Positions 1 to 64,000 of a stretch of 64,000 nucleotides of DNA are shown piece by piece. A model generated the notes under the pieces. It did no database searches. It worked only from the letters and a program-made list of their open reading frames with translations, and was not told the DNA's origin. Each line of letters starts with the position of its first letter. The stretch's first letter is position 1. The translations under genes and the position numbers were made by a program. This DNA is from Actinoplanes utahensis. Lineage in GTDB: Bacteria; Actinomycetota; Actinomycetes; Mycobacteriales; Micromonosporaceae. The stretch lies in NCBI RefSeq assembly GCF_016862455.1, contig NZ_BOMZ01000044.1, forward strand, positions 1 to 64,000, read 5' to 3'.

Positions 1-2261
1 CCGGGGAAAGTCCCGGCAGCAGAGGAACCGGCAGAGGGCGGGCCGGTCAGGCCGGAACCGTTGGTGGAGGAGCCGGTGACAGGGACGAGGGGCGCGGAGG
101 AACCGGAGACGGCCGGGCCGGACGGGGCGGGGCCGACCCGGGTGAGCGACACCGCGCACACCTTGAGCTCCGGCTGGAAGGAGATCGGGTCGACGGCGTC
201 GCTGGTGACCGCGTTGACGCTGACGTATTCGCCGAACAGGTCGTTCCAGTGGATGGGGGCGAAGCAGCCGCCCGGCAGGACCCGGTCGGTGATGACGGCG
301 GGCAGGACGGCCCGCCCGCGCCGGGACGCGATCTCCACCAGGTCCCCGGCCGCGATCTCGTACCCTTCCGCGTCGACCGCGTTGATCTCCAGGAACGGTT
401 TCGGGTTGAGCCGGTTCAGCTTCGCGATCTTGCCGGTCTTGGTCATGGTGTGCCATTGGTGCTGGAGGCGGCCGGTGTTGAGCACGAACGGGTAGTCGTC
501 GTCGGGCATCTCCGCCGGGTCGGTGTGCGGCCGGGCGTGGAAGACCGCCTTCCCGCCGGGGGTGGCGAACCGGAGGCCGCCGTCGGCGGTGCGGTAGCGG
601 ATCGGGTTCCGGTCCGGGCCGCCGGGCGCGGCCGGCCATTGCACGGGGCCACGGTTCAGCCGTTCGTAGGTGACGCCGCTCAGGTCGTACCCGGTCTGCG
701 GGTTGGCGAAGGTCTTGATCTCCTCGAGGATCTCCTCGGCGGAACCGTAGGCGAACGACGCGCCGTAACCCATCTCGGTCGCGACGCGGGCGATGATCTG
801 CCAGTCGGGCAGCGCCTCGCCGGGCGCGGGCACCACCGGGTGGACCAGGGTCAGGTTCCGCTCCGAGTTGATCATGATGCCGTCCGCCTCGGACCACATG
901 GCCGCGGGCAGCGCGATGTCGGCGTACGCGTTGGTCTCGGTCTCGGCGAACGCGTCCTGGGTGACGACCAGCTCGGCGGCTTCCAGGCCGGCGATGACGG
1001 TGCGCCGGTTGCCGACCGAGGCGACCGGGTTGGTGCAGATCACCCAGCAGGCCCTGATCCTCCCTGCGGCCATCTGCTCGAACATGTCGACGGTGCCCTT
1101 GCCGACCTCGGTGCGCAGGGTTCCGGCGGGCACGCCCCACGCCTTCTCGGTGAACTCGCGGTCGGCCGGAACCAGCACCGACCGCTGGCCGGGCAGTCCC
1201 GGGCCCATGTAGCCCATCTCCCGGCCGCCCATCGCGTTGGGCTGGCCGGTGAGCGAGAACGGCCCGCTCCCGGTACGGCAGATCGCGCCGGTCGCCAGGT
1301 GCAGGTTGATCAGGGCGTTGGTGTTCCAGGTGCCGTGGGTGCTCTGGTTGAGGCCCATGGTCCACAGACTGACCCAGTTCCCGGACGCACCGATCCACTC
1401 GGCCGCGGTCCGGATGTCAGCCTCCGGGATGCCGGTGAGCTCGGCGACCCGGTCCGGGGGGTAGTCGTCGAGGAACGGAGGCATCGCCTCCCAGCCCTCG
1501 GTGTTGGCCTCGATGAAGTCCTGATCGATGTGCCGAGAGGCCACGAGAAGGTGCAGCAGGCCGTTGAGCAGGGCCAGGTCGGCGCCCGGCCGGATCTGCA
1601 GGAAGAGGTCGGCCTTCTCCGCGGTGGCGGTGCGCCGCGGGTCGACGACCATCAGCTTGGCGCCGGCCTTGACCCGCTCCATCATCCGCAGGAACAGGAT
1701 CGGATGGCAGTCGGCCATGTTCGACCCGATGACGAGGTACGCGTCCGCGTGATCCAGGTCGTCGTAGGAGCCGGGCGGGCCGTCGGCGCCCAGCGACAGT
1801 TTGTATCCGGTGCCCGCGCTGGCCATGCACAGCCGCGAGTTGCTCTCGATGTTGTTCGTCCCGATGAAGCCCTTGACCAGCTTGTTCGCCAGGTACTGGG
1901 CTTCCAGGGTCATCTGCCCGGAGACGTACATGGCGAACGAGTCCGGCCCGTGCTCGTCGATGATCGCGCGCAGCCGCCGGGCGGTCTCGCTGATCGCGGC
2001 GTCCACGCCGGTCCGCTCCGGAGCGGCGCCGCGGTCGGAACGGATCAGCGCGGTGTCCAGCCGTCCCGGCGCGGCGAGCAGTTCGGCGCTCGTCGCGCCC
2101 TTGGTACAGAGGCGCCCGGCGTTGGCCGGGTGTTCCCGGTCCCCGCTCGCCTTGATCACTTTGAGACGGCCGTCGCCGTGGCGCGCTACGTCGAGCACCA
2201 TCCCGCAACCGACACCGCAGTAGCCGCACACGGTTCGCACCTGGGTGACATCGGCAGCCAC
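1..2261 (-). CDS. Assimilatory nitrate reductase catalytic subunit, molybdopterin oxidoreductase (3' end outside window)
   Basis: This is the N-terminal 753 codons of a molybdenum enzyme that would reduce nitrate to nitrite in the cytoplasm. The GTG start at 2261 is preceded by GAAGGGG at a 5-nt spacing. A four-cysteine iron-sulfur motif is visible at C12, C15, C19 and C52 (VCGYCGVGCG, then LCTKG). Near the left edge the molybdopterin-dinucleotide-binding region reads FAPIHWNDLFGEYVSVNAVT. After that comes a Ser/Gly/Pro/Thr-rich linker of about 40 residues that is still open at base 1. Actinobacterial nitrate reductases are often fused to a sulfite-reductase-type flavoprotein half, so the linker suggests such a fusion lies outside the window; this cannot be confirmed here. 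A GlnR-like box upstream fits nitrogen control. Confidence 0.85.
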   Translation of the reverse strand, partial: MAADVTQVRTVCGYCGVGCGMVLDVARHGDGRLKVIKASGDREHPANAGRLCTKGATSAELLAAPGRLDTALIRSDRGAAPERTGVDAAISETARRLRAIIDEHGPDSFAMYVSGQMTLEAQYLANKLVKGFIGTNNIESNSRLCMASAGTGYKLSLGADGPPGSYDDLDHADAYLVIGSNMADCHPILFLRMMERVKAGAKLMVVDPRRTATAEKADLFLQIRPGADLALLNGLLHLLVASRHIDQDFIEANTEGWEAMPPFLDDYPPDRVAELTGIPEADIRTAAEWIGASGNWVSLWTMGLNQSTHGTWNTNALINLHLATGAICRTGSGPFSLTGQPNAMGGREMGYMGPGLPGQRSVLVPADREFTEKAWGVPAGTLRTEVGKGTVDMFEQMAAGRIRACWVICTNPVASVGNRRTVIAGLEAAELVVTQDAFAETETNAYADIALPAAMWSEADGIMINSERNLTLVHPVVPAPGEALPDWQIIARVATEMGYGASFAYGSAEEILEEIKTFANPQTGYDLSGVTYERLNRGPVQWPAAPGGPDRNPIRYRTADGGLRFATPGGKAVFHARPHTDPAEMPDDDYPFVLNTGRLQHQWHTMTKTGKIAKLNRLNPKPFLEINAVDAEGYEIAAGDLVEIASRRGRAVLPAVITDRVLPGGCFAPIHWNDLFGEYVSVNAVTSDAVDPISFQPELKVCAVSLTRVGPAPSGPAVSGSSAPLVPVTGSSTNGSGLTGPPSAGSSAAGTFP

Positions 2262-2307
2262 GGGCACCCCTTCAAGCCAGACGTCATCGCAGACGGGACG
2301 TGCACCC

Positions 2308-2313
2308 AACCTA
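2308..2313 (-). promoter_or_regulatory. Candidate -10 hexamer TAGGTT of the nitrate reductase promoter
   Basis: Read on the minus strand, TAGGTT fits the actinobacterial TANNNT -10 pattern. It lies 10 nt downstream of the GlnR-like box and about 47 nt upstream of the GTG start. Confidence 0.4.
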
Positions 2314-2323
2314 GGAACCGCTG

Positions 2324-2339
2324 GTTTCCGCATGGTCAC
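2324..2339 (-). promoter_or_regulatory. GlnR-like operator (GTnAC-N6-GAAAC)
   Basis: The minus strand reads GTGACCATGCGGAAAC, an exact match to the GTnAC-N6-GAAAC arrangement described for the nitrogen regulator GlnR in actinomycetes. It sits 63-78 nt before the nitrate reductase start and just upstream of the candidate -10, a usual position for activation. No second copy at the 22-bp repeat distance was found. Confidence 0.65.
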
Positions 2340-2410
2340 TTGAAAGTGCGTCGCCGATTACCCCGGCGTCACGTCCCGGCGCCCGCCGTTGTGAGTGTCC
2401 GCCGACACAG

Positions 2411-2450
2411 AAAAGCCGCCCCACCGGGGGTTGTCCCCCGGTGACGCGGC
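2411..2450 (-). terminator. Rho-independent terminator of the DUF3068 gene
   Basis: CACCGGGGG (2422-2430) pairs perfectly with CCCCCGGTG (2435-2443) around a TTGT loop. A further GCCGC/GCGGC stem lies outside a small internal loop. On the minus strand the stem is followed by TTTTCTGTGTC. It therefore ends transcription arriving from 2470. The rest of the 2262-2469 gap holds the nitrate reductase promoter signals. Confidence 0.85.
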
Positions 2451-2469
2451 CGTTCTGACCAGCCGGGGA

Positions 2470-3525
2470 TCAGGACTTGTCGGCGGCGGCCGTCGCGTCG
2501 GCGGTCTCCTCGTCCTGGGCCGCGTGCCGGCCGGAGCCGGTCCACTGCGCCGGGACACCGGTGGCGGCCGTGCGGGCGTTGCCCCGGGCCACGATGATGC
2601 CGCCGACGACGGCGAGGATCAGGCCGAGGACGCCGAGGCCGATCGGGCCGTACAGGCCGACCAGGTCGAGCTTGAGAACGTTGCCGCCGACGGTGTCGAC
2701 CGACTTGTTCACGGTCTCGTCGTTGTAGGCGAAGGTCGCGTCGAGGATGTCGACCGAGCGGCCGTCGGTGGAGACGAGCTGCTTCTGCTGCTGCTCCTGC
2801 ACCCGCAGGAACTGGCCGGTCTTCGGCTCGACCCACACGGTACGGGTGTTGCTGTACTTCACCGAGCCTTCGGTGGCGCCCGGCAGGAGCTGGCCGAGGA
2901 TCAGCTTGACCCGGTCCTCCGGCAGCACCTGGGTCTCGTTCTGCAGCGTCTGGGTGAACTGGTAGACCTCGAGACCCTGGATCTCGTCGGTCTTGACGAA
3001 CTTCGCCGGCCGGGCGTCGAGGATGTCCCGGTCGAAGATCTCGTAGTCCTTCTGCTCGGTGCCGAACGGGAACTTGTAGACCTGGCCCTTGTAGGAGACC
3101 GGCTCACGCTGGCCGCCGGTGTCCAGCCACTGGTCCGCCCAGTTCACCGACGCGGCCGTCTCCCGGTCCACGGCGAACGACGTGCTGTAGGCGCTGATCA
3201 GCTCGTTGGTGTCGGTCCGCTGGACCTGCTGGCCGGCCACCCAGACCAGCGCGCTGCCGTCGAGGTCGCCCTGGAGCTTGGCGGTCGCGTCGGCGTCGGG
3301 CTGGACGGTCACCGTCGAGCGGAGCGTGGCGCTCTCGATGGTGGCCGTGCCGCCCTTGATCTGCATGAAACGGGCGTTCGGCGCCTCGGCCACCGACTGG
3401 GTCATCTCCATGTCGTACGGGATCTGCTTGGCCGTCGGGGCCACGACGAAAGCAAGGCCGCCGGCGAATACCAACGCCAAGACGCCGAAACCGAACAGCA
3501 CGGTGCCGATGACGCGGGACTTCAT
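2470..3525 (-). CDS. DUF3068 (PorA-like) membrane-anchored protein
   Basis: A 351-aa protein with an N-terminal membrane segment (VIGTVLFGFGVLALVFAGGL, residues about 5-25), a large extracytoplasmic beta-rich domain, and a second membrane helix near residues 295-320 followed by a charged cytoplasmic tail. This layout and the sequence agree with the actinobacterial DUF3068 family, which has no defined biochemical role. The ATG at 3525 is chosen because GGAGGA lies 4 nt upstream; longer reading frames have no such signal. It is downstream of, and co-directional with, the AftD-like gene, from which 65 bp separate it, and it has its own strong terminator. A role in the cell envelope is inferred from anchoring and neighbours only. 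Confidence 0.8.
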   Translation of the reverse strand: MKSRVIGTVLFGFGVLALVFAGGLAFVVAPTAKQIPYDMEMTQSVAEAPNARFMQIKGGTATIESATLRSTVTVQPDADATAKLQGDLDGSALVWVAGQQVQRTDTNELISAYSTSFAVDRETAASVNWADQWLDTGGQREPVSYKGQVYKFPFGTEQKDYEIFDRDILDARPAKFVKTDEIQGLEVYQFTQTLQNETQVLPEDRVKLILGQLLPGATEGSVKYSNTRTVWVEPKTGQFLRVQEQQQKQLVSTDGRSVDILDATFAYNDETVNKSVDTVGGNVLKLDLVGLYGPIGLGVLGLILAVVGGIIVARGNARTAATGVPAQWTGSGRHAAQDEETADATAAADKS

Positions 3526-3590
3526 ATGTCCTCCACGAGGTGGAATCGGAATTGTGGCAGGTGAATGTATGCCAAGCTGGCAGGAGGTTA

Positions 3591-6500
3591 CTACTGAGTC
3601 ACATCCGGAAGCGAGACCCTGGACACATCTTCCTGATCGCTTGCTGAAACAGACTCGCCATCGCGCCGCAGCACCACCGTGAAATTCCACGTGAGCACCT
3701 CCCGCAGCACGGGCACCGAAGCCACCCATTGCGCCCACCAGGGGTGATACCGCGGGATGACGTCGACAACCGTGACGGAACCGGCACGGCGGGCGGCCCG
3801 GGCCCAGCGCATCATCCGGGCGGCGCTGACCGGGAAGAGCGTCTCCCGGTAGCGGTTCTTCGGCTCGTGGCCGGTCTTGCGCAGGTAACGGCGCCGCGCC
3901 CGGTCACCGCCGAGCCAGTGCCAGAAGGGCCCGGTCTCGTGCCCGCCGTGCGGCGACCACCAGGGCGTGAACGACACGAAGACGGTTCCGCCCGGCCGGG
4001 TGACCCGGACCATCTCGTCGAGCATCGCCTCCGGTTCGCTGACGTGCTCCAGCACGTTCGACGAGTAGCAGACGTCCAGCGCCCCGGTACGGATCGGCAG
4101 CGCGGTGCCGCTGCCCCGGATCATCCCGTTGACCTCGGCGCCGGCCGCCGCGAAGTCGCCGACGGCCGGGTCGAGCCCCAGGTACGTGGCCCCGGCCTTC
4201 TCGAACTCGCTCGCGAAATAGCCGGGCCCGCCGCCGACGTCCAGCACCCGGGCGCCGTCGAGGTCGGCGTACGCCTCGAGCTGGCGTACCGAGTCCTCGG
4301 CGAGCAGCGAGTAGAACCGGTCCGGGTCGCTCTGCTCGACCAGGAAGGCGCGGAACAGCCGGACCGATCGGCGCAGCGTCGCCCGGTACGGGCTGATCGG
4401 CCACTCGTCCACTGAGATCTCCTTCTCCGGCCGGCCGGACGACGGGGCCGCGACCGCCGCGACCGCGCACACGGCGGCCAGCATCGCCGACTGCACGGCG
4501 ATCCCGTACGCCCACTCCTGCCCGTGCCCGAGCAGCCGCCCGCCGACCGCGACCACGACAGCGGTCACGGCGCTCGCGAAGGCGAGCCCGGGCAGCCAGT
4601 TCGGCCGGCCCTGCCGGATGATCAGGGCGGCCAGCAGCAACGCGGCGCCGGCCGCGCCGCCGAGGACGACCACCAGCACCATCAGCGGCAGGATCATCCA
4701 CCAGTCCCCACCGGGGACGCGAGTGCGGAGCCTGGCCGGCGGACCGGCGGCGACCTCCCGCCGGCGAGCCGGCACGAGGGCGAGCAGGACGACCAGCAGG
4801 ACACATCCGGCGCCGGCCGCGAGACCGGTACGGTACGGGTCGTCCGGCGTGAACCGCAAGATCACCGGCCCACCGTCGCCGGCCGGCAGCACGAACGCCT
4901 GCTGCCACCCGTCCACCCGGACCGGCCGCAGCTCCTGACCGTTCAGCGTCGCGGCCCATCCGGCGTTCAGGTTCTCCGGCACGACCAGCAGCGACGCGGC
5001 CCCGGCGGCGACCGTCACGGCCCGTTCGGTGGCGTCCCAGCGCTCCACGGTCACGGCCCGGTGGCTCACCGCGGGAGCGGCGTCCGTCGTGCCGTCCGGA
5101 ACCAGGATCGCGGAGTCGATCAGGAACGCCGCCGACGGCACCGTCCGCAGACGCTGGTCACCCTGGGGCAGCCGGACGGACTCGCTGGCGAACACGTCGC
5201 AGACGGTCACCGCCAGCGCTCTTTTCGCCCGGACGTCGCCGAGGGTGCCCCGCACCGACGTCGGGTAGCGGACCCCGCCGATCTCGACGGCCGGGCCTCT
5301 GCCGCACGGCGCCGCCAGCGGCGTGCCGTCGGCGGCCGGTGCGAGCAGCCCGGCCAGCCCGGGCACCTGGACCTCGGCGATGCCGGCCGGGGCGGGCCAG
5401 CCGATGCCGCCGCCGCGGGTGTCCGCGGTGACCCGCTCAGCGGCCGAGACGGTGATCGCGATCCGGCTGGTGACGACGGCCGGGAACGTGACCCAGCCGT
5501 CGGCGCCGACCTGGGCGCTGGTGTTCCGCCCGCCCGCACTGATCGACACGATGGTGGGCCGGGCCGCGGCCGGGGCCTCCGGCACGACCAGCCGCACCCG
5601 GTCCACCCGGCGGTTGCCCTTCCACGCCAGGGCCAGCGTGGGCTGCGCGTCGGTGGGCTCGGCCAGCCAGGCGGTGACCGGGTCGCCGTCGACGGCGGCG
5701 TGCGCGCCGACCGTGACGTCACCGGTCAGCACCGACGACGCGGACGCGGACACCGGCCGGGACAGCGGGACGGCCGCGCCGGGCCGGGGCAGAGCGGTGA
5801 GCCTCAGGTCGTAGGCGGCGTCCACCGGGGTGGTGAAATACCTGTCGATGCCGAGCGGTTCCTCGCCCTGCCGGGTCAGGAACTGGTCGCAGCGGATCGC
5901 GGCGCCCGCCCCGGTCCCGGCCGGATAGCAGGAGCCGCGCTGCTGCACGGCCCGCTCGAACGCGTAGACCGGCGCGACGTTCGCCGCGGTGTCGGCCGGC
6001 ACCCGCAGGCCGCGCTCCGCCGTGAGGCCGGGGATGCCCAGCTCACGCAGCACGACGCTGCCCTGGTAACCCTGGCGCAGGGCGAGGACGGTGATCCGGA
6101 CCGAGGTGGTCAGGCCGGGCAGCGTCTCCAGGCGGTGCGGGCCGGGGGTGGCCGGCACCGGACGGTCCACGATGCCCTGGTCGGTGGTCAGCCGGACGAC
6201 CGAGACCGGCGCCGAGACCCGCAGGTCGTCGACGAAGTCCACGGTCACGGCGGTGACCCGCTTGGCGGTGCCCAGCTCGACGTCGATCCACTGGCCGGCG
6301 CCCGGCTCGTACGGGTCCGAGCGCCACACCGTGGACCGGTCGCCGTCCAGGGCCGCGTACGGCAGGGCGGACGGGTCGATCGCGGCGACCGCGTCGGCGA
6401 AGCTGATGCTGCTGGACGCCTGCACGGAGCGGATGCCCTGGTATTCGGCGACGGTCTGGTGGCCGGCCGGGTCGAACGGGGTCAGGTCCGTGCGTACCCG

Positions 6501-8561
6501 GCCCTGCCTGGTCTTCTCGTCGGCGGTCAGGGTCTGGCTGACGTTGTCGCGGATCCGGCCGATATTGAGCTCACGGCGGCGCAGGCCGTCGGTGACGATC
6601 GGCCGGGCCGTCGACTCACCGGCGGCCAGGCCCAGGTCACCCGTCGCGTCACCGGCCAGCACGGCCGGCTGGGTTCCGTCGATCAGGCCCTGTTCCAGGA
6701 CGCCGAGCAGCGACTCGGGGCCGCCACTGACCACCGGGACGTCGGCGATCGCGGTCGCCGAGACGGCCGGCACCGTGCCCGCGACCTGGAAGATCTCGAT
6801 GGACGGCACGGCGACCCCGGCGTCCACCGGGCTGGGCTCCGCGCCGCCGGCGCCGACCTCGGGGCCGAACGTGACGACCCGGTCCAGGCCCGGCGACCCG
6901 GCGATGGCCCGGCGCACCACGGCGATCGGCGGCGCGCCCGAGGCGGCCCGGTCCAGGTCGTGCCGGACCAGTAGGTACTGGTAGCCGGATCGGGCCAGGA
7001 AGGCGGCCAGCGCCGGGGAGCCCTGCCCCTGCGCGAGGACCGCGTCGACCGCGTCCATCACTCGGGTGTTGCCCTCGGAGCCGAGCGGGATCTGGTTGCG
7101 CTGCGCCCACGGCGCCCCGGCCAGCGGCTGGATCGGCTCGTCGACGGTCCGGCCCCAGGTGTGCTGGGCGAACCCGGCGCCGGGCACGACCAGGGTGCGC
7201 GCCCGCGCGTCCTGGTCGGTGAGCCAGTCCGCGGCCTCCTGCCAGTACGACGGCATCGCGGTCCAGCCCGGCCCGGGACGCAGCAGCGTCATCCCGGCCG
7301 GCGCGGCCGCGATCACCAGCAGCGCCGCGACCAGCGGGCTCGCCGGGACCGGCCACGGCAGCCGGCGCAGACGCAGGGTGCGGCTGGCGGCGTACGCCAG
7401 GCCCAGCGCGATCGGCAGGCGCAGCACCGGCTCGAACTTGTGCACGTTGCGCAGCGGGGCCAGCGGCCCGTCCAGCAGCTCGCGGGCGAACGGCGCGAAC
7501 GGGCTGTCCATGGTGCCGACGTAACCCATGGTCAGCAGGGTCAGACCGGTGAACATGGCGACGATCAGGAAACGCCGCTCGGGCAGGCCGCGCATCGCCA
7601 GCCCGGCCAGGCCGACGGCGGCGACCAGCGCGGTCGCCGTCATCAGCAGCGGGTTGTCGATCAGGGTCCAGCCGGCCGGCCACCACGGGTCGCCCTGCAC
7701 GATGTAGCCGACCCACTGGTTGGTGCCGCGGAACGCCTGGAAGAGCGAGGTGACCGCGGTGGTCGTGCCGGAGGACTCGATGTAGTCCAGGAACGGCAGG
7801 CTGTACTCGCCGAAGAGCAGCAGCGGGACGATCCACCACAGAGTCGCCCCGACGACGCAGAGCACCCACCAGCCGATCAGCTCGGCCAACCGCCGGTCCC
7901 AGCGCCGGGTGATCAGCCACAGGCCGGGCAGGACCAGGGCCATCACGGTGGCGGCGGCGTTGATGCCGCCCATGAAGAGCACCGCCAGCGCGGACAGCGC
8001 CGCCGCCCGCCGGGCCGAGCCGATCCTGCGGAACCGCACCAGGGGCAGCATCACCCAGGGCAGGAACACCACCGGCAGCATCTCCGAGGAGAGCGGGCCG
8101 ATCTCGGTGAGCATCCGGGGGGCCAGGGTGTACGCCAGCGCGCCCACGATCCGGCCGGCGTCGTTGCCGATCCGCAGCGCGCGGGCCAGCAGCAGGACCC
8201 CGAAGTAGGTGACGCAGAGCAGCACCGCGCACCACAGGCGCTGGGTGATCCACGGCGGCACGCCGAGCAGGTCGCCGGCGGCGAAGAACGGGCCCATCGG
8301 GAACAGGTAGCCGTACGCCTGCTGCTGCAGTTCGCCCGAGGTCGCCCACGGGTTCCACAGGTGCAGGGCCCGGGACATGAAGCCGATCGGGTTCTCGGCC
8401 AGGTCCAGTTTGGTGTCGAAGGTGGCCTGGCCGGGGCGCTGCACGAAGGCGAGCACGACCAGCAGCAGGGCGCCGACGATGGCGAGCGCGTGCCGGCTGG
8501 GGCCGGCGGTGGTGGCGGGCGGTGTGGTCACCCGGGTCCGCTCCCGGACGGCGGCGGTCAT
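3591..8561 (-). CDS. aftD: AftD-like alpha-(1->3)-arabinofuranosyltransferase joined in frame to a class I SAM methyltransferase
   Basis: A 1656-aa reading frame. Residues 1 to about 1383 match AftD architecture. There is a multi-helix GT-C domain beginning DTKLDLAENPIGFMSRALHL. Two discoidin-like carbohydrate-binding modules follow (near ALDGDRSTVWRSDPYEPGAG and AVDGDPVTAWLAEP), then C-terminal helices. AftD adds branching arabinofuranose to envelope arabinan using decaprenyl-phosphate arabinose outside the membrane. Residues from about 1384 form a methyltransferase with VLDVGGGPGYF (SAM loop) and a later VCYSSNVLEHV segment. The ATG at 8561 overlaps the TGA of the upstream VWA gene as ATGA. 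An internal GTG with a perfect ribosome site lies exactly at the junction, so the two halves may also be made separately. Known AftD proteins are about 1400 aa, so the methyltransferase is the extra part. Confidence 0.85.
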   Translation of the reverse strand: MTAAVRERTRVTTPPATTAGPSRHALAIVGALLLVVLAFVQRPGQATFDTKLDLAENPIGFMSRALHLWNPWATSGELQQQAYGYLFPMGPFFAAGDLLGVPPWITQRLWCAVLLCVTYFGVLLLARALRIGNDAGRIVGALAYTLAPRMLTEIGPLSSEMLPVVFLPWVMLPLVRFRRIGSARRAAALSALAVLFMGGINAAATVMALVLPGLWLITRRWDRRLAELIGWWVLCVVGATLWWIVPLLLFGEYSLPFLDYIESSGTTTAVTSLFQAFRGTNQWVGYIVQGDPWWPAGWTLIDNPLLMTATALVAAVGLAGLAMRGLPERRFLIVAMFTGLTLLTMGYVGTMDSPFAPFARELLDGPLAPLRNVHKFEPVLRLPIALGLAYAASRTLRLRRLPWPVPASPLVAALLVIAAAPAGMTLLRPGPGWTAMPSYWQEAADWLTDQDARARTLVVPGAGFAQHTWGRTVDEPIQPLAGAPWAQRNQIPLGSEGNTRVMDAVDAVLAQGQGSPALAAFLARSGYQYLLVRHDLDRAASGAPPIAVVRRAIAGSPGLDRVVTFGPEVGAGGAEPSPVDAGVAVPSIEIFQVAGTVPAVSATAIADVPVVSGGPESLLGVLEQGLIDGTQPAVLAGDATGDLGLAAGESTARPIVTDGLRRRELNIGRIRDNVSQTLTADEKTRQGRVRTDLTPFDPAGHQTVAEYQGIRSVQASSSISFADAVAAIDPSALPYAALDGDRSTVWRSDPYEPGAGQWIDVELGTAKRVTAVTVDFVDDLRVSAPVSVVRLTTDQGIVDRPVPATPGPHRLETLPGLTTSVRITVLALRQGYQGSVVLRELGIPGLTAERGLRVPADTAANVAPVYAFERAVQQRGSCYPAGTGAGAAIRCDQFLTRQGEEPLGIDRYFTTPVDAAYDLRLTALPRPGAAVPLSRPVSASASSVLTGDVTVGAHAAVDGDPVTAWLAEPTDAQPTLALAWKGNRRVDRVRLVVPEAPAAARPTIVSISAGGRNTSAQVGADGWVTFPAVVTSRIAITVSAAERVTADTRGGGIGWPAPAGIAEVQVPGLAGLLAPAADGTPLAAPCGRGPAVEIGGVRYPTSVRGTLGDVRAKRALAVTVCDVFASESVRLPQGDQRLRTVPSAAFLIDSAILVPDGTTDAAPAVSHRAVTVERWDATERAVTVAAGAASLLVVPENLNAGWAATLNGQELRPVRVDGWQQAFVLPAGDGGPVILRFTPDDPYRTGLAAGAGCVLLVVLLALVPARRREVAAGPPARLRTRVPGGDWWMILPLMVLVVVLGGAAGAALLLAALIIRQGRPNWLPGLAFASAVTAVVVAVGGRLLGHGQEWAYGIAVQSAMLAAVCAVAAVAAPSSGRPEKEISVDEWPISPYRATLRRSVRLFRAFLVEQSDPDRFYSLLAEDSVRQLEAYADLDGARVLDVGGGPGYFASEFEKAGATYLGLDPAVGDFAAAGAEVNGMIRGSGTALPIRTGALDVCYSSNVLEHVSEPEAMLDEMVRVTRPGGTVFVSFTPWWSPHGGHETGPFWHWLGGDRARRRYLRKTGHEPKNRYRETLFPVSAARMMRWARAARRAGSVTVVDVIPRYHPWWAQWVASVPVLREVLTWNFTVVLRRDGESVSASDQEDVSRVSLPDVTQ
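4412..4424 (-). promoter_or_regulatory. Internal ribosome binding site and GTG at the AftD/methyltransferase junction
   Basis: On the minus strand AAGGAG (4424-4419) is followed by a 6-nt spacer and an in-frame GTG (4412-4410). Translation from here would give a free 273-aa methyltransferase ending at 3591. No stop codon separates it from the AftD part, so fused and free forms may both exist. Confidence 0.6.
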
Positions 8562-10294
8562 CGGCGGCACTCCGGGGGCAGGCAGCTGAATTCGGCGAGG
8601 GAGGTGTAGAAGATCTGCCGGATGCCGGACGGCTTGTCGGTGAGCGCGACCCGGCCGCCGGTGGCCTTGGCGATCTGGTTGAGCTCGGCCGGGTCGATCT
8701 CCGGTCCGACACCGATGAACAGGATCGGCACCGGGCGCTTCCGGTCGGCCAGTCTGCCCAGCTCACGCAGGAGGGTGGCCCGGCTGATGCCGCTGGCGTT
8801 GTCGTCGGTGCCGTCGGTCAGGATCAGCACCATGTTGATCCGGCCGGGCGTCCAGTTGCGGGTGGCGTCCCGGTACGCGGCGAGCGCGGTGTCGTAGAGG
8901 CCGGTGGTCCCGTCGGGCTCCACCTCCATCCGGCCGACCCGGCGGATGATGTCGTCGCGGCGCGGGCCGATCGGGCCGACCGGGACCACCTCGCGGTAGT
9001 CGCGCTGCCCGTCCAGGTCGGTGGAGAACTCCCACACCCCCAGCTCGGTGGTGCTGAGCAACAGCTGCACTCCGTCCTGTGCGGCCTTGATGGTGGCGGA
9101 CAGCCGGGACTCGTCCGATCCGGGCACCGCGGCGGCCATCGAGCCGGAGATGTCGAAGACGGCCAGCATCCGGGCGCTGATGTGCACCCCGCCCCACGCG
9201 TTGAGCAGCGTCTCGGCGTCCTGTTCGGCGGGCAGCGGGGCGGGTGTGTAGGCGGTCTTGCGGATCCGGGTGGCGGCCGGGATGTCGGTGGGCGCGGCGC
9301 CGTCCGGCGCGCGCAGCCCGTGCCCGGTGAAGACTTCGGCGCCGTTCGTGGCGAGCAGCGCGCGCAGCAGCCCGGTGGCGTACTCGCGCTGCTCCTCCTC
9401 GGGGGTCAGCACCGCGTACGGGTAGTCGGGGCCGGGCACCGGCCGGCCCGGGTAGACCGCCACCTGCCTCCTGCCGCCGGCCGCCGCGAACAGCACCTGT
9501 TGCTCGGTGCTGACCACAGCGGTCTCGTTCTTGCCGGGGCCGACCGGGTCGGGGACCTTCTCGCCGGCGGTGGAGACGGTGTTCGGCGACAGCCTGCGCA
9601 TGAGCGCCGCGGTGTACGGCGCACTGCCGCGGGCGATGTCACGGAGGCCGAGCAGGCCGGCGAAGCCGAGCGGGCTGGTCGCCGGGTCCGGCAGGGAGAC
9701 CGCCACCGGCGGTTTCACCGCGCCGACCAGTTGCGGCCAGCCGGCCGCGCCGACCCGTTTCGCGGTGCCCTCGTCGAGGGCGAGTACGACCGGGGTGGTG
9801 GCCACCGAGACGCCCTCGGCGGGCACCTGGAAGGCCCCGGTCGCGCGGGCCCGGCGCAGCCAGAGCGTGGATTCGGGCAGCCACACGTCGGGCGCGACGG
9901 TGGCGTCGGCGGCCGCGTTGGGGCCGGCGCCGGCCGATGAGGAGGCCGATCTCCCCGCGGACGGCCCGGCCGACGCCGAGGCGGAGGCCGTGACGACGCC
10001 CTCCGTGGCGGTACGGGACACCACCCGCAGCACGTCCACCGATTCCCGGGCCTCGACCAGCAGGTCCAGGCAGGGGTCGCGCTGGGCGAAACGGTCGGCG
10101 GTGGTGCGGACCGCCGGGGCGATGCTCGGCGCCGCCGCGACCCGCAGGGTGGTGCGCTCCGTGCACGCCGGATCGTTACGCGTTCGATCGAGATACGTGA
10201 ATCCGGACCATCCGGCGAGAACCGCGATCAGCGCCGCGCTCAACAGCGCTACCGGCCAGAACTCCGGTCTCGCGCGGAGGCTCCCATCGCTCAC
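8558..10294 (-). CDS. Membrane-anchored solute-binding / von Willebrand factor A domain protein
   Basis: A 578-aa protein. One N-terminal membrane helix (FWPVALLSAALIAVLAGWSG) is followed by an extracytoplasmic region resembling periplasmic substrate-binding proteins (TTLRVAAAPSIAPAVRTTAD, then VAPDVWLPESTLWL). The C-terminal VWA domain carries the metal-ion site DISGS near residue 382 and ILTDGTDDN further on. A Ser/Ala-rich linker (about residues 104-128) lies inside the first domain. The GTG start at 10294 has GGGAGGA 7 nt upstream. The stop overlaps the AftD-like start (ATGA), so the two are translationally coupled. A role as a surface sensor or scaffold for glycan assembly is inferred from this coupling; the ligand is unknown. 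Confidence 0.8.
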   Translation of the reverse strand: MSDGSLRARPEFWPVALLSAALIAVLAGWSGFTYLDRTRNDPACTERTTLRVAAAPSIAPAVRTTADRFAQRDPCLDLLVEARESVDVLRVVSRTATEGVVTASASASAGPSAGRSASSSAGAGPNAAADATVAPDVWLPESTLWLRRARATGAFQVPAEGVSVATTPVVLALDEGTAKRVGAAGWPQLVGAVKPPVAVSLPDPATSPLGFAGLLGLRDIARGSAPYTAALMRRLSPNTVSTAGEKVPDPVGPGKNETAVVSTEQQVLFAAAGGRRQVAVYPGRPVPGPDYPYAVLTPEEEQREYATGLLRALLATNGAEVFTGHGLRAPDGAAPTDIPAATRIRKTAYTPAPLPAEQDAETLLNAWGGVHISARMLAVFDISGSMAAAVPGSDESRLSATIKAAQDGVQLLLSTTELGVWEFSTDLDGQRDYREVVPVGPIGPRRDDIIRRVGRMEVEPDGTTGLYDTALAAYRDATRNWTPGRINMVLILTDGTDDNASGISRATLLRELGRLADRKRPVPILFIGVGPEIDPAELNQIAKATGGRVALTDKPSGIRQIFYTSLAEFSCLPPECRR

Positions 10295-10398
10295 GCGGTT
10301 CCTCCCGTTGTTACGCGGCCGTTGCGGTTGTTCCCAGGGCTGACCTAGTGTGACGCGATCGCGAATCGTACTCGCTAGTAGGGGTGGCAGAGTAGACC

Positions 10399-11583
10399 AT
10401 GACGGATGCCTGCGGCGGTCACGTCCTGTTCCTGAACTGGCGGGACACCAAGCACCCCGAGGGTGGGGGCTCCGAGCTCTACCTCGACCGGGTCGCCACC
10501 GAACTGGTGCGTCGCGGTTACCGCGTGACCCTGCTCTGCCAGGCCCACGGCATCGCCCCGGCGCAGGAGACCACCGCCGGCGGTGTACGCATCGTCCGCC
10601 GGGGCGGACGGCACACCGTCTACCTGATGGCCGCTCTCACCTACCTGATCGGTCTTCTCGGCATCGGGCCGTTGTCCCGCCGCCGGCTCGGCCGACCGGA
10701 TGTGATCATAGACGTCGGCAACGGCATGCCGTTCCTCAGCCGACTCTACGCCCGGCGGCCGGTGATCGTGCTGGTCCACCACGTGCACCGGGAGCAGTGG
10801 CCGGTGGTGTTCGGCCCGCGGATCGCCCGGATCGGCTGGTGGATCGAGTCGGTGCTGGCCGTCCGGGTCTACCGGCGCTGTCAGTACGTCACCGTCTCCG
10901 AGTCGACCCGCGACGAGCTCACCGGCCTCGGCGTGGACCGGCACCGGATCACCGTCGTGCACAACGGGACACCCGAGGTCACCGGGCCGCCGGTGCCGCG
11001 TACCCCGCATCCGAGCCTGATGGTGCTGGGCCGGCTGGTGCCGCACAAGCGGGTGGAGTTCGCGCTGCGCGCGACCGCCCTGCTGGCCCTGGAACTGCCC
11101 ACCGTCGAGCTGGTGGTGGCCGGGCAGGGCTGGTGGGACGAGCCGCTGCTGCAACTCACCGAGGACCTGGGGATCCAGGACCGGGTCCGGTTCACCGGCT
11201 TCGTCTCCGAGGAGCGCAAGCACGAACTGCTCTGCGGCTCCTGGCTGCTGCTGATGCCCTCGCTCAAGGAGGGCTGGGGCCTGACCATCGTCGAGGCGGG
11301 GGTACGGGGCACGCCCTCGGTGGCGTTCCGGTCGGCGGGCGGGGTCGCCGACGCGATGGCCGAGGGCGAGACCGGCGTGCTGGTGGAGAACGAGTACGAC
11401 TTCTTCCTCCAGGTGCGCGCGCTGCTGCTGGACGCCCGGCGGCGTACCGAGATGGGCTCCGCGGCCGCCGTGCACGCCGGCCGGTTCACCTGGGAGAAGG
11501 CCGGGGAGGCGTTCGCCGGGGTGGTGCACCGGCAGCTCGCCGGGGGGATGCCGTCGGCGCCGACCGGTGAGCGGGTCCGATGA
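10399..11583 (+). CDS. GT4-family glycosyltransferase (GT-B fold)
   Basis: A 394-aa cytoplasmic or membrane-associated retaining glycosyltransferase. The N-terminal half begins VLFLNWRDTKHPEGGGSELY, typical of the GT4 acceptor domain. The C-terminal half has VVAGQGWWDEPLL and the donor-binding E-x7-E signature (KEGWGLTIVEA). It probably transfers a nucleotide-activated sugar to a lipid-linked glycan. The gene is divergent from the VWA/AftD operon across a 104-bp gap in which TAGTAG and TAGACC sequences may include a promoter. No strong ribosome site precedes the ATG. It ends at a perfect 15-bp terminator. The donor sugar cannot be read from sequence. Confidence 0.85.
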   Translation: MTDACGGHVLFLNWRDTKHPEGGGSELYLDRVATELVRRGYRVTLLCQAHGIAPAQETTAGGVRIVRRGGRHTVYLMAALTYLIGLLGIGPLSRRRLGRPDVIIDVGNGMPFLSRLYARRPVIVLVHHVHREQWPVVFGPRIARIGWWIESVLAVRVYRRCQYVTVSESTRDELTGLGVDRHRITVVHNGTPEVTGPPVPRTPHPSLMVLGRLVPHKRVEFALRATALLALELPTVELVVAGQGWWDEPLLQLTEDLGIQDRVRFTGFVSEERKHELLCGSWLLLMPSLKEGWGLTIVEAGVRGTPSVAFRSAGGVADAMAEGETGVLVENEYDFFLQVRALLLDARRRTEMGSAAAVHAGRFTWEKAGEAFAGVVHRQLAGGMPSAPTGERVR

Positions 11584-11596
11584 GGGCGGAGGACGA

Positions 11597-11630
11597 GGAA
11601 CGGCCCGGCGGAGAACCGCCGGGCCGTTCC
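11597..11630 (+). terminator. Perfect 15-bp rho-independent terminator after the GT4 gene
   Basis: GGAACGGCCCGGCGG (11597-11611) pairs with CCGCCGGGCCGTTCC (11616-11630) around an AGAA loop, followed by TTTTCC. It begins 14 nt after the GT4 stop and separates it from the convergent DUF2613 gene. Confidence 0.93.
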
Positions 11631-11644
11631 TTTTCCGCTTGCTG

Positions 11645-11809
11645 TCAGCGCTGACCGTAGACGGCAGTGCCCTGGGTGACGTCATCGTTGCTCACGTTGG
11701 CGACATGGTCGGCGGACGGGTTCAGGCTCCCGACCGCGGCGACGACGCCGACGATGCCGAGGAGGCCCCCGGCCAAGGTCGCGATGACGAGCGTGGCCAG
11801 TTTGGCCAT
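11645..11809 (-). CDS. DUF2613 small membrane protein
   Basis: A 54-aa protein starting MAKLATLVIATLAGGLLGI, with one long membrane helix (about residues 4-27) and a short polar tail ending TQGTAVYGQR. It fits the DUF2613 family of tiny actinobacterial membrane proteins of unknown function. The ATG at 11809 follows GGGGAGGAAG at a 5-6 nt spacing, one of the strongest ribosome sites in the window. It overlaps the 3' end of the upstream membrane protein gene by 88 bp in another frame, which is long for this region. Confidence 0.8.
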   Translation of the reverse strand: MAKLATLVIATLAGGLLGIVGVVAAVGSLNPSADHVANVSNDDVTQGTAVYGQR

Positions 11810-13518
11810 GATTCTTCCTCCCCGAACTGGTGGGTGGGCGGACCGTACCACGATCTACTGCCCGGTAGCAGTAGCCGGAGAACCCCCGCGAGCACCACGA
11901 GGGCCGCAAGCAGGTGGCCGAACAGCGCCCAGGCCCGGCGGCCGTCACCGGCCACCGACGACACCGGCGGCGCTGACGGGTTGTCCCACAGTTGAAGATA
12001 CTTCCCGTCGTACACCAGCCGAAGCCCCGCGAGCACCGCCACGGACGGCTCCCCGGCGCCGCGCCGCACCAGCACCCAGGGTGTTCCGGCGTCGGCCGCC
12101 GGCCGGCCCGCGGCCAGCAGCGCGCCGACCGCGGTGGCCCGCGGGCTCTCCCCGTCGACGGTCACCGTGCCGACCCGCAGGGCGTCGTTGATCAGCACCG
12201 GGGCGTCCAGGTAGCGCGGGGCCGGGTCCCGGACCACCACGTCACCGGTCCAGGAGTATCGCTGGTAGCCCTCGAACGGCAGCGACAGCACCTCGCCCGG
12301 CCGGTCCGCCACCCGCGCGGCGACCTGCTGCCAGTCGGCCGGGTAGCGCACCGGCCGCAGCTGCCCCATCGCCCCGAACGCCAGGTCCGGCAGCACCATC
12401 AGGGGCAGCAGGGCGGCGCCGGCCAGCAGGACCCGGCCGGCGGACGGTTCGAACCGGCGGGCCAGCCAGGCCGCCGCCCGTTCCGCGCCGAGAGCGAAAC
12501 CCAGGGCCAGGACCAGGGCGTACGGGATCAGGAACTTCTGCCCGTCGCGAAGCAGCCCGGCGCCCGGCACCGCCACGACCGCCCACTCCAGCAGCGCCAC
12601 GCCCGGGCCCACGATCCCGGCCACCGCCAGCACGAACCCGCCGACGGCCAGCGCGTAGAGCCGGGCCGCGCCGCCGGGCCAGCGGCGCCGCAGCTCGATC
12701 AGGCCGGGCACGGCGGCGGCCATCAGCAGCACGGTCACCAGTGGCGCCAGCACCGACTCCCGGCTGGCCGGCACGGTCTGGGCGTTCCAGATGCCGCCGG
12801 TGCCGGCCAGCGCCGTCCAGGCGCCGGCCCAGTTCTCCGCGCGGGCCGCGAACTGGCCGACCCCGTCCGGGTCGGAGGCGCCGCCGGCGGCGCTGGTCGA
12901 CGCGGCGACCAGCCAGGGCGCGTTCAGGGCGGTGACGGCGGCCAGGGCGATCGCGGTGGCCCGCTGCCGCAGCGGCATCAGCACGACGACGGCGGCCAGG
13001 GCGATCAGGCCGCCGGTCGGGGTCAGCGCGGCCGGCGCGGCGGCGACCACCAGCCGGGCCGGCGCGCCGGGCCGCCCGGCGCGCACGTCCCGGATCGCGG
13101 CCACCATCCAGGGCAGGCAGGCGTACGCCAGCAGCAGTGCCCACTGTCCCAACAGGAGCCGTTCGGCCAGGTAGGGCGTCCAGGCGTAGGCCAGGGCCGC
13201 CACCACCTTGGGCAGCAGCCGCCGCGACGGCAGCAGCCGGGCCGCCCCGAGCGCGGCCAGGTAGACGATCGCCACCAGCGCGATCCGCTGCAGCAGCCAG
13301 CCCGGCGCGACCAGGTTGGCCACCGACACCACCGCGTCCAGCGGCACCGCCCGCGGCAGCGCGTCGGCCGGGGCGATCATCTCCCAGCTCAGCGCCTGCC
13401 GCGGCACGAAGACCATGTCGTAACGCAGCACGTACCCGGGCAGGGCCAGCGGCGCCAGCAGCACGGCCGTGACGGACGCGGCCACGGCGTGCAGGACCAG
13501 CCCGGGTCGCACGGTCAT
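11722..13518 (-). CDS. Large GT-C-like membrane protein, distant AftD-N-terminus resemblance
   Basis: A 598-aa polytopic membrane protein. The segment AYAWTPYLAERLLLGQWALL, then CLPWMVAAIRD, is arranged like AYTLAPRMLTEIGPLSSEML, then FLPWVMLPLVRF, in the AftD-like protein, which suggests a GT-C glycosyltransferase relative. A soluble C-terminal domain follows about ten helices, then a last helix near residues 540-560. The ATG at 13518 shares one base with the preceding stop (TGATG). The final ~30 residues read through the DUF2613 gene in another frame, so the true C-terminus may end earlier if a frameshift exists. It probably uses a polyprenyl-phosphate sugar; the substrate is unknown. Confidence 0.7.
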   Translation of the reverse strand: MTVRPGLVLHAVAASVTAVLLAPLALPGYVLRYDMVFVPRQALSWEMIAPADALPRAVPLDAVVSVANLVAPGWLLQRIALVAIVYLAALGAARLLPSRRLLPKVVAALAYAWTPYLAERLLLGQWALLLAYACLPWMVAAIRDVRAGRPGAPARLVVAAAPAALTPTGGLIALAAVVVLMPLRQRATAIALAAVTALNAPWLVAASTSAAGGASDPDGVGQFAARAENWAGAWTALAGTGGIWNAQTVPASRESVLAPLVTVLLMAAAVPGLIELRRRWPGGAARLYALAVGGFVLAVAGIVGPGVALLEWAVVAVPGAGLLRDGQKFLIPYALVLALGFALGAERAAAWLARRFEPSAGRVLLAGAALLPLMVLPDLAFGAMGQLRPVRYPADWQQVAARVADRPGEVLSLPFEGYQRYSWTGDVVVRDPAPRYLDAPVLINDALRVGTVTVDGESPRATAVGALLAAGRPAADAGTPWVLVRRGAGEPSVAVLAGLRLVYDGKYLQLWDNPSAPPVSSVAGDGRRAWALFGHLLAALVVLAGVLRLLLPGSRSWYGPPTHQFGEEESWPNWPRSSSRPWPGASSASSASSPRSGA

Positions 13519-15380
13519 CACATCGGCTGCGGCACCAGCGCGCCGATCTCGATCTCGTCGGTGCAGAGGCCGGCCTTCGGATCGCGCAGGGTCAGCTCGA
13601 CCTCGTCGCCGTCGGCCATCCGGAGCAGGAACATCGCGTTGAGGCCCTGGTGGACGTCGAACGTCACCGGCTCCCGGTCGCCGATCCGCATGGTGGCCAC
13701 GGTGGCCCGGTCGCTGATGTAGCCGATCCGCACCGCGTGCCAGTAGTTGATCAGTGCGGTCTCCAGCTTGATCGTGGTCGTCTTCCCGCCGGCCACCCGG
13801 TAGCCGCAGCCGGGGATCGGCCCCGGCTTGTTCTTCACGCCCTTCACCCAGGCGGGCCGGACATGGCCGGAGTCGTCGATGACCGACAGCTTCCTGGCCT
13901 CGGTGACGAACACCGGCCCCTCGTCGCCGAGCGGGCCGAAGAACTTCGACTGCTTGTTCCACGGGTAGACCAGGCTCGGCACCACCAGCTCCGGCACCGG
14001 CTGGTCCATGAAGACCGTGCCGGGCTCCGCCGCGTTCAGCTCCCTGGTGGCGGTGGCCAGGTATTCCCGGCCCGCTTTGGACGCCCAGTCGGTGGCGAAG
14101 TCGACGCTGCTGTAGACGCTGCTGGCGATGAGCAGGACCAGGCCGACGCCGAGACCGACGACGAACTGCTGCGGATGCCGCCGGACCGGGGCGGGCACCG
14201 GGTCGGCGACCGGTTCCCCGCCGTCCGCGGCCGGGCGGCGCAGACCGGCCACCGCCACGCCGACGCAGAGCGCCGCGACCACGAAGACGTCACCGAGGTA
14301 CCGCGGCACCAGACCGGCCACGCCGCTCATCTCCGAACCGAGCCGGGTGAACGCGATGAGGCCGGCCGCCAGCAGCGCGAACACGATCATCAGGCCCCAG
14401 GCCCGGCCGGCCACCGACCGGCGCAGCCAGAGGGTGAGCGCGAACAGCGCGGCGACGAGCGCCCAGGATATCCATTGTGCCTCGCGGGTGGGCGCGGCGA
14501 CGGCCGGGCCGTCCGCGGCGTCCAGCCAGGACCACGGGCCGCCGGTCAGGCCGGACGCCAGCGACGAGCCGAAGAACTGCACCAGGAAGTCCCCGACCTC
14601 CATGGCGGACCGTGGCACCCGCACCGACGAGCCGGTGGCCATCGCCAGGTAGACGCCGAGGAACAGCAGCGAGATCGCGGTCAGCAGGGCCCACGCCGGC
14701 CACCAGCGCCGGATCGTGACGACGAGCGCGCGGACCGGGCCGCCGGGCGCGTACAGGAAGAGCGTGGCCAGGAAGACCAGCGGGACGATGAGCAGCGCCT
14801 TCTCGAAGAAGAGCAGACCCACCAGGACCGCCGCGGCCAGCGTGATCAGGTGCCGGCGGTCGCCGGTCTGCACGTAGCGGACCTGGGCGGCCAGCGCCAC
14901 GATCATCGCGAGCTGCATCGGCAGCAGGTTCAGGCCGACCGCCCACCAGGCGCTGACCTCCAGCGTCAGCGGGTTGAACAGGAACAGCGTCAGCGGCACC
15001 AGCAGCGCCCAGCCGGCCGGCAGCATCAGCTTCAGCAGCCGGTAGAAGGCGATGCTCACGGCGAGCTGCCCGAGGATCATCAGGGCGGCGTACGGCCAGT
15101 ACTCGTACCCGGTCAGCCGGTCGATCAGGTAGGTGACCAGCCGGCCGGCCGGCATGAAGTGGTTGTTGTAGAGCGTGAACAGGCCACCGAGACCGTACTC
15201 GTGGGCCTGCGAGACGATCGGGAAGTCGTCGGCGGTGAGGTAGCCGCGCGTGGTGATCGACGCCCGCCAGATCACGCTGGCCGCGATGAGCACGGCCGCG
15301 ATCGCGGCGACCGGGTCCAGTCTCGGAGCGGCGCCCGCGTCCGGGGGCTGCGGCGCCGGTGTGGCGGTGCTCGTCGTCAT
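13518..15380 (-). CDS. Polytopic membrane protein, GT-C-like glycosyltransferase candidate
   Basis: A 620-aa protein with about a dozen predicted helices and a soluble C-terminal domain of about 180 residues. The first periplasmic loop after helix 1 contains TTRGYLTADDFPIVSQAHEY. An acidic pair in this loop is a common feature of GT-C enzymes that use lipid-phosphate sugars. The C-terminal part contains a probable lumenal beta domain (KTTTIKLETALINYWHAVRI). The ATG at 15380 overlaps the FkbM methyltransferase stop as ATGA, and its own stop overlaps the next gene, so the three genes form one coupled operon. The specific sugar and acceptor are unknown; a polymerase or flippase role cannot be excluded. 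Confidence 0.7.
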   Translation of the reverse strand: MTTSTATPAPQPPDAGAAPRLDPVAAIAAVLIAASVIWRASITTRGYLTADDFPIVSQAHEYGLGGLFTLYNNHFMPAGRLVTYLIDRLTGYEYWPYAALMILGQLAVSIAFYRLLKLMLPAGWALLVPLTLFLFNPLTLEVSAWWAVGLNLLPMQLAMIVALAAQVRYVQTGDRRHLITLAAAVLVGLLFFEKALLIVPLVFLATLFLYAPGGPVRALVVTIRRWWPAWALLTAISLLFLGVYLAMATGSSVRVPRSAMEVGDFLVQFFGSSLASGLTGGPWSWLDAADGPAVAAPTREAQWISWALVAALFALTLWLRRSVAGRAWGLMIVFALLAAGLIAFTRLGSEMSGVAGLVPRYLGDVFVVAALCVGVAVAGLRRPAADGGEPVADPVPAPVRRHPQQFVVGLGVGLVLLIASSVYSSVDFATDWASKAGREYLATATRELNAAEPGTVFMDQPVPELVVPSLVYPWNKQSKFFGPLGDEGPVFVTEARKLSVIDDSGHVRPAWVKGVKNKPGPIPGCGYRVAGGKTTTIKLETALINYWHAVRIGYISDRATVATMRIGDREPVTFDVHQGLNAMFLLRMADGDEVELTLRDPKAGLCTDEIEIGALVPQPM

Positions 15381-16141
15381 CGGCTCTCCTCGGGCCGGAA
15401 CAGCACCATGTTCACATACCGCGGGGTGGGCCGGATGACCCGTCGCACGAAGCTCTGCCCGACCCGTTCCAGCGCGCCGCGCTGGTGCTCGATCAGGTCG
15501 AAGTCGGCCAGCGGGATCCAGCGGTCGTCCGGCATGACGAACGGCCGGTAACCCCAGCCGGCGAGCAGGTCGAGCACCGGCTGAACGGGCTGGATCCGCT
15601 CCTCCAGCTCGACGATCAACTGCGGCCGGTCGCGTTTGACGGTCTGCTCGGCGCCGAGCAGGGCCGCCGTCTCGTGCCCCTCGACGTCCAGTTTCATGAA
15701 ACCGACCCCGGTCAGCTCCAGGGAGTCGATGGTGACCCGGCGGACCGTCGCGGTCGGCCCGGCGCCGTGCTCGACCGAGGAGGTCCCCTCGCCGGGGCCG
15801 CCGGCCGGGAGGAACAGCTCGGCCGTGCCGGCGTGGTCGGAGGCGACCGCCTCGATCACCCGGACGTCCGGGAAGGCGGTGGCCACGCTGCGGGCCAGTT
15901 CGGGGACGGGCTCGACGGACACCACCCGCTCGGCGATCCGGCGCAGGCCACGGGTCCAGGGCCCGTACCAGGCGCCGACATCGACGGCGGTCGCGCAACG
16001 GGGGACGTACGACTTCAACCGGGCGAGCTCCGGCTCGACCCGCGGATACGCGACGCGCACCGCGGCTGCCACGGCGCTGGAGGGGAGCGCGGCGGCGATG
16101 CGGGCGCTCAGGGTGGTGGACGGCGTGCCTGCCATGGTCAC
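15377..16141 (-). CDS. FkbM-family SAM-dependent methyltransferase
   Basis: A protein of about 254 aa. The SAM-binding region reads TAVDVGAWYGPWTRGL and the FkbM signature FMKLDVEGHETAAL is present. Members O-methylate sugars or lipids, often in surface-glycan loci. The GTG at 16141 is preferred because AAGGGG lies 9 nt upstream; the ATG two codons later is the alternative. It is the first gene of a coupled leftward operon with two GT-C-like proteins, and diverges from the nucleotide-sugar dehydrogenase across a 95-bp gap. Methylation of a glycan made by these neighbours is an inference. Confidence 0.82.
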   Translation of the reverse strand: MTMAGTPSTTLSARIAAALPSSAVAAAVRVAYPRVEPELARLKSYVPRCATAVDVGAWYGPWTRGLRRIAERVVSVEPVPELARSVATAFPDVRVIEAVASDHAGTAELFLPAGGPGEGTSSVEHGAGPTATVRRVTIDSLELTGVGFMKLDVEGHETAALLGAEQTVKRDRPQLIVELEERIQPVQPVLDLLAGWGYRPFVMPDDRWIPLADFDLIEHQRGALERVGQSFVRRVIRPTPRYVNMVLFRPEESR

Positions 16142-16236
16142 GAACGATAGCCCCTTGGCTACGCATGGGTAGACCCGAGGTTTCCTCGCGAGTAACCTGC
16201 CTACACGCCGGAGCCCGGCGAGAATTGTGAGGCGAA

Positions 16237-17442
16237 ATGACCGAGGCAGATGAGGCCTTCGGCGTGGACGTCTGCGTGGTCGGTGGGTGTGGCCGGGTCG
16301 GCCTCCCACTGGGTGTCGCACTCGCCGCGCGCGGCCTGTCCGTCGTGCTCTACGACATCGACGCCGCCGCCGTGGACCGGGTCAACTCCGGTGTCATGCC
16401 GTTCACCGAGGAGGGTGCGCAGGCGCCACTCGACGAGGCCCTCGCCGACGGCCGGCTGCGGGCCAGCACCGACCCGGCGAGCGTCGGGCGGGCGGACGCG
16501 CTGGTCGTGGTCGTCGGCACCCCCGTCGACGAGCACCTCAACCCCGACCTGGGCGCGGTGCCGCGGGCGATCGAGCGCTGTGTGGAACACCTGCACGACG
16601 GCCAGCTGATCGTGCTGCGCAGCACCGTCTACCCGGGCGTCACCGCGCTGACCGAGAAGCTGCTGAGGAGCCGCGGTCTCGACGTCGACGTGGCGTTCTG
16701 CCCGGAACGGATCGCCGAGGGCCGGGCGATGACCGAGCTCTTCACGCTCCCCCAGATCGTCGCCGCGCGTACCCCGCAAGCTCTTGATCGTGCGGAGAAA
16801 CTGTTCCGCCGGCTCACCGACTCGATCGTCCGGCTCGAGCCGGAGGAGGCCGAGCTGGCGAAACTGTTCACCAATACCTGGCGCTATCTGAAGTTCGCGG
16901 CGGCCAACCAGTTCTGGATGATGGCCAACGACTTCGGCCTGGACTTCGCCCGGATCCGGCACGCGGTGTCGTTCGACTACCCGCGCGCGGCCGACCTGCC
17001 GATGCCCGGTTTCGCGGCGGGCCCGTGCCTGCTCAAGGACACCATGCAGCTGGCGGCGTTCAACCGGAACAACTTCGTGCTCGGCCACTCGGCGATGCTG
17101 ATCAACGAGGGGCTGCCGTTGTACCTGGTGTCGCGGCTGGAGGACCGGTTCGACCTGAGCGAGCTGACCGTCGGCATCCTCGGGATGGCGTTCAAGGGTG
17201 GCAGCGACGATCCGCGTGACAGTCTGGCGTACAAGCTCCGCAAGATCCTGACCTTGAAGGCGCGGGAGACGCTCTGCACCGACCCGTACGTCCGTGACGA
17301 CCGGTTCCTTCCGCTGGACGAGGTCCTCGAACGAGCCGATCTCCTGGTGATCGCCGCTCCGCACGCCGACTACACCGATCTCGGCACCGACAAGCCGGTC
17401 ATCGACATGTGGGGCCTTACCGGGCAGGGGGTTCTGGTGTGA
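16237..17442 (+). CDS. Nucleotide-sugar (UDP-glucose/GDP-mannose type) 6-dehydrogenase
   Basis: A 401-aa NAD-dependent enzyme that oxidises a UDP- or GDP-sugar to its uronic acid in two steps. The Rossmann motif VCVVGGCGRVGLPLG is near residue 12. The catalytic cysteine lies in GPCLLKD (about residue 265), and the C-terminal domain starts at GILGMAFKGGSDDPRDS. The ATG follows TGAGGCGAA. TAACCT at 16193-16198 is a candidate -10, giving a short leader. It opens a forward operon with a GT2 enzyme, an epimerase and a flippase. The sugar specificity (glucose, N-acetylmannosamine or another) cannot be settled. Confidence 0.88.
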   Translation: MTEADEAFGVDVCVVGGCGRVGLPLGVALAARGLSVVLYDIDAAAVDRVNSGVMPFTEEGAQAPLDEALADGRLRASTDPASVGRADALVVVVGTPVDEHLNPDLGAVPRAIERCVEHLHDGQLIVLRSTVYPGVTALTEKLLRSRGLDVDVAFCPERIAEGRAMTELFTLPQIVAARTPQALDRAEKLFRRLTDSIVRLEPEEAELAKLFTNTWRYLKFAAANQFWMMANDFGLDFARIRHAVSFDYPRAADLPMPGFAAGPCLLKDTMQLAAFNRNNFVLGHSAMLINEGLPLYLVSRLEDRFDLSELTVGILGMAFKGGSDDPRDSLAYKLRKILTLKARETLCTDPYVRDDRFLPLDEVLERADLLVIAAPHADYTDLGTDKPVIDMWGLTGQGVLV

Positions 17443-18227
17443 CACCACGGGTCTCAGTGATCATCCCGGTCTACAACGAGGGACCCGAAGTGGTCCGCCA
17501 CCTCCAGCGGATCCTGCGCGAGGTGCTGCTGCCGGCCGAGATACTGGTCGTGCACGACATGCCCGAGGACACCACGGTGCCGTACGTGGCGGAGCTCGCC
17601 CGCACCGATCCGCGGGTGCGCGCGGTGCTCAACACGTACGGGCGCGGCCCCGCCAACGCGATCCGGTTCGGCATCGACTCGGCGCGCGCCCCGGTCGCGG
17701 TGGTGACGATGGCCGACGGCTGCGACGATCCGCGGCAGATCGACGAGTTGGCCCGCCTGGTGGACCGCGGTGTGGTGGTCGCGGCGGCGTCCCGGTACAT
17801 GCCCGGCGGGCAGCAGGTCGGCGGCCCCCGGTTCAAGCGGCTCGCGTCGCGGTGGGCCGGCAAGACGCTCAAGATGTTCGCCCGGGTCGGCACCCGCGAC
17901 GCCACCAACAGCTTCAAGGCGTACGACACCGATTTCGTCCGGGAGGTCGGCATCGAGTCGAACACCGGCTTCGAGATCGGCATCGAACTGACCGCCAAGG
18001 CGACCCGGATGCGGCGGCCGGTCGCGGAGATCCCGACGATCTGGCTCGACCGCCAGCTCGGGGAGTCGCACTTCGACGTGGGCCGGTTCATGCCGAGCTA
18101 CCTGCGCTGGTACTTTTTCGCGTTCGGCCGGCGCCTGTCGGACGAGTACATGGCCGCCCGGTGGGCGGCGAAGAGGCCCGAGGCCGCCGTGCCGGCGGAC
18201 CGCCACAGGGAGGACACGCCGGCGTGA
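17439..18227 (+). CDS. GT2-family glycosyltransferase (GT-A fold)
   Basis: A 262-aa protein starting with the GT2 strand VSVIIPVYNEGPEVVRHLQR. The TMADGCDDP segment around residue 90 stands in the position of the metal-binding DxD. It lacks membrane helices, like dolichol-phosphate-mannose synthase relatives that load sugars on polyprenyl phosphate. The GTG at 17439 overlaps the preceding TGA (GTGA), so translation is coupled to the dehydrogenase. Together with the GT-C-like proteins nearby it could supply a lipid-phosphate sugar donor; this is inference. Confidence 0.82.
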   Translation: MTPRVSVIIPVYNEGPEVVRHLQRILREVLLPAEILVVHDMPEDTTVPYVAELARTDPRVRAVLNTYGRGPANAIRFGIDSARAPVAVVTMADGCDDPRQIDELARLVDRGVVVAAASRYMPGGQQVGGPRFKRLASRWAGKTLKMFARVGTRDATNSFKAYDTDFVREVGIESNTGFEIGIELTAKATRMRRPVAEIPTIWLDRQLGESHFDVGRFMPSYLRWYFFAFGRRLSDEYMAARWAAKRPEAAVPADRHREDTPA

Positions 18228-18312
18228 TCGACTGCACCGAGCGGCAGCCACCGCAACCGAACGGCGAACCTCGCGGGCGAGGGCCGGGAGCGCACGCCAA
18301 GGGAGGCACAGA

Positions 18313-19335
18313 ATGAAGGTGCTGGTCACCGGCTCCGCCGGATTCATCGGCGGATATCTGGTCTCGGAACTGCTGGGCCGCGGGCACGAGGTCGTCGGCC
18401 TCGACGACTTCTCCAAGTACGGCCCGGTGTCGCACAGCTACGACAGCCACCCGAACTACCACTTCACCGAGGGCGACGCCCGCGACGTGGAGCTGGTGAC
18501 GAGGCTGCTCGACGGCTGCGACCACTTCGTGGCCGGGGCGGCGATGATCGGCGGGATCTCCTACTTCCACGCGTACGCGTACGACCTGCTCGCCACCAAC
18601 GAGCGGATCATGGCGGCCTCCTGCGACGCGGCGATCCGGGCGCACCGCGACGGGACGCTGAAGAAGGTCACCTACGTGTCGTCGTCGATGGTCTTCGAGT
18701 CCACCGACCGCTGGCCCAGCAAGGAGGGCGACCAGCACGAGGTGCCGCCGCCGAAGTCCTCCTACGGCTTCCAGAAACTCGCCGTCGAGTACTACGCCCG
18801 CGCCGCCTGGGACCAGTACCGGCTGCCGTACACGATCGTCCGCCCGTTCAACTGCGTCGGCATCGGCGAGGGCCGGGCGCTCGGCTCGGCCGAGGTGCTG
18901 TCCGGCAACGTCAAGCTGGCCATGTCGCACGTCGTCCCGGACCTGGTGCAGAAGGTGCTCAAGGGCCAGGACCCGCTGCACATCCTCGGCGCCGGCGACC
19001 AGGTGCGCCACTACACCTACGGCGGTGACCTGGCCCGGGGCATCGCCACCGCGATCGAGCACGACGCGGCGCTCAACGACGACTTCAACCTGTCGACCGC
19101 CGAGTCCACCACCGTGCTCGCGCTCGCCGAGATGATCTGGCGCAAGATCAAAGGCTCCGAGACCCCGTTCTCGTACGTCAGTGACGAGCCGTTCGCGCAC
19201 GATGTCGCGATGCGCGTCCCGGACGTCTCGAAGGCGCGCGACGTGCTCGGCTTCACCGCCGGCACCAGCCTCGACACCATGCTGGACGAGGTGATCCCGT
19301 GGATCAGGCAGGCGGTCGCGGAGGGACGGCTGTAA
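18313..19335 (+). CDS. NAD-dependent epimerase/dehydratase (extended SDR)
   Basis: A 340-aa nucleotide-sugar-modifying enzyme. The NAD-binding loop VTGSAGFIGGYLVSEL starts at residue 5. The catalytic set is SSSM (about residue 120) followed by YGFQK, the YxxxK pair. RPFNCVGIGEG is the usual substrate-binding strand. Likely reactions are C4 epimerisation or 4,6-dehydration of an NDP-sugar; sequence alone does not decide. The ATG follows GGGAGG at a 6-nt spacing. An 85-bp gap without a gene separates it from the GT2 gene, and the next gene begins inside its 3' end. Confidence 0.85.
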   Translation: MKVLVTGSAGFIGGYLVSELLGRGHEVVGLDDFSKYGPVSHSYDSHPNYHFTEGDARDVELVTRLLDGCDHFVAGAAMIGGISYFHAYAYDLLATNERIMAASCDAAIRAHRDGTLKKVTYVSSSMVFESTDRWPSKEGDQHEVPPPKSSYGFQKLAVEYYARAAWDQYRLPYTIVRPFNCVGIGEGRALGSAEVLSGNVKLAMSHVVPDLVQKVLKGQDPLHILGAGDQVRHYTYGGDLARGIATAIEHDAALNDDFNLSTAESTTVLALAEMIWRKIKGSETPFSYVSDEPFAHDVAMRVPDVSKARDVLGFTAGTSLDTMLDEVIPWIRQAVAEGRL

Positions 19336-20564
19336 CCGGGCCGGCTTCCACGGCCGGCCGGCGGGTCGGCGCCGGGGCCGCCGCGGTCGCCGTCGCCAGC
19401 GCGGTCACCAGCGCGCTCGGCTATCTGGTCCCGGTGCTCGGGGCCCGTACCCTCGAGGCCTCTGATCTCGGCGCCCTCGGCACCGTCCTGGCGATCGCCG
19501 GCATCGTCGCCGTCCCCAGCATGGGCCTGCAGATCGCCGTGGCGGTGCACCGGGTGCGGCATCCCGGCGCGTCGGCCCGCCGGGCCGGATGGCTCACCGC
19601 CGCCGCCTGCACCGTCCTGGTCGCGCTGCTCGTCCCGTTCGCCGGGCCGTCGTTGCTGGACCTGCCGCCGGCCGTGATCCCGCTGCTGGCCGTCTACACC
19701 GGCGCGATCGTGGTGGCCGGCCGCTGGCTCGGCGAACTGCAGGGTGACGAGCGGTTCCTGCGCCTGGCCGCCGGCATGGCCGTGCAGGCCGCCGGACGGT
19801 ACGGCGGCCTCACCGCCGGCCTGCTGACCGGCGCCGGGCTGACCGGGTCGATGCTGATCGGCACCGCCACCGCCCTGCTCATCCCGCCCGCGCTGGCCCT
19901 GATCGCCCGGACCCCGAGCGGGGGCTCCGGCGCGCTCGGCATCACCGCCCGCCAGGTCTTCACCGCCTGCTCGGCGTCGCTGGCCATGCTCGTCGTCTCC
20001 TACGCCGACCTGCTGCTGGCCCGCACCCTGCTCAGCGACACCGGCTCCGGGGCGTACACCGTCGGCACCATCCTCACCAAGGGCGCGATGTGGGCGCCGC
20101 AGGTGGTGACCGTGCTGGTCCTGCCCCGGCTCGCGCAGGGCAGCCGACGGGCCCTGCTGCTCGCGGTCGGCCTGGTCACCGCGTCCGGCACCGCCCTGGT
20201 CACCGCGTCCGCGCTGGCCGGCGGCCTGGCGTTCCGGGTCGCCGGCGGCGAGGACTACGTCGGGCTGGGCCGGTACGCCCCGGTCTTCGCCGCCACCGGC
20301 GCCATCTACGCCCTGGTGTACGTGCTGGTCAACGCCCAGGTGGCAGCCGGCGCGAAATGGCCGTCCGCGCCGCTGTGGGTGGGTACCCTCCTGCTCGTGG
20401 TGACCGCCGGCTGGCTGGTTCCGCACACCTTCCCGGCGATCATGTGGTGCGCGTTCGGCACGGCGATGCTCGTTCTGGCGGCCACAGCGGTGCCCAACGT
20501 ACGACGGCACCGCAGGTTGCGGGCTGCTCCCCCGTTGGAAGACAACGCTGCCGGGTCGTATTAA
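19299..20564 (+). CDS. Flippase-like polysaccharide export membrane protein
   Basis: A 421-aa protein that is almost entirely hydrophobic, with about 12 helices in the arrangement of the MOP/Wzx lipid-linked oligosaccharide flippases. The motif SYADLLLARTLLSDTGSGAY (about residue 236) is typical of this group. Start choice: the GTG at 19299 has GAGGTGAT 4-6 nt upstream, and no other start codon occurs in frame before the first helix. It therefore overlaps the epimerase gene by 37 bp. It closes the dehydrogenase-GT2-epimerase operon and would move the completed lipid-linked unit across the membrane. Confidence 0.82.
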   Translation: MDQAGGRGGTAVTGPASTAGRRVGAGAAAVAVASAVTSALGYLVPVLGARTLEASDLGALGTVLAIAGIVAVPSMGLQIAVAVHRVRHPGASARRAGWLTAAACTVLVALLVPFAGPSLLDLPPAVIPLLAVYTGAIVVAGRWLGELQGDERFLRLAAGMAVQAAGRYGGLTAGLLTGAGLTGSMLIGTATALLIPPALALIARTPSGGSGALGITARQVFTACSASLAMLVVSYADLLLARTLLSDTGSGAYTVGTILTKGAMWAPQVVTVLVLPRLAQGSRRALLLAVGLVTASGTALVTASALAGGLAFRVAGGEDYVGLGRYAPVFAATGAIYALVYVLVNAQVAAGAKWPSAPLWVGTLLLVVTAGWLVPHTFPAIMWCAFGTAMLVLAATAVPNVRRHRRLRAAPPLEDNAAGSY

Positions 20565-20627
20565 TCCGTCCAGTTCTTATTTCCACCGCGGTGTCACAGG
20601 ATGTCGCAATCATGGCCGCCGGCTGGC

Positions 20628-20639
20628 TAACTTCCCGGC
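20628..20639 (+). promoter_or_regulatory. Leaderless-type -10 (TAACTT) of the haem peroxidase gene
   Basis: TAACTT is followed by six bases and then the ATG at 20640. No ribosome binding site is visible, so a transcript beginning at the start codon is likely. Confidence 0.5.
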
Positions 20640-22163
20640 ATGGCTGACTCGAACATCGAACGGCGGACGCTGCTCGCCGGGACCGCTGCCGTCGCGGCGA
20701 CCGTGGGGACCACCGGCGCCGCGCTGACCGGCCCGGCACACGCCGCGGCCGGCGCCCCGGGCGCCCCGGGCGCCCCCGGCGACTGGAAACACGCCGTCGC
20801 CTTGAACCGGGGCAGCGAGATCGCGGTCAAGGCCGGCCGCGACAAAGAGGGCCGCTTCGGCGTCATGTTCAAGAACACCGAGGCGTACGCGCCGCCGGAG
20901 AGCCTGCTGCGGTCACTGGCCGCACAGATGGGCGAGCCGAACACGCCGAACCCGACCGACCTCGACAACCTGCGCATCCCCGCCGGGTTCACCTTCCTCG
21001 GCCAGTTCATCGACCACGACATGACGCTGGACCGCACGCCCCTCGCCGACGCGAAGGCCGACCCGCTGGCGCTGACCAACTTCGACACCCCGTCCTTCGA
21101 CCTCGGTTCGCTGTACGGCCGGGGCCCCGCCGAGGACCCCGGCCTGTACGAGGCCGACCGCACCCGGATGAAGGTGGTCCGCAACGCCGGCGGCGTCGAC
21201 GACCTGCCGCGCCGCGACGACGGCAGCGCCCTGCTCGGCGACACCCGCAACGACGAGAACCTGATCGTCGCCCAACTGCACCTGGCGTTCGCCAAGTTCC
21301 ACAACCGCACCCTGGCGACCGGCCTGGCGAAGAACCTGGCCGAGGCGCAACGGCTGACCCGCTGGCACTTCCAGTGGATCATCGTGCACGACTTCCTCGA
21401 CAAGATCGCCGGGCCCGAGGTGGTCGGCCGTTTCCTCGACAACAAGGGCAAGGTCAAGCGGGAGTTCTACAAGCCCAAGAACCCGAACCGGCCGATGATG
21501 CCGATCGAGTACTCGGTCGCCGCCTACCGGTTCGGGCACAGCATGATCCGAGCCGGGTACCTGCTCAACACCCGCACCAACCCGCCCGCGGCCGCCGCCA
21601 TCTTCGGCCAGGAAGGCGGCGACCTGCGAGGCAACCGGCCGCTGCCGGCCCGCCTCGAGATCGACTGGTGGCACTTCTTCGACGTGCCCGGAAAACCCGC
21701 CACGCCGCGCAACGCCGCCCGCCGCATCGACGGGAAACTGTCCCTGCCGCTGTTCAACATGCCCGCGACAGTGGTGAACGACGGCACCCCGTCCCTCGCC
21801 GAACGCAACCTGATCCGCGGCGTGCGGCTCGGCCTGCCCGCCGGCCAGGACGTGGCGAGAAGAATGGGCGTCACCCCGCTCAGCAACGCCCAGCTCGGCC
21901 TCCCCGACCCGGACAACGCCGGCTGGCAGGGCAAGGCGCCGCTCTGGTTCTACATCCTCAAGGAGGCGGAGCTCACGTACGCCGGGGAGCGCCTCGGGCC
22001 GGTCGGCGCCCGGATCGTCACCGAGGTCGTCCTCGGCATCCTGGAAGCCGACCGGAACAGCTACCTCAAGGTCAACCCGGGGTTCCGGCCGGTCGCGCCG
22101 ATCGCCCCGGTCACCGGCCAGTTCCGTACCGGGGACTTCCTCAAGTTCGCGCTCGCTCTCTGA
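20640..22163 (+). CDS. Secreted animal-type haem peroxidase
   Basis: A 507-aa protein of the An_peroxidase superfamily. The distal site is GQFIDHDMTLD (about residue 120), the conserved arginine region is RNDENLIVAQLHLAFAKFHN, and the proximal haem histidine is in YRFGHSM (about residue 300). The N-terminus carries ERRTLLAGTAAVAA, a twin-arginine-like signal, with a cleavage site near AHAAAG and then a short collagen-like Gly-Ala-Pro repeat. Bacterial members oxidise halides or small organics in the envelope; the substrate here is unknown. It stands alone between the flippase and a strong terminator. Confidence 0.87.
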   Translation: MADSNIERRTLLAGTAAVAATVGTTGAALTGPAHAAAGAPGAPGAPGDWKHAVALNRGSEIAVKAGRDKEGRFGVMFKNTEAYAPPESLLRSLAAQMGEPNTPNPTDLDNLRIPAGFTFLGQFIDHDMTLDRTPLADAKADPLALTNFDTPSFDLGSLYGRGPAEDPGLYEADRTRMKVVRNAGGVDDLPRRDDGSALLGDTRNDENLIVAQLHLAFAKFHNRTLATGLAKNLAEAQRLTRWHFQWIIVHDFLDKIAGPEVVGRFLDNKGKVKREFYKPKNPNRPMMPIEYSVAAYRFGHSMIRAGYLLNTRTNPPAAAAIFGQEGGDLRGNRPLPARLEIDWWHFFDVPGKPATPRNAARRIDGKLSLPLFNMPATVVNDGTPSLAERNLIRGVRLGLPAGQDVARRMGVTPLSNAQLGLPDPDNAGWQGKAPLWFYILKEAELTYAGERLGPVGARIVTEVVLGILEADRNSYLKVNPGFRPVAPIAPVTGQFRTGDFLKFALAL

Positions 22164-22179
22164 CATCCGTGCCACCTGA

Positions 22180-22226
22180 GCGTGTGGAGTTCGGCCGCGC
22201 ATCGCGCCCGGGCTCCACACGCTTTT
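22180..22226 (+). terminator. Terminator after the haem peroxidase gene
   Basis: GCGTGTGGAG (22180-22189) pairs with CTCCACACGC (22213-22222), followed by TTTT. The 23-nt loop can fold further. Confidence 0.85.
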
Positions 22227-22258
22227 CTACGGCCTTTCTACGGCCGCCTTTTTACGGC

Positions 22259-22358
22259 GGCACAGCGTGGGCCGCTTTTCCTACCCCGGCACAGCATGGG
22301 CCGCTTTTCCTACCCCGGCACAGCGTGGGCCGCTTTTCCTGCGCGGCACAGCGTGGCC
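22259..22358 (+). repeat. 29-bp tandem repeat, three copies plus a partial one
   Basis: Units at 22259, 22288, 22317 (28 bp) and a partial unit at 22345. Each begins GGCACAGCGTGGGCC (the second copy has A for G) and runs into CGCTTTTCC. In each unit AGCG can pair with CGCT just before a TTTT run, like a weak terminator. It sits in the 234-bp gap between the peroxidase and the AI-2E-family gene. Confidence 0.85.
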
Positions 22359-22385
22359 CGGCGAGCGGACCGGGAGCGGGATCCT

Positions 22386-22397
22386 TAGGGTGATCGC
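22386..22397 (+). promoter_or_regulatory. Leaderless-type -10 (TAGGGT) of the AI-2E-family gene
   Basis: TAGGGT is followed by GATCGC and then the ATG at 22398, with no ribosome binding site. Confidence 0.5.
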
Positions 22398-23660
22398 ATG
22401 GGCACGGGTCTGAATCCGAGAAAGACGCGAGGCGCGCTCCGCACATGGTCGGGCGTCTCGATGCAACTGCTCCTGGTCCTGTTGTCGACCTGGGTGACGC
22501 TGTGGCTGGTCGGCAAGGCGTGGTCGGTGGTCTGGCCGGTCGTGATCGCGCTGCTGCTCACCACCCTGACCTGGCCGCCCGCCCGGTTCCTGCGCAAGCA
22601 CAAGTGGCCGCCGGCGCTCGCCGCCACCGTGGTGACCCTGCTCTTCCTGGTCGTCGCGATCGGCACCATCGTCGGCATCGCGGCTCCCGTCGGCGCCAAG
22701 TCCGGCGAGCTGGCCGACCAGGTCGTCGCCGGCATCGCCGAACTGCGCGACTGGGCCGCCGGCCCGCCCTTCAACATCACCGACGACCAGGCCAACCAGT
22801 ACATCAACACCGGCGTCGACAAGCTCCAGGCCAGCGTCGGCAGCATCGCCACGGCCACCCTCAGCGGCGTCGGCTCGGTCTTCAACGGCCTGGTCAACAC
22901 CATTCTGGCGCTGTTCCTGATGTTCTTCTTCCTCAAGGACGGGCCGCGGTTCCTGCCCTGGCTGAGCCGGCAACTCCCGGGCCGCCTGGCGACCGACGTC
23001 CCCGAGGTGGCGAGCCGCAGCTGGAACGCCCTCGGCTCGTTCGTCCGCTCGCAGGCCCTGGTCGGCCTGCTCGACGCCGTACTGATCGGCATCGGCCTGG
23101 CCGTCCTCGGCGTCGACCTCGCCCTGCCGCTCGCCGTGCTGACCTTCGTGACCGCCTTCGTGCCGATCGTCGGCGCCCTGTTCGCCGGGTTCGTCGCCGT
23201 CGTCATCACGTTCGTCACCAACGGCTGGACCGACGCCCTGATCGTCCTCATCATCATCATCGTGGTGCAGCAACTGGAGGGGAACGTCTTCCAGCCGATG
23301 GTCCAGAGCCGCGGCCTCGGCCTGCACGCCGGCGTCGTGCTGCTGGCCGTCACCCTGGGCAGCAGCCTGTACGGGATCGTCGGCGCCCTGCTCGCCGTCC
23401 CGGTCGCCGCCATGATCGCCGTCCTCTGGATCTACCTGCGCGAACAGCTCACCGACACCCCACCCCCCGCTCAGCCCGCGTCCGACTCGGCGTCCGAACC
23501 CTCGCCCGGCCCCGGCCCCGCGACTGCTTCCGATGCGGCCCCCGGCACCGTCCTCGGCTCTGGCACCACGCCGGGCTCCGGCACCACGCCGGGCTCCGGC
23601 ACCACGCCGGGCTCCGGCACCACGCCGGGAGAGATGCCGGCTCAGCCCACTCAAGCCTGA
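22398..23660 (+). CDS. AI-2E-family (PerM/YdiK-like) membrane permease
   Basis: A 420-aa protein with about eight helices in the family's usual order: two near the N-terminus, a central extracytoplasmic segment (residues 95-160), then the conserved block FVTAFVPIVGALFAGF and the final helices. The family includes autoinducer-2 exporters, but most members have unknown or unrelated substrates, so no cargo is claimed. The C-terminal ~65 residues are low complexity and end in four GSGTTP repeats encoded by an 18-bp tandem array. The TAGGGT-N6-ATG arrangement suggests a leaderless transcript. Confidence 0.85.
   Translation: MGTGLNPRKTRGALRTWSGVSMQLLLVLLSTWVTLWLVGKAWSVVWPVVIALLLTTLTWPPARFLRKHKWPPALAATVVTLLFLVVAIGTIVGIAAPVGAKSGELADQVVAGIAELRDWAAGPPFNITDDQANQYINTGVDKLQASVGSIATATLSGVGSVFNGLVNTILALFLMFFFLKDGPRFLPWLSRQLPGRLATDVPEVASRSWNALGSFVRSQALVGLLDAVLIGIGLAVLGVDLALPLAVLTFVTAFVPIVGALFAGFVAVVITFVTNGWTDALIVLIIIIVVQQLEGNVFQPMVQSRGLGLHAGVVLLAVTLGSSLYGIVGALLAVPVAAMIAVLWIYLREQLTDTPPPAQPASDSASEPSPGPGPATASDAAPGTVLGSGTTPGSGTTPGSGTTPGSGTTPGEMPAQPTQA
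23556..23627 (+). repeat. Four 18-bp tandem repeats inside the permease gene
   Basis: Four in-frame units (first copy slightly diverged) encode GSGTTP repeats in the C-terminal tail. Copy number is likely to vary between strains. Confidence 0.9.
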
Positions 23661-23942
23661 GGGCCCCGCCGGGCCGCGCCTCCCTTTTCAACCGGCGTGG
23701 CCCGGCGGTCCTCCCCCGACCTTCAGCCCTGCAGTCCTGCACCGTCGCCCAGATCTGCAGCCCCCGTGCAGCCCGGCCCCCACCCAAATCTGCAGCACCG
23801 CAGCCCTGCCTCCCCACACACGAACCCGCCTCGCTCAGCCCTGCAGGCGCCCTCGTACAGCTCTACGCCCCCTGCACCCGCTTGGCACGACCCAGCCCAC
23901 GCCTCCCTTCCCCGGCCTGACTGGGTGTAGCAGGATGAGGTG

Positions 23943-23993
23943 ATGACTCTGGAACGGGTGGATCTGGGCGAAGCGGACTACCATCGCGGTTGA
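23943..23993 (+). CDS. Tiny ORF or gene remnant (16 aa)
   Basis: ATG ACT CTG opens a 16-codon frame encoding MTLERVDLGEADYHRG. It is preceded by AGGATGAGGTG, a reasonable ribosome site, although GAGG lies only 2 nt from the ATG. It ends at TGA inside the left arm of the inverted repeat at 23988. It looks like the start of a lost gene or a leader peptide. The evidence is the ribosome site only. Confidence 0.3.
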   Translation: MTLERVDLGEADYHRG

Positions 23994-24009
23994 CGTAACG
24001 TCTTCAACC
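23988..24009. promoter_or_regulatory. Inverted repeat, possible operator
   Basis: GGTTGACGT and its near-complement ACGTCTTCAACC form an imperfect palindrome whose core GACGTAACGTC is perfectly symmetric. It lies 150 bp upstream of the LysM/VanY gene. The cognate regulator is unknown. Confidence 0.4.
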
Positions 24010-24158
24010 AAGGCATGAGCTGCGGTGATGGCCGACTTTCGAGACAGCAGTGAAAACCAGTCGTGGTTCGCCGTGAACCGGGCAGTCCCGCGGTTGCTCG
24101 GCTGAAAACCTCCGGTTCGGCCGACGCGAGCCGGGATCGGCGGTCAGGGTGGATTCCT

Positions 24159-25097
24159 GTGAGACGAATGGCGGCGGCGTTCCTGTGTGCGCTCCTGATT
24201 CCCGCGACGGCCCAAGCAGTTCCGGCGCCGGCCCAAGCCACCCCCGCGCGAGCCCGAGTGACCCCCGCTCCGGCCCAAGCCATCCCGGCGATCCCCGCGA
24301 CGGCCCAGGCCATCGCCGCGCGAGCCCCAGCGATCCCCGCGATGGCCCAAGCCATCCCCGCGTCGACCCGAGTGGCACCCGCGGCGGGTCCGGCGAAGGC
24401 AACCACGCATGTCGTACGGGCAGGGGACACGCTGTCGCAGATCGCGGTACGGCACGGGCTGCGGATCACTCAGCTACGGGACTGGAACGGGCTGGGGAAG
24501 GACGAGCCCCTGCGGATCGACGGGATGTTGCGGCTGACCGCTCCCGAGTCGCCGTTGCCCGCGTGGAAGACCCTGGTGACCAGGGTGACCACCGCCGAGG
24601 CCAACGGAAGCCCGGCGAAGCGATGCCCGGTCCCGGCCGCCGAACTGCGCCGCATCTGGGTGCGGTATCTCGGCTTCGACGGCCGCGCCCACACCGGCCA
24701 CATCACCATGCGCCGAAGCCTGGTCGGCCCGGTCCAGCGGGCCTTCGCGAAGCTCTACCGCTGGCGGTTCCCCATCATGGCGATGCCACCGGCCGTGCCG
24801 CCGGACCGGACGGTGCTGACGCTCGGCTACGAGTGCCGTTTCGTGGCGGGCACCCGAACCTGGTCACAGCACTCCTACGGCCTGGCGGTCGACATCAACC
24901 CCCGGCAGAACCCGATGATCCGCGGCGACTACCTCGATCCGCCGAACAGCCGACCATGGCTGGCCCGCACCCACCACTGGGCCGGAATGATGCACGCCGA
25001 CGGTGCGGTCCCCGCCTTCACCAGCGAGGGCTTCTCCTGGGGCGGCCGCTGGAAGACCCTCAAGGACTACATGCACTTCAGTACGACGGACCGCTGA
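24159..25097 (+). CDS. Secreted LysM-containing M15-family (VanY-like) D-Ala-D-Ala carboxypeptidase
   Basis: A 312-aa protein. A signal peptide (MAAAFLCALLIPATAQA) precedes an Ala/Pro-rich repetitive spacer of about 55 residues. One LysM module follows (HVVRAGDTLSQIAVRHGLRI), then a peptidase domain with the zinc-binding set SQHSYGLAVDIN and DYMHF. It would bind and trim peptidoglycan outside the cell. The GTG at 24159 is chosen because GGGTGGA lies 6 nt upstream; the ATG three codons later is possible. The spacer is built from degenerate repeats around AQAIPA, shown by CGGCCCAAGCCATCC-like DNA repeats. Confidence 0.85.
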   Translation: MRRMAAAFLCALLIPATAQAVPAPAQATPARARVTPAPAQAIPAIPATAQAIAARAPAIPAMAQAIPASTRVAPAAGPAKATTHVVRAGDTLSQIAVRHGLRITQLRDWNGLGKDEPLRIDGMLRLTAPESPLPAWKTLVTRVTTAEANGSPAKRCPVPAAELRRIWVRYLGFDGRAHTGHITMRRSLVGPVQRAFAKLYRWRFPIMAMPPAVPPDRTVLTLGYECRFVAGTRTWSQHSYGLAVDINPRQNPMIRGDYLDPPNSRPWLARTHHWAGMMHADGAVPAFTSEGFSWGGRWKTLKDYMHFSTTDR

Positions 25098-25129
25098 CGA
25101 CCCGGCCGTTCGGCGCGCGCCGGAGAGCG

Positions 25130-25378
25130 CTACGAATCGGCTGTCGTCACGTAGGTCATGAGGAGCCGGCTTTCGCCGTGATCGCGGATCGTCATGGACC
25201 ACTCGCCGATGTCGTCGAGGTCGGCGCGATCGTTCTTCATGGCCGCGAGGATCAGCGCACGCATCTTCGCTTCGTCACTGTCGAGGTCGAGGTGCGTGGT
25301 CACGGCCTCCTTACGGTTGCGGCCACGGTAGATCTCCAGGTCGTAGAGCTGTCTTCCGTCGTACGCCCGCCTGGCCAC
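25130..25378 (-). CDS. Small protein of unknown function (82 aa)
   Basis: This frame runs from a GTG at 25378 preceded by GAGGGAG at a 5-nt spacing. The product, rich in charged residues (RRAYDGRQLYDLEIYRGRNR, then LDLDSDEAKMRALILAAMKN), looks like a compact alpha/beta protein without signal or membrane segment. A much longer frame continues upstream to 26992 but is only the antisense frame of other genes. I recognise no family. It converges with the VanY-like gene and follows the oxidoreductase gene after 146 bp. Confidence 0.65.
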   Translation of the reverse strand: MARRAYDGRQLYDLEIYRGRNRKEAVTTHLDLDSDEAKMRALILAAMKNDRADLDDIGEWSMTIRDHGESRLLMTYVTTADS

Positions 25379-25524
25379 TCGCGCTCCCTCGGTCCATGGA
25401 TCATCGAGAGGATACTCGGCCGCGGGAAGGCGGCGGAACGCCGAAGTCCCTTGTCGAGCGGCCGTTCCCGGCGGCGCGCGGGGCTCTCCGGTGGCAGGCG
25501 GTCGAGTGTCCGCGAAGGCACAGC

Positions 25525-26529
25525 TCAGCAGGGCGTAATGCGAACGCTGAGGTACGGGGACAGGGCGCGCAGGAAGTCCGGGGCGTCGAAGATCGTGCCG
25601 GCGGAGGCGACGCCGGTGGTGTGGGTGCGGCCGTCGAGGAGGCGGGTGACGGCTTCGACGGCGAGCGGGGCGCTGATCGCGTAGATGTCGTGGCCGGTGG
25701 CGGAGGCACGGCGCTGCTGACGGCCGGATCGGATCAGGACGTCGACGGTGAAGGTCTGGCCGGAGGGGACGGACGGGTCGGGCGCGGGAGTGCCTGGGGT
25801 GGCCAGGTCGGTGGCCGCCGTCGTGGTCATGTACGTGCGCACTTCGGGGATCGCGAGGTGGCTGGGGATGGTCACGACGTCGGCCATGGTGAAGTCGCCG
25901 AGGACGGTGCGGCGGCCCAGTGGCGCGGGGAAGTCCCAGTCGACGGCCGGCAGGTCGCCGTCGGGGGTGTAGTAGTCGAGGCGTCCGCCGGTGTAGCGGA
26001 CTCGCCGGCCGGCCCGCCGGTCGCGGGAGACGGCGCCGGAGGCGAGGGTGCCGGCGGTCGGGTGCCAGCTGCTCAGCCCGTACGCGACATGGGCCTCGTC
26101 CGCCGTCTGCCAGTCGCGCATGGCCGCGGTGACCAGCAGGTCGCCGAGGCCGCCGAAGAAGGCCATCGCCGGGACCACCGCGACGTCCGCGGCCCGCGCC
26201 GGCTCGCTGAAGTGGGTGAACGTGTCGGTGTTCGCCTCGATCTCGGCGGCCACGTCCACGTAGGGGATCTTCGCGCGCAGGGCGGCCTCGATCACCGGTG
26301 CGGCGGTGGCGGCGAACGGGCCGGCGGCGTTGACGACCGCGTGGGCGCCGGCCAGGTCGAGCGCGCCGTCGGCGGCGGCCACCCGGTATCGCAGGTCGGC
26401 GAATTCGCGGAGCCGCGCCTCGTCCCGGCCGATCAGGAGCGGGTCGAATCCGCGGGCGAGCAGCTCCGCCACCACGAAACGGCCGGTGTGCCCGTACGCC
26501 CCGAAAACGGCGACGATCTTTTGAGTCAT
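25525..26529 (-). CDS. Saccharopine-dehydrogenase-like NAD(P)-binding oxidoreductase
   Basis: A 334-aa protein with an N-terminal Rossmann loop (IVAVFGAYGHTGRFVVAELL) and the family's NAAGPFAATAAPVIEAAL segment near residue 70. It resembles the saccharopine dehydrogenase/trans-acting enoyl reductase superfamily, whose substrates are diverse. The ATG at 26529 follows GAGGAGGA at a 7-nt spacing. It is transcribed divergently from a GlxA/AraC regulator across 86 bp holding a perfect TGTCG-N4-CGACA repeat, so it is the likely target of that regulator. Confidence 0.8.
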   Translation of the reverse strand: MTQKIVAVFGAYGHTGRFVVAELLARGFDPLLIGRDEARLREFADLRYRVAAADGALDLAGAHAVVNAAGPFAATAAPVIEAALRAKIPYVDVAAEIEANTDTFTHFSEPARAADVAVVPAMAFFGGLGDLLVTAAMRDWQTADEAHVAYGLSSWHPTAGTLASGAVSRDRRAGRRVRYTGGRLDYYTPDGDLPAVDWDFPAPLGRRTVLGDFTMADVVTIPSHLAIPEVRTYMTTTAATDLATPGTPAPDPSVPSGQTFTVDVLIRSGRQQRRASATGHDIYAISAPLAVEAVTRLLDGRTHTTGVASAGTIFDAPDFLRALSPYLSVRITPC

Positions 26530-26581
26530 CTGTCGTTCCTCCTCGCTGACCATCCTTCAACGACCGCAACGACGGGGCGAG

Positions 26582-26595
26582 TGTCGGGAACGACA
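26582..26595. promoter_or_regulatory. Inverted repeat TGTCG-N4-CGACA, likely GlxA-type operator
   Basis: A perfect 5-4-5 palindrome 20 bp before the regulator ATG and about 55 bp before the oxidoreductase start, in the shared promoter region. Further AACGAC repeats lie next to it. Confidence 0.55.
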
Positions 26596-26615
26596 ATGGC
26601 CGTACAGTTTCGGAC

Positions 26616-27554
26616 ATGACCGTGATCGCGATCGCCGCCACCGACGGGATGCTGCACTTCGAGCTCGCCCTGGCCTGCGAGATCTTCACCCGCGATCCGA
26701 CCGGGCGGGCCGACCCCTGGTACGAGGTGGTGGTCTGCGGCGACGGCCCGGTGCGGGCGGGCCGGTTCGGCATCGAGCCGGACGCGGGCCTGGACCGGCT
26801 CGCCACGGCCGGCACCGTGATCGTCCCGGCGGTCGCCGACGTCGACGCCGAGGTTTCGCCCGCCCTGCTCGACGCGGTCCGCACGGCCCGGGCGGCAGGC
26901 GCCCGCGTCGTCTCGCTGTGCACCGGCGCGTTCGTGCTGGCCGAGGCCGGGGTGCTGGACGGGCTGACGGCCACCACGCACTGGGCGCACACCGATGTGC
27001 TGGCCGAGCGCTATCCGCGGGTCACGGTCGACCCGGATGTGCTCTACGTGGACAACGGCGACGTGCTGTCGTCGGCGGGCAAGGCGGCCGCGGCCGACCT
27101 GTGCCTGCACCTGATCCGCCGGGACCACGGTTCGACGGTCGCCAACGCGGTGGCCCGCCGCCTGGTGGTGCCGCCGCACCGGGCCGGCGGGCAGGCGCAG
27201 TTCGTCACCACCCCGGTGCCGCAACGCGAGGACCATCCGCTCGCCGCGCTGTTCCCCTGGGTGATGGCGCGGCTGGACCGGCCGCTGACCGTGGAGGATC
27301 TGGCCCGACGGGCGAACATGAGCTCCCGCAACCTGGCCCGGCATTTCCGGGCGGTGACCGGGATGACCCCGTTGCAGTGGCTGTCCACGCAGCGCATCCG
27401 GCGGGCGCAGGAGCTGCTGGAGAACACCGGCGACAGCATCGACGCGGTCGCCGTCGCGGCCGGCATGGGCACCGCCGCGACGCTGCGGCGGCACTTCCAC
27501 CGGGCCGTGGGGGTGCCGCCGGAGGCGTACCGGCGCTCCTTCCGCGCCTCGTAG
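26616..27554 (+). CDS. GlxA-family AraC-type transcriptional regulator with DJ-1/PfpI-like domain
   Basis: A 312-aa protein. Residues 1 to about 165 are a DJ-1/PfpI-like domain with CTGAFVLAEAGVLDGLTATT, whose cysteine is the usual nucleophile position. Residues 210-310 are a double helix-turn-helix AraC domain (RANMSSRNLARHFRAVTGMT and GMGTAATLRRHFHRAVGVPP). It probably senses a small metabolite and controls the divergent oxidoreductase and itself. A 31-bp tandem duplication covers its last codons and stop. Confidence 0.87.
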   Translation: MTVIAIAATDGMLHFELALACEIFTRDPTGRADPWYEVVVCGDGPVRAGRFGIEPDAGLDRLATAGTVIVPAVADVDAEVSPALLDAVRTARAAGARVVSLCTGAFVLAEAGVLDGLTATTHWAHTDVLAERYPRVTVDPDVLYVDNGDVLSSAGKAAAADLCLHLIRRDHGSTVANAVARRLVVPPHRAGGQAQFVTTPVPQREDHPLAALFPWVMARLDRPLTVEDLARRANMSSRNLARHFRAVTGMTPLQWLSTQRIRRAQELLENTGDSIDAVAVAAGMGTAATLRRHFHRAVGVPPEAYRRSFRAS

Positions 27555-27604
27555 GGGCCAGCCCGGGGAGATCCGCGCTCGCAGGGGGCCGGCCCGGGGA
27601 GATC
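27543..27604 (+). repeat. 31-bp tandem duplication over the regulator stop codon
   Basis: Unit 1 (27543-27573) and unit 2 (27574-27604) share CCCGGGGAGATC and most other bases. Unit 1 contains the regulator stop; unit 2 reaches the stop of the convergent small gene. Confidence 0.85.
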
Positions 27605-27836
27605 AGGTGTCCTGTTCCCGGAGCAGGCGGGCCGCTTCGAGGAGCAGGTCGCGGGGGATCGCCACGAGCCGTTCGCCGTCGCCGAGGGTGACCCCGTCGA
27701 CGTGTGTGTCGACGACGTGTCCCTGTACGAGGACGGTGTCGGGCCCGCTCCGGTAGACGGCCGGGCAGGTCCCCGTGCCGCAGAGGCTGACCACCGGTCG
27801 CACGATCGGTACGGCGGCCTTCTCGTGGTTCGTCAT
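27603..27836 (-). CDS. Small CGxGxCPxVYR protein A (77 aa)
   Basis: A 77-aa protein with SLCGTGTCPAVYRSGPDTVL followed by VQG and a C-terminal helix segment (GERLVAIPRDLLLEAARLL). It is paralogous to the small protein at 28797-29036: the CGxGxCPxVYR core, VQGxxV and GExLVxIPxxLLxAA are shared. The paired cysteines could bind a metal or form a disulfide. I recognise no named family. It follows the XRE/DUF5753 regulator gene by 45 bp and appears to have its own promoter with the TACCGT hexamer 6 nt before the ATG. Confidence 0.75.
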   Translation of the reverse strand: MTNHEKAAVPIVRPVVSLCGTGTCPAVYRSGPDTVLVQGHVVDTHVDGVTLGDGERLVAIPRDLLLEAARLLREQDT

Positions 27837-27842
27837 AACCTC

Positions 27843-27871
27843 ACGGTAGGAACGCCGGTGACACCCGACAA
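27843..27871 (-). promoter_or_regulatory. Promoter of small protein A (-35 TTGTCG, 17 bp, -10 TACCGT)
   Basis: On the minus strand TTGTCG (27871-27866) and TACCGT (27848-27843) are separated by 17 bp. The -10 ends 6 nt before the ATG, giving a leaderless transcript. Confidence 0.45.
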
Positions 27872-27881
27872 GCAGGGCGAT

Positions 27882-28760
27882 TTATCGGGCCGGCAGCATC
27901 ATCTGCACGTAATCGGCCAGGTGACGGCTCAGGATCTCCTCGATATCGGACACGGCGACCCGTTCCAGGGTGTCGAAGGCACGCCGGTAGGTGCGCACCG
28001 TCTCCCGTCCTTTCGACATCACCGTGGTGTTGAGCAGGTCGGCGCTGACGAGCCGGTTGTCGGCGACGTAGAAGCCGTGCAACGGCGCCATCGGCAGGGT
28101 CGCGTCGTCCGGCACGATCAGGATGTGCACGTTGTCCAGCGCGTTCAGATCACGGAGGCGCTGGATCTGCGCGATCATGTCAGCGGGCCCGCACACCCGG
28201 TTGCGCAGCACCTGCTCGCTGATCAGGAAGCGGAACTCCCGGCCGGGCTCCATCAGAAGCTCGCTGCGTTTGATGCGGGCGGTGACGGCCTCGGAGACGG
28301 TGACCGCCGAGGCGGAGAGCCGGGCGTCCTCCAGCCCCTCGGTCAGGCCGGTCATCACGGCCCACGCGTAACCGCTGGTCTGGAGCAGGCCGGGCACCAC
28401 CGCCGGCTGGAAGATCCGCAGCTCCCTGGCGGCCGCCTCGATCCGGTTGATCTCGCTCTGGATGGTGGCGAGGCCGGGCTGGGCCCAGATCCAGTCGGTG
28501 ACCCGGTTGTCGGCGTGTTCGGCGAGCTCCACCAGTCGCTCCACCTCGGCGGGGGGCAGGCCGAGCTCCCCGGCGATCATCCGCACGTCGCCGGGCTCGG
28601 CGGCGACCACGCCGGTCTCCAGGCGGGAGATCTTGGCCTGGCTCATGCCGACCCGATCGCCGAGGGCCTGGCCGCTCAGCCCCTGCCGTCGGCGGCACCG
28701 CGCCAGAATCTGTCCGATCGTCTCGACGGGCTGGTCGGCCGGTTCGGGCGAGTCAGACAC
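27882..28760 (-). CDS. XRE-family regulator with DUF5753 ligand-sensing domain
   Basis: A 292-aa protein. The N-terminal helix-turn-helix (LSGQALGDRVGMSQAKISRL, residues about 29-48) is followed by the DUF5753 region (QPAVVPGLLQTSGYAWAVMT). This is the architecture of the many actinobacterial regulators, some tied to development, that are usually paired with a small DUF397 protein. Here no DUF397 gene is next to it; instead two CGxGxCPxVYR small proteins flank it on the same strand. The GTG at 28760 follows GGAGGGGGG at a rather long spacing. TAAGAT overlapping the upstream stop could be a -10. Confidence 0.85.
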   Translation of the reverse strand: MSDSPEPADQPVETIGQILARCRRRQGLSGQALGDRVGMSQAKISRLETGVVAAEPGDVRMIAGELGLPPAEVERLVELAEHADNRVTDWIWAQPGLATIQSEINRIEAAARELRIFQPAVVPGLLQTSGYAWAVMTGLTEGLEDARLSASAVTVSEAVTARIKRSELLMEPGREFRFLISEQVLRNRVCGPADMIAQIQRLRDLNALDNVHILIVPDDATLPMAPLHGFYVADNRLVSADLLNTTVMSKGRETVRTYRRAFDTLERVAVSDIEEILSRHLADYVQMMLPAR

Positions 28761-28796
28761 CGCACTCGCCCCCCTCCGTCTCGTCAGGAATTCATC

Positions 28797-29036
28797 TTAT
28801 TCAGTACTCCGCATGGCCGCCTCGAGCAGTTCCATCGGAATCTCCACGAGTTGCTCACCGGCTGGCACGTCGATGTCGACGCTGTCCGAGGCGACGGTGT
28901 AACCCTGCACCACCAGGGTGTTGCGGTCGGTCCGGTAGACGGTCGGGCAACTGCCGGGACCGCAGACCGTGGTGACGAGGGTCAGCTTGGGGGCGTCGGT
29001 GCCGCTGCCCGGAACGCCCTGATTGTCAGAATTCAC
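28797..29036 (-). CDS. Small CGxGxCPxVYR protein B (79 aa)
   Basis: A 79-aa protein with TTVCGPGSCPTVYRTDRNTL followed by VVQG, then GEQLVEIPMELLEAA. It is a paralogue of protein A with the same cysteine spacing. The GTG at 29036 is preferred over a longer frame from 29102 because it gives the same length as protein A and has TAATCT 7 nt upstream, as in leaderless genes; no ribosome site is visible. It is the first gene of the B-regulator-A set. Function unknown. Confidence 0.7.
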   Translation of the reverse strand: MNSDNQGVPGSGTDAPKLTLVTTVCGPGSCPTVYRTDRNTLVVQGYTVASDSVDIDVPAGEQLVEIPMELLEAAMRSTE

Positions 29037-29049
29037 AAGCAGAAGATTA
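29037..29049 (-). promoter_or_regulatory. Leaderless-type -10 (TAATCT) of small protein B
   Basis: TAATCT (29049-29044) is followed by 7 nt and then GTG. Confidence 0.45.
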
Positions 29050-29102
29050 CGTCCGTTGTCAAGGCCCGGCAGGCTTGTCGAATATTCGGCTTCGCGACTC
29101 AC

Positions 29103-29385
29103 CTAACCACAACCCCGCTGGTAAGCAAGGGTTGACGCGGGCCACTTTGTTCACCCAGTGACACCGTGACGGGGACCGAGCCTATACATCGGATCACCTG
29201 ATCGGAAGTCCACATTCACTCTGTGGCATGACGATTGCGATCAATCGCATAGAAGTGCATATTCGTTCTCAAGGGTCACGGGCTGTCATCTCCCTCCAGC
29301 GTTGGATCACGGACGGTGATCACTCACGACCCCGTCGGTGCATATGCGCGGTGATCCCGCGCGGACACCAGGATCGGAGGCTGTC
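29103..29385. other. 283-bp intergenic region before the small membrane protein pair
   Basis: Less GC-rich than its surroundings. It contains palindromes GATCA-CC-TGATC (29192-29203) and TGCGAT-CA-ATCGCA (29236-29249), and a TATACAT hexamer-like sequence at 29183-29189 that could be a -10. No coding signature is seen. Confidence 0.5.
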
Positions 29386-29661
29386 ATGTCCTTCCTTCTC
29401 ACCTCCCTCTCCGTGGCCCGGGAAGCGGCGCCGCGGGACCCGGCGCCCTGGGATGCGATCGGCACGTCCCTGCTGTCGCAGCCCCTGCTCTACCTGGCGC
29501 TCGCCGGGGTCTGCCTCGTCGTCGTCCTGCGCTTGCTGAAGCGGGCGATGTCCCCGATCGGGGCTCTCATCCAGGCCGTGGCGGCCGCGGCGACGGTCGC
29601 CTTCGCTGCCATGATCGCCCTCGCGATGCTCGTCGCGGCCGCCGTCGCGACGATGCGATGA
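29386..29661 (+). CDS. Small membrane protein, two helices (91 aa)
   Basis: The ATG at 29386 follows GGAGG at a 6-nt spacing. The product has helix 1 around LLYLALAGVCLVVVLRLL (residues 29-46), a short positive loop (KRAM), and helix 2 from ALIQAVAAAATVAFAAMIAL (residues 58-88). I recognise no family. The next gene begins 19 bp downstream, so they form an operon. Confidence 0.65.
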   Translation: MSFLLTSLSVAREAAPRDPAPWDAIGTSLLSQPLLYLALAGVCLVVVLRLLKRAMSPIGALIQAVAAAATVAFAAMIALAMLVAAAVATMR

Positions 29662-29680
29662 GCGGCGAGGAGGTACCGAG

Positions 29681-29917
29681 ATGCCCGGTCATCTGGTGCT
29701 GATCGCGCTCGGGGCGCTCGCGGTGATCGTGCTGACCGAGATCGTCGCGGCCGCGCTGCCGGTGGTCATCGTGATCACGGTGGTTCCGCCGGAGGAGCGG
29801 GAGGCGCTCGCCCGGCTGCTGGCCGCGTGCGACAGTTCCCGGCGGCTCCGGCTGTGGCCGGCACTGCGGCTGGCCGTACGGGAACGCCGTAGGCAGCTCA
29901 CGACTAGTCGATCATGA
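29681..29917 (+). CDS. Small membrane protein, one helix with basic tail (78 aa)
   Basis: The ATG follows GAGGAGG at a 7-nt spacing. One long hydrophobic stretch (LVLIALGALAVIVLTEIVAA to about residue 36) precedes a basic cytoplasmic tail with ERRRQLTTSRS. Its last 14 bp overlap tail-to-tail with the kinase/GGDEF gene. No family recognised. Confidence 0.6.
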   Translation: MPGHLVLIALGALAVIVLTEIVAAALPVVIVITVVPPEEREALARLLAACDSSRRLRLWPALRLAVRERRRQLTTSRS

Positions 29918-32900
29918 CACGGTTCCGGCCGGACTCCTTCGCGCGGTAGAGCGCATGGTCGGCCCGGGCCAGCAGCTCGTCCAGGCTGGTGTCACCGGGG
30001 GCGAGCTGCGTCAGGCCGACGCTGATGGTCACCGGGATCGGGCCGGCCGCGCTCGGGACCGGCTCGGCGCAGACCGCCCGGCGGATCCGTTCGGCCAGTT
30101 CGGCGGCGTGCCCATCGTGGTCGGGCAGCACGGCGGCGAACTCCTCGCCGCCGTAACGGCCGAGCACGTCGGAGTGACGCAGGCAGCCCCGGATCCGGGC
30201 GGCGACGGTACGGATCACCTCGTCCCCCACCCCGTGCCCGTACGTGTCGTTGATCGACTTGAACTTGTCGATGTCCAGCATCACGGCCGCGAGCTGGCGC
30301 CCGTTGCGCGCGGCCGCCTGGACCAACGCGCCGGAGATGGCGTAGAAGTGCCGCCGGTTGTGCTGCCCGGTCAGCTCGTCGGTGGTGGCCAGCTCCTGTA
30401 CCCGGCTGAACAGGCGGGCGTTCTCGTACGCCGCCATGCCCTGGGTGGCGAGCGCCGCCGCGACCTGACGGCTGGTGTCGTCGAGCCCGCTGCCGCCGAC
30501 CAGCACGGCGCCGGCCGGGCCGTCGCGTCCGGTCAGGGGCACGGCCAGCGCCACCGGGGCGCCGGCGAGCATCCGTTCCCGTACCCCCGCGGTCTCCGCC
30601 GGATCCAGCAACTCGGGCGCCTCGCCCAGGGTCAGCTGCAGGGTCGCGCCGACCGCCTCCGGCGGCGCCGAACCGACCACCGACAGCACCTCGCCGTCCC
30701 GGCTGATCAGGCAGCCGGCCGAGGCGCCGAGCTGCGTCTGGAGCGTGCCGGACAGCTGCCGCAGCAGGCGGTCCGGCTCCAGGATCGCGCTGAGCTCGGC
30801 GAGGCTGGCCCGCAGCATCTCGGCGAGCGCCTGCTGTTTGCGCGCCGCCTCGACGGCCGAGTGCAGCTGGGCGGCCCGGGCGGTCTCCAGGGACAGTGCG
30901 ACGTGGCTGCTGACCGCGGTGAGCACGGCGACGTCCTCGTCGGTGAAGATGCCGCGGGCGAGCCGGCTGTCCAGGTAGACGACCGCGACGAGACGGCCCT
31001 TGAACTGGACCGGGGCGATCAGGATGCTGCGCAGGCCGTGCACGACGGCGCTGCGGGAACCGAGGGCGGCGCCCTGCTCGGTGCCGGTGACCACCAGCGG
31101 TTCGCCGGTCTCGGCGACCCGGCGGACCAGGCTGGCGCCGTACTCGCCGGTTTCCGCGAGGTCGCCGGAGACGTCCCGGCCGGAGTACCGGACGGGTTCG
31201 CCGAACTCGTCGAGCAGGAAGAAGATGGCCCGTTCGGCGCCGAGGATGCGCAACATCTCGTCGAGGGCGACGCTGGCCAGCTGCTGCGGGTCGAGGATGG
31301 TCGCGGCGGCCGCGCCGACCTGCTGCAACGCGTCCAGGTGCCGGTTGCGGCCGGAGGCCGGGCGGCGTTCGGCGACGGTCCGGCGGTGCGTCCCGGCACC
31401 CTCGTCCACCCCGAATTCGGTACGGGTCTGCCGCCGCCGCTGCTCCCACCCGTGGAACGTGGTCATCCCGAGCGCGAACCGGGCCTGCCGGTCGGCCTCG
31501 TTGGTCATGCCCATCGCCCGCATGGCCCGCGCCCGGATCCGAAACACCTCGTACTGGATGAACGGCGCGTCGACCTGCCGCAGCCGCCGTTCGGCCTCGT
31601 CGGCGAGCTTGACGCAGCGCTGCGGCTCCCCGGCGGCCAGGTGCAGTGACGCCTTGGTGGTCAGGTGGACGCAGCGCAGCAGCGGGGTGCCGCCGACCCG
31701 GCCGAGGTCGCGGATCGCGTCACGGGCCACCGCGAGCCGGGCCGGGCGGTCGGCGTCGGCGGCGTACCGGAACTGGATGAGCCGGGCGTGCGCCCGGTAC
31801 ACGTACAGCCACCGGTGCTGCGGCATCAGCTCGCCGCGGCGCAGCCCGAGCGCGAAGAACTCGTCGAGCACCTCCTCCAGTTGCGGGCCGACCTCGCCCT
31901 GTTCGAGGAGGACGCAGGCGGCGGCGGTGAGGCTGTTGGCCCGCTGCACCCGGGTGCCGGTGCCGGGCGGGAACGCCTCACGCAGCCGTTTGAGGGCGGC
32001 GGCCGCCTCGCCGAACCGGCTCTGCCCGGCGGGGACCATCACGCTGAGCATGCCCAGCGAGGTGCCGAACGCGAGCGCGGGGTCGGCGAGGTGGCTGACG
32101 CCGCGCTCGTACTCGCGGGCCGCCTCGTCGACGTACCCCCGCAGCAGGTAACGCAGGCCCAGGGTGGCGTACCCGGGGATGAGCTGCGCCGGGACGTACC
32201 ACCGGGCGTTGCGGGTGGTGGTCCTCTCCCACACGCTGCCGTCGTCGGCGCCACTCATCAGCAGCGCGCAGCCACGCATCCACTCGACGTAGGCGCCCAG
32301 GCCGGGATCGCCCAGCCCCGCGGCGACGGCGGCGGCCCGCTGCAGGCAGCGGTCGCTGGTACCGCGCAATCTGATCACCGCGGTGACGTACCCGATCAGG
32401 CTGTACACCCGGACGTACTCGGCGCAGGGACCGAGACGGTTCACCGCGTAGAGGGCCCGCAACGCCAGGATGCCCGCCTCCTTCAGGTGCAGGCCGACCC
32501 CGGCGGCATAGCCGCCCGCGTCGAGGACGGCGGCGAGCGCGGCGAGCGTCTCCCGGTTGCCGCCGCGTGCGGTTCCGAAGCCGATTCCGGTACGCCGTAC
32601 GAGCCCACCCGCCAGCGCGATGAACAGCGTCGTGATCAGCGCGAACACGCCCCCCGGCAGCGGCCGGCGCAGCTCCGACAGCGCGTTGCGGGTGGCCTCC
32701 AGGGCCTTGTCGTCGGCCCATACCGTGTGGTGCCGCTCGATGCGGGTGGTGAGCAGCCGGGCCCGGGTCACCCGGTCCGGCTCACCGGCCAGCGCCCGGT
32801 CGAGCAACGCATCGGCCTCGTCCAGCCGCCCGGCCCGCAGCAGGGCCTGGGCCAGCACGTGCAGCAGTTCGGTGGCCGGCGCCGGATCCCCGGCGACGGC

Positions 32901-35099
32901 GTCGGTCAGGTAGTCGATGGCCTCGGCGGGCGCCTGGTCGGCGAGGGCCCGGCGGCCGGCCGTGGCGGCGCTGCGCCGGCGGTCGGCGGGGGACGCGGCG
33001 TCCCCGGCCTGGCGCAGGTGACGGGCGACCGCGTACGCGTGCCCCTCGTCCCGCAGGTCCTCCGGCAGTCGTTCCAGCGCTCGGGCCATGTCGGCGTGCA
33101 TCCGCCGCAGCCGGTCCTCGCCGAGCCGTTCCAGCAGCACGTCGCGCAGCTGGGGGTGGACGAACGCGTACCAGCCGCCGGGCCGGGGCTCCAGCACGTG
33201 CCGGTCCGCCGCCGCCGCGAGCGAGTCGAGCACCGGGTCGGCCCCGTTCGGGTGTGCCGCGTCCGGCCGCGATACGCACCCGAACTCGACACGCGAGATC
33301 TCGCCGAACGCGAGCAGCGTCTCCGGGCGGAACCGGATGCCGGCCACCGCGGCCGCGGTCAGGCAGTCGAGGGTGGCCTCGGACAGTCCGGTGAGCCGGG
33401 TGGCGATCATGTCCCGGACGTCCGCGACCGGCGGCAGCGCGTCGGCGCCGGCGATGTCCAGGCGCCAGGTGCCCCAGAACGGGCTGAGCAGTCCGGCGTC
33501 CAGCAGCCGCAGCAGGTGGCTGACCACGGCCAGCGGCGTCCCGTCGGTCCGCGCGGTCACGTGCCGTACCAGCTCGACGGTCACCTCGGCGCCGGGCAGC
33601 CGGGAGGCGATCACGTCGGCGACCGACGGCGCGGGCAGCGGGGCGCAGGTCACCTCGAGGACGCCGGGCCCGTCCAGTCCGGCGGCCGGGTCCGGCGTGC
33701 CGTCCGGCGCGGTGAGCAGCACCAGCACCGGCAGCCCGGACAGTTCGGCGGAAAGCTTCTCCAGCAGTTGCCGGGTGCCGGAGTCGAGATGCTGGGCGTC
33801 GTCGACGACCAGCAGCAGCCCGCCGGAGCGGGTGGCCATCTCGCCGATGAACGCGGTGCCCGCCCCGAGGACGTGCTCGTCACCGCCGGAGGCCGGCTCG
33901 CCGGCGACCGGCAGCACATCCCCGAACAGGCGGGCGAGCAGCCCGGCGCCGGCCACCGCGGTCGCCTCGGCGACCTGCTCCTCGACGATCGCGCGCTGCC
34001 GCGGCGGCAGCCGGCGCAGCCCGGCCCGCCAGGAGGCGGCCCCTTCCCGGACCACGGCCAGCGGGGACGCCTCGTCCGGGCGGCCGGTCGCCCACAGCAC
34101 CGGCAGCCCGGCCGCCGACGCCTCGGCCGCCACCTCGGCGGCGAGCCGGGTCCGGCCGGAGCCGGCCGCACCCCGGATCACCGCGATGCCCCCCTGCCCG
34201 GCCCGGGCCCGTTCCCAGCGGCGGGAGAGCCGTTCCGCCTCGGCGGCGCGCCCGCGCAGCGGCCAGCCGGAGACGGCGGGCTGCTCGGCCGCCGCGCCGC
34301 CGGGGCAGCCGCGCAGGTCGGCCAGGAGCGCGACGGCGTCCGGGTAGCGGTCGTCGGGGTCCTTGGCGAGCAGCCGGGACACCACCGCGGACAGCGCCGG
34401 GTCGATGCCGGGCCGCAGCTGCGCCAGATCCGGGACCGGCGCGGCCAGGTGCAGGCGCAGCAGCTCACCGACGTCGTCGGCCTCGAACGGCAGCCGGCCG
34501 GTGAGGCATTCGAAGAGCACCACGCCGAGCGAGTAGAGGTCGGACCGGCCGTCGACCGGGCGTTTGAGCATGCCGGACTGCTCCGGCGACGAGTAGAGGA
34601 AGGTGCCGACCGCCTCGTCGGCGTCACCGCGCTCGTCGCCGAGCTGGGCCAGGCCGAAGTCGATCAGGGTGGCCGGCTGGTCCGGGCCGACCATGATGTT
34701 GCTCGGTTTGACGTCCCGGTGCACCAGGCCGAGCCGGTGCGCGGCGGCCAGGCCGCGGGCCAGCCGAGCGGCCATCGCGACCACCCGTTCCTCGGCCATC
34801 AACCCGCCGCCGAGCTGGTCGGCGAGCGAGCCGCCGCTCAGGTGGTCGAGCACCAGGGCGGGCGTCCCGTCGAGGTCGCCGACCGCGTGCACCCGGACCA
34901 CGCCGGGATCGTCGATGCAGGCCAGCAGCGCCGCCTCGCGGTGGAGCTCGGTGCGGATCCGCGGGTACTCGCTCGCGGCGGCGAGCGGCCGTTTCACCGC
35001 GTACCAGCGGTCGCCACGGCGGGCCCGGTGCACCATCGTGAACGCGCCACGGCCGAGCTCGTCGACCAGTTCGATACCGGTCAGCCCTGTTTCCGTCAC
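29904..35099 (-). CDS. Ser/Thr protein kinase-ATPase-TPR-GAF-GGDEF fusion (1731 aa)
   Basis: Order of domains. (1) Ser/Thr kinase, residues about 8-265, with GRGAF 16-20, K36, HRDVKPSN 127-134 and DFG 147-149. (2) AAA-type ATPase with GAAGSGRT 310-317 (arginine where the P-loop lysine usually is) and LLLVVDDAQHLD as Walker B. (3) Long helical repeats of TPR type to about residue 1170. (4) One or two GAF sensor domains (about 1190-1540). (5) GGDEF domain with GGEEF near residue 1650 and an RxxD inhibitory site (RHSD) five residues before it. The kinase-ATPase part resembles PknK-type kinases; the C-terminus should make cyclic di-GMP. The GTG start overlaps the upstream GGDEF-EAL stop (GTGA). 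Confidence 0.88.
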   Translation of the reverse strand: MTETGLTGIELVDELGRGAFTMVHRARRGDRWYAVKRPLAAASEYPRIRTELHREAALLACIDDPGVVRVHAVGDLDGTPALVLDHLSGGSLADQLGGGLMAEERVVAMAARLARGLAAAHRLGLVHRDVKPSNIMVGPDQPATLIDFGLAQLGDERGDADEAVGTFLYSSPEQSGMLKRPVDGRSDLYSLGVVLFECLTGRLPFEADDVGELLRLHLAAPVPDLAQLRPGIDPALSAVVSRLLAKDPDDRYPDAVALLADLRGCPGGAAAEQPAVSGWPLRGRAAEAERLSRRWERARAGQGGIAVIRGAAGSGRTRLAAEVAAEASAAGLPVLWATGRPDEASPLAVVREGAASWRAGLRRLPPRQRAIVEEQVAEATAVAGAGLLARLFGDVLPVAGEPASGGDEHVLGAGTAFIGEMATRSGGLLLVVDDAQHLDSGTRQLLEKLSAELSGLPVLVLLTAPDGTPDPAAGLDGPGVLEVTCAPLPAPSVADVIASRLPGAEVTVELVRHVTARTDGTPLAVVSHLLRLLDAGLLSPFWGTWRLDIAGADALPPVADVRDMIATRLTGLSEATLDCLTAAAVAGIRFRPETLLAFGEISRVEFGCVSRPDAAHPNGADPVLDSLAAAADRHVLEPRPGGWYAFVHPQLRDVLLERLGEDRLRRMHADMARALERLPEDLRDEGHAYAVARHLRQAGDAASPADRRRSAATAGRRALADQAPAEAIDYLTDAVAGDPAPATELLHVLAQALLRAGRLDEADALLDRALAGEPDRVTRARLLTTRIERHHTVWADDKALEATRNALSELRRPLPGGVFALITTLFIALAGGLVRRTGIGFGTARGGNRETLAALAAVLDAGGYAAGVGLHLKEAGILALRALYAVNRLGPCAEYVRVYSLIGYVTAVIRLRGTSDRCLQRAAAVAAGLGDPGLGAYVEWMRGCALLMSGADDGSVWERTTTRNARWYVPAQLIPGYATLGLRYLLRGYVDEAAREYERGVSHLADPALAFGTSLGMLSVMVPAGQSRFGEAAAALKRLREAFPPGTGTRVQRANSLTAAACVLLEQGEVGPQLEEVLDEFFALGLRRGELMPQHRWLYVYRAHARLIQFRYAADADRPARLAVARDAIRDLGRVGGTPLLRCVHLTTKASLHLAAGEPQRCVKLADEAERRLRQVDAPFIQYEVFRIRARAMRAMGMTNEADRQARFALGMTTFHGWEQRRRQTRTEFGVDEGAGTHRRTVAERRPASGRNRHLDALQQVGAAAATILDPQQLASVALDEMLRILGAERAIFFLLDEFGEPVRYSGRDVSGDLAETGEYGASLVRRVAETGEPLVVTGTEQGAALGSRSAVVHGLRSILIAPVQFKGRLVAVVYLDSRLARGIFTDEDVAVLTAVSSHVALSLETARAAQLHSAVEAARKQQALAEMLRASLAELSAILEPDRLLRQLSGTLQTQLGASAGCLISRDGEVLSVVGSAPPEAVGATLQLTLGEAPELLDPAETAGVRERMLAGAPVALAVPLTGRDGPAGAVLVGGSGLDDTSRQVAAALATQGMAAYENARLFSRVQELATTDELTGQHNRRHFYAISGALVQAAARNGRQLAAVMLDIDKFKSINDTYGHGVGDEVIRTVAARIRGCLRHSDVLGRYGGEEFAAVLPDHDGHAAELAERIRRAVCAEPVPSAAGPIPVTISVGLTQLAPGDTSLDELLARADHALYRAKESGRNRVMID

Positions 35100-37435
35100 T
35101 TGCCACTCATTCCGCGTCCGGCGTCACTGTTCTGTTCGGCCGGAGCCGGGCACACCTGAACGGTGACGGCGTCGGCGAGCAACATGGTCAGGTCGGCTGC
35201 CGGGATCGGCCGGGCGAAGTGGTACCCCTGGCCCCGCTGGCAGCCCAGGGCGCGCAGCAGGTCGGCGTGGTAGCCGGTCTCCACCCCCTCGGCGACGGTG
35301 GTCAGGCCGAGCCCGGCGGCCAGGTCGACGATCGCCCGGACCAGGGCGGCCTGCCGGGTGTCGGTGTCGTCGGCGGGCATGAACGACCGGTCGATCTTCA
35401 GCACGTCGATCGGCAGGTCGCGCAGGTAGGCAAGCGACGAGTAGCCGGTGCCGAAGTCGTCGACGGCGACCCGGACGCCCTCGGCCCGCAGCGCGCCCAG
35501 GTGCTGCAGCGCCTGCTGCGCGGGCGCCCCGGAGCGCACCAGCACGCCCTCGGTGATCTCCAGGGTGAGGGCGGTGGCGGGCAAGCCGCTGTCCCGCAGC
35601 GCGGCCAGGGCCTTCGCGGTGAACTGCGGGTCGACGAGCTGGCGCGGGGAGACGTTGACGGTGACCGTGGTGCCCCACCGCCGGTGCCAGGCGGCCGCGT
35701 CGGCGCAGGCCCGCCGCAGTACCCACTCGCCGAGCGCGACGATCAGGCCGCTGTCCTCGGCGGCCGGGATGAACCGGTCCGGCCCGATCGGCGGCTGTCC
35801 CGGTGGCAGCCAGCGCACCAGCGCCTCGACCGCCACCGGCCGGGCGTCGTCGAGGGCCACGATGGGCTGGTAGTGCACGGCGAACTCGTCGGCGGCGACG
35901 GCCGCGCGCAGCCGCTCCAGCAGGCGGATCCGGTCGGCCTGCTCCCGGCGCATCGCCACGTCGAAGACGGCGGCCCGGTCCTTGCCGGACGCCTTGGCCG
36001 CGTACAGGGCCAGGTCGGCGTCGCTGAGCACCTGGACCGGGTCGGCCAGCCGGTCGTAGACCCGGATCCCGGCACTCGCGGTCACGTGCAGCGACTGCCC
36101 GCCGGCCGGCACCGGCTCACGCAGCGCGGACAGCAGCAGCTCGCCGCGGGCCGCCGCCTCGACCGGCCCGGCGCCGGCCAGCAGCAGCGCGAACTCGTCG
36201 CCACCGAGCCGGGCCACCGTCCCGCCGTCGCCGGCCAGGTCGCTCAGCCGCCGCCCGACCGCGAGCAGCAGGGCGTCACCGGTCGGGTGGCCGAGGCGCT
36301 CGTTGACGTCCTTGAAGCCGTCCAGGTCGATCAGGATCAGCGCGCCGTCGCCGCCCGCCACCCGGCGCTGCAGCTCGCCGCGGTTCGGCAGGCCGGTGAG
36401 CGCGTCGTGCCGGGCCTGGTGGCTCAGCTCGCGCTGCAGCCCGTCCTGCTCGTCGAGGGCGTCGCACAGGCGAGCCGCACGCCGGTCGGCCAGCTCGCTG
36501 GTGTGGGTGAGCCGGAGGACCAGCAGCAGCGCGGTGAGCGCGGTCGCGCCGATCGGCACGGCCAGGTCGATCCGGTCCAGCCCGCGGCTGGGGTCCTCGG
36601 TGGCCAGCAGGTACGCGGTGGCGGCCGGGCCGATCATGACGAGGACGACGTTGGCGGCCACCGACGTCCAGGTCCGGGCCGGGCCGTTCGCCGGGGCGCC
36701 GGTTCCGGCCGCGTCCGGATGCCGGGCGGCGGCCCCGATCAGCAGGAACACCAGCACCCAGCCGGTGGCGCTCCAGCCCGGCCCGGACCAGGAGCCGCCG
36801 GCGGCGACCGAGAGGAAGCAGATCACGTCGGCGACGGTGAGCACCACGGCCGCGCCGAGCAGCGCCAGGTCCGACCGGCTCAGCCGGCTCCGGACGGCGA
36901 TCATGCGGGTGGCGGCGGCGAGGACCAGCAGGTCGGCGGCGGGGTACGCGAGGACGCCGGCCGCGCCCTGCCACCGCCCGGCGTCGTGCACGAACGGGCC
37001 GTAGAGCAGCACCCAGATCAGCACGATGCCGGTGCAGAGCACCACGCCGGCCTCGGTGAGCCCGGCCCAGCGCGCGCCCCGGGTGTCCGGCAGGGCCAGC
37101 AGCCCGGCCGCGAGCAGCGGGTACATGGCCAGGTAGACGACGTCGACGAGGGTCAGCGCGTCCGGCACCGGCAGCCCGGCGGCCAGCCCGGCGCCCCAGA
37201 CCGCGTTCGCGCACGCGGAGCAGATCATGGCGGCGCCGAGCGGCCACCAGGCCCAGCGCCGGGCCCGCGGGTACCGGCGCAGCCCGCCCCGGACCGCGGC
37301 CAGCGCGGCCAGGGCGACGACGACGTACGCGGCCTGCCGTGCCGCGTCGCCGAGCAGCGGCGCCAGCAGCGCGAGCAGCACGCCCGCGAGCAGCAGCGCC
37401 CGGCCGCCACGTTTCCGGTCCCCCGTCGACTCCAC
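35096..37435 (-). CDS. Membrane GGDEF-EAL cyclic-di-GMP protein
   Basis: A 779-aa protein. About nine to ten N-terminal helices (residues 12-310) form a membrane sensor. The GGDEF domain has intact ARLGGDEFALLL but no RxxD inhibitory site. The EAL domain is complete: EALVRW, NVSPRQL, LEITEG, DDFGTGYSSLAYL, LKIDRSF and VAEGVET are all present. It could therefore both make and degrade cyclic di-GMP. The GTG at 37435 has a weak GGTGG site. It is transcribed first and coupled by GTGA to the kinase/GGDEF giant, so the two probably act in one pathway. Confidence 0.9.
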   Translation of the reverse strand: MESTGDRKRGGRALLLAGVLLALLAPLLGDAARQAAYVVVALAALAAVRGGLRRYPRARRWAWWPLGAAMICSACANAVWGAGLAAGLPVPDALTLVDVVYLAMYPLLAAGLLALPDTRGARWAGLTEAGVVLCTGIVLIWVLLYGPFVHDAGRWQGAAGVLAYPAADLLVLAAATRMIAVRSRLSRSDLALLGAAVVLTVADVICFLSVAAGGSWSGPGWSATGWVLVFLLIGAAARHPDAAGTGAPANGPARTWTSVAANVVLVMIGPAATAYLLATEDPSRGLDRIDLAVPIGATALTALLLVLRLTHTSELADRRAARLCDALDEQDGLQRELSHQARHDALTGLPNRGELQRRVAGGDGALILIDLDGFKDVNERLGHPTGDALLLAVGRRLSDLAGDGGTVARLGGDEFALLLAGAGPVEAAARGELLLSALREPVPAGGQSLHVTASAGIRVYDRLADPVQVLSDADLALYAAKASGKDRAAVFDVAMRREQADRIRLLERLRAAVAADEFAVHYQPIVALDDARPVAVEALVRWLPPGQPPIGPDRFIPAAEDSGLIVALGEWVLRRACADAAAWHRRWGTTVTVNVSPRQLVDPQFTAKALAALRDSGLPATALTLEITEGVLVRSGAPAQQALQHLGALRAEGVRVAVDDFGTGYSSLAYLRDLPIDVLKIDRSFMPADDTDTRQAALVRAIVDLAAGLGLTTVAEGVETGYHADLLRALGCQRGQGYHFARPIPAADLTMLLADAVTVQVCPAPAEQNSDAGRGMSGK

Positions 37436-37507
37436 TCGACCACCATCGCCCGGCCCGGGTGCGGACCGGTTGCCGGACCGGATCGCGCGGGTGTCAGAAC
37501 CGGGTCC

Positions 37508-38263
37508 TCACAGCGAGGCCGCGAGTTTCTGCAGGGCTTCCTTCGCGCCGGTGGTGAGCGGGTCGCCGTGGCCGGGCAGGATCGCCGTGACGTCCAGGGC
37601 GGCCATCCTCTTCACCGAGGCGGCGGCCTTGCCCTGGTCGGACGTGTACTCCGGGGCCGAGCCCTGCAGGCCGTCCAGGTTGCGCAGCGCGTCCCCGGCC
37701 ACCAGCACACCGGTCGCCGGCTCGAAGATCGACACGTGGCCCAGGGTGTGCCCGGGCGTCCCGACGATCTGGAGGCCGAAGACCTCGTCGCCGTCCTTGA
37801 CCGCCCGCAGCTTCCTGCCGCCCGGCTCGCCGATCGCGGTGACGTCGTCGGTCCCGGCGTACAGCGTGGCGCCGACCAGCGGCGCGATCTCCGCGAGGCC
37901 GCCGGCGTGGTCCTGGTGCTGGTGGGTGAGGATCACGTGCTTGACCGCGGCCCAGCCGAGACCGGCGGTTCTCAGCACGTCCTCGACCGAGGTCGCCGAG
38001 CCGGCGGTGCCGGTGTCGACGACCGCCACCTCGCCGCCGCGGATCAGCAGGTAGACGGAGACGAACGACAGGTCGACGCGCCGCCAGTCGCCGGTCACCG
38101 TGGCGCCGGTCGCGGACGGCGTCGCGCCGGCCGAGGGAGCGGTGCTCCCGGCCGGCGCCGGATCGGCCTTCGTGCAGCCGGTGAGGGTGTTGAGGACGGT
38201 CACGCCGAGGACGCCGGAACCCGCGGTGAGCAGCAGTCTGCGATGGAGCCTCAGGTCGCTCAT
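37508..38263 (-). CDS. Metallo-beta-lactamase-fold hydrolase, exported lipoprotein
   Basis: A 251-aa protein. An N-terminal HRRLLLTAGSG stretch and lipobox LTGC (about residue 30) indicate a TAT-type lipoprotein. The metal sites are THQHQDHAGG, GHTLGH, GDAL and GHGDP, the full set for a binuclear MBL hydrolase. The substrate is unknown; lactonase or thioester hydrolase activity is possible. The ATG at 38263 is chosen because TAGGGA lies 6 nt upstream; a GTG one codon earlier is the alternative. Confidence 0.83.
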   Translation of the reverse strand: MSDLRLHRRLLLTAGSGVLGVTVLNTLTGCTKADPAPAGSTAPSAGATPSATGATVTGDWRRVDLSFVSVYLLIRGGEVAVVDTGTAGSATSVEDVLRTAGLGWAAVKHVILTHQHQDHAGGLAEIAPLVGATLYAGTDDVTAIGEPGGRKLRAVKDGDEVFGLQIVGTPGHTLGHVSIFEPATGVLVAGDALRNLDGLQGSAPEYTSDQGKAAASVKRMAALDVTAILPGHGDPLTTGAKEALQKLAASL

Positions 38264-38312
38264 CACCCATCCCTACCGCACCGCGGCCGGTTTCGCTGCC
38301 CGGCATGGGCGA

Positions 38313-39503
38313 TCAGCGCATCCGGAGGGTCACCGTCAGCAGGATCGCGGAGGCGGCCTGCGCGACGGCGAAGACCACGGCGAGCAGGGCCGTCGACTGT
38401 TCGTAGAGGGCGCCGGCGAGGACGCCGCCGGCGAGCGCGGCGACACCCTGGACAGCGGCGAAGACGCCGTAGGCGGTGGCCCGGCGGGGCGCCGCGACCA
38501 GATCGGCGACCAGCGCCTTGACGGTGGAGTCCTGCACCCCGACGGCGGCGCCCCAGAGCATCGTGCCGGCGACGATCGCGGCGGTGCCGCCGGAGAGGGC
38601 GAGCGCGGGGGTGGCGGCGGCGAGGACCGGCAGCGCGTAGAGGACGCGGGCGCCCCAGCGGTCGTAGAGGTGGCCGCTGGCCAGGGCGGCGAGCCCGCCC
38701 GCGGCCATCGCGGCGGCGTACAGCACCGGCACGGCGGCGATCGGGATCCGGCCGGTCTCGGCGGCGTGGTAGGAGATCAGCCCGAAGGTGAGCAGCCCGC
38801 CGGTGGCGAGCCCGGCGGACACCGCGAACCAGTGGAAACGCCGTGGCAGCCGGCCGGTGTCCGGCACACCCCGGTCCTGCGGTGACGGAGCCGGGAACCG
38901 CCGCCGGATCCACACCAGCAGGATCATCGCGGCGGCGCCGGGGATCGCCAGCAGCGCGAGCGCCGGCCCCGGCTCGGTGAAGACCACGATCAGCGCCGCG
39001 ACCAGCAGCGGCCCGGCGAACGCGCCGATCTGGTCGAGGGCCTTGTGGACGGCGAACCCGCGGCCCCGGCCGACCGCTCCGGCGGCTTCGGCGAGCAGTG
39101 CCGACTTGGCCGGGGAGCGGATCGCCTTGCCGATCCGCTCGGTGACGATCAGGACGGCGGCGACGGCCAGCCCGGCGCCGCCGAGCAGCGGGGTGACGGC
39201 CAGCAGCGGCACGCAGATCGCGGTCAGGCCGTACCCGGCGATGGTGAGCGACCAGTACCGGGCGGTGCGGTCGGCGAGCGGGCCGGACACCAGGCGCAGC
39301 AGCAGCGCGGCCGCCTCGCCGGCTCCGGTGACCAGGCCGACCACCAGCGCGGACGCGCCCAGACCGGCGAGCAGCGGACCGGTGATCGAGCGGGCGCCCT
39401 CGTAGACCATGTCGGCGGCGAGACTCACCAGCCCGAATCCGAGGATCGCCCGCCACGGCCCGAGCGCCGGGGCGTTGGTCAGGGCAGGAGAGGGACTTCG
39501 CAC
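38313..39503 (-). CDS. MFS transporter
   Basis: A 396-aa protein with 12 predicted helices. The loop 2-3 motif reads GPLADRTARYW, and a similar GHLYDRWGARVL lies in the second half, as expected for the Major Facilitator Superfamily. Residues ERIGKAIRSPAKSALLAEAA are typical of one actinobacterial export subgroup. The GTG at 39503 has only a short AGGG before it. The upstream gap contains an ATACGTAT palindrome. Substrate unknown. Confidence 0.82.
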   Translation of the reverse strand: MRSPSPALTNAPALGPWRAILGFGLVSLAADMVYEGARSITGPLLAGLGASALVVGLVTGAGEAAALLLRLVSGPLADRTARYWSLTIAGYGLTAICVPLLAVTPLLGGAGLAVAAVLIVTERIGKAIRSPAKSALLAEAAGAVGRGRGFAVHKALDQIGAFAGPLLVAALIVVFTEPGPALALLAIPGAAAMILLVWIRRRFPAPSPQDRGVPDTGRLPRRFHWFAVSAGLATGGLLTFGLISYHAAETGRIPIAAVPVLYAAAMAAGGLAALASGHLYDRWGARVLYALPVLAAATPALALSGGTAAIVAGTMLWGAAVGVQDSTVKALVADLVAAPRRATAYGVFAAVQGVAALAGGVLAGALYEQSTALLAVVFAVAQAASAILLTVTLRMR

Positions 39504-39612
39504 GTCCCTATACGTATCACGATCATCGAGAGATCAATTTCGGGCAATGTTTGGATTCCGCGGGGCATCCGGCGCATGTTTGGTGTCCCCCCGAACCAGG
39601 AAGTCCATCGCC

Positions 39613-40218
39613 GTGCATCCTCAACCCCCGCGCCGCACCACCCACGCCCACGGAACCCCGAAGAACCTGTTGGTCTACGACCGCTGGGGCCGGTTCGGCC
39701 GCCCGGTCGTCCTGCTGCACGGCCTGTTCTACGACCGCACCATCTGGTGGCCGGTCGCGGCCGAGCTCGGTGACGCGTGCAGTGTCGTCGCCGTCGATCT
39801 CCCCGGCCACGGCCAGTCCGCGGCCCGGGGCGACAACGATCTGGAAGCGCTGGCCCGCGACCTCGCCGTGCTGGTCCGCAACCTGGAACTGCACCGGGCG
39901 CCGGTGCTCGTCGGACAGGGCGAGGGAGCGCTGCTCGCGGACGCGTTCGCCGGCTCCTACGCGACCCGGGCGGTGCTGACCTTCGACGAGCCGGCGGCGC
40001 CGCCGGAGAGCCCGGAACAGCATCGGGCGATCGCTGACCTGGCCGGTGTGCCGGGGCCGTACCGGCAGTTCACCGAGGCCCGGTTCGACCGGAGCGTGCT
40101 CTCGTCGTACCGCTGCTGGTACGGCAGTCGCACACAGCCGCGAGCGGGCAAGCGGCCCTGTCTCCCGCATCTGCGGGCCCCCGCGCGTTTCGCGGCGACC
40201 CTCCGGAACCTGATCTGA
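39613..40218 (+). CDS. Alpha/beta-hydrolase-fold protein lacking the nucleophile serine
   Basis: A 201-aa protein with the oxyanion-loop region VVLLHGLFYDRTIWWPVAAE and VVAVDLPGHGQSAARGD, clear hydrolase-fold features. At the nucleophile elbow, where GxSxG is expected, the sequence is VGQGEGALLA, so Ser is replaced by Gly. The C-terminal third is short and no clear catalytic His context is seen. The GTG at 39613 follows AGGAAG at 9 nt; an ATG at 39547 lacks a ribosome site. It may be a non-catalytic hydrolase-fold protein or a decaying gene. Confidence 0.7.
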   Translation: MHPQPPRRTTHAHGTPKNLLVYDRWGRFGRPVVLLHGLFYDRTIWWPVAAELGDACSVVAVDLPGHGQSAARGDNDLEALARDLAVLVRNLELHRAPVLVGQGEGALLADAFAGSYATRAVLTFDEPAAPPESPEQHRAIADLAGVPGPYRQFTEARFDRSVLSSYRCWYGSRTQPRAGKRPCLPHLRAPARFAATLRNLI

Positions 40219-40323
40219 CGCCGGTGCGGGCTGCTCACCCGCCACGTCCCTCCGGCGGTCACGGCGCGTCATCCGGCATGCCGAAATCGGTGGTGAAGCG
40301 TGGTTCCGCGGCCTGCTCCTGTC

Positions 40324-40329
40324 TATGCT
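40324..40329 (+). promoter_or_regulatory. Candidate -10 (TATGCT) for the riboswitch-terC transcript
   Basis: TATGCT fits TANNNT and would start the RNA close to the first strand of riboswitch stem P1. No clear -35 is seen. Confidence 0.4.
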
Positions 40330-40333
40330 GGCC

Positions 40334-40456
40334 CGCGAGGGGAGTACCTCCGCGAGAGCGTGGCGGTCACCACGGGCACGACGGAAGTGCCCTCGTGCGT
40401 TCGCCCGGTGATCCACACGGGTGAGGGAGACCTCGGACGATGACTCGTGTCCGAGG
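40334..40456 (+). promoter_or_regulatory. yybP-ykoY manganese riboswitch with translational expression platform
   Basis: GGGGAGTA (40339-40346) and GGTGAGGGAGACC (40420-40432) are the conserved 5' and 3' elements of the yybP-ykoY motif, which precedes many TerC/Alx genes. P1 forms between CGAGG (40336-40340) and CCTCG (40431-40435). An inner hairpin is GGGCAC/GTGCCC (40374-40392). The 3' P1 strand, extended as CCTCGGAC (40431-40438), is also perfectly complementary to GTCCGAGG (40449-40456), which covers part of the terC ribosome site GAGGGGG. Manganese binding should stabilise P1 and free the site. Confidence 0.78.
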
Positions 40457-40463
40457 GGGCCCC

Positions 40464-41435
40464 ATGCTCGATCTGCCGTCCATCGCTTCCCCGCGGCTCT
40501 GGGCGATATCCATCGCCGTGCTGCTGGTTCTGCTGGCCGTCGACTTCGTGATCACCCGCCGCCCGCACGCGGTGGCGATGCGCGAGGCGGTCGGCTGGTC
40601 ACTGTTCTATCTGGCGCTCCCGGGCGCGTTCGGGCTGGTGCTCTGGCAGGTGTACGGGCAGCGGCCCGCGATGGAGTTCCTGACCGGCTACATCGTCGAG
40701 AAGTCGCTCTCGGTCGACAACCTGTTCGTGTTCATGCTGCTGCTCGCGGCGTTCGCGGTGCCGCCGGAGCTGGCCCAGCGAGTGCTGCTCTACGGCATCG
40801 CGGGCGCGCTGGTGCTGCGGGCGATCTTCATCGCGGCCGGCGCGGTGGTGCTGCAGAGCGGGACGTGGGCGTTCCTGCTGTTCGGCGCGATCCTGCTGCT
40901 GACCGCGGTGAAGGTGTTCCGGGAGGCGCTGCGGCGCGAGGAGTACCAGGTCGACATCGATCGGATGCGCAGCGTACGGCTGATGCGCCGGCTGATGCCG
41001 GTGAGCAACAGCTACGACGGCGGGAAGCTGACCGTGCGGCTGGACGGCCGCCGTACGCTGACCCCGCTCGCACTGGTGGTGACCGCCGTCTTCATGACCG
41101 ACCTGGTGTTCGCGGTCGATTCGGTGCCGGCCGTCTACGGTGTCACCGAGGACCCGTACCTGGTGTTCGCAACGAACGCGTTCGCCCTGCTCGGCCTGCG
41201 TGCGCTGTACTTCGTGCTGCACAACGTCCTGGACAAGCTGCGGCACCTCAACTTCGGGCTGGCGCTGATCCTGGCGTTCATCGGGGTGAAGCTGGTACTG
41301 CACTGGGCGCACAAGGTCTGGGCGGGCGTGCCGGACATCCCGATCGCGGCGTCGCTGGCCGTCATCGGTCTCACCCTGGCCACCGTGACCGCCACCAGCC
41401 TGTACGCCGACCGCCGGGAGCGGGTCGGCGCCTGA
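40464..41435 (+). CDS. TerC/Alx-family membrane protein, probable manganese exporter
   Basis: A 323-aa protein with about nine helices. Conserved acidic membrane motifs are EKSLSVDNLFVFMLLLAAF and FMTDLVFAVDSVPAVYGVTE, plus NAFALLGLRALYFVL. These define the TerC/Alx family, whose members export Mn(II) or protect secreted metalloenzymes. The ATG at 40464 is chosen because GAGGGGG lies 4 nt upstream; an ATG at 40440 lies inside the switching hairpin. Control by a manganese riboswitch directly upstream supports a role in manganese homeostasis. Confidence 0.9.
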   Translation: MLDLPSIASPRLWAISIAVLLVLLAVDFVITRRPHAVAMREAVGWSLFYLALPGAFGLVLWQVYGQRPAMEFLTGYIVEKSLSVDNLFVFMLLLAAFAVPPELAQRVLLYGIAGALVLRAIFIAAGAVVLQSGTWAFLLFGAILLLTAVKVFREALRREEYQVDIDRMRSVRLMRRLMPVSNSYDGGKLTVRLDGRRTLTPLALVVTAVFMTDLVFAVDSVPAVYGVTEDPYLVFATNAFALLGLRALYFVLHNVLDKLRHLNFGLALILAFIGVKLVLHWAHKVWAGVPDIPIAASLAVIGLTLATVTATSLYADRRERVGA

Positions 41436-41439
41436 GCCG

Positions 41440-44235
41440 CTACGACGCCTCGGCTCCCGCCGGGCGGGAGCGGCGGATCCGGTCGGCGGCGTCCCGTACC
41501 TCCATGATCGCCGGGCGGGCGGCGGTGTACGCGGCGACGGCCGCGTCCAGGTCGCCGGCCCGGGCGGCGCTCTCGATCGTGGCGCAGGCGGAGGTCGCGG
41601 CGCTCGCCCCGAGGTTGGCCAGCACGCCCATCAGCTGATGCGACTCGGTGCGCAGCAGGTCCGTGTCGTCGAAGGCGAGGGCCTGCTGCATCCGGTCCAG
41701 GTGTTCCGGGATCTTCGCGGACAGGGTGGCGAGCAGGCCGGCCAGCGCCCCCGCGGTGGCCGCCGGGTCGGGGCCGCGCAGCTGGTGGAGCCGCCGTTCG
41801 ATCTCCGCCACCACTCCCGGGGCCGGCTCCTCCGCCTTCTCCGGCGGGGCCGCCCAGCGTTCCAGCACCCGGGCCACGTCGGCCGGGATGAGCGGCTTGG
41901 CCAGGTGCTCGTCCATCCCGGCGTCCAGGCAGCGGGCCCGGTCCTCGGCCAGGGCGCTGGCGGTCAGCGCGATGATCGGCACGTGCCGCCCCGGGCGCTC
42001 GCGGCGGCGGATCTCGGCGGTGGCCGCGTATCCGTCCATCTCCGGCATCAGGCAGTCCATGAATATGGCCGCATAGTCCCGCCGGCCGGCGTACTCGACC
42101 GCCTCCCGCCCGTTGACCGCCACGTCGGCGCTGTAGCCGAGGTTCGCGAGGAGGCCCAGCGCGACCGTACGGTTGATCTCGTTGTCCTCCACCAGCAGCA
42201 GATGACCGCGCCGGGTCGCCCGCGGGGTGTCCGGCGCGGTTCCCGGCGACGGGCCGACGAGCACCCCGACCAGGGCGTCGTACAGCTGCGACTGCCGCAG
42301 CGGCTTGGCGAAGGCGGCCGACACCCAGGTCAGGTCCGGCTCGCTGGGCAGGTGGTGCGGATCGTCGGCGAGCAGGATGGTCCGGGGTTCCGGGCAGTCC
42401 GGCGGGGTCAGCCCGAGCGTCTCCCCCGGCGCCGCGTGCATGTCCACGATCAGCAGGTCGATCGGCCGTCCGGTGGCGGCGGCGTCGCGCATCACATCGA
42501 CCGCGCCGGCCGTGTCCGGCACCCCGATCGCGTCCATCGACCATTGACCGAGCTGCTCGGCCAGGACCGTACGGTCGTCGTCGTTGCGGTCCACCACCAG
42601 CACCCGCAGCCCGTCGAGGGAGTGCCGCTCGGACAGGTCGGAATCCTCCCGCGCGGCGCGCAGCGTCACCGTGAACCAGAACGTGCTGCCCTCGCCCGGG
42701 ACGCTGTCCACCCCGATCCGGCCGCCCATCACCTCGACCAGGTCGCGGCTGATCGCCAGGCCCAGCCCGGTCCCGCCGAACCGCCGGGTGGTCCCGGCGT
42801 CGGCCTGGATGAACGCCTCGAACAACCGCTCCCGCTGGTGCTCGTCGATGCCGATGCCGGTGTCGTGCACCTCGAACCGGACCGGCACCGCGCCCGGTTC
42901 GCAGGCCGACTCGGCGTCCGGGCTCGCGGTCACCGTGACCCGCCCGTGCGGAGTGAACTTGACCGCGTTGCCGACCAGGTTGAGCAGCACCTGGCGCAGC
43001 TTGGCCGGGTCGCCGCCGAGGACGGCCGGCAGGCGCGGATCGCAGAGCGCGGTGACCGTCAGCCGGTCGTGCGTGCCCGGCGGGGCGACCAGCGCCACCA
43101 CCTCGTCGAGCAGCTTGCGGAGCTGGAAGTTCGCCTCCTCCAGCAGCACCTTCCCGGCCTCCAGCTTGGAGAAGTCGAGGATGTCGTTGATCACCGCGAG
43201 CAGCGCGGACCCGGCGGCGCTGATCCCCTCGACGTAGCGCCGCTGCCGTTCGTCGAGCCGGGTGCCGAGCAGCAGGCCGGTCAGCCCGATCACGCCGTTC
43301 ATCGGGGTGCGGATCTCGTGGCTCATCGAGGCGAGGAACTGCGACTTCAGCCGGGCCGTCTCGAGCGCCTGGTCCCGGGCCTCGGCGAGGGCCTGCTCGG
43401 TCTGCAACCGGGCGGTGATGTCCCGGACGAAGCCGTGGAAGTGCGGGGCGCCGCCGTGCCGGATCCGCCACATGGTCAGCTCGACCGGGATCTCGTGGCC
43501 GTCGCGGTGCGTCGCGGCCATCTCGGTGGGCCGGTCCAGCAGCCATTCCAGGCGGCCGTCGAGCAGCCGGCGCAGCGCGGGCCGGTACGCCTCCGGCAGC
43601 ACCGTGCCGGCCACCTCGCGACCCAGGATCTCGGCGCGTTCCCAGCCGAAGACCTGCTCGGCCTGCCGGTTCCACTCGGTGATCACCCCGGCGCCGTCCA
43701 TGGTGAAGAACGGGTCGCTGGCCGCCTGCATGATCATCTCGAGTTGTTCGCGCTCGGCGCGGCGGCGCTGGTCGGCCTGGACCCGGGAGGTGATGTCGTG
43801 CGCGACGGTGGCGGTGCCGGCCACGGTGCCGTCGGTGTCGCGCATCGGGGCCATGCTGAGCGACACCTCGATCTCGGCGCCGTCCTTGCGTTTGCGGCGG
43901 GTCTCGTACCGGGTCGGGGCCTGGCCGCGGCGCACCCGGGCGAGGAGCTCCCGCTCCTCACCGAGACGGTCGGCCGGCAGCAGGCGGCTGACGTCGTGCC
44001 CGACCATCTCCTCGGCGGTGTAGCCGTACAGTCGCTCGGCTCCGGGGTTCCAGCTCTTGATCGTGCCGTTCGGGGTCTTGCTGACGATGGCGTCCTGGGA
44101 GGCCTCGACGATCGCGGCGAGCCGGGCGTTCTCCAGGGCGACCTTGCTGACGTCCCGGCGGGCCCGGCGGGACACCACCACCGCGGTGATCCCGGCGGCC
44201 ACCCCGGTCAACAGCGACAATCCCCGTCCCAGCAC
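41440..44235 (-). CDS. Hybrid sensor histidine kinase: PAS-PAS-HisKA-HATPase-REC-REC-HPt
   Basis: A 931-aa protein. One N-terminal hydrophobic segment (LSLLTGVAAGITAVVV) precedes two PAS domains (about 37-155 and 168-285). The phosphorylated His is in SHEIRTPMNG (about residue 305). The ATPase has the N-box NLVGNAVKFTP, DTGIGI and GGTGLGL. The first receiver has VVDRNDDD with an acceptor Asp in LIVDMHA; the second is canonical (VEDNEINR, FMDCLMPEMDG). A C-terminal HPt has SHQLMGVLANLGA. It is a complete internal phosphorelay. The GTG follows GGAGGGG. It diverges from a second hybrid kinase. Confidence 0.9.
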   Translation of the reverse strand: MLGRGLSLLTGVAAGITAVVVSRRARRDVSKVALENARLAAIVEASQDAIVSKTPNGTIKSWNPGAERLYGYTAEEMVGHDVSRLLPADRLGEERELLARVRRGQAPTRYETRRKRKDGAEIEVSLSMAPMRDTDGTVAGTATVAHDITSRVQADQRRRAEREQLEMIMQAASDPFFTMDGAGVITEWNRQAEQVFGWERAEILGREVAGTVLPEAYRPALRRLLDGRLEWLLDRPTEMAATHRDGHEIPVELTMWRIRHGGAPHFHGFVRDITARLQTEQALAEARDQALETARLKSQFLASMSHEIRTPMNGVIGLTGLLLGTRLDERQRRYVEGISAAGSALLAVINDILDFSKLEAGKVLLEEANFQLRKLLDEVVALVAPPGTHDRLTVTALCDPRLPAVLGGDPAKLRQVLLNLVGNAVKFTPHGRVTVTASPDAESACEPGAVPVRFEVHDTGIGIDEHQRERLFEAFIQADAGTTRRFGGTGLGLAISRDLVEVMGGRIGVDSVPGEGSTFWFTVTLRAAREDSDLSERHSLDGLRVLVVDRNDDDRTVLAEQLGQWSMDAIGVPDTAGAVDVMRDAAATGRPIDLLIVDMHAAPGETLGLTPPDCPEPRTILLADDPHHLPSEPDLTWVSAAFAKPLRQSQLYDALVGVLVGPSPGTAPDTPRATRRGHLLLVEDNEINRTVALGLLANLGYSADVAVNGREAVEYAGRRDYAAIFMDCLMPEMDGYAATAEIRRRERPGRHVPIIALTASALAEDRARCLDAGMDEHLAKPLIPADVARVLERWAAPPEKAEEPAPGVVAEIERRLHQLRGPDPAATAGALAGLLATLSAKIPEHLDRMQQALAFDDTDLLRTESHQLMGVLANLGASAATSACATIESAARAGDLDAAVAAYTAARPAIMEVRDAADRIRRSRPAGAEAS

Positions 44236-44257
44236 CGCGCGGCCCCTCCATCAATCC

Positions 44258-44268
44258 GAATCCGATTC
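44258..44268. promoter_or_regulatory. Inverted repeat GAATC-C-GATTC between the two hybrid kinases
   Basis: A perfect 5-1-5 palindrome in the 117-bp divergent promoter region, an AT-richer island in this GC-rich sequence. A possible operator for either gene. Confidence 0.35.
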
Positions 44269-44352
44269 AGCATCAACGTACATGCGACCTTTATCTGCTT
44301 TAGCCTTAATGCGGACATAGCACCCACCGACTCGCCTCAAGGAGCCGATGCC

Positions 44353-46380
44353 GTGGCGACAGTGATGGTCGTCGACGACGTCGCCGCCAACCGGGACATC
44401 GTGCGCATGCTGCTCGGCTTCCGGGGCCACGACGTGATCGAGGCGCACGACGGGGCCGACGCGCTCCGCCTCGCCCACACCCACCACCCCGACGTGGTGG
44501 TCTCCGACGTCCTGATGCCCGGCATCGACGGCCTGGAACTGGTCCACCGGCTGCGCGCGGACCCGGACCGGGAGGCCGCCCAGGCCCCGGTGATCTTCTA
44601 CACCGCCAACTACCTGGAGCCGGAGACCCGGCCGATCGCCGAGGCCTGCGGGGTCAGCCAGGTGGTGCTGCGCTCCCAGGACCCGGACGCCCTGCTCGAC
44701 GCGATCGACACCGCGCTGGCCGGCGGGCCGGTCGACGTCGGGGTCACCGCCGACGCCGACTTCGCCCAGGCGCACCTGCACGCGGTCAACGCCAAGCTGA
44801 TCGAGAAGGTCCGGGCGCTGCACGACACCGAACGCCGGTTCGAGGCGATGGCCGTCGCCTCACCGGTCGGCATCGGGATCATCGACCGGGACGGGCACGC
44901 CGACTACGTCAACGCGCGGCTCGCCGAGATCACCCAGGTGCCGGTGGACCGGCTCGTCGGCCGGGGCTGGCTGGACTGCCTCGGCGCGGCCGACCGCGAA
45001 CCCGCGCTGAACCTGCTGCGCGGCACCGGCGAGGACACCGAGCTGCGCTTCACCCACCGGATCACCCGGCTCGACGGGACCGCCCGGTCGCTGCGCATCC
45101 ACCTGCGGCAGACGCGCGACGATGACGACGGCCTGACCGGCGCGGTCCTCATGATCGACGACGTGTCCGACGTGACGATGGCCGAGCAGCGGCTGCACGA
45201 GGAGACCCGGCGCCGCCAGGACGAGGCCCGCCACCGCGACGCGGAACGCCTCGACAGCCTGCGGCGGATGGCCGGCGGCACCGCGCACGACTTCAACAAC
45301 ATCCTCGGCGCCATCCTCGGATACACCAACCTGGCCATCGAGACGATCAACGACGGGCGCGAGGACGGCACCGTGCCGGCCGAGGCCGCGGAGTCGCTGC
45401 TCGGCGACCTGGCCCAGGTGATCAAGGGCGGCGAGCGGGCCAAGACGCTCACCCAGCAACTGCTCGCCTTCGGCCGCAAGGAGGTCAACAAGCCGGTCGA
45501 ACTGGACCTGAACACGCTCCTGCGGGATCGGGCCGGCTCGCTGGCCGCCGCCGCCGGGCCGCGCACCGAACTGGTCCTCGACCTGGCCGCCGACCTGCCC
45601 AAGGTGAAGGCCGACCCGGACCAGCTCTCCCAGGTGCTGCACAACGCGGTCCGCAACAGCGCCGACGCGATGCCGGACGGCGGCACCGTCACGATCAGCA
45701 CGTCGGCCCCCGGCGACCGGGTCGCCACCACGATCCGGGACTCCGGCACCGGCATGCCGCCGGACGTGCTGGCCCGCGTCTTCGAGCCGTTCTTCAGCAC
45801 CAAGTCGACCACCGGCACGGTCGGGCTCGGTCTGTCCACCGCGCACGGCATCGTCAGCCAGGCCGGCGGCCAGCTCACCCTGGAGTCCGAGGTGGGCCGG
45901 GGCACCACGGTCACCGTCACGCTCCCGGCCGTGGCCGGCAGCGCGCCGCCCGCCCCGCCGCCGCCCCGGCCGCAGCCGTCCGGGACCGGGCGCGGTGGCG
46001 GCGAGACCCTGCTGCTGGTCGACGACGAGGACGCCGTGCTCCAGGTCACCGCGCGGATGCTGTCCGGCGCCGGGTACCGGGTGCTGACCGCGTCCGGCGC
46101 CGCCGAGGCGCTGGCCCTGCTGGAACGCAACGGCGGCGAGGTGGCCGCGCTGGTCACCGACGTGGTGATGCCCGGCATGGACGGCCGTCAACTGGCCCGG
46201 ATCGCGGCCGGGCGGCGACCGGACCTGTGCGTGGTGTTCGTCTCCGGGTTCGCCGAGTCGCTCTTCGACGAGCACGGCAACAACCTCGAACCGGGCTCCA
46301 CCATCCTGGCCAAGCCGTTCGACCGGGAGAAACTGGTCAGCACGGTCCGGACCGCGCTGTGTGCCAGGCAACGAGCGTGA
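44353..46380 (+). CDS. Hybrid histidine kinase: REC-PAS-HisKA-HATPase-REC
   Basis: A 675-aa soluble protein. The N-terminal receiver has VMVVDDVAANRD and the acceptor Asp in VVSDVLMPGIDG. A PAS domain (about 165-285) follows, then a histidine region with GTAHDFNNILGAILGYTNLA (about residue 313-332) and an ATPase with GTVGLGLSTAHGIV. The C-terminal receiver has LVDDEDA and VTDVVMPGMDG. The GTG at 44353 follows AAGGAG at 8 nt. A much longer open frame upstream is antisense to the neighbouring kinase. The input receiver means it is itself a phosphorelay target, perhaps of the divergent kinase. Confidence 0.9.
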   Translation: MATVMVVDDVAANRDIVRMLLGFRGHDVIEAHDGADALRLAHTHHPDVVVSDVLMPGIDGLELVHRLRADPDREAAQAPVIFYTANYLEPETRPIAEACGVSQVVLRSQDPDALLDAIDTALAGGPVDVGVTADADFAQAHLHAVNAKLIEKVRALHDTERRFEAMAVASPVGIGIIDRDGHADYVNARLAEITQVPVDRLVGRGWLDCLGAADREPALNLLRGTGEDTELRFTHRITRLDGTARSLRIHLRQTRDDDDGLTGAVLMIDDVSDVTMAEQRLHEETRRRQDEARHRDAERLDSLRRMAGGTAHDFNNILGAILGYTNLAIETINDGREDGTVPAEAAESLLGDLAQVIKGGERAKTLTQQLLAFGRKEVNKPVELDLNTLLRDRAGSLAAAAGPRTELVLDLAADLPKVKADPDQLSQVLHNAVRNSADAMPDGGTVTISTSAPGDRVATTIRDSGTGMPPDVLARVFEPFFSTKSTTGTVGLGLSTAHGIVSQAGGQLTLESEVGRGTTVTVTLPAVAGSAPPAPPPPRPQPSGTGRGGGETLLLVDDEDAVLQVTARMLSGAGYRVLTASGAAEALALLERNGGEVAALVTDVVMPGMDGRQLARIAAGRRPDLCVVFVSGFAESLFDEHGNNLEPGSTILAKPFDREKLVSTVRTALCARQRA

Positions 46381-46414
46381 CCCACTGACTGTCCGACGGG
46401 AACCTGTGATCGAC

Positions 46415-46420
46415 TAGCAT
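46415..46420 (+). promoter_or_regulatory. Candidate -10 (TAGCAT) before the VanW-family gene
   Basis: TAGCAT fits TANNNT, 37 nt before the GTG at 46458; a ribosome site AGGAGG lies between them. Confidence 0.35.
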
Positions 46421-46457
46421 CCTTGGCTCGCCGCCCCCCACTCCCCCAGGAGGCCCG

Positions 46458-48221
46458 GTGACCACCGCCAGTGACCGCCAGCCGACCGTACGGCTGCCGC
46501 AGCAGGCCACACCCACCCACGATCGGCTCCCGCCGGGCGCCGCGGCCCCGGCGCCCCCGGCCGCGCCGAAACGCCGCCGGCTGCTCGTCACCGGCCTGAC
46601 CGTCCTGGCGCTCGCCGCCGGAGCCGGCGCCGCCGCCGTCTGGACGCTGCACGGCGACATCCCGCGCGGCGTCACCGTGCTCGGCGTCGACCTGGGTGGC
46701 AGGAGCCGGGCCGGGGCCTCCGCCGCGCTGCACACCCACCTCGCCAGCGACCCCGCGGTGACCGCGCCGGTCCAGCTCACCGTCGAGGGCCGGGGCGCCC
46801 GGCTGCGGCCCGCCGACATCGGCCTGACCGTCGACGTGGACGCGACGGTCGACGCCGCGAGCCGGGGCCGCCCGTCGCTGTTCGGCACCCGTGCCGTGGC
46901 CCCGATCGTCACCGTCGACGCGGCCCTGCTCGACGCGGCGCTGCGCCAGGCCGTCGGAACGGTCGGCACCTCGATGCGGGCGCCCGCCGTCACGTTCACC
47001 GGGCTCACCCCGAAAGCGGTCCATCCGCGGGCCGGCCGGGGCCTCGACCCGCGGACGTCGGCCCAGGCGCTGAAAGCCGGCTGGCTGTCCGGGACGGCGG
47101 TGACCGTTCCGCTGGCCGAGCTGCGGCCGGCGACCACCGCCGCCGAGGTCGACGAGCTGGTCGAGACGGTCGCCCGGCCCGCGGTCGCCGCGCCGGTCAC
47201 GGTCACCTCCGAGCGCGGCACGCTGACCATCCCGCCGGCCGCGATCGCGAAGAGCCTGCTGCTGACCGGGGACGCGAGCGGGCGGATCGTCCCGCGGTTC
47301 GATCCGGCGCGACTGCGGGCGGCGCTCGGCCCGCAACTGAAGAGGATCGAGGTGCCGGCGAAGGACGCGTCGTTCGCCTTCGCCGGCGGGAAGCCGACGA
47401 TCGTCGCCGGGGCCGAGGGCCGGGCTCTGGATCTCGCCGGTCTGGCGCCGCGGCTCCTGGAGACGGTCACGAGCACGTCCGGGCGTACCGTCGCGGGGTC
47501 CCTCACCACCGCCGCACCCGCCACCGATGCGGCCGACCTGCAGAGGCTGGGGATCACCGAGAAGGTCTCGACCTTCACCACGAAGTTCCCGGGCGGGCTG
47601 TCGTCGCCGCGCAGCCAGAACATCATCCAGGCCGCCGAGCAGGTCCGCGGCGCGCTGGTGCTGCCCGGGAAGACGTTCTCGCTGAACAAGCACACCGGGG
47701 AACGCGGGTACCGGCAGGGCTACAAGGACGCGCCGGTGATCGTCGGCGGGCACCTGCAGCCGGGCGTCGGCGGCGGGGTCTCGCAGTTCACCACGACGCT
47801 GTTCAACGCGACGTACTACGCGGGCCTCAAGGACGTCGAGCACAAGCCGCACTCGTTCTATTTCGACCGTTACCCGGCGGTCATCGAGTCCACGATCTTC
47901 TGGCCGGACCTGGACTTCAAGTTCCAGAACGATTCGCCGTACGGGGTACTGATCGACACCGCTCACACCAGCGAGACGATCACCGTGTCGGTCTGGAGCA
48001 CCAAGGTGTGGGACAAGGTGTCCACCGAGTGGAGCGACCGGCGCAACGTCACGTCCCCGCCGACGATCACCAAACCGGACGGGCCGTCCTGCATCGCCAC
48101 CGGCGGCCTGCCCGGCTTCACCCAGGACGCGTGGCGGCTGTTCCACAAGGGTGGCAAGGTCGTCAAGCGGGAGAAGTTCACCTGGAAGTACGACCCGGAG
48201 CCCCGCTTCATCTGCTCGTGA
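46458..48221 (+). CDS. VanW-family membrane-anchored protein with peptidoglycan-binding-like domains
   Basis: A 587-aa protein. A Pro/Ala-rich cytoplasmic N-terminus leads to one helix (LLVTGLTVLALAAGAGAAAV, about residues 40-60). Two tandem domains of the YoaR/PG_binding_4 type follow (about 70-330). The VanW domain lies near residues 375-515, with FSLNKHTGERGYRQGYKDAP and GGVSQFTTTLFNATYYAGL. VanW proteins occur in glycopeptide-resistance clusters and in general cell-wall roles, but their reaction is not established. The GTG follows AGGAGG at 4 nt. The P450 gene starts 11 bp after its stop. Confidence 0.87.
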   Translation: MTTASDRQPTVRLPQQATPTHDRLPPGAAAPAPPAAPKRRRLLVTGLTVLALAAGAGAAAVWTLHGDIPRGVTVLGVDLGGRSRAGASAALHTHLASDPAVTAPVQLTVEGRGARLRPADIGLTVDVDATVDAASRGRPSLFGTRAVAPIVTVDAALLDAALRQAVGTVGTSMRAPAVTFTGLTPKAVHPRAGRGLDPRTSAQALKAGWLSGTAVTVPLAELRPATTAAEVDELVETVARPAVAAPVTVTSERGTLTIPPAAIAKSLLLTGDASGRIVPRFDPARLRAALGPQLKRIEVPAKDASFAFAGGKPTIVAGAEGRALDLAGLAPRLLETVTSTSGRTVAGSLTTAAPATDAADLQRLGITEKVSTFTTKFPGGLSSPRSQNIIQAAEQVRGALVLPGKTFSLNKHTGERGYRQGYKDAPVIVGGHLQPGVGGGVSQFTTTLFNATYYAGLKDVEHKPHSFYFDRYPAVIESTIFWPDLDFKFQNDSPYGVLIDTAHTSETITVSVWSTKVWDKVSTEWSDRRNVTSPPTITKPDGPSCIATGGLPGFTQDAWRLFHKGGKVVKREKFTWKYDPEPRFICS

Positions 48222-48232
48222 GGAGACCGCCG

Positions 48233-49396
48233 GTGGATTTCTCCGATCCCGGGTTCCTGGCGGATCCGTACCCGGAACTGGCGCGGCTGCGCCAACGGGC
48301 CGCCGTGAGCTTCGACCCGGGCAGCGGGCGATGGCTGGCGGCGAGTCATGCGGCGGTGGGCGCGGTGCTGCGGGACCGGCGGCTGGGGCGGTTCTGGCGG
48401 GACCGGGAGCCGGCCGAGGTCTATGCGGCGTTCAATCTGCTGCACCGGGAGCAGATGATGGAGAACGAGCCGCCGGTGCACACGCGGCTGCGGTCGCTGG
48501 TGGCGAAGGCGTTCGGGCGCGGGCATGTGGAACGGCTCGGTACGGCGGTCGCGGCGGAGGCGGCGGCGCTGCTGGCGGCGGCGGGTGACGAGTTCGATGT
48601 GCTGGCGGACTTCGCCGAGCCGCTCGCGGTGACCGTGATCGCGGAACTGCTGGGGGTTCCGCGGGCCGACCGGCACCGGTTGCGGCCGTGGTCGGCGGCG
48701 ATCGTGCGGATGTACGAGATGACCCGCACGCCGGAGATCGAGGCCGCCGCGCTGGCGGCCTGCGGGGAGTTCGCCGGCTACCTGCGGGACCTGGCGGAGG
48801 TACGGGTCGCCGAGCCGGGCGAGGATCTGATCAGTCATCTCGTGGCGGTTCGCGACGGCTCCGACCGGCTCAGTGGCGACGAACTGGTGGCGTCGGCGAT
48901 CCTGCTGCTCAACGCGGGTCACGAGGCGTCGGTGAACGGGCTCGGCAACGGTGTCGTCGCGTTGCTGCGGCATCCGGGTGAGCTGGCCCGGGTGCGGGCG
49001 GACCGGGCGCTGATCCCGGCGGCGGTGGAGGAGATGCTGCGGTACGACTCGCCGTCGCAGTTGTTCGTCCGCACGGCGGCGGCCGATGTGGAGATCGAGG
49101 GTGTGACCGTGCCGGCCGGAGCGGAGGTCGCGACGCTGCTCGGGGCGGCCAACCGGGATCCGGCGGTGTTCGCCGATCCGGACGGGTTCGACGCCGGGCG
49201 GGATCCGAACCCGCATCTGAGCTTCGGGGCGGGTCTGCACTTCTGCCTCGGCGCTCCGCTGGCCCGCGTCGAGTTGCGGACGGCTCTGGCGGCGCTGCTG
49301 GACCGAGCGCCGCGGCTCGCTCTGGCCGCCGAGCCGGTGCGCGGGCCCGGGTTCGTGCTGCGCGGCTTCGACAGCGTCCGGGTCAGCGTGCGCTGA
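48233..49396 (+). CDS. Cytochrome P450
   Basis: A 387-aa soluble P450. The I helix reads LLNAGHEASVNG, with Ser where Thr is usual in the AGxxT oxygen-activating motif. The ExxR pair is EEMLRY, and the haem cysteine is in FGAGLHFCLGAPLAR. The GTG at 48233 follows AGGAG at 7 nt. It probably shares a transcript with the VanW gene. The redox partner and substrate are not encoded nearby. The related function of the two genes is not obvious. Confidence 0.92.
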   Translation: MDFSDPGFLADPYPELARLRQRAAVSFDPGSGRWLAASHAAVGAVLRDRRLGRFWRDREPAEVYAAFNLLHREQMMENEPPVHTRLRSLVAKAFGRGHVERLGTAVAAEAAALLAAAGDEFDVLADFAEPLAVTVIAELLGVPRADRHRLRPWSAAIVRMYEMTRTPEIEAAALAACGEFAGYLRDLAEVRVAEPGEDLISHLVAVRDGSDRLSGDELVASAILLLNAGHEASVNGLGNGVVALLRHPGELARVRADRALIPAAVEEMLRYDSPSQLFVRTAAADVEIEGVTVPAGAEVATLLGAANRDPAVFADPDGFDAGRDPNPHLSFGAGLHFCLGAPLARVELRTALAALLDRAPRLALAAEPVRGPGFVLRGFDSVRVSVR

Positions 49397-49412
49397 CCCG
49401 GACCGCCGGGTG

Positions 49413-49474
49413 GGCGTGCGCTGCCGGGTCGGCGTGCGCTGCCGGGTCGGCGTGCGCTGCCGGGTCGGCGTGCG
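49413..49474 (+). repeat. 18-bp tandem repeat downstream of the P450 gene
   Basis: Three identical units starting GGCGTGCGCTGCC (49413, 49431, 49449) and a partial fourth unit. They lie in the 139-bp gap between the P450 and the lipid-kinase-like gene. The same GCGTGCGCTG word is the end of the P450 gene, so the array may have grown from it. Confidence 0.9.
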
Positions 49475-49523
49475 ACGGCGGTGGCCGGGGTGTGCGGGTC
49501 GACGATCCGTGATCTCCGGCAGA

Positions 49524-49535
49524 TAGGGTCGTCCG
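49524..49535 (+). promoter_or_regulatory. Leaderless-type -10 (TAGGGT) of the lipid-kinase-like gene
   Basis: TAGGGT is followed by CGTCCG and then GTG at 49536, with no ribosome site. Confidence 0.5.
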
Positions 49536-50465
49536 GTGCGGACGAAGCAGGAGCTGACCGATGACATCCGGCGTGAGCGGCGGGCGGCTCTCGTCGTCAA
49601 CGCGCGGTCGCGGCGTGGCCGGCAACTGTATGCGGACGCGCACGCCCGCCTGGTCGGCGCCGGGTTCCAACTGCTCGGCGCCTATGCCGTGGACCGGCCC
49701 GGCGAGCTGGAGAATTCGCTGAGGGCGGCGCTCGCCACCGGACCGGACCTGCTGGTCGCGGGCGGCGGCGACGGCACGATCAGCACCGCGGGGCGGATGC
49801 TGGCGCACCGCGACGTCGCGCTCGGGCTGCTGCCGCTGGGGACGACGAACAATTTCGCGCGTACGGTCGGGATCCGGCCCGGCCTCGACGAGGCGATCGC
49901 GACGCTGACCGACGGCAAGGTCATCGACGTGGACCTGGGCATCGCCGGGGACGTGCCGTTCACCAACCACGTCGGCATCGGCCTGTCCGCCGAGATCATG
50001 ATCAACGTGCCGAGCCGGCTGAAGCGGGTCGTCGGCCGGATCGCCTACCCGCTCACCGCGCTGGGTCTGCTGGCCCGGCACCGGCCGCTGCGGGCCACGA
50101 TCCGCGCCGGCGGGCGGGAGATCGTCTTCACCACGCATCAGGTCTACGTCGCCAACGGCGGGTTCCACGCCGGCCGGCCGATCACCGCCGACGCGCACGC
50201 CGACGACCGGCTGCTGGTCGCCTATCCGGTGGGCGGCGCGCCGAAGCTGGAGCTGATCCGCGAGACCGCCCGCAACGCGCTCACCGGCCACCGTCGCACG
50301 CTGCGGGAGCAGCCGTTCCTGGCGGTCGGCGAGATCTGGCTGGAGACCGACCGCCCGGCGCACGTCGAGGTCGACGGCGAGCCGTGCGGGGCGACCCCGC
50401 TGCGGCTCGCCGTCGACCCGAACGCTCTGCGGATCATGGCTCCGCCCGGTTCTCCCGACCACTGA
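49536..50465 (+). CDS. Diacylglycerol/sphingosine-kinase-like lipid kinase
   Basis: A 309-aa protein of the DAGK catalytic family. The nucleotide-binding loop VVNARSRRG, the signature LLVAGGGDGTISTAG and the PLGTTNNFART segment are all present. It would phosphorylate a diacylglycerol or a related lipid at the inner membrane face. TAGGGT-N6-GTG suggests a leaderless transcript. Its 3' end overlaps the convergent gene by 32 bp. Confidence 0.87.
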   Translation: MRTKQELTDDIRRERRAALVVNARSRRGRQLYADAHARLVGAGFQLLGAYAVDRPGELENSLRAALATGPDLLVAGGGDGTISTAGRMLAHRDVALGLLPLGTTNNFARTVGIRPGLDEAIATLTDGKVIDVDLGIAGDVPFTNHVGIGLSAEIMINVPSRLKRVVGRIAYPLTALGLLARHRPLRATIRAGGREIVFTTHQVYVANGGFHAGRPITADAHADDRLLVAYPVGGAPKLELIRETARNALTGHRRTLREQPFLAVGEIWLETDRPAHVEVDGEPCGATPLRLAVDPNALRIMAPPGSPDH

Positions 50466-51522
50466 TCCGGGCCAGCCAGCCGGCCGCCTCGGTCTCCGGC
50501 AGGATCCGGTCCAGGGTGATCTCCGGGTACATCAGCGGGTAGACCCGGCCGGTGTTCCACGACCGGGCGTAGGACGGCACGTCCAGCACGACGACCCGGT
50601 GCCCGTCGACGACCGGGACGTCGGCGGGCCGGCCCTCGCCCCAGACCCGATCGCCGTCGGCGCCCCACATCTCGAACTGCCCGCGCACCCCGCCGGCCGG
50701 TTGCAGCTCCGGGCCGTCGGTGGCGGCGGCGATCCACGCCGGCTGCGGGCGGTCGCCGGCGATCAGGCCCTGTGCCGGGTCGCCGATCAGCGTCGCGGCG
50801 AGCAGGGTGTGCAGCTGGAAGTTGTCGCCGACCCCGCTGACGGTGAGCCGGTAGGCGCGCCCGCTCGGCCGGTGGATCACCAGGAACGCCTCGTCGTCGA
50901 TCACCTGGAGCAGCCCGTACATCCACGTCGCCGCGTCGGCGTGGTCCTCCATCGCGGCGGTTGCGGCGGCCAGCCGTTCCCGGCCGCGGACGGCCTGCCG
51001 GACCCGTTTCTGCTGCAACGGCAGCAGCAGGCTGGGGATCCAGTCGTCCACGGTGAAGTACGACTCGGTGATCCGGATGCTCTCGTCGCGCTCGATCCCG
51101 GCCTGTGCCGCGGCCCGGGTGACCCGCTCGATCAGCACGTCCGCGGCGGCCTGGCTGTCCGGCGCCTCGAACTCGCCGCCGTCCTTCTCGGCCAGCGCCG
51201 GGAACCGGGCCCCGAGCTCGAGGCCGTCGGTGACCCGCTCGACCAGCACGTCCAGCAGCACGAACGGATCGGCGCCGGCCTCGACCAGACCGGCCGCGAC
51301 CTGGGCCAGCGCGGTGCCGTTGCCGAGCGGCACCCGCTCCAGGGCCGGCCGCAGGCGGCGGGCGCCCTCGGTCAACTCGTCCGGGCCGGCCGACTCGATC
51401 GAGCGGCCGATGCCATGGAAGGCCGCCGCCGCGGTCTTCTCGTCCCGGGCGAGGACCCCCCGCGCCAGATCGCCGCAGAGGTCCGGCAACGCCGCCGATG
51501 TGCGCTCACGCTTCCACCACAT
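50434..51522 (-). CDS. Protein of unknown function (362 aa)
   Basis: No signal peptide or membrane helix is visible. The N-terminal half is helical (RTSAALPDLCGDLARGVLAR, then LLPLQQKRVRQAVRGRERL). The C-terminal half looks like a beta-rich domain (FLVIHRPSGRAYRLTVSGVG, FEMWGADGDRVWGEGRPADV). I recognise no family. TACGAT lies 6 nt before the ATG and no ribosome site exists, so it is probably leaderless. It overlaps the convergent lipid-kinase gene by 32 bp. Confidence 0.7.
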   Translation of the reverse strand: MWWKRERTSAALPDLCGDLARGVLARDEKTAAAAFHGIGRSIESAGPDELTEGARRLRPALERVPLGNGTALAQVAAGLVEAGADPFVLLDVLVERVTDGLELGARFPALAEKDGGEFEAPDSQAAADVLIERVTRAAAQAGIERDESIRITESYFTVDDWIPSLLLPLQQKRVRQAVRGRERLAAATAAMEDHADAATWMYGLLQVIDDEAFLVIHRPSGRAYRLTVSGVGDNFQLHTLLAATLIGDPAQGLIAGDRPQPAWIAAATDGPELQPAGGVRGQFEMWGADGDRVWGEGRPADVPVVDGHRVVVLDVPSYARSWNTGRVYPLMYPEITLDRILPETEAAGWLARISGRENRAEP

Positions 51523-51534
51523 CGGCGCATCGTA
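51523..51534 (-). promoter_or_regulatory. Leaderless-type -10 (TACGAT) of the 362-aa protein gene
   Basis: On the minus strand TACGAT, GCGCCG, then ATG at 51522. Confidence 0.5.
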
Positions 51535-51539
51535 CGGAT

Positions 51540-51565
51540 GCCCGGGGTTCGGTGGAACCCCGGGC
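51540..51565 (-). terminator. Stem-loop after the TauE/SafE gene
   Basis: GCCCGGGGTTC pairs perfectly with GAACCCCGGGC around a GGTG loop. There is no T run on the minus strand, so it is an I-shaped terminator or a transcript-end stabiliser. It begins 22 nt past the TauE/SafE stop. Confidence 0.65.
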
Positions 51566-51587
51566 GTCGGCCGCCGGTCGTCGCGGG

Positions 51588-52541
51588 TCAGACGTTGGCG
51601 GTCGCCTTGTCCTTGTCGTCCGGGACGTCGCCGGTCGCGGCGGCCTCCGCCTCGGCGATGATGCGCTGGTCGTCGGCGATGTTCTTGCGGTACTGCAGCA
51701 CCGAGTAGACGATCGCGGCGGCCCAGGCGGCGTAGATGACGCCGTAGAACGCGTAGCGCACCCCGTCCGGGGCGTCGATCCAGTCGCTGCGGAGCAGGGA
51801 GCGGGTGTTGGTCAGGACGATCACACCGCCGACCGCGGCGCCGAGCACCCGCGGCGGGATGTGCCGGACCAGCCAGGCGGCGATCGGCGCGGCGATGACA
51901 CCACCGAGGAGCAGGGCCAGCGCCCAGCCGTAGTCGATGTTCTCGCTGCCGATGCCCAGGATGAACCCGAGGCTGGCGGCGATGGCGACCAGGAACTCGC
52001 TGGTGTCGATGGAACCGATCGTCTTGCGGGGTTCGAGCCGGCCGCTGGCCAGGATCGCCGGGGTGCCGACCGGGCCCCAGCCACCGCCGCCGGTGGCGTC
52101 GACGAAACCGCCGACCAGGCCGAGCGGGGCGAGGAAGCGCTTGCGCAGCGGCTTGCCGAGCTGGCCCTTGGGCAGGCCCTGGAAGGTGAAGCGGATGAGG
52201 ACGTAGAGGCCGAGGGTCAGCAGGATGATCGCCATCAGCGGCGCCGCGACCTCGGTCGAGATGTTGGAGAGGACCGTCGCCCCGGCGAAGGCGCCGATCG
52301 CGCCCGGCACGCCGATCTTGAGGACGACCTTCCAGTCGACGTTGCCGAACCGCCAGTGCGCGATGCCGGAGACCAGGGTGGTGCCGATCTCGGCCAGGTG
52401 GACGGTCGCCGAGGCCGCCGCCGGGTTGGTGCCGATCGCGAGGAGCAGGGTGGTCGAGGTCACGCCGTAGGCCATGCCCAGGCTGCCGTCGACCAACTGC
52501 GCGCCGAGCCCGACGAGAGCCAGGAGAAGTAGTTTCCGCAT
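51588..52541 (-). CDS. TauE/SafE-family membrane transporter
   Basis: A 317-aa protein with about eight helices in two similar halves. GSLGMAYGVTSTTLLLAIGT near the N-terminus and GGFVDATGGGGWGPVGTPAI in the second half are the characteristic repeats of the family, which exports sulfite, sulfonates or other small anions. The ATG at 52541 has only a weak ribosome site. A promoter with TTGCCT and TATTCT lies upstream. The C-terminus ends in a charged tail. The specific anion is unknown. Confidence 0.85.
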   Translation of the reverse strand: MRKLLLLALVGLGAQLVDGSLGMAYGVTSTTLLLAIGTNPAAASATVHLAEIGTTLVSGIAHWRFGNVDWKVVLKIGVPGAIGAFAGATVLSNISTEVAAPLMAIILLTLGLYVLIRFTFQGLPKGQLGKPLRKRFLAPLGLVGGFVDATGGGGWGPVGTPAILASGRLEPRKTIGSIDTSEFLVAIAASLGFILGIGSENIDYGWALALLLGGVIAAPIAAWLVRHIPPRVLGAAVGGVIVLTNTRSLLRSDWIDAPDGVRYAFYGVIYAAWAAAIVYSVLQYRKNIADDQRIIAEAEAAATGDVPDDKDKATANV

Positions 52542-52587
52542 GTGACGACCGCCAGGACTGGAGGGGATTTCCTATTTCTTGGATCGG

Positions 52588-52617
52588 AGAATAGAAGCCT
52601 AGCTAGCCAGTAGGCAA
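52588..52617 (-). promoter_or_regulatory. Promoter of the TauE/SafE gene (-35 TTGCCT, 18 bp, -10 TATTCT)
   Basis: Minus strand: TTGCCT at 52617-52612 and TATTCT at 52593-52588. The spacer holds the palindrome CTAGCTAG (52599-52606), a possible operator. The 5' leader would be about 40 nt. Confidence 0.5.
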
Positions 52618-52656
52618 GGCATCGATTGACACAGGCGGCTGCGGACATGTTGCAGA

Positions 52657-53049
52657 ATGACCACCGTGAGTGACGCTGACGACGTACGCCGGCTGGCCCT
52701 GGCCCTGCCGCACGTCGAGGAGATCGACAGTGACGGCTTCGACTTCCGGGTCGGCGGAAGGGGATTCGCCTGGTCATATCCGGAACGTCTACCCGGAAAG
52801 GCACGGGTGATACGTACGGATGTGGCTGTTCTGTTCGTCGGCGACGAGGCGGAGAAGCAGGCGCTGCTCCTCGGCGAGCCGGACTTGTTCTTCACCACAC
52901 CCGGCTACAACGGGTTGCCGCTGGTCATGGTGCGGCTGGCCCGGGTACCACCCGATCGGCTGAGAGAGCTGCTCACCGACGCCTGGCGGATGCGGGCCCC
53001 GGACGAGCTCGAGGCCGACCTTCCGGCCGACCTCGAGGACGTGGGCTGA
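52657..53049 (+). CDS. MmcQ/YjbR-family protein
   Basis: A 130-aa protein. DVRRLALALPHVEEIDSDGF starts the YjbR domain, and PDLFFTTPGYNGLPLVMVRL is the typical central part. The fold resembles DNA-binding CyaY-like proteins, but the cellular role is not established. The ATG at 52657 and a GTG three codons later are both possible; neither has a ribosome site. A TTGACA lies at 52626-52631. It converges with the YcnI gene, five bases apart. Confidence 0.8.
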   Translation: MTTVSDADDVRRLALALPHVEEIDSDGFDFRVGGRGFAWSYPERLPGKARVIRTDVAVLFVGDEAEKQALLLGEPDLFFTTPGYNGLPLVMVRLARVPPDRLRELLTDAWRMRAPDELEADLPADLEDVG

Positions 53050-53054
53050 GCGGA

Positions 53055-53768
53055 TCAGGGACGCGGGGCGGTGGCGGCCTTGCGGTAGGCGAGCAGGCCC
53101 AGGACCAGACCGGCCAGACCGGCGATCAGGCCCGCAATGCCCCAGGCAGCGCCGCTGTCGCCGCTCTCCTCCGTCGAGTCCGGGGCGGTGGGCGGCGCGG
53201 CGGCGGCGGAGGCCGCCGCCGCGGCGTCCGCCGTGGTCAGCTTGAGCACCGGCGCCGGGCTCTCCGGCTCGGTTCCGTCGGTGGTCGGCTCGTCGATCCA
53301 GCGGACGATGGTGCCGTCCGAGTACGTCTGCAGCGCCTTGAAGACCATCTGGTCCCGCTGCGGCAGCGGGCCGAGCGACACGTCGAACTCCTGGAACGTG
53401 CCCGGCTTGATCTCCGACCCGGCCGCGGCGGTCCAGGTGATCTTCGTGACCGCCTCGGTGATCTCGCTGTCGTGCACCTTGACCGGGGTCGGCAGCTTCG
53501 ACTTCTCGGTGGCCGCCGTCCAGCCCGCCACCGGCTTGAGCGACACCGACCCGACCGGCGCGTCGATCGGCAGGTTGATCTCCAGCTTGGTGGTGGACGC
53601 GGTGTCGCTCTCGTTGGGCACCCGGAAGGCGACCTTGGTGTACCCGCCCTGGGTCGCCGAGCCCGGGCTCACCGTCACGTGCGCGGACGCCGGACCGGCC
53701 AGGCCGGCCACGAACGCGGCCGCGACGGCGGCGACGGTAGCGGCGCGGCGCAGTGCTGTCTGCTTCAT
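53055..53768 (-). CDS. YcnI-like (DUF1775) copper-binding envelope protein
   Basis: A 237-aa protein. A signal peptide ends at GPASA, leaving HVTVSPGSATQGGY, so the mature protein starts with histidine, as in the monohistidine Cu(II) site of YcnI. A C-terminal helix (WGIAGLIAGLAGLVLGLLAY) anchors it. The ATG at 53768 follows AGAGG at 7 nt and is 11 bp after the CopC stop. It probably chaperones copper outside the membrane together with CopC. Confidence 0.87.
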   Translation of the reverse strand: MKQTALRRAATVAAVAAAFVAGLAGPASAHVTVSPGSATQGGYTKVAFRVPNESDTASTTKLEINLPIDAPVGSVSLKPVAGWTAATEKSKLPTPVKVHDSEITEAVTKITWTAAAGSEIKPGTFQEFDVSLGPLPQRDQMVFKALQTYSDGTIVRWIDEPTTDGTEPESPAPVLKLTTADAAAAASAAAAPPTAPDSTEESGDSGAAWGIAGLIAGLAGLVLGLLAYRKAATAPRP

Positions 53769-53779
53769 CAAGGGACCTC

Positions 53780-54376
53780 TCATGCCTTGCGGCGACGGAT
53801 GTACAGGAAGGCGGCACCGGCGGCGAGAGCCACCACGATGCCGACGACGAAGCCGACGATCGTCGAGCCGGTGTCGTCCGGCTTCGCCCGGTTCCCGGCG
53901 ACGGCCGTGATCTCCGGGCCGGCGGACGGGGCCTGCGACGACGGCGCCGGGGACGGCGCCAGGGACTCCGGGGCCTCCGGGTCGTCGACCACCGGGCCCC
54001 GGCCCAGCGCGGGGGCCGGGTCGTCGACGGTGAACTCGTAGGAGCCCTTCACGGTGTGACCGTCGGTGGAGACGACCTGGTAGGCGACCGTGTAGACCCC
54101 GTTGGCCAGGGGCGTCTGGACGGTCACGACACCTGTCGCGCCGTCCACCTTCGGCGCGGAGACGCCCATCGTCGCCTTGGCGGCGCCACTGACCGTGATC
54201 GTGGTGTACTTCGGGTCCAGCTTCTGCAGGAACCGCAGCTTCACCTCCCGCGGCGATTCCTTCAGCGTGGCGTTCTTGGCCGGGCTGGCCTCGGCGAGCG
54301 CGTTGTGCGCCCACGCCGGCGCACCGGGCACCAGGACCAGGAGCACTGCGGCGAGAGCGAGCAGGGTACGGGTCAC
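53780..54376 (-). CDS. CopC-domain copper-binding envelope protein
   Basis: A 198-aa protein. The signal peptide ends at APAWA, so the mature N-terminus is HNALAEASPAK; the N-terminal His is a CopC copper ligand. STDGHTVKGSYEFTV contains the second conserved His. A Pro/Ser-rich linker and a C-terminal helix (IVGFVVGIVVALAAGAAFLY) anchor it. The GTG at 54376 overlaps the Dyp peroxidase stop (GTGA). Confidence 0.88.
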   Translation of the reverse strand: MTRTLLALAAVLLVLVPGAPAWAHNALAEASPAKNATLKESPREVKLRFLQKLDPKYTTITVSGAAKATMGVSAPKVDGATGVVTVQTPLANGVYTVAYQVVSTDGHTVKGSYEFTVDDPAPALGRGPVVDDPEAPESLAPSPAPSSQAPSAGPEITAVAGNRAKPDDTGSTIVGFVVGIVVALAAGAAFLYIRRRKA

Positions 54377-55560
54377 CCCAGCACCCGCTCGCCGATCCAG
54401 CCGTCCTGAGCGCAGCCGGGTGGGATGGCGAAGACCGAGGATCCGATCGGTGTGGTCCATTCGTTCAACAGGTCCTTCTCGGCGAGCCGCCGTTGGATGG
54501 GGAGATATTGCCGTTCGATGTCAGCTTGGTACGACGCGAAGATGAGCCCGCTGTCGGGTCGCCCCTGCGCGTCCGGCGCCTCGTCGTAGTTGTACGGCCG
54601 CCGCAGGATCTTGAACCGGGGATCGGTCATCCGGGCCCGCGTGACGTGCGCGAAGTCCGGCATCAGCGGCAGTCCGGTGTCGTCGAGTTTCGCGAAGTCC
54701 GGCTCGTCGAACTCGGCCGTCCCGCTCAGCGGCGCCCCGGACGTCATCCGGCGGCCGACCGCGTTCTCCTTGTCGCTCACACTGAGCAGATCCCAGGTCT
54801 CGATCTCGGCCCGGATCCGGCGGACCACCAGCGTGGTGCCGCCGTCCGGGTTCCACACCGCGGTCTCCATCGCGGCGTCCCGCGGGTTGGCGGTGCCGTC
54901 GAGCTGGCCGAGCACGTTGCGCTGGGTGAACCCGGCCGGATGCACGCCGGGACTGCGCCGGAAACCCCGCTGCACCCAGCGGACTCCCCCGAACGGGCGG
55001 GCGTCCTTGATCAGCATGCGCTGGGCGTGCGTGACCGTCAGCGGGTCGTCGGCACAGATCTGCAGCAGCAGGTCGCCGCCGCACCAGCGGTCCTGCAACC
55101 GGTCGACGGTGAACGCGGGCAGGTCGGCGACCGGGGACGGCAGGCCGGCGGCCCGGTACAGGCCGGGGCCGAACCCGAACGTCACGGTCAGGGCGGCCGG
55201 GTGCACGGCCAGCTCGGCCTCGGTGTCGCCGAGCGCCGGCTCGCCCCGGGTGAGGCGGGCCGCGTCGTCGGTGAGCAGGCGCATCATCCGGCCCAGGGCC
55301 TTGCGGTCGGTGCCCCTGGCCAGGGTGAACGACACGAAGGCGGCGTGCGCGGGCGGCTCGGTGGTGACACCGGCCTGCCGCGGGCCGTGGAACGCGACGG
55401 TGGCCGTACCGATGCCGGGGCCGGAGACCGCAACCGGCGCGGACGCCGCGCCGGCGCGCCCACCGGAAGCCCCGCCGGCGGAGCAGCCGGCCACCGCGGC
55501 CGCCGTGCCGAGGCCGGCCACCGCGCCGCCGGCGAGGACGATCCGCCGGGAGACCGTCAC
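54373..55560 (-). CDS. Dyp-type haem peroxidase, exported (EfeB-like)
   Basis: A 395-aa protein. SRRIVLAGG near the N-terminus and AVAGC indicate a twin-arginine lipoprotein. The Dyp signature GQLDGTANPRD and the proximal-His region MPDFAHVTRARM are present, as is SGLIFASYQADIERQYLPIQ. It oxidises substrates or handles haem/iron in the envelope. The GTG at 55560 follows GGGAG at 7 nt, and its first bases overlap the stop of a 27-aa leader ORF. It is coupled to CopC and YcnI, so the operon links peroxidase and copper functions. Confidence 0.88.
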   Translation of the reverse strand: MTVSRRIVLAGGAVAGLGTAAAVAGCSAGGASGGRAGAASAPVAVSGPGIGTATVAFHGPRQAGVTTEPPAHAAFVSFTLARGTDRKALGRMMRLLTDDAARLTRGEPALGDTEAELAVHPAALTVTFGFGPGLYRAAGLPSPVADLPAFTVDRLQDRWCGGDLLLQICADDPLTVTHAQRMLIKDARPFGGVRWVQRGFRRSPGVHPAGFTQRNVLGQLDGTANPRDAAMETAVWNPDGGTTLVVRRIRAEIETWDLLSVSDKENAVGRRMTSGAPLSGTAEFDEPDFAKLDDTGLPLMPDFAHVTRARMTDPRFKILRRPYNYDEAPDAQGRPDSGLIFASYQADIERQYLPIQRRLAEKDLLNEWTTPIGSSVFAIPPGCAQDGWIGERVLG

Positions 55561-55640
55561 GAGACAGCTCCCGCCGGGCCGCAGCCGGCGGGACGGGCAC
55601 GGGCGACCGCCGTGCCGGCAGGAGCGGTACGGGTCAGCAT
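55557..55640 (-). CDS. Leader ORF (27 aa) upstream of the Dyp peroxidase
   Basis: An ATG at 55640 preceded by GAGGAAGAGGA encodes MLTRTAPAGTAVARARPAGC followed by GPAGAVS, and its TGA overlaps the GTG of the peroxidase gene (GTGA). The ribosome site is stronger than the one of the peroxidase itself. It may control peroxidase translation by coupling. Conservation would be needed to prove it. Confidence 0.5.
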   Translation of the reverse strand: MLTRTAPAGTAVARARPAGCGPAGAVS

Positions 55641-55879
55641 TCCTCTTCCTCGAGCTCGGTGAACGCCCGTTAGTCGCCGCCCGGCCGCCCCGGGTTCCCG
55701 CGGATCGCGATATCGCTTCCCGCGACCGGACCATCACGGAAAGTCACTGAGGGTTCACGGGGAACTCCACGCCCGGTTCCGGCGACCAATGGGCGACGCC
55801 GCCAGGGCCCGGGTCGCGTCGACTGCCAACCCATGGATGCCGGCGCAACCGCGCCGCCGACACCTGACGAGGACAGCCG
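55561..55879. other. 319-bp divergent promoter region
   Basis: Besides the leader ORF it holds the palindrome GCGATATCGC at 55707-55716, roughly midway between the divergent Dyp and PepSY genes, a candidate operator. No clear -10 was assigned. Confidence 0.5.
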
Positions 55880-57250
55880 ATGGCCGTGACGACCCTCCCC
55901 GCGACGCCGGAGACCAGAGAGACCCGCCGCCCCTCCGCCGTCGGCGCTCTCCTGCTGCGGCTGCACTTCTACGCCGGGGTGCTGGTCGCCCCGTTCCTGG
56001 TGGTGGCCGCGCTGACCGGCCTGCTCTACACGGTCACGCCCCAGCTCGACGGCCTGCTCTACGGCGACCGGCTGACCGCCGCCACCACCGGCGGCGCCAC
56101 GATCCCCCTCGAGGCGCAGATCGCGGCGGCCCGCGCCGCGCACCCGGACGGGACGATCGCCGCGGTCCAGCCGGCCGTCGGCGACGAGACGACCCGGGTG
56201 GTGTTCGCCCAGCCGGACCTCGGCGAGAACCAGCACACCGTCTACGTCGACCCGCACACCGGAACGGTCCAGGGGCAGCTGACCACCTGGTTCGGCTCCA
56301 CCCCGGTCACCACCTGGCTCGACGACCTGCACCGCAACCTGCACCTCGGCGACCTGGGCCGGCACTACTCGGAACTGGCCGCGAGCTGGCTGTGGGTGCT
56401 CACCCTCGGCGGCATCGTGCTGTGGTGGCGGCGCCGGCGCAGCGTCCGCGGGATGCTCACCGCCGACCTCACCGCCCGGCAAGGCGTCCGGCGGACCCGC
56501 GGCTGGCACGCAGCGACCGGCCTGTGGATGAGCGCCGGCCTGCTGATCCTGTCGGCGACCGGCCTGACCTGGTCGGCTTACGCCGGCGCGAACTTCTCCG
56601 CCGCCCTGGACGTCCTCGACGCCCGCCGGCCCACCCTGGAGGTGCCCGGCGCCACCCCGTCCGCCGGCGGCCACCACGGCGCCGGCGCCGCATCACCCGC
56701 CGCCGTCGACCTCGCACAAGCCGACACCGTCCTCACCGTGGCCCGGGACAACGGCCTCACCGGCCCGGTCGAACTCACCGTCCCGGAGGCCGGCGGCGCC
56801 ACCTGGACCGTCGCCGGCATCGACAACACCTGGCCGGTCCGCCTGGACCGGATCGCCGTCGACCCGGCCACCTCGACGGTCGTCGCCCGCAGCGACTTCG
56901 CCGACTGGCCGGTCCTGGCCCAGCTCTCCAAACTGGGCGTACAGGCCCACATGGGCATCCTCTTCGGCATCGCCAACCAGATCCTGCTCGCGCTCCTGGC
57001 GATCGGCCTGCTGTGCGTGATCCTGTGGGGTTACCGCATGTGGTGGCAGCGCCGGCCGACCCGCGCGGGCCGTCGCGCCGCCGTCGGCACGGCGCCCGCC
57101 CGCGGCGCCTGGCTCGGCCTGCCCGCCTGGGCCGTCGTCGCCGGTGTCCCGGTGGTCTTCGCGATCGGCTGGGCCCTCCCCCTCCTCGGCATCCCCCTGG
57201 CCGCGTTCCTCCTGGTGGACGCCCTGCTCAGCCTCCGCAGAACCGCCTGA
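55880..57250 (+). CDS. PepSY-associated membrane protein (PepSY_TM)
   Basis: A 456-aa protein with the usual four-helix layout: helix 1 (LHFYAGVLVAPFLVVAALTG), a large loop with PepSY-like folds, helices around LWVLTLGGIVLWWRRRR and ATGLWMSAGLLILSATGLTW, a second loop, and C-terminal helices, plus one extra C-terminal pair. Such proteins often accompany iron or copper uptake and ferric reduction. The ATG follows GAGGAC. It diverges from the Dyp-CopC-YcnI operon. A His-rich GGHHGAG lies in the second loop. Confidence 0.83.
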   Translation: MAVTTLPATPETRETRRPSAVGALLLRLHFYAGVLVAPFLVVAALTGLLYTVTPQLDGLLYGDRLTAATTGGATIPLEAQIAAARAAHPDGTIAAVQPAVGDETTRVVFAQPDLGENQHTVYVDPHTGTVQGQLTTWFGSTPVTTWLDDLHRNLHLGDLGRHYSELAASWLWVLTLGGIVLWWRRRRSVRGMLTADLTARQGVRRTRGWHAATGLWMSAGLLILSATGLTWSAYAGANFSAALDVLDARRPTLEVPGATPSAGGHHGAGAASPAAVDLAQADTVLTVARDNGLTGPVELTVPEAGGATWTVAGIDNTWPVRLDRIAVDPATSTVVARSDFADWPVLAQLSKLGVQAHMGILFGIANQILLALLAIGLLCVILWGYRMWWQRRPTRAGRRAAVGTAPARGAWLGLPAWAVVAGVPVVFAIGWALPLLGIPLAAFLLVDALLSLRRTA

Positions 57251-57533
57251 CACCGCAACGGCGGCCGCCTCGCTCCTCTTACACCATGCCTTGGTACGGG
57301 CCACGCAACGTCCCGTGCCTCGCGGCGGCCACGGCAGGCTTCCCCTCCCGACCGTCCCCCGACCGCGGGCCATGCATGCCCGTCCCGGTCAACCCCAACC
57401 GGCCCTCACTGCTGTCTCAACCGCCTCGAGACGACAGTGAGAACCAGCCGGACAGAACCGCAACCGACCCGGAATTGCTCGGGCGGCGTCGACCCCTCCT
57501 CCCGTACGCCGGGAGCCGCCCCGCCGTCGGCGA
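57251..57533. other. 283-bp intergenic region
   Basis: TCACTGCTGTCTC (57406-57418) can pair imperfectly with GAGACGACAGTGA (57428-57440). TCACTGCTGTCTC and CATGCCTTGGT (57285-57295) also occur as exact reverse complements in the 24.0-kb gap. No gene is seen. Confidence 0.5.
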
Positions 57534-58367
57534 TCAGTGGGCGGCGAAGGCCGCATGGCGGCCGGACCGCCAGAGCAGGCCGGTCTCCTGGAAACCGGCG
57601 GCTCTGGCGGCGTCGGCGTGCCAGGCCGGACCGGCGGTGAACTCGGCCGGCGGACGGTCGCGGAAGATGTCGGCGCGGGCCGCCAGCAGATCCTGGAGAC
57701 TCGGATCGTCGGCGAGTTCGGCCCACCACCGTGACCAGGCGAGCCCGGCCCTGCCCGGCACGAATTCATCCTCGTCCGGCACGAAACCAGCAGCGGCCGG
57801 GACGAGCCCGGCGGCGTCCGGGACGGACCCGCTGGCGGCCGGCGTGAGCACGGTTCGGGGCGGTGCGGGGTCGAGGGCGCGCATCACGGTGGGCAGGCCG
57901 TCGTCGGGCATGACGTCGGCGACGACGAGCAGGCCGCCGGGAGCGAGGACCCGCCGGACGCCCGCGTAGAGCGACCAGACCGACTCCGGCGCCAGGTAGT
58001 GGACCGTCATGACGGCGACGACCAGATCGAACCCGGTTCCGGTGCGGGCCGGCCAGCCCGGGTCGGCGAGGTCGGTGGGCAGTACGGTCACCGAGGCGGG
58101 AAGACCGTCGCGGGCCAGGGCGAGCAGCACCGGGTCGATGTCGGCGAGGACGATCCGGGCGCCGGGCCAGCGGGCGGCCATCCGCCCAGCGAACAGGCCG
58201 GGGCCGCCACCGAGGTCGAGGACGCGGCGGGGCGGTCCGCTCAGGCGTTCGGCCGTGTCGAGCACCGCCTGTTCCAGGGTGGGCAGGCCGGGCACGAACC
58301 CCGCCATCAGCGAGTCCCAGCCGGCCCGCCGGGCGGCCACGCCGACGGTTTCGAGTGCGGTGGACAT
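57534..58367 (-). CDS. Class I SAM-dependent methyltransferase
   Basis: A 277-aa protein with VLDLGGGPGLFAGRMAARWP (motif I), VLADIDP (motif II) and a FDLVVAVMTVHYL segment. It is a small-molecule-type methyltransferase; the substrate is unknown. Four seven-residue repeats (AASGSVP, DAAGLVP, AAAGFVP, DEDEFVP) are inserted in the C-terminal half, encoded by a 21-bp tandem array. The ATG has a weak GGGGG site. A perfect 8-3-8 palindrome lies 30 bp upstream, suggesting tight regulation. Confidence 0.8.
   Translation of the reverse strand: MSTALETVGVAARRAGWDSLMAGFVPGLPTLEQAVLDTAERLSGPPRRVLDLGGGPGLFAGRMAARWPGARIVLADIDPVLLALARDGLPASVTVLPTDLADPGWPARTGTGFDLVVAVMTVHYLAPESVWSLYAGVRRVLAPGGLLVVADVMPDDGLPTVMRALDPAPPRTVLTPAASGSVPDAAGLVPAAAGFVPDEDEFVPGRAGLAWSRWWAELADDPSLQDLLAARADIFRDRPPAEFTAGPAWHADAARAAGFQETGLLWRSGRHAAFAAH
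57757..57840 (+). repeat. 21-bp tandem repeat (four units) in the methyltransferase gene
   Basis: Four degenerate units starting GGCACGA or GGGACG at 57757, 57778, 57799 and 57820 encode a seven-residue repeat in the protein. Confidence 0.85.
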
Positions 58368-58396
58368 GGCGGTGGCCCCCAGAGAACGAAACGGAA

Positions 58397-58415
58397 AGAA
58401 ACGACAATCGTTTCT
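58397..58415. promoter_or_regulatory. Perfect inverted repeat AGAAACGA-N3-TCGTTTCT, probable operator
   Basis: An 8-3-8 palindrome in an AT-richer stretch, 30 bp before the methyltransferase ATG. Its shape resembles TetR-family operators; no TetR gene is present in this window. Confidence 0.6.
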
Positions 58416-58555
58416 AACCGCTCCGAGCGCTCCACGGTCCCGTTTCCGCGATCACCTCCGGCGCGGGGAGGTGACCGCGGATGACGGCCGAACTCCACAC
58501 GCCGGAGGCCGCGGGCCCGTGTGGATGACGGCTGGGCTCCGCACGGGGGAAGGGG

Positions 58556-59719
58556 TCAGTGGTCGAGGCGGGAGAGGGCTTCGAGCAGGCGATCGACCTC
58601 TTCGGGGGTGTTGTAGACGTGCAGGCTCACCCGTACCGATGCGGTCTTCTCGCCCTGGGCGCCCTGGCAGTGATCGTCGGCGCGCACCAGCAGGCCGTCG
58701 CTGGCCAGGATGAAGCCGAGGTCGTTGGAGCCGATCGAGTGGTGCCGGAAGGTCACTATCCCGTGACGCTGCTGGACCATCGAGTCGGCGGTGAGGCTGC
58801 GCTGGCAGCCGAGGACCTCGTAGGCGGGCATCTTGCTGAGCCCTTCGGTGAGGCGGACGCCGAGGGCCTGGTTCCACCGGGCGATCCGGTCGAGGCCGGC
58901 CGCGTCCAGCCAGTCCATCGCGGCGGCCAGGCTGATGATGCCGCTGGTGTTGGGGGAGCCGATCCAGCCGGCCGGCCGGTAGGCGGGACCGCGCCGGTTG
59001 CGGGCCCAGATCGCCCCGGTGCCGGGCAGGGCCATCGCCTTGTGGCCGGAGAAGACCACGAAGTCGACGTCGAGCTCGGCGACCGAGATCGGGATGTGGC
59101 CGAAGCTCTGTGCGGCGTCCAGGCAGATCGGCACGCCGGGGGCGATGGCGCGGAGCCGGTGCACGTTCATGTCGCTGCCGTAGACGTGATGCACGTGGGT
59201 GGCCGCGATCATCCTGGTCCGCGGGCTGACGGTGAGGCGGCGGTGGTCGTAGTCGTGGGCGGCGTCGTACGGGATGGCCCGCACCGAGATCCCCGCCATG
59301 GTGGCCGCCTCCACCCACGGCATGCTGTTGGCGTTGTGGTCGGCGAACGGGACCAGGATCTCGTCGCCGTCGCGGAGCTGGGGCAGCAGCCAGTCCCGGG
59401 CGACGGCCCGCAGTCCTTCGGTGGCGCCGCTGACGAACTGCACGGTGGATTCCGCCGGCGCCGGGTCGCCGAGAAAGCGGCGCAGCCGGTCCCGGGCCTG
59501 TTCGATGCGGGCCGTGGTGCGGTTGGCCCACGGGTAGGTGCCGCGGGCCGCGTTGGCGTTCCCCGTGGTCAGGTAGGTGATCACGGCGTCCAGCACGGCC
59601 TGCGGCTTCTGCGAGGTGGCGGCGCTGTCCAGGTAGGCGACGTCGGGGTTGGCCGCGATCATCGGGAACTGTGCGCGGAGCCCGCGCTGCCAGCCGGCGA
59701 GATCGTCGAGGGCGGTCAC
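58556..59719 (-). CDS. Class V aminotransferase, SufS/CsdA-like cysteine desulfurase homologue
   Basis: A 387-aa PLP enzyme. The PLP lysine is in VFSGHKAMALPGTGAIW (about residue 226). ADHNANSMPW replaces the common EHHSNxxPW loop. A cysteine sits in RADDHCQGAQG, the place of the active persulfide cysteine of SufS-type enzymes, and the C-terminus has the typical SLHVYNTPEEVDRLLEAL. It could take sulfur from cysteine as persulfide. The GTG at 59719 is 2 bp after the stop of the cysteine-synthase/rhodanese gene, so they are coupled. Confidence 0.85.
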   Translation of the reverse strand: MTALDDLAGWQRGLRAQFPMIAANPDVAYLDSAATSQKPQAVLDAVITYLTTGNANAARGTYPWANRTTARIEQARDRLRRFLGDPAPAESTVQFVSGATEGLRAVARDWLLPQLRDGDEILVPFADHNANSMPWVEAATMAGISVRAIPYDAAHDYDHRRLTVSPRTRMIAATHVHHVYGSDMNVHRLRAIAPGVPICLDAAQSFGHIPISVAELDVDFVVFSGHKAMALPGTGAIWARNRRGPAYRPAGWIGSPNTSGIISLAAAMDWLDAAGLDRIARWNQALGVRLTEGLSKMPAYEVLGCQRSLTADSMVQQRHGIVTFRHHSIGSNDLGFILASDGLLVRADDHCQGAQGEKTASVRVSLHVYNTPEEVDRLLEALSRLDH

Positions 59720-59721
59720 GG

Positions 59722-61029
59722 TCAGTCCCGGACCAGGTCGAGGCCGGCGTCGCGCCAGGCGATGATGCCGCCGGCCAGCGAGCGGGCGTCCGGGTGGCCC
59801 ATCCGGGTGAGCAGGGCGGCGTACGCGGCGGAGCGTTCACCGACCGGGCAGACCAGCAGGACCGGCCGGCGGGGGCTGAACGGCAGGCCGGCGTGGAGCA
59901 GGTCGGCGAACACCTCGTCGGCGATGTTGATCGAGCCGTCGATGTGCAGGGCCTGGTAGGCGTACGGGTTGCGAAGGTCCACGACCAGGGCGCCCGGGAC
60001 GAAGGACGGCGCGTCGGCCACGGGAATCACCGGAGCGGCCGAGATGTCGGACTCGGCGAGGCTCGCGACGGAATGCGGCCGGGGCGGGCGGCCGAACAGG
60101 GCGGGACGGCGATCGCGCAGGTAGCTGAGATAGCTCTCGACGCGGTCGCAGACGATGAAGACGGCGGTGCGGCGGGGGCCTTCGTCGACCGTACGAAGGA
60201 AATCGATCGCACCCTGCAGCGCGCCGCCCCCGGTGGGTCCCGCCAGGATGCCGCACCGGCGGACCAGGGTGAGCAGCCCGTCGATGGCCTGGTCCGCGCT
60301 GACCTCGGCGATGGTGTCGTAGACGTCGGGTTCGAAGAGCCCGACCTGGTGCACCTCGTCGATGGTGCGGATGCCGGGGATGAAGTCGCTCTTGGCGGCG
60401 ACCAGCCCGACCACGTGGGTGTCCGGGTTCTGCTGGCGCAGCGCGCGGGCCACCCCGGTGGACGATCCGGCGGTGCCGACGCAGGCGATGAACCAGTCCG
60501 GGGCGTTGCCGTCGAGGTCCTTGACGATCTCCGCGCCGGTGCCGGTGAAGTGGGCTTCCACGTTGCGCTCGTTGAAGTACTGGTCGGTGTGCGTCCAGCC
60601 GCCGCCGTCGGCGTTGAGCCGCTGGTACATCCGGGTGAGCGGGTCCTCGATGTCGCTCGGGTCGAGGCATTCGGACTGGCCGGGCAGTTCGTCGATCTCG
60701 GCGCCGAGCAGCAGCAGGAGGTCCTTGATCTCAGGGACCCTCATCCGGTTGGTGACGCTCTTGAACCGCAGCCCGTGCATCCCGGCGATCAGGGCGAGGG
60801 CTTTGGCGGTGTTGCCGCTGGACAGTTCCACGACGGTGTCGCCGCGTTCCACCGCGCCGGGCAGCAGCGGCCGCACCATGTTCCAGGCGGCGCGGTCCTT
60901 CACCGACCCGAACGGGTTGAGCAGTTCCAGCTTGGCGTAGAGGTCGATGGTGCGCAGGCCGTGCACGTCCGGGTCGATGCGGACCAGTGGCGTGTTGCCG
61001 ATGGCGTCGGTGATGTCGTCGTACCTCAT
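59722..61029 (-). CDS. Cysteine-synthase-like PLP enzyme fused to rhodanese
   Basis: A 435-aa protein. Residues 1 to about 320 are a fold-type II PLP enzyme of the CysK/CysM group: GNTPLVRI, PLP lysine K44 in FGSVKDRAAW, SSGNTAKAL and the phosphate loop GTAGSSTGV. Residues about 340-435 are a rhodanese domain with the active loop CPVGERS (C394). Such a fusion could attach sulfur, delivered as persulfide on C394, to an activated serine-type substrate. The ATG at 61029 has GGAG at 5 nt and overlaps the stop of a 17-aa ORF. Substrate and product are not known. Confidence 0.85.
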   Translation of the reverse strand: MRYDDITDAIGNTPLVRIDPDVHGLRTIDLYAKLELLNPFGSVKDRAAWNMVRPLLPGAVERGDTVVELSSGNTAKALALIAGMHGLRFKSVTNRMRVPEIKDLLLLLGAEIDELPGQSECLDPSDIEDPLTRMYQRLNADGGGWTHTDQYFNERNVEAHFTGTGAEIVKDLDGNAPDWFIACVGTAGSSTGVARALRQQNPDTHVVGLVAAKSDFIPGIRTIDEVHQVGLFEPDVYDTIAEVSADQAIDGLLTLVRRCGILAGPTGGGALQGAIDFLRTVDEGPRRTAVFIVCDRVESYLSYLRDRRPALFGRPPRPHSVASLAESDISAAPVIPVADAPSFVPGALVVDLRNPYAYQALHIDGSINIADEVFADLLHAGLPFSPRRPVLLVCPVGERSAAYAALLTRMGHPDARSLAGGIIAWRDAGLDLVRD

Positions 61030-61079
61030 GGCGGCTCCGGGGGCGGGTGGATGGGCCAGTAGACGTCGCGGGCGTTCAT
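61026..61079 (-). CDS. Tiny ORF (17 aa) coupled at both ends
   Basis: ATG at 61079 encodes MNARDVYWPIHPPPEPP. Its start overlaps the stop of the 53-aa ORF (ATGA) and its stop overlaps the start of the cysteine-synthase/rhodanese gene (ATGA). It is rich in proline and aromatic residues. It may be a precursor or leader peptide, or simply an open spacer; sequence alone cannot tell. Confidence 0.4.
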   Translation of the reverse strand: MNARDVYWPIHPPPEPP

Positions 61080-61237
61080 GGCCGCAGCCCGCGGGCCCGG
61101 CAGCCGTCCAGGGCGTCCAGGCAGCCCTCCAGGGCGGCCGCCTTCTCCGGCGGGGAGACGGTGTCCACGTGGTAGGCGACCCGGCGCTCGAGCAGGGCCG
61201 CGGTGAGCGGCCCGGTCCTCGGCGTCAGGAAGAGCAC
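61076..61237 (-). CDS. Small ORF (53 aa), first gene of the sulfur operon
   Basis: A GTG at 61237 encodes VLFLTPRTGPLTAALLERRV followed by AYHVDTVSPPEKAAALEGCL and a short tail with a second cysteine. TACGTT lies 6 nt upstream of the GTG with TTGCGG 17 bp further, fitting a leaderless promoter. It ends in ATGA with the 17-aa ORF. It resembles a small helical protein; no family recognised. Not a shadow: no other gene is annotated in this stretch. Confidence 0.5.
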   Translation of the reverse strand: MLFLTPRTGPLTAALLERRVAYHVDTVSPPEKAAALEGCLDALDGCRARGLRP

Positions 61238-61249
61238 TCCCCCAACGTA
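61238..61249 (-). promoter_or_regulatory. Leaderless-type -10 (TACGTT) of the sulfur operon
   Basis: TACGTT (61249-61244), GGGGGA, then GTG at 61237. TTGCGG lies 17 bp upstream as a possible -35. Confidence 0.45.
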
Positions 61250-61290
61250 TCCGCCGTCACGACTCTCCGCAAAGGAGTGAACACCGTGAG

Positions 61291-62331
61291 TCAGATGGTC
61301 CGCAGGTCAAGCGTGTGCCAGACGGGCGCCTCCTGGCCGCCGGTGGACCACCAGAGCACACCGTCCTTGGTGGCGGCCATGTCGGCGGCGACCGCGACCG
61401 GCACGCTGCGCCGGTTCTCCAGGTCGTGGACGAGCAGGGCGGCGGTGCCGGTGAGGTCGGCGTTCGGGCCGGGCACCGACAGGATCTCGAACCGGCCCAG
61501 TACGGCCACGTCGTTCACCGCGGCCTGGGTGTCCGGGCCGGCCACCCGGCGGCGGTCCGAACCGTCCGGCCGCATCAGGTCGATCCGGGCCAGCCCGGCG
61601 CTGGTCGCCACCATCACCCGGCACCAGGACGGGTCGCACATCGCCCATTCCGCGCCGGAGAACGGGATCTGCAGCTCCTTGCCGTTCTCCAGGTTGCGCA
61701 TGTGGACGGCGCCGGTCTGGCCGCCGGTGTCGTCGGTGAGCCACGGCCACGCCGACAGCGCCCACCGGCCGGTCTCCTCCCGCACGGTGACCGCGCCGCC
61801 GGTGAGGGCCACCGACCGGATCTGCGTCGTCCGGTCGCCGTCACCGGCCGTCCAGTACACCCGGCCGCCGGCCACCACCAGGTCGTGCTGGTTGCCGTAG
61901 AACAGCGTGTTGCCGGTGTCCGCGGTGAGCCGTCGGGGCTTGCCGCCGGCCTGGTGGGCCGCCCAGATCTCGACCGGCCCGTCCCCGGTCTGTTCGGTCC
62001 AGATCAGCTCGTCGCCGGCCGCGGTGACCACCTCGAAGCGGGGCTCGCCGGTCACCGGCAGGCGGCGCAGCTCGCGCACGATCCCGGACTTCTCGATCAG
62101 CAGCTGGATCTCGTCACCGTCGGTGAAGGTGCCGACGGCGGTGGTGGCGTCCAGGAAGTACAGCGGGTCGACCGTCAGGTTCGGCAGGTCGGCGCGCTGC
62201 GCGGCGGGCCACAGCTGCTCGGCGGTGAGCGCGGCCGGGGCGGCCTGCGGCGCGGCGGGGATGGTGCCGCCCAGCAGCGCGCCGGCCGCGACCAGGGCCA
62301 CCGCCAGGGGGATCCAGCGGGCGCGGGTCAC
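61291..62331 (-). CDS. Secreted beta-propeller-like protein
   Basis: A 346-aa protein with an N-terminal signal (RWIPLAVALVAAGALLGGTI) and repeated strands of the TolB/WD40-like type (GDELIWTEQTGDGPVEIWAA, GGRVYWTAGDGD, KDGVLWWSTGGQEAPVWHTL). CDPSWCRVM may form a disulfide. The GTG at 62331 overlaps the stop of the TIGR03943-like gene (GTGA). The function is unknown; the operon suggests an envelope role with the permease. Confidence 0.75.
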   Translation of the reverse strand: MTRARWIPLAVALVAAGALLGGTIPAAPQAAPAALTAEQLWPAAQRADLPNLTVDPLYFLDATTAVGTFTDGDEIQLLIEKSGIVRELRRLPVTGEPRFEVVTAAGDELIWTEQTGDGPVEIWAAHQAGGKPRRLTADTGNTLFYGNQHDLVVAGGRVYWTAGDGDRTTQIRSVALTGGAVTVREETGRWALSAWPWLTDDTGGQTGAVHMRNLENGKELQIPFSGAEWAMCDPSWCRVMVATSAGLARIDLMRPDGSDRRRVAGPDTQAAVNDVAVLGRFEILSVPGPNADLTGTAALLVHDLENRRSVPVAVAADMAATKDGVLWWSTGGQEAPVWHTLDLRTI

Positions 62332-63050
62332 TCGTACTGCTGCTTCGGTGGGGTGGCCGGTTGCCACTGCTCGACCTCCAGGTACGCGATGTCGGCCTGG
62401 TTGACCGTGTCCTTGCCGCGCTGAGCGGTGTATTTACCGGTGACCTGCACCCACGTCCCGGACGGCACGTCGATGACCGGGCCGCCGGTCAGGCCCACCT
62501 TGATCGGGCGGCCGTCGGCGGCGCAGCAGCTCACCACGATCCGGGCCAGTTGCACCCCCTCGGGTGACGTGTTGACGAACCCGATCAGCTGCAGGCGGCG
62601 CCCGGCGAGGCTGCGGCCCTCGTCGTAGATCGCCCGGGAGGCGTAGTCGAGCAGCCCGATCGGCGCCGGGTCGGCCGCGGGCAGCGGCGGATAGTCGGAG
62701 CTGCCGCTGACCTGGACCGTGCCGGACTGCCCGGCGGTGAACGAGCCGAGGGCGGGCGGGGCCACCAGCAGCAGGCCGAGCACCGGGAGGATGAGCAGCC
62801 AGCCCACGCGCGGCTCGTGATGCGCGTGGCCGTGGTCGTGCTCGTCCGCCGAGGAGGCTCCGGCGGAGGGGGCGGCGCGGTACTCGTACCACAGGGTCAT
62901 GATCGCGGCCAGGACCAGCGCCGCGCCCGCAGCGATGAGGAAGGGCCGCAGGCCCTCTTTGACGTATCGCAGATAGAGGTCGCTCAGCGACGCCTTGAGG
63001 ATCGCCCCGCCGAACAGGAAGAGGACGACCGCCTGCGCCTGCCGGTTCAC
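62328..63050 (-). CDS. TIGR03943 (YcgQ-like) membrane protein
   Basis: A 240-aa protein with two N-terminal helices, a His-rich loop (DEHDHGHAHH, residues 69-78), a third helix (LLILPVLGLLLVAPPALGSF), and an extracytoplasmic domain with VSCCAADGRPIKVGLTG. The family regularly accompanies DUF318-type permeases. The His-rich loop and CC pair suggest metal binding; the substrate is not known. The GTG at 63050 overlaps the permease stop (GTGA). Confidence 0.85.
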   Translation of the reverse strand: MNRQAQAVVLFLFGGAILKASLSDLYLRYVKEGLRPFLIAAGAALVLAAIMTLWYEYRAAPSAGASSADEHDHGHAHHEPRVGWLLILPVLGLLLVAPPALGSFTAGQSGTVQVSGSSDYPPLPAADPAPIGLLDYASRAIYDEGRSLAGRRLQLIGFVNTSPEGVQLARIVVSCCAADGRPIKVGLTGGPVIDVPSGTWVQVTGKYTAQRGKDTVNQADIAYLEVEQWQPATPPKQQYE

Positions 63051-63955
63051 AGCAGCACCAGCCCGGCGCCGGTCGCGGCGACGATCGCCAGCACGAACGT
63101 GGCCGGCGCGAACCGGGCGGTGAAGCGGCGGCCGAACACCCCGGCCTGCATCGAGATCAGCTTCAGGTCGACCATCGGCCCGACCACCAGGAACACCAGC
63201 CGGGAGGTGAGCGAGAACTGCGACAGCGACGCGGCGACGAAGGCGTCGGCCTCGCTGCAGATCGACAGGAGCACGGCGAGGACCGCCAGCGCCAGCACCG
63301 ACAGCACCGGCTGCGCGGCGAGCGTCTGGAGCCACGCCTCCGGCACGATCACGTTGATCGTCGCGGCGGCCGCGGCACCCACCACCAGGAACCCGCCCGC
63401 GTGCACCACGTCGTGCCGGCACGCCGACCAGAACGCCCGGCCCTTCGACGCGCCGTCCAGGTCCGGCCGGTGCGGCAGCTTGATCCACTCAGTCCTGCCC
63501 AGGCGCAGCCACAGCCAGCCCATCACCATCGCGACGGCCAGGCTGGCCAGGCCGCGGGCCAGCACCATCTCCGGATCGTCGGGAAAGGCGACGGCGGTCG
63601 CGGTCAGCACGATCGGGTTGATCGCGGGCGCGGCGAGCAGGAACGCCAGCGCGGCGGCGGGAGTGACGCCGCGGCGGATCAGGGACCCCGCGATCGGTAC
63701 GGCGCCGCACTCGCACCCGGGCAGGACGACCCCCGCCACACTGGCCGCCGGAACGGCGAGCGCCGGGTGCCGGGGCAGCGCCTTGGCCCAGAACGACCGG
63801 GGCACGAAGACCGCGATCACCGCCGACAGCAGCACCCCGAAGACCAGGAACGGGACCGCCTGCACCAGCACCGACACGAAGACCGTGGTCCAGGTCTGCA
63901 GGCGCTCGCCGCCGATCACCCCGGAGATCCGGTCCCGGAGGATCACCAGGGCCAC
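63047..63955 (-). CDS. DUF318-type (YcgR-like) permease; start may lie right of the window
   Basis: At least 302 aa with about eight helices. VVLPGCECGAVPIAGSLIRR and LLAAPAINPIVLTATAVAFP mark the first half, and LLSICSEADAFVAASL the second. The GTG at 63955 is the first start codon in the window, but the frame stays open and hydrophobic to base 64000, so the true start may be further upstream. It heads the permease-TIGR03943-propeller operon. Substrate unknown; a metal or small ion is possible. Confidence 0.82.
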   Translation of the reverse strand: MALVILRDRISGVIGGERLQTWTTVFVSVLVQAVPFLVFGVLLSAVIAVFVPRSFWAKALPRHPALAVPAASVAGVVLPGCECGAVPIAGSLIRRGVTPAAALAFLLAAPAINPIVLTATAVAFPDDPEMVLARGLASLAVAMVMGWLWLRLGRTEWIKLPHRPDLDGASKGRAFWSACRHDVVHAGGFLVVGAAAAATINVIVPEAWLQTLAAQPVLSVLALAVLAVLLSICSEADAFVAASLSQFSLTSRLVFLVVGPMVDLKLISMQAGVFGRRFTARFAPATFVLAIVAATGAGLVLL

Positions 63956-64000
63956 CAGGAGGACCGCGAGGACCTCTACCTCGATGGACCGTTTTCGTTC

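Follow-up and report, generated by a model that had tools for sequence, protein, structure and literature searches.

What do two tiny open reading frames (ORFs) do at the head of a compact operon of sulfur enzymes, and what does the operon make? The question is raised by the minus strand of the window, a stretch of 64,000 nucleotides from Actinoplanes utahensis. In the ORF listing of the window, a 53-aa ORF with a GTG start (61237-61076) and a 17-aa ORF (61079-61026) precede an intact 435-aa fusion of a fold II PALP domain (CysK/CysM/SbnA-like) to a rhodanese (59722..61029) and an intact 387-aa SufS-like class V PLP enzyme (58556..59719). A 277-aa SAM methyltransferase, the usual further gene of the operon, lies beyond them (57534..58367; PF13649, 1.8e-13). 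A sequence-only reading had given the coordinates and order of the first four correctly, together with their junctions: ATGA at 61079-61076 and at 61029-61026, and a 2-bp gap at 59721-59720. Its call of a CysK-rhodanese fusion was borne out by Pfam, which places the PALP domain at residues 6-295 (60145..61014; PF00291, 8.4e-55), with the PLP lysine at Lys44, and the rhodanese domain at residues 347-427 (59749..59991; PF00581, 1.3e-14), with the loop CPVGERS and Cys394. The SufS-like call held at the level of the family (PF00266, Aminotran_5, 3e-74), and SufS was the best NCBIfam model, but the score was below the cutoff of that model (256.7 versus 475.1 bits).

The tiny ORFs had been proposed as substrates or partners of the enzymes, possibly in peptide modification, with their conservation set beforehand as a check. 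Judged by alignment, they are not genes: both are in-order fragments of a gene of ~475 codons for a fold-III PLP decarboxylase of the Y4yA type. The first remnant (61187..61237) holds the decarboxylase start codon and first ~16 codons, and forms the start of the 53-aa ORF; its homology to the gene of genus-mate G026 runs upstream to 61288, in the promoter region (85% identity over 102 bp, E 3e-30). The second (61071..61184) corresponds to codons ~198-234 (VAYHVDTVSPPEKAAALEGCLDALDGCRARGLRP; E 1e-29 to G026). The third and weakest, ~27 bp around codons 361-366 (NARDV; 61062..61088), overlaps the junction with the second and matches G026 at E 3e-5 and Actinoplanes couchii at E 0.002. The fourth (61026..61060), comprising the last 11 codons and the stop (YWPIHPPPEPP), is the body of the 17-aa ORF; its match to G026 (E 8e-19) also takes in the start of the fusion. 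Against the intact decarboxylase gene of A. couchii the remnants gave E values of 7e-34, 7e-30 and 2e-17. The best real score of the stretch was 114 bits, whereas none of 200 shuffles exceeded 31.9 bits.

Immediately upstream of the fusion there is a long decarboxylase frame in 81/81 loci, comprising 80/80 relatives (the best 80 of 261 found, a sample that leans towards close copies) and a paralogue on contig C79 of the same genome. Neither the 17-aa nor the 53-aa ORF is conserved, the site of both being occupied in relatives by this frame, and no conserved RiPP-type precursor peptide was found among the 81 loci. Among the matches listed (best first) in a search of 60 genomes, only the window's own genome showed the collapsed arrangement in one match. 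A peptide modification system acting on the two ORFs, for which their positions and couplings had spoken, is thus hardly credible, both being pieces of the decarboxylase gene. The couplings themselves have different origins: the 4-bp overlap of the fusion with its upstream gene is ancestral, being present in 78/81 loci, while the ATGA that joins the two tiny ORFs was born at a deletion junction. The remnant shows that a decayed enzyme gene can mimic two small peptide genes. Lacking a decarboxylase of its own, the window copy either depends on that of the paralogue on C79 or is decaying.

As read from these loci, the ancestral operon is therefore decarboxylase, PALP (CysK-like)-rhodanese fusion, SufS-like class V enzyme and, usually, methyltransferase. 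Streptomyces coeruleorubidus is one strain in which it is intact. A class V match is present in 80/80 relatives, and the methyltransferase homologue cluster in 67/83 loci entered (44/82 with a single query at E 1e-8). Fusion residues K44 and C394 are kept in 82/82 aligned fusions. The rhodanese domain thus carries its active-site cysteine throughout, and a sulfurtransferase role is predicted for it from sequence. In the class V enzyme the HC and R.S motifs match in the SufS alignment; Lys227, Cys351 and Arg363 are kept in 76/81 rows, the total of 81 including gapped rows, as the gene caller used for relatives makes frame errors. The five other rows are gapped or different, probably reflecting a wrong reading frame from the start finder. 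Queries with E. coli SufA, SufB, SufD and SufE matched at 0/80 relatives, 0/14 same-genus loci and 0/2 loci of the own genome. The chain of desulfurase, rhodanese and cysteine-synthase-like domain that had been envisaged therefore survives as one conserved unit with its catalytic residues kept; the option that it modifies a peptide does not.

The unit might still serve primary metabolism as an ordinary pair of cysteine synthase and desulfurase; a plain cysteine synthase had been named beforehand as the outcome refuting a special role. Membership of the family at fold level agrees with this: in a fold search with the fusion, Mycobacterium tuberculosis CysM of the sulfur-carrier complex (3dwg) was joint-best, tied by E-value with a cystathionine beta-synthase. 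That search bore out the PALP fold only, and the AlphaFold model of the fusion was moderate (pLDDT 72.6), so that domain geometry was not used. The remaining evidence points the other way. The fusion scores far below the cutoff of the CysK/CysM equivalog models of NCBIfam (best 179.9 bits, cutoff 413) and below that of the SbnA model (144.2 bits, cutoff 349.95). The fusions form their own clade (support 100/100), apart from the CysK/CysM rows tested, and a tree of the PALP domain, from which the long row own_L008 was left out, groups them neither with CysK/CysM nor with SbnA nor with the PALPs that neighbour Y4yA decarboxylases. Separate CysK/CysM-like paralogues exist in the same genome, and the fusion operon occurs in 5/396 genomes of a phylum-wide draw. 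The sub-cutoff scores, rarity and separate clade led us to reject an ordinary cysteine synthase, and primary metabolism is very improbable as the role of the operon.

A pointer to the product came from the surroundings of the intact copy in the same genome (C79:165210-170059). It adjoins a FUR-family gene (170216), which we take as Zur from its neighbours, and genes for ZnuA (170846), an ABC-3 permease (173346) and CobW (174751 and 177177). Zinc genes are found no more than ~9 kb from 9/14 same-genus operons (seven via Znu genes, two via CobW only) and from 21/80 relatives, as compared with 0/20 cysK control loci, two of which were shortened by contig ends. The counts for the 14 and the 80 are not independent, as some of the same-genus loci seem to come from genomes that are also represented in the 80. 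One Streptomyces copy adjoins genes for S14, L28 and CobW, and an operon with a 48%-identical fusion carries an HMA metal-binding protein. At 59/80 relatives no zinc gene was found nearby by the strict test (46/80 when a His-rich protein was counted), and near the window copy (L090) there was none, only a DUF1980/ArsP pair. The decarboxylase, the methyltransferase and this zinc-uptake context, all missed when peptide modification was proposed, suggest a small-molecule pathway of the metallophore type instead.

Strong Zur boxes are present in few copies. With a Zur-box model, a strong site was found upstream of the decarboxylase in 7/80 loci (79 relatives and the C79 copy), as compared with a mean of 2.6 and a maximum of 6 in 20 shuffles and with 0-4 at five other positions in the same loci. 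The idea that each copy has a Zur box was rejected, since no more than a minority emerged from consensus and PWM scans. Zur-box-like sites also occur on the operon and zinc stretch of C79, one of them (C79:164977) upstream of the intact operon, in the gap that separates divergent genes; the pattern used for the C79 and window sites was chosen after viewing sites from earlier scans. In the window, a 15-mer of this kind (58402-58416) lies before the methyltransferase gene, inside a hairpin that separates it from the class V gene (58380..58440, minus strand) and holds the perfect dyad AGAAACGA-TTG-TCGTTTCT (58397-58415). The folding z of this hairpin is -3.3 in the window, -5.8 in L009 and -6.1 in G026, the last two having longer arms. 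It could be a terminator or attenuator, or a putative operator; because the candidate Zur site is the core of the hairpin, it may not be an operator.

We infer from this context that the operon is under zinc control. Even chances seem right for the reading that actinomycetes rely on such operons to produce a small chelator when zinc is limiting, and that the window holds a damaged copy of one. The product is probably a small metal-binding molecule, perhaps one containing sulfur. In the proposed pathway, the SufS-like enzyme would move sulfur from L-cysteine onto its own Cys351, and the persulfide would pass to rhodanese Cys394 of the fusion. The PALP domain would turn O-phospho- or O-acetylserine into an aminoacrylate, to which it would add a nucleophile, most likely the tethered sulfur, an amine being less likely. 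A difficulty is that stripping sulfur off cysteine only to load it onto a serine ester would gain nothing if plain cysteine came out, so the acceptor or the product must be another compound. There is a parallel in M. tuberculosis, where the carrier CysO is a protein-bound sulfur donor to the PALP enzyme CysM. The decarboxylase would strip the alpha-carboxylate to leave an aminoethyl arm, as decarboxylation does in EDDS-type aminopolycarboxylates, and the methyltransferase would finish a molecule that binds zinc and re-enters via ZnuABC.

Taken to its full extent, this would define a class of sulfur-bearing zincophores, in which a desulfurase-rhodanese relay feeds the PALP domain in cis and the Y4yA decarboxylase yields an aminoethyl-sulfur ligand; we put this forward tentatively, at somewhat below an even chance. 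Equally tentative is its corollary that zinc starvation is answered by a thiol or thioether chelator made without an NRPS. If true, strains of Streptomyces, Micromonospora and Actinoplanes carry a compact NRPS-free path from cysteine sulfur to zinc acquisition, and the PALP-decarboxylase logic of metallophores is extended to sulfur ligands. In agreement with the sequence-only reading, no described pathway of the same composition was found at title and abstract level, and in a search limited to open-licence papers no title or abstract placed a cysteine synthase-rhodanese fusion in the context of zinc or of metallophores.

Two other readings accommodate zinc. As with EDDS and staphyloferrin B, amine chemistry could build an aminopolycarboxylate zincophore: the PALP domain would use the amine of an amino acid and the decarboxylase would give an ethylenediamine unit, and the SufS-like enzyme and rhodanese would act elsewhere, for example in regulation or with a thioacid as target. 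PALP and Y4yA pairs do occur in operons that lack sulfur enzymes, and several of these operons are metallophore-like; EDDS is under Zur control (PMC6103462, PMC9252823). However, rhodanese Cys394 is invariant (82/82) and is linked covalently to the PALP domain by the fusion, and queries with two second-arm enzymes, OCD and opine dehydrogenase, matched at 0/80 and 0/14 loci (E 1e-6). We therefore consider amine chemistry rather unlikely, and the same holds for a role of the sulfur enzymes elsewhere.

Alternatively, the operon could be a zinc-sparing sulfur relay that supplies sulfide, cysteine or cysteamine inside the cell, with no secretion. Queries with MATE, MFS and IucA/C (siderophore synthetase) gave no match at the 80 and 14 loci, so no exporter of those two kinds is linked to the operon, and Zur regulons include alternative ribosomal proteins (PMC6103462), both of which suit an intracellular role. 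Against it, the decarboxylase and the methyltransferase point to a small end product, and a similar PALP-decarboxylase pair serves metallophores elsewhere; we regard such a relay as unlikely, a little more so than amine chemistry. The preferred reading remains that of a sulfur-equipped variant of a PALP-decarboxylase core, whose product is probably a zincophore.

Relatives of the decarboxylase were found in 89 plasmid records, 83 of them covered to at least 80%. Among the 40 matches listed, 21 are named 'Y4yA family' and 12 'alanine racemase', and 15 overlap a 'cysteine synthase family protein'. The five annotated regions examined combine a PALP gene and a Y4yA-type decarboxylase with at least one further gene (OCD, SbnA, opine dehydrogenase, IucA/IucC, MATE, TonB receptor or iron ABC). 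An Agrobacterium pair sits among phosphonate-type genes, and a Sulfitobacter pair has no metal gene in the stretch examined, so the pair alone is no proof of a metallophore.

The closest known relatives are the aminopolycarboxylic-acid clusters of antiSMASH, exemplified by EDDS of Amycolatopsis japonicum. The class is named in PMC10320115, and PMC13206832 describes it as cysteine synthase, diaminopimelate decarboxylase and OCD; one cluster of the class is assigned to iron control in PMC10920908. The operon shares with these clusters a PALP enzyme adjoining a fold-III decarboxylase of the Y4yA or DAP/Orn type (80/80 relatives and the C79 paralogue, the window having a remnant only) and, in many copies, the zinc context. 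Here, however, the PALP enzyme carries a rhodanese, a SufS-like enzyme and a methyltransferase are added, and OCD, opine dehydrogenase, MATE and MFS gave no match with the queries used at the 80 and 14 loci. As neither of the second-arm enzymes queried, OCD and opine dehydrogenase, was found, we class the operon as a variant of aminopolycarboxylic-acid logic and not as a member. In staphyloferrin B, SbnA is the PALP enzyme and SbnH the fold-III decarboxylase; the operon follows the same logic, but its fusion is below the SbnA cutoff, no IucA/IucC match lies nearby and sulfur enzymes are added. With SufS and CsdA the class V enzyme shares the fold and the positions of the PLP lysine, catalytic cysteine and arginine, but it scores below the SufS cutoff, has no SufA, SufB, SufD or SufE match at its loci and has a rhodanese in the partner position. 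With CysM-CysO the fusion shares the PALP fold and, as proposed, a protein-bound sulfur donor; whereas that donor is a thiocarboxylate carrier, here it would be the persulfide of a fused rhodanese, fed by a desulfurase and followed by a decarboxylase.

In the window, a 435-aa PALP-rhodanese fusion (61029-59722, minus strand) is followed by a 387-aa SufS-like class V enzyme (59719-58556, minus) and, after a gap of 188 bp, by a methyltransferase (58367-57534, minus). The two tiny ORFs upstream of the fusion, and all the junctions, are exactly as the sequence-only reading had stated. Its proposal that these ORFs are genes, perhaps encoding substrates or partners of the enzymes, did not survive alignment to the decarboxylase genes of Actinoplanes couchii and a genus-mate (G026), which identified them as scars of a decayed decarboxylase gene. 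The 53-aa ORF is the start codon and first ~16 codons of that gene fused to codons ~198-234; the 17-aa ORF joins a 27-bp piece around NARDV, weakly matched, to the last 11 codons. The remnants matched at 114 bits, as against a maximum of 31.9 bits for shuffled sequences, and ~1.2 kb of the gene is gone. The deletion junctions may be an assembly error; among the matches listed, no genome of the 60 searched besides the window's own held the collapsed stretch in one piece. The sole other close decarboxylase in this genome (61%) belongs to a second operon on contig C79. We conclude that the tiny-ORF part of the earlier finding is a gene-decay artefact, and that the remainder is a real, conserved operon.

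A long protein with a ..[FY]WP.. tail is encoded directly upstream of the fusion in all 81 loci compared (80 relatives, the best of 261 loci found, and the C79 copy). Its stop codon and the fusion start overlap by 4 bp in 78 of them, the exceptions being L030 and L036, with small gaps, and L054, with an apparently shifted frame. The A. couchii protein (~475 aa) is a fold-III PLP decarboxylase (PF02784, 4.5e-24), which matched the LysA model at 2.7e-32, yet under the cutoff. The decarboxylase lysine was present in 79/80 rows, and the Cys-x-Glu-x-Asp motif and tyrosine in 80/80. In L054, from Streptomyces endophytica, the decarboxylase gene apparently shifts frame in its first half and reads on past the fusion start, which appears to reflect decay or sequence error. 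One in-frame stop, at codon 262, breaks the decarboxylase frame (L153:7247-8692, plus strand) in the closer of the two operon copies of genome G055, the other being a divergent operon; after the window's own genome, G055 is the second with two copies and a damaged decarboxylase.

Judged by selection and catalytic residues, the fusion, class V enzyme and methyltransferase of the window look alive. Between the window and A. couchii, the fusion and the class V enzyme each gave a pairwise dN/dS of 0.23, and the methyltransferase gave 0.46. The PLP Lys44 and rhodanese Cys394 were kept in 82/82 fusions, and the class V lysine, cysteine and arginine in 76/81 rows, the others being gapped or different and probably misread. 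The fusion occurred in 5/396 genomes of a phylum-wide draw and in 15/36 relatives, all in the genus of the window. A divergent version, with a fusion 48% identical, was found in G055 and G292, and also in G775. At the two loci where all four genes were found, it comprises the class V enzyme, a 429-aa protein with a C-terminal HMA metal-binding domain (MTCKHC), the decarboxylase and the fusion; in G775, the motif search picked up the HMA protein and fusion only. The N-terminal region of the HMA protein (L152:5022-6311, minus; also L151 and L192) had no Pfam match, and this HMA-bearing protein was found in 3/394 genomes searched.

The joint-best fold match of the fusion was M. tuberculosis CysM from a sulfur-carrier complex (3dwg), tied with cystathionine beta-synthase. 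In the simplest chain, sulfur would pass from cysteine to Cys351 of the SufS-like enzyme, then to rhodanese Cys394 of the fusion and on to the PALP aminoacrylate, and the product would be decarboxylated and then methylated. The parts are encoded in the operon; each transfer we infer. The acceptor step is the weakest: a plain serine ester would yield cysteine and make the chain futile, so that some other acceptor is expected, or else a polysulfide or thioether link that is retained.

Downstream of the intact C79 operon (165210-170059) lie a FUR-family gene taken as Zur (170216), a ZnuA gene (170846), an ABC-3 permease gene (173346) and genes for two CobW proteins, with genes for L28, S14 and a His-rich protein ~20 kb away. 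The zinc island is large (stretches L089, L123 and L124; 142-181 kb of C79), with two ABC-3 systems and surface proteins, one with a WxL match, besides the FUR-family, CobW and L28/S14 genes. With identical queries for all locus sets (ZnuA, Zur, permease, CobW, L28/S14), zinc genes were found near 9/14 same-genus operons (two by CobW alone), 21/80 relatives and 0/20 cysK control loci. Znu genes accounted for 18 of the 21 relatives, and Zur alone, CobW alone and CobW with L28/S14 for one each; no gene of the query set lay near the other 59. Counting the His-rich protein as well gave 34/80. Small His-rich repeat proteins (L032:11487-11828, plus; L123:4102-4467, minus) had matches near 17/80 operon copies; several adjoin ArsR-family genes, and the L032 protein had no Pfam match. 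The window copy adjoins only a pair of genes for a DUF1980 protein and an ArsP_1-type permease, immediately upstream of it (62328-63955, minus); DUF1980/ArsP-type genes were near 5/80 relatives and 2/14 same-genus operons, as against 0/20 controls. A zinc connection is seen in many, not all, copies.

A Zur-box-like pattern, picked after the first site scans had been seen, gave 38 matches (36 places) genome-wide, against 1 for the reversed control. It resembles an S. coelicolor motif appearing in PMC5472717. Seven of the places fall on the 39-kb C79 stretch holding the intact operon, including one (164977) upstream of the operon. By PWM, strong boxes preceded the decarboxylase in only 7/80 loci; shuffled sequences averaged 2.6 with a maximum of 6, and other positions gave 0-4. 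A hairpin in the gap that separates the class V gene from the methyltransferase gene (58380-58440, minus) folds with a z-score of -3.3 in the window; the arms are longer in A. couchii (-5.8) and G026 (-6.1). The hairpin core fits the Zur-like pattern at all but two positions in the window and in A. couchii. The hairpin may act as an operator or as a terminator/attenuator. A CATCGGTTACGTTGA-like element, spotted by eye, recurs ahead of the decarboxylase gene in copies from Micromonospora and Actinoplanes (L010-L018, L039, L041 and others), and is perhaps a shared promoter -10 region.

Our searches of an open-licence literature collection brought up no title or abstract on the operon. Tblastn of the decarboxylase against plasmids returned 89 records, of which 83 covered 80% or more of the protein. 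In the 40 rows shown, 21 were named 'Y4yA family PLP-dependent enzyme', 12 'alanine racemase' and 1 'amino acid decarboxylase', with 6 nameless; 15 overlapped a 'cysteine synthase family protein'. PALP/decarboxylase pairs lie on annotated plasmid regions of Agrobacterium, M. avium, Sulfitobacter, Aureimonas and Bradyrhizobium, surrounded by at least one of ornithine cyclodeaminase, sbnA, opine dehydrogenase, IucA/IucC, MATE/MFS exporters, TonB receptors and iron ABC transporters. The Agrobacterium pair is set among phosphonate-type genes, and the annotated Sulfitobacter region has no adjoining metal gene; two other plasmid records bore no annotation. Plasmid-derived queries for ornithine cyclodeaminase (three), opine dehydrogenase, IucA/IucC, MATE (two) and MFS matched 0/80 and 0/14 loci, and E. 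coli SufA, SufB, SufD and SufE queries found no match in either set. From a serine ester and an amine, a PALP/decarboxylase pair would build an ethylenediamine unit. Cysteine synthase, diaminopimelate decarboxylase and ornithine cyclodeaminase are described together as an 'aminopolycarboxylic-acid' cluster (PMC13206832), a class named in antiSMASH 7 (PMC10320115). EDDS is its zinc example and is Zur-controlled (PMC6103462, PMC9252823, PMC10486106), a Nocardia cluster of the class was assigned to iron control (PMC10920908), and the rhizobactin ethylenediamine unit is described in text of PMC7676072 without a pathway. Compared with this core, the operon adds a SufS-like enzyme and has a rhodanese domain joined to its PALP enzyme. 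The reading that fits it best is an aminopolycarboxylate metallophore core in a sulfur-equipped form.
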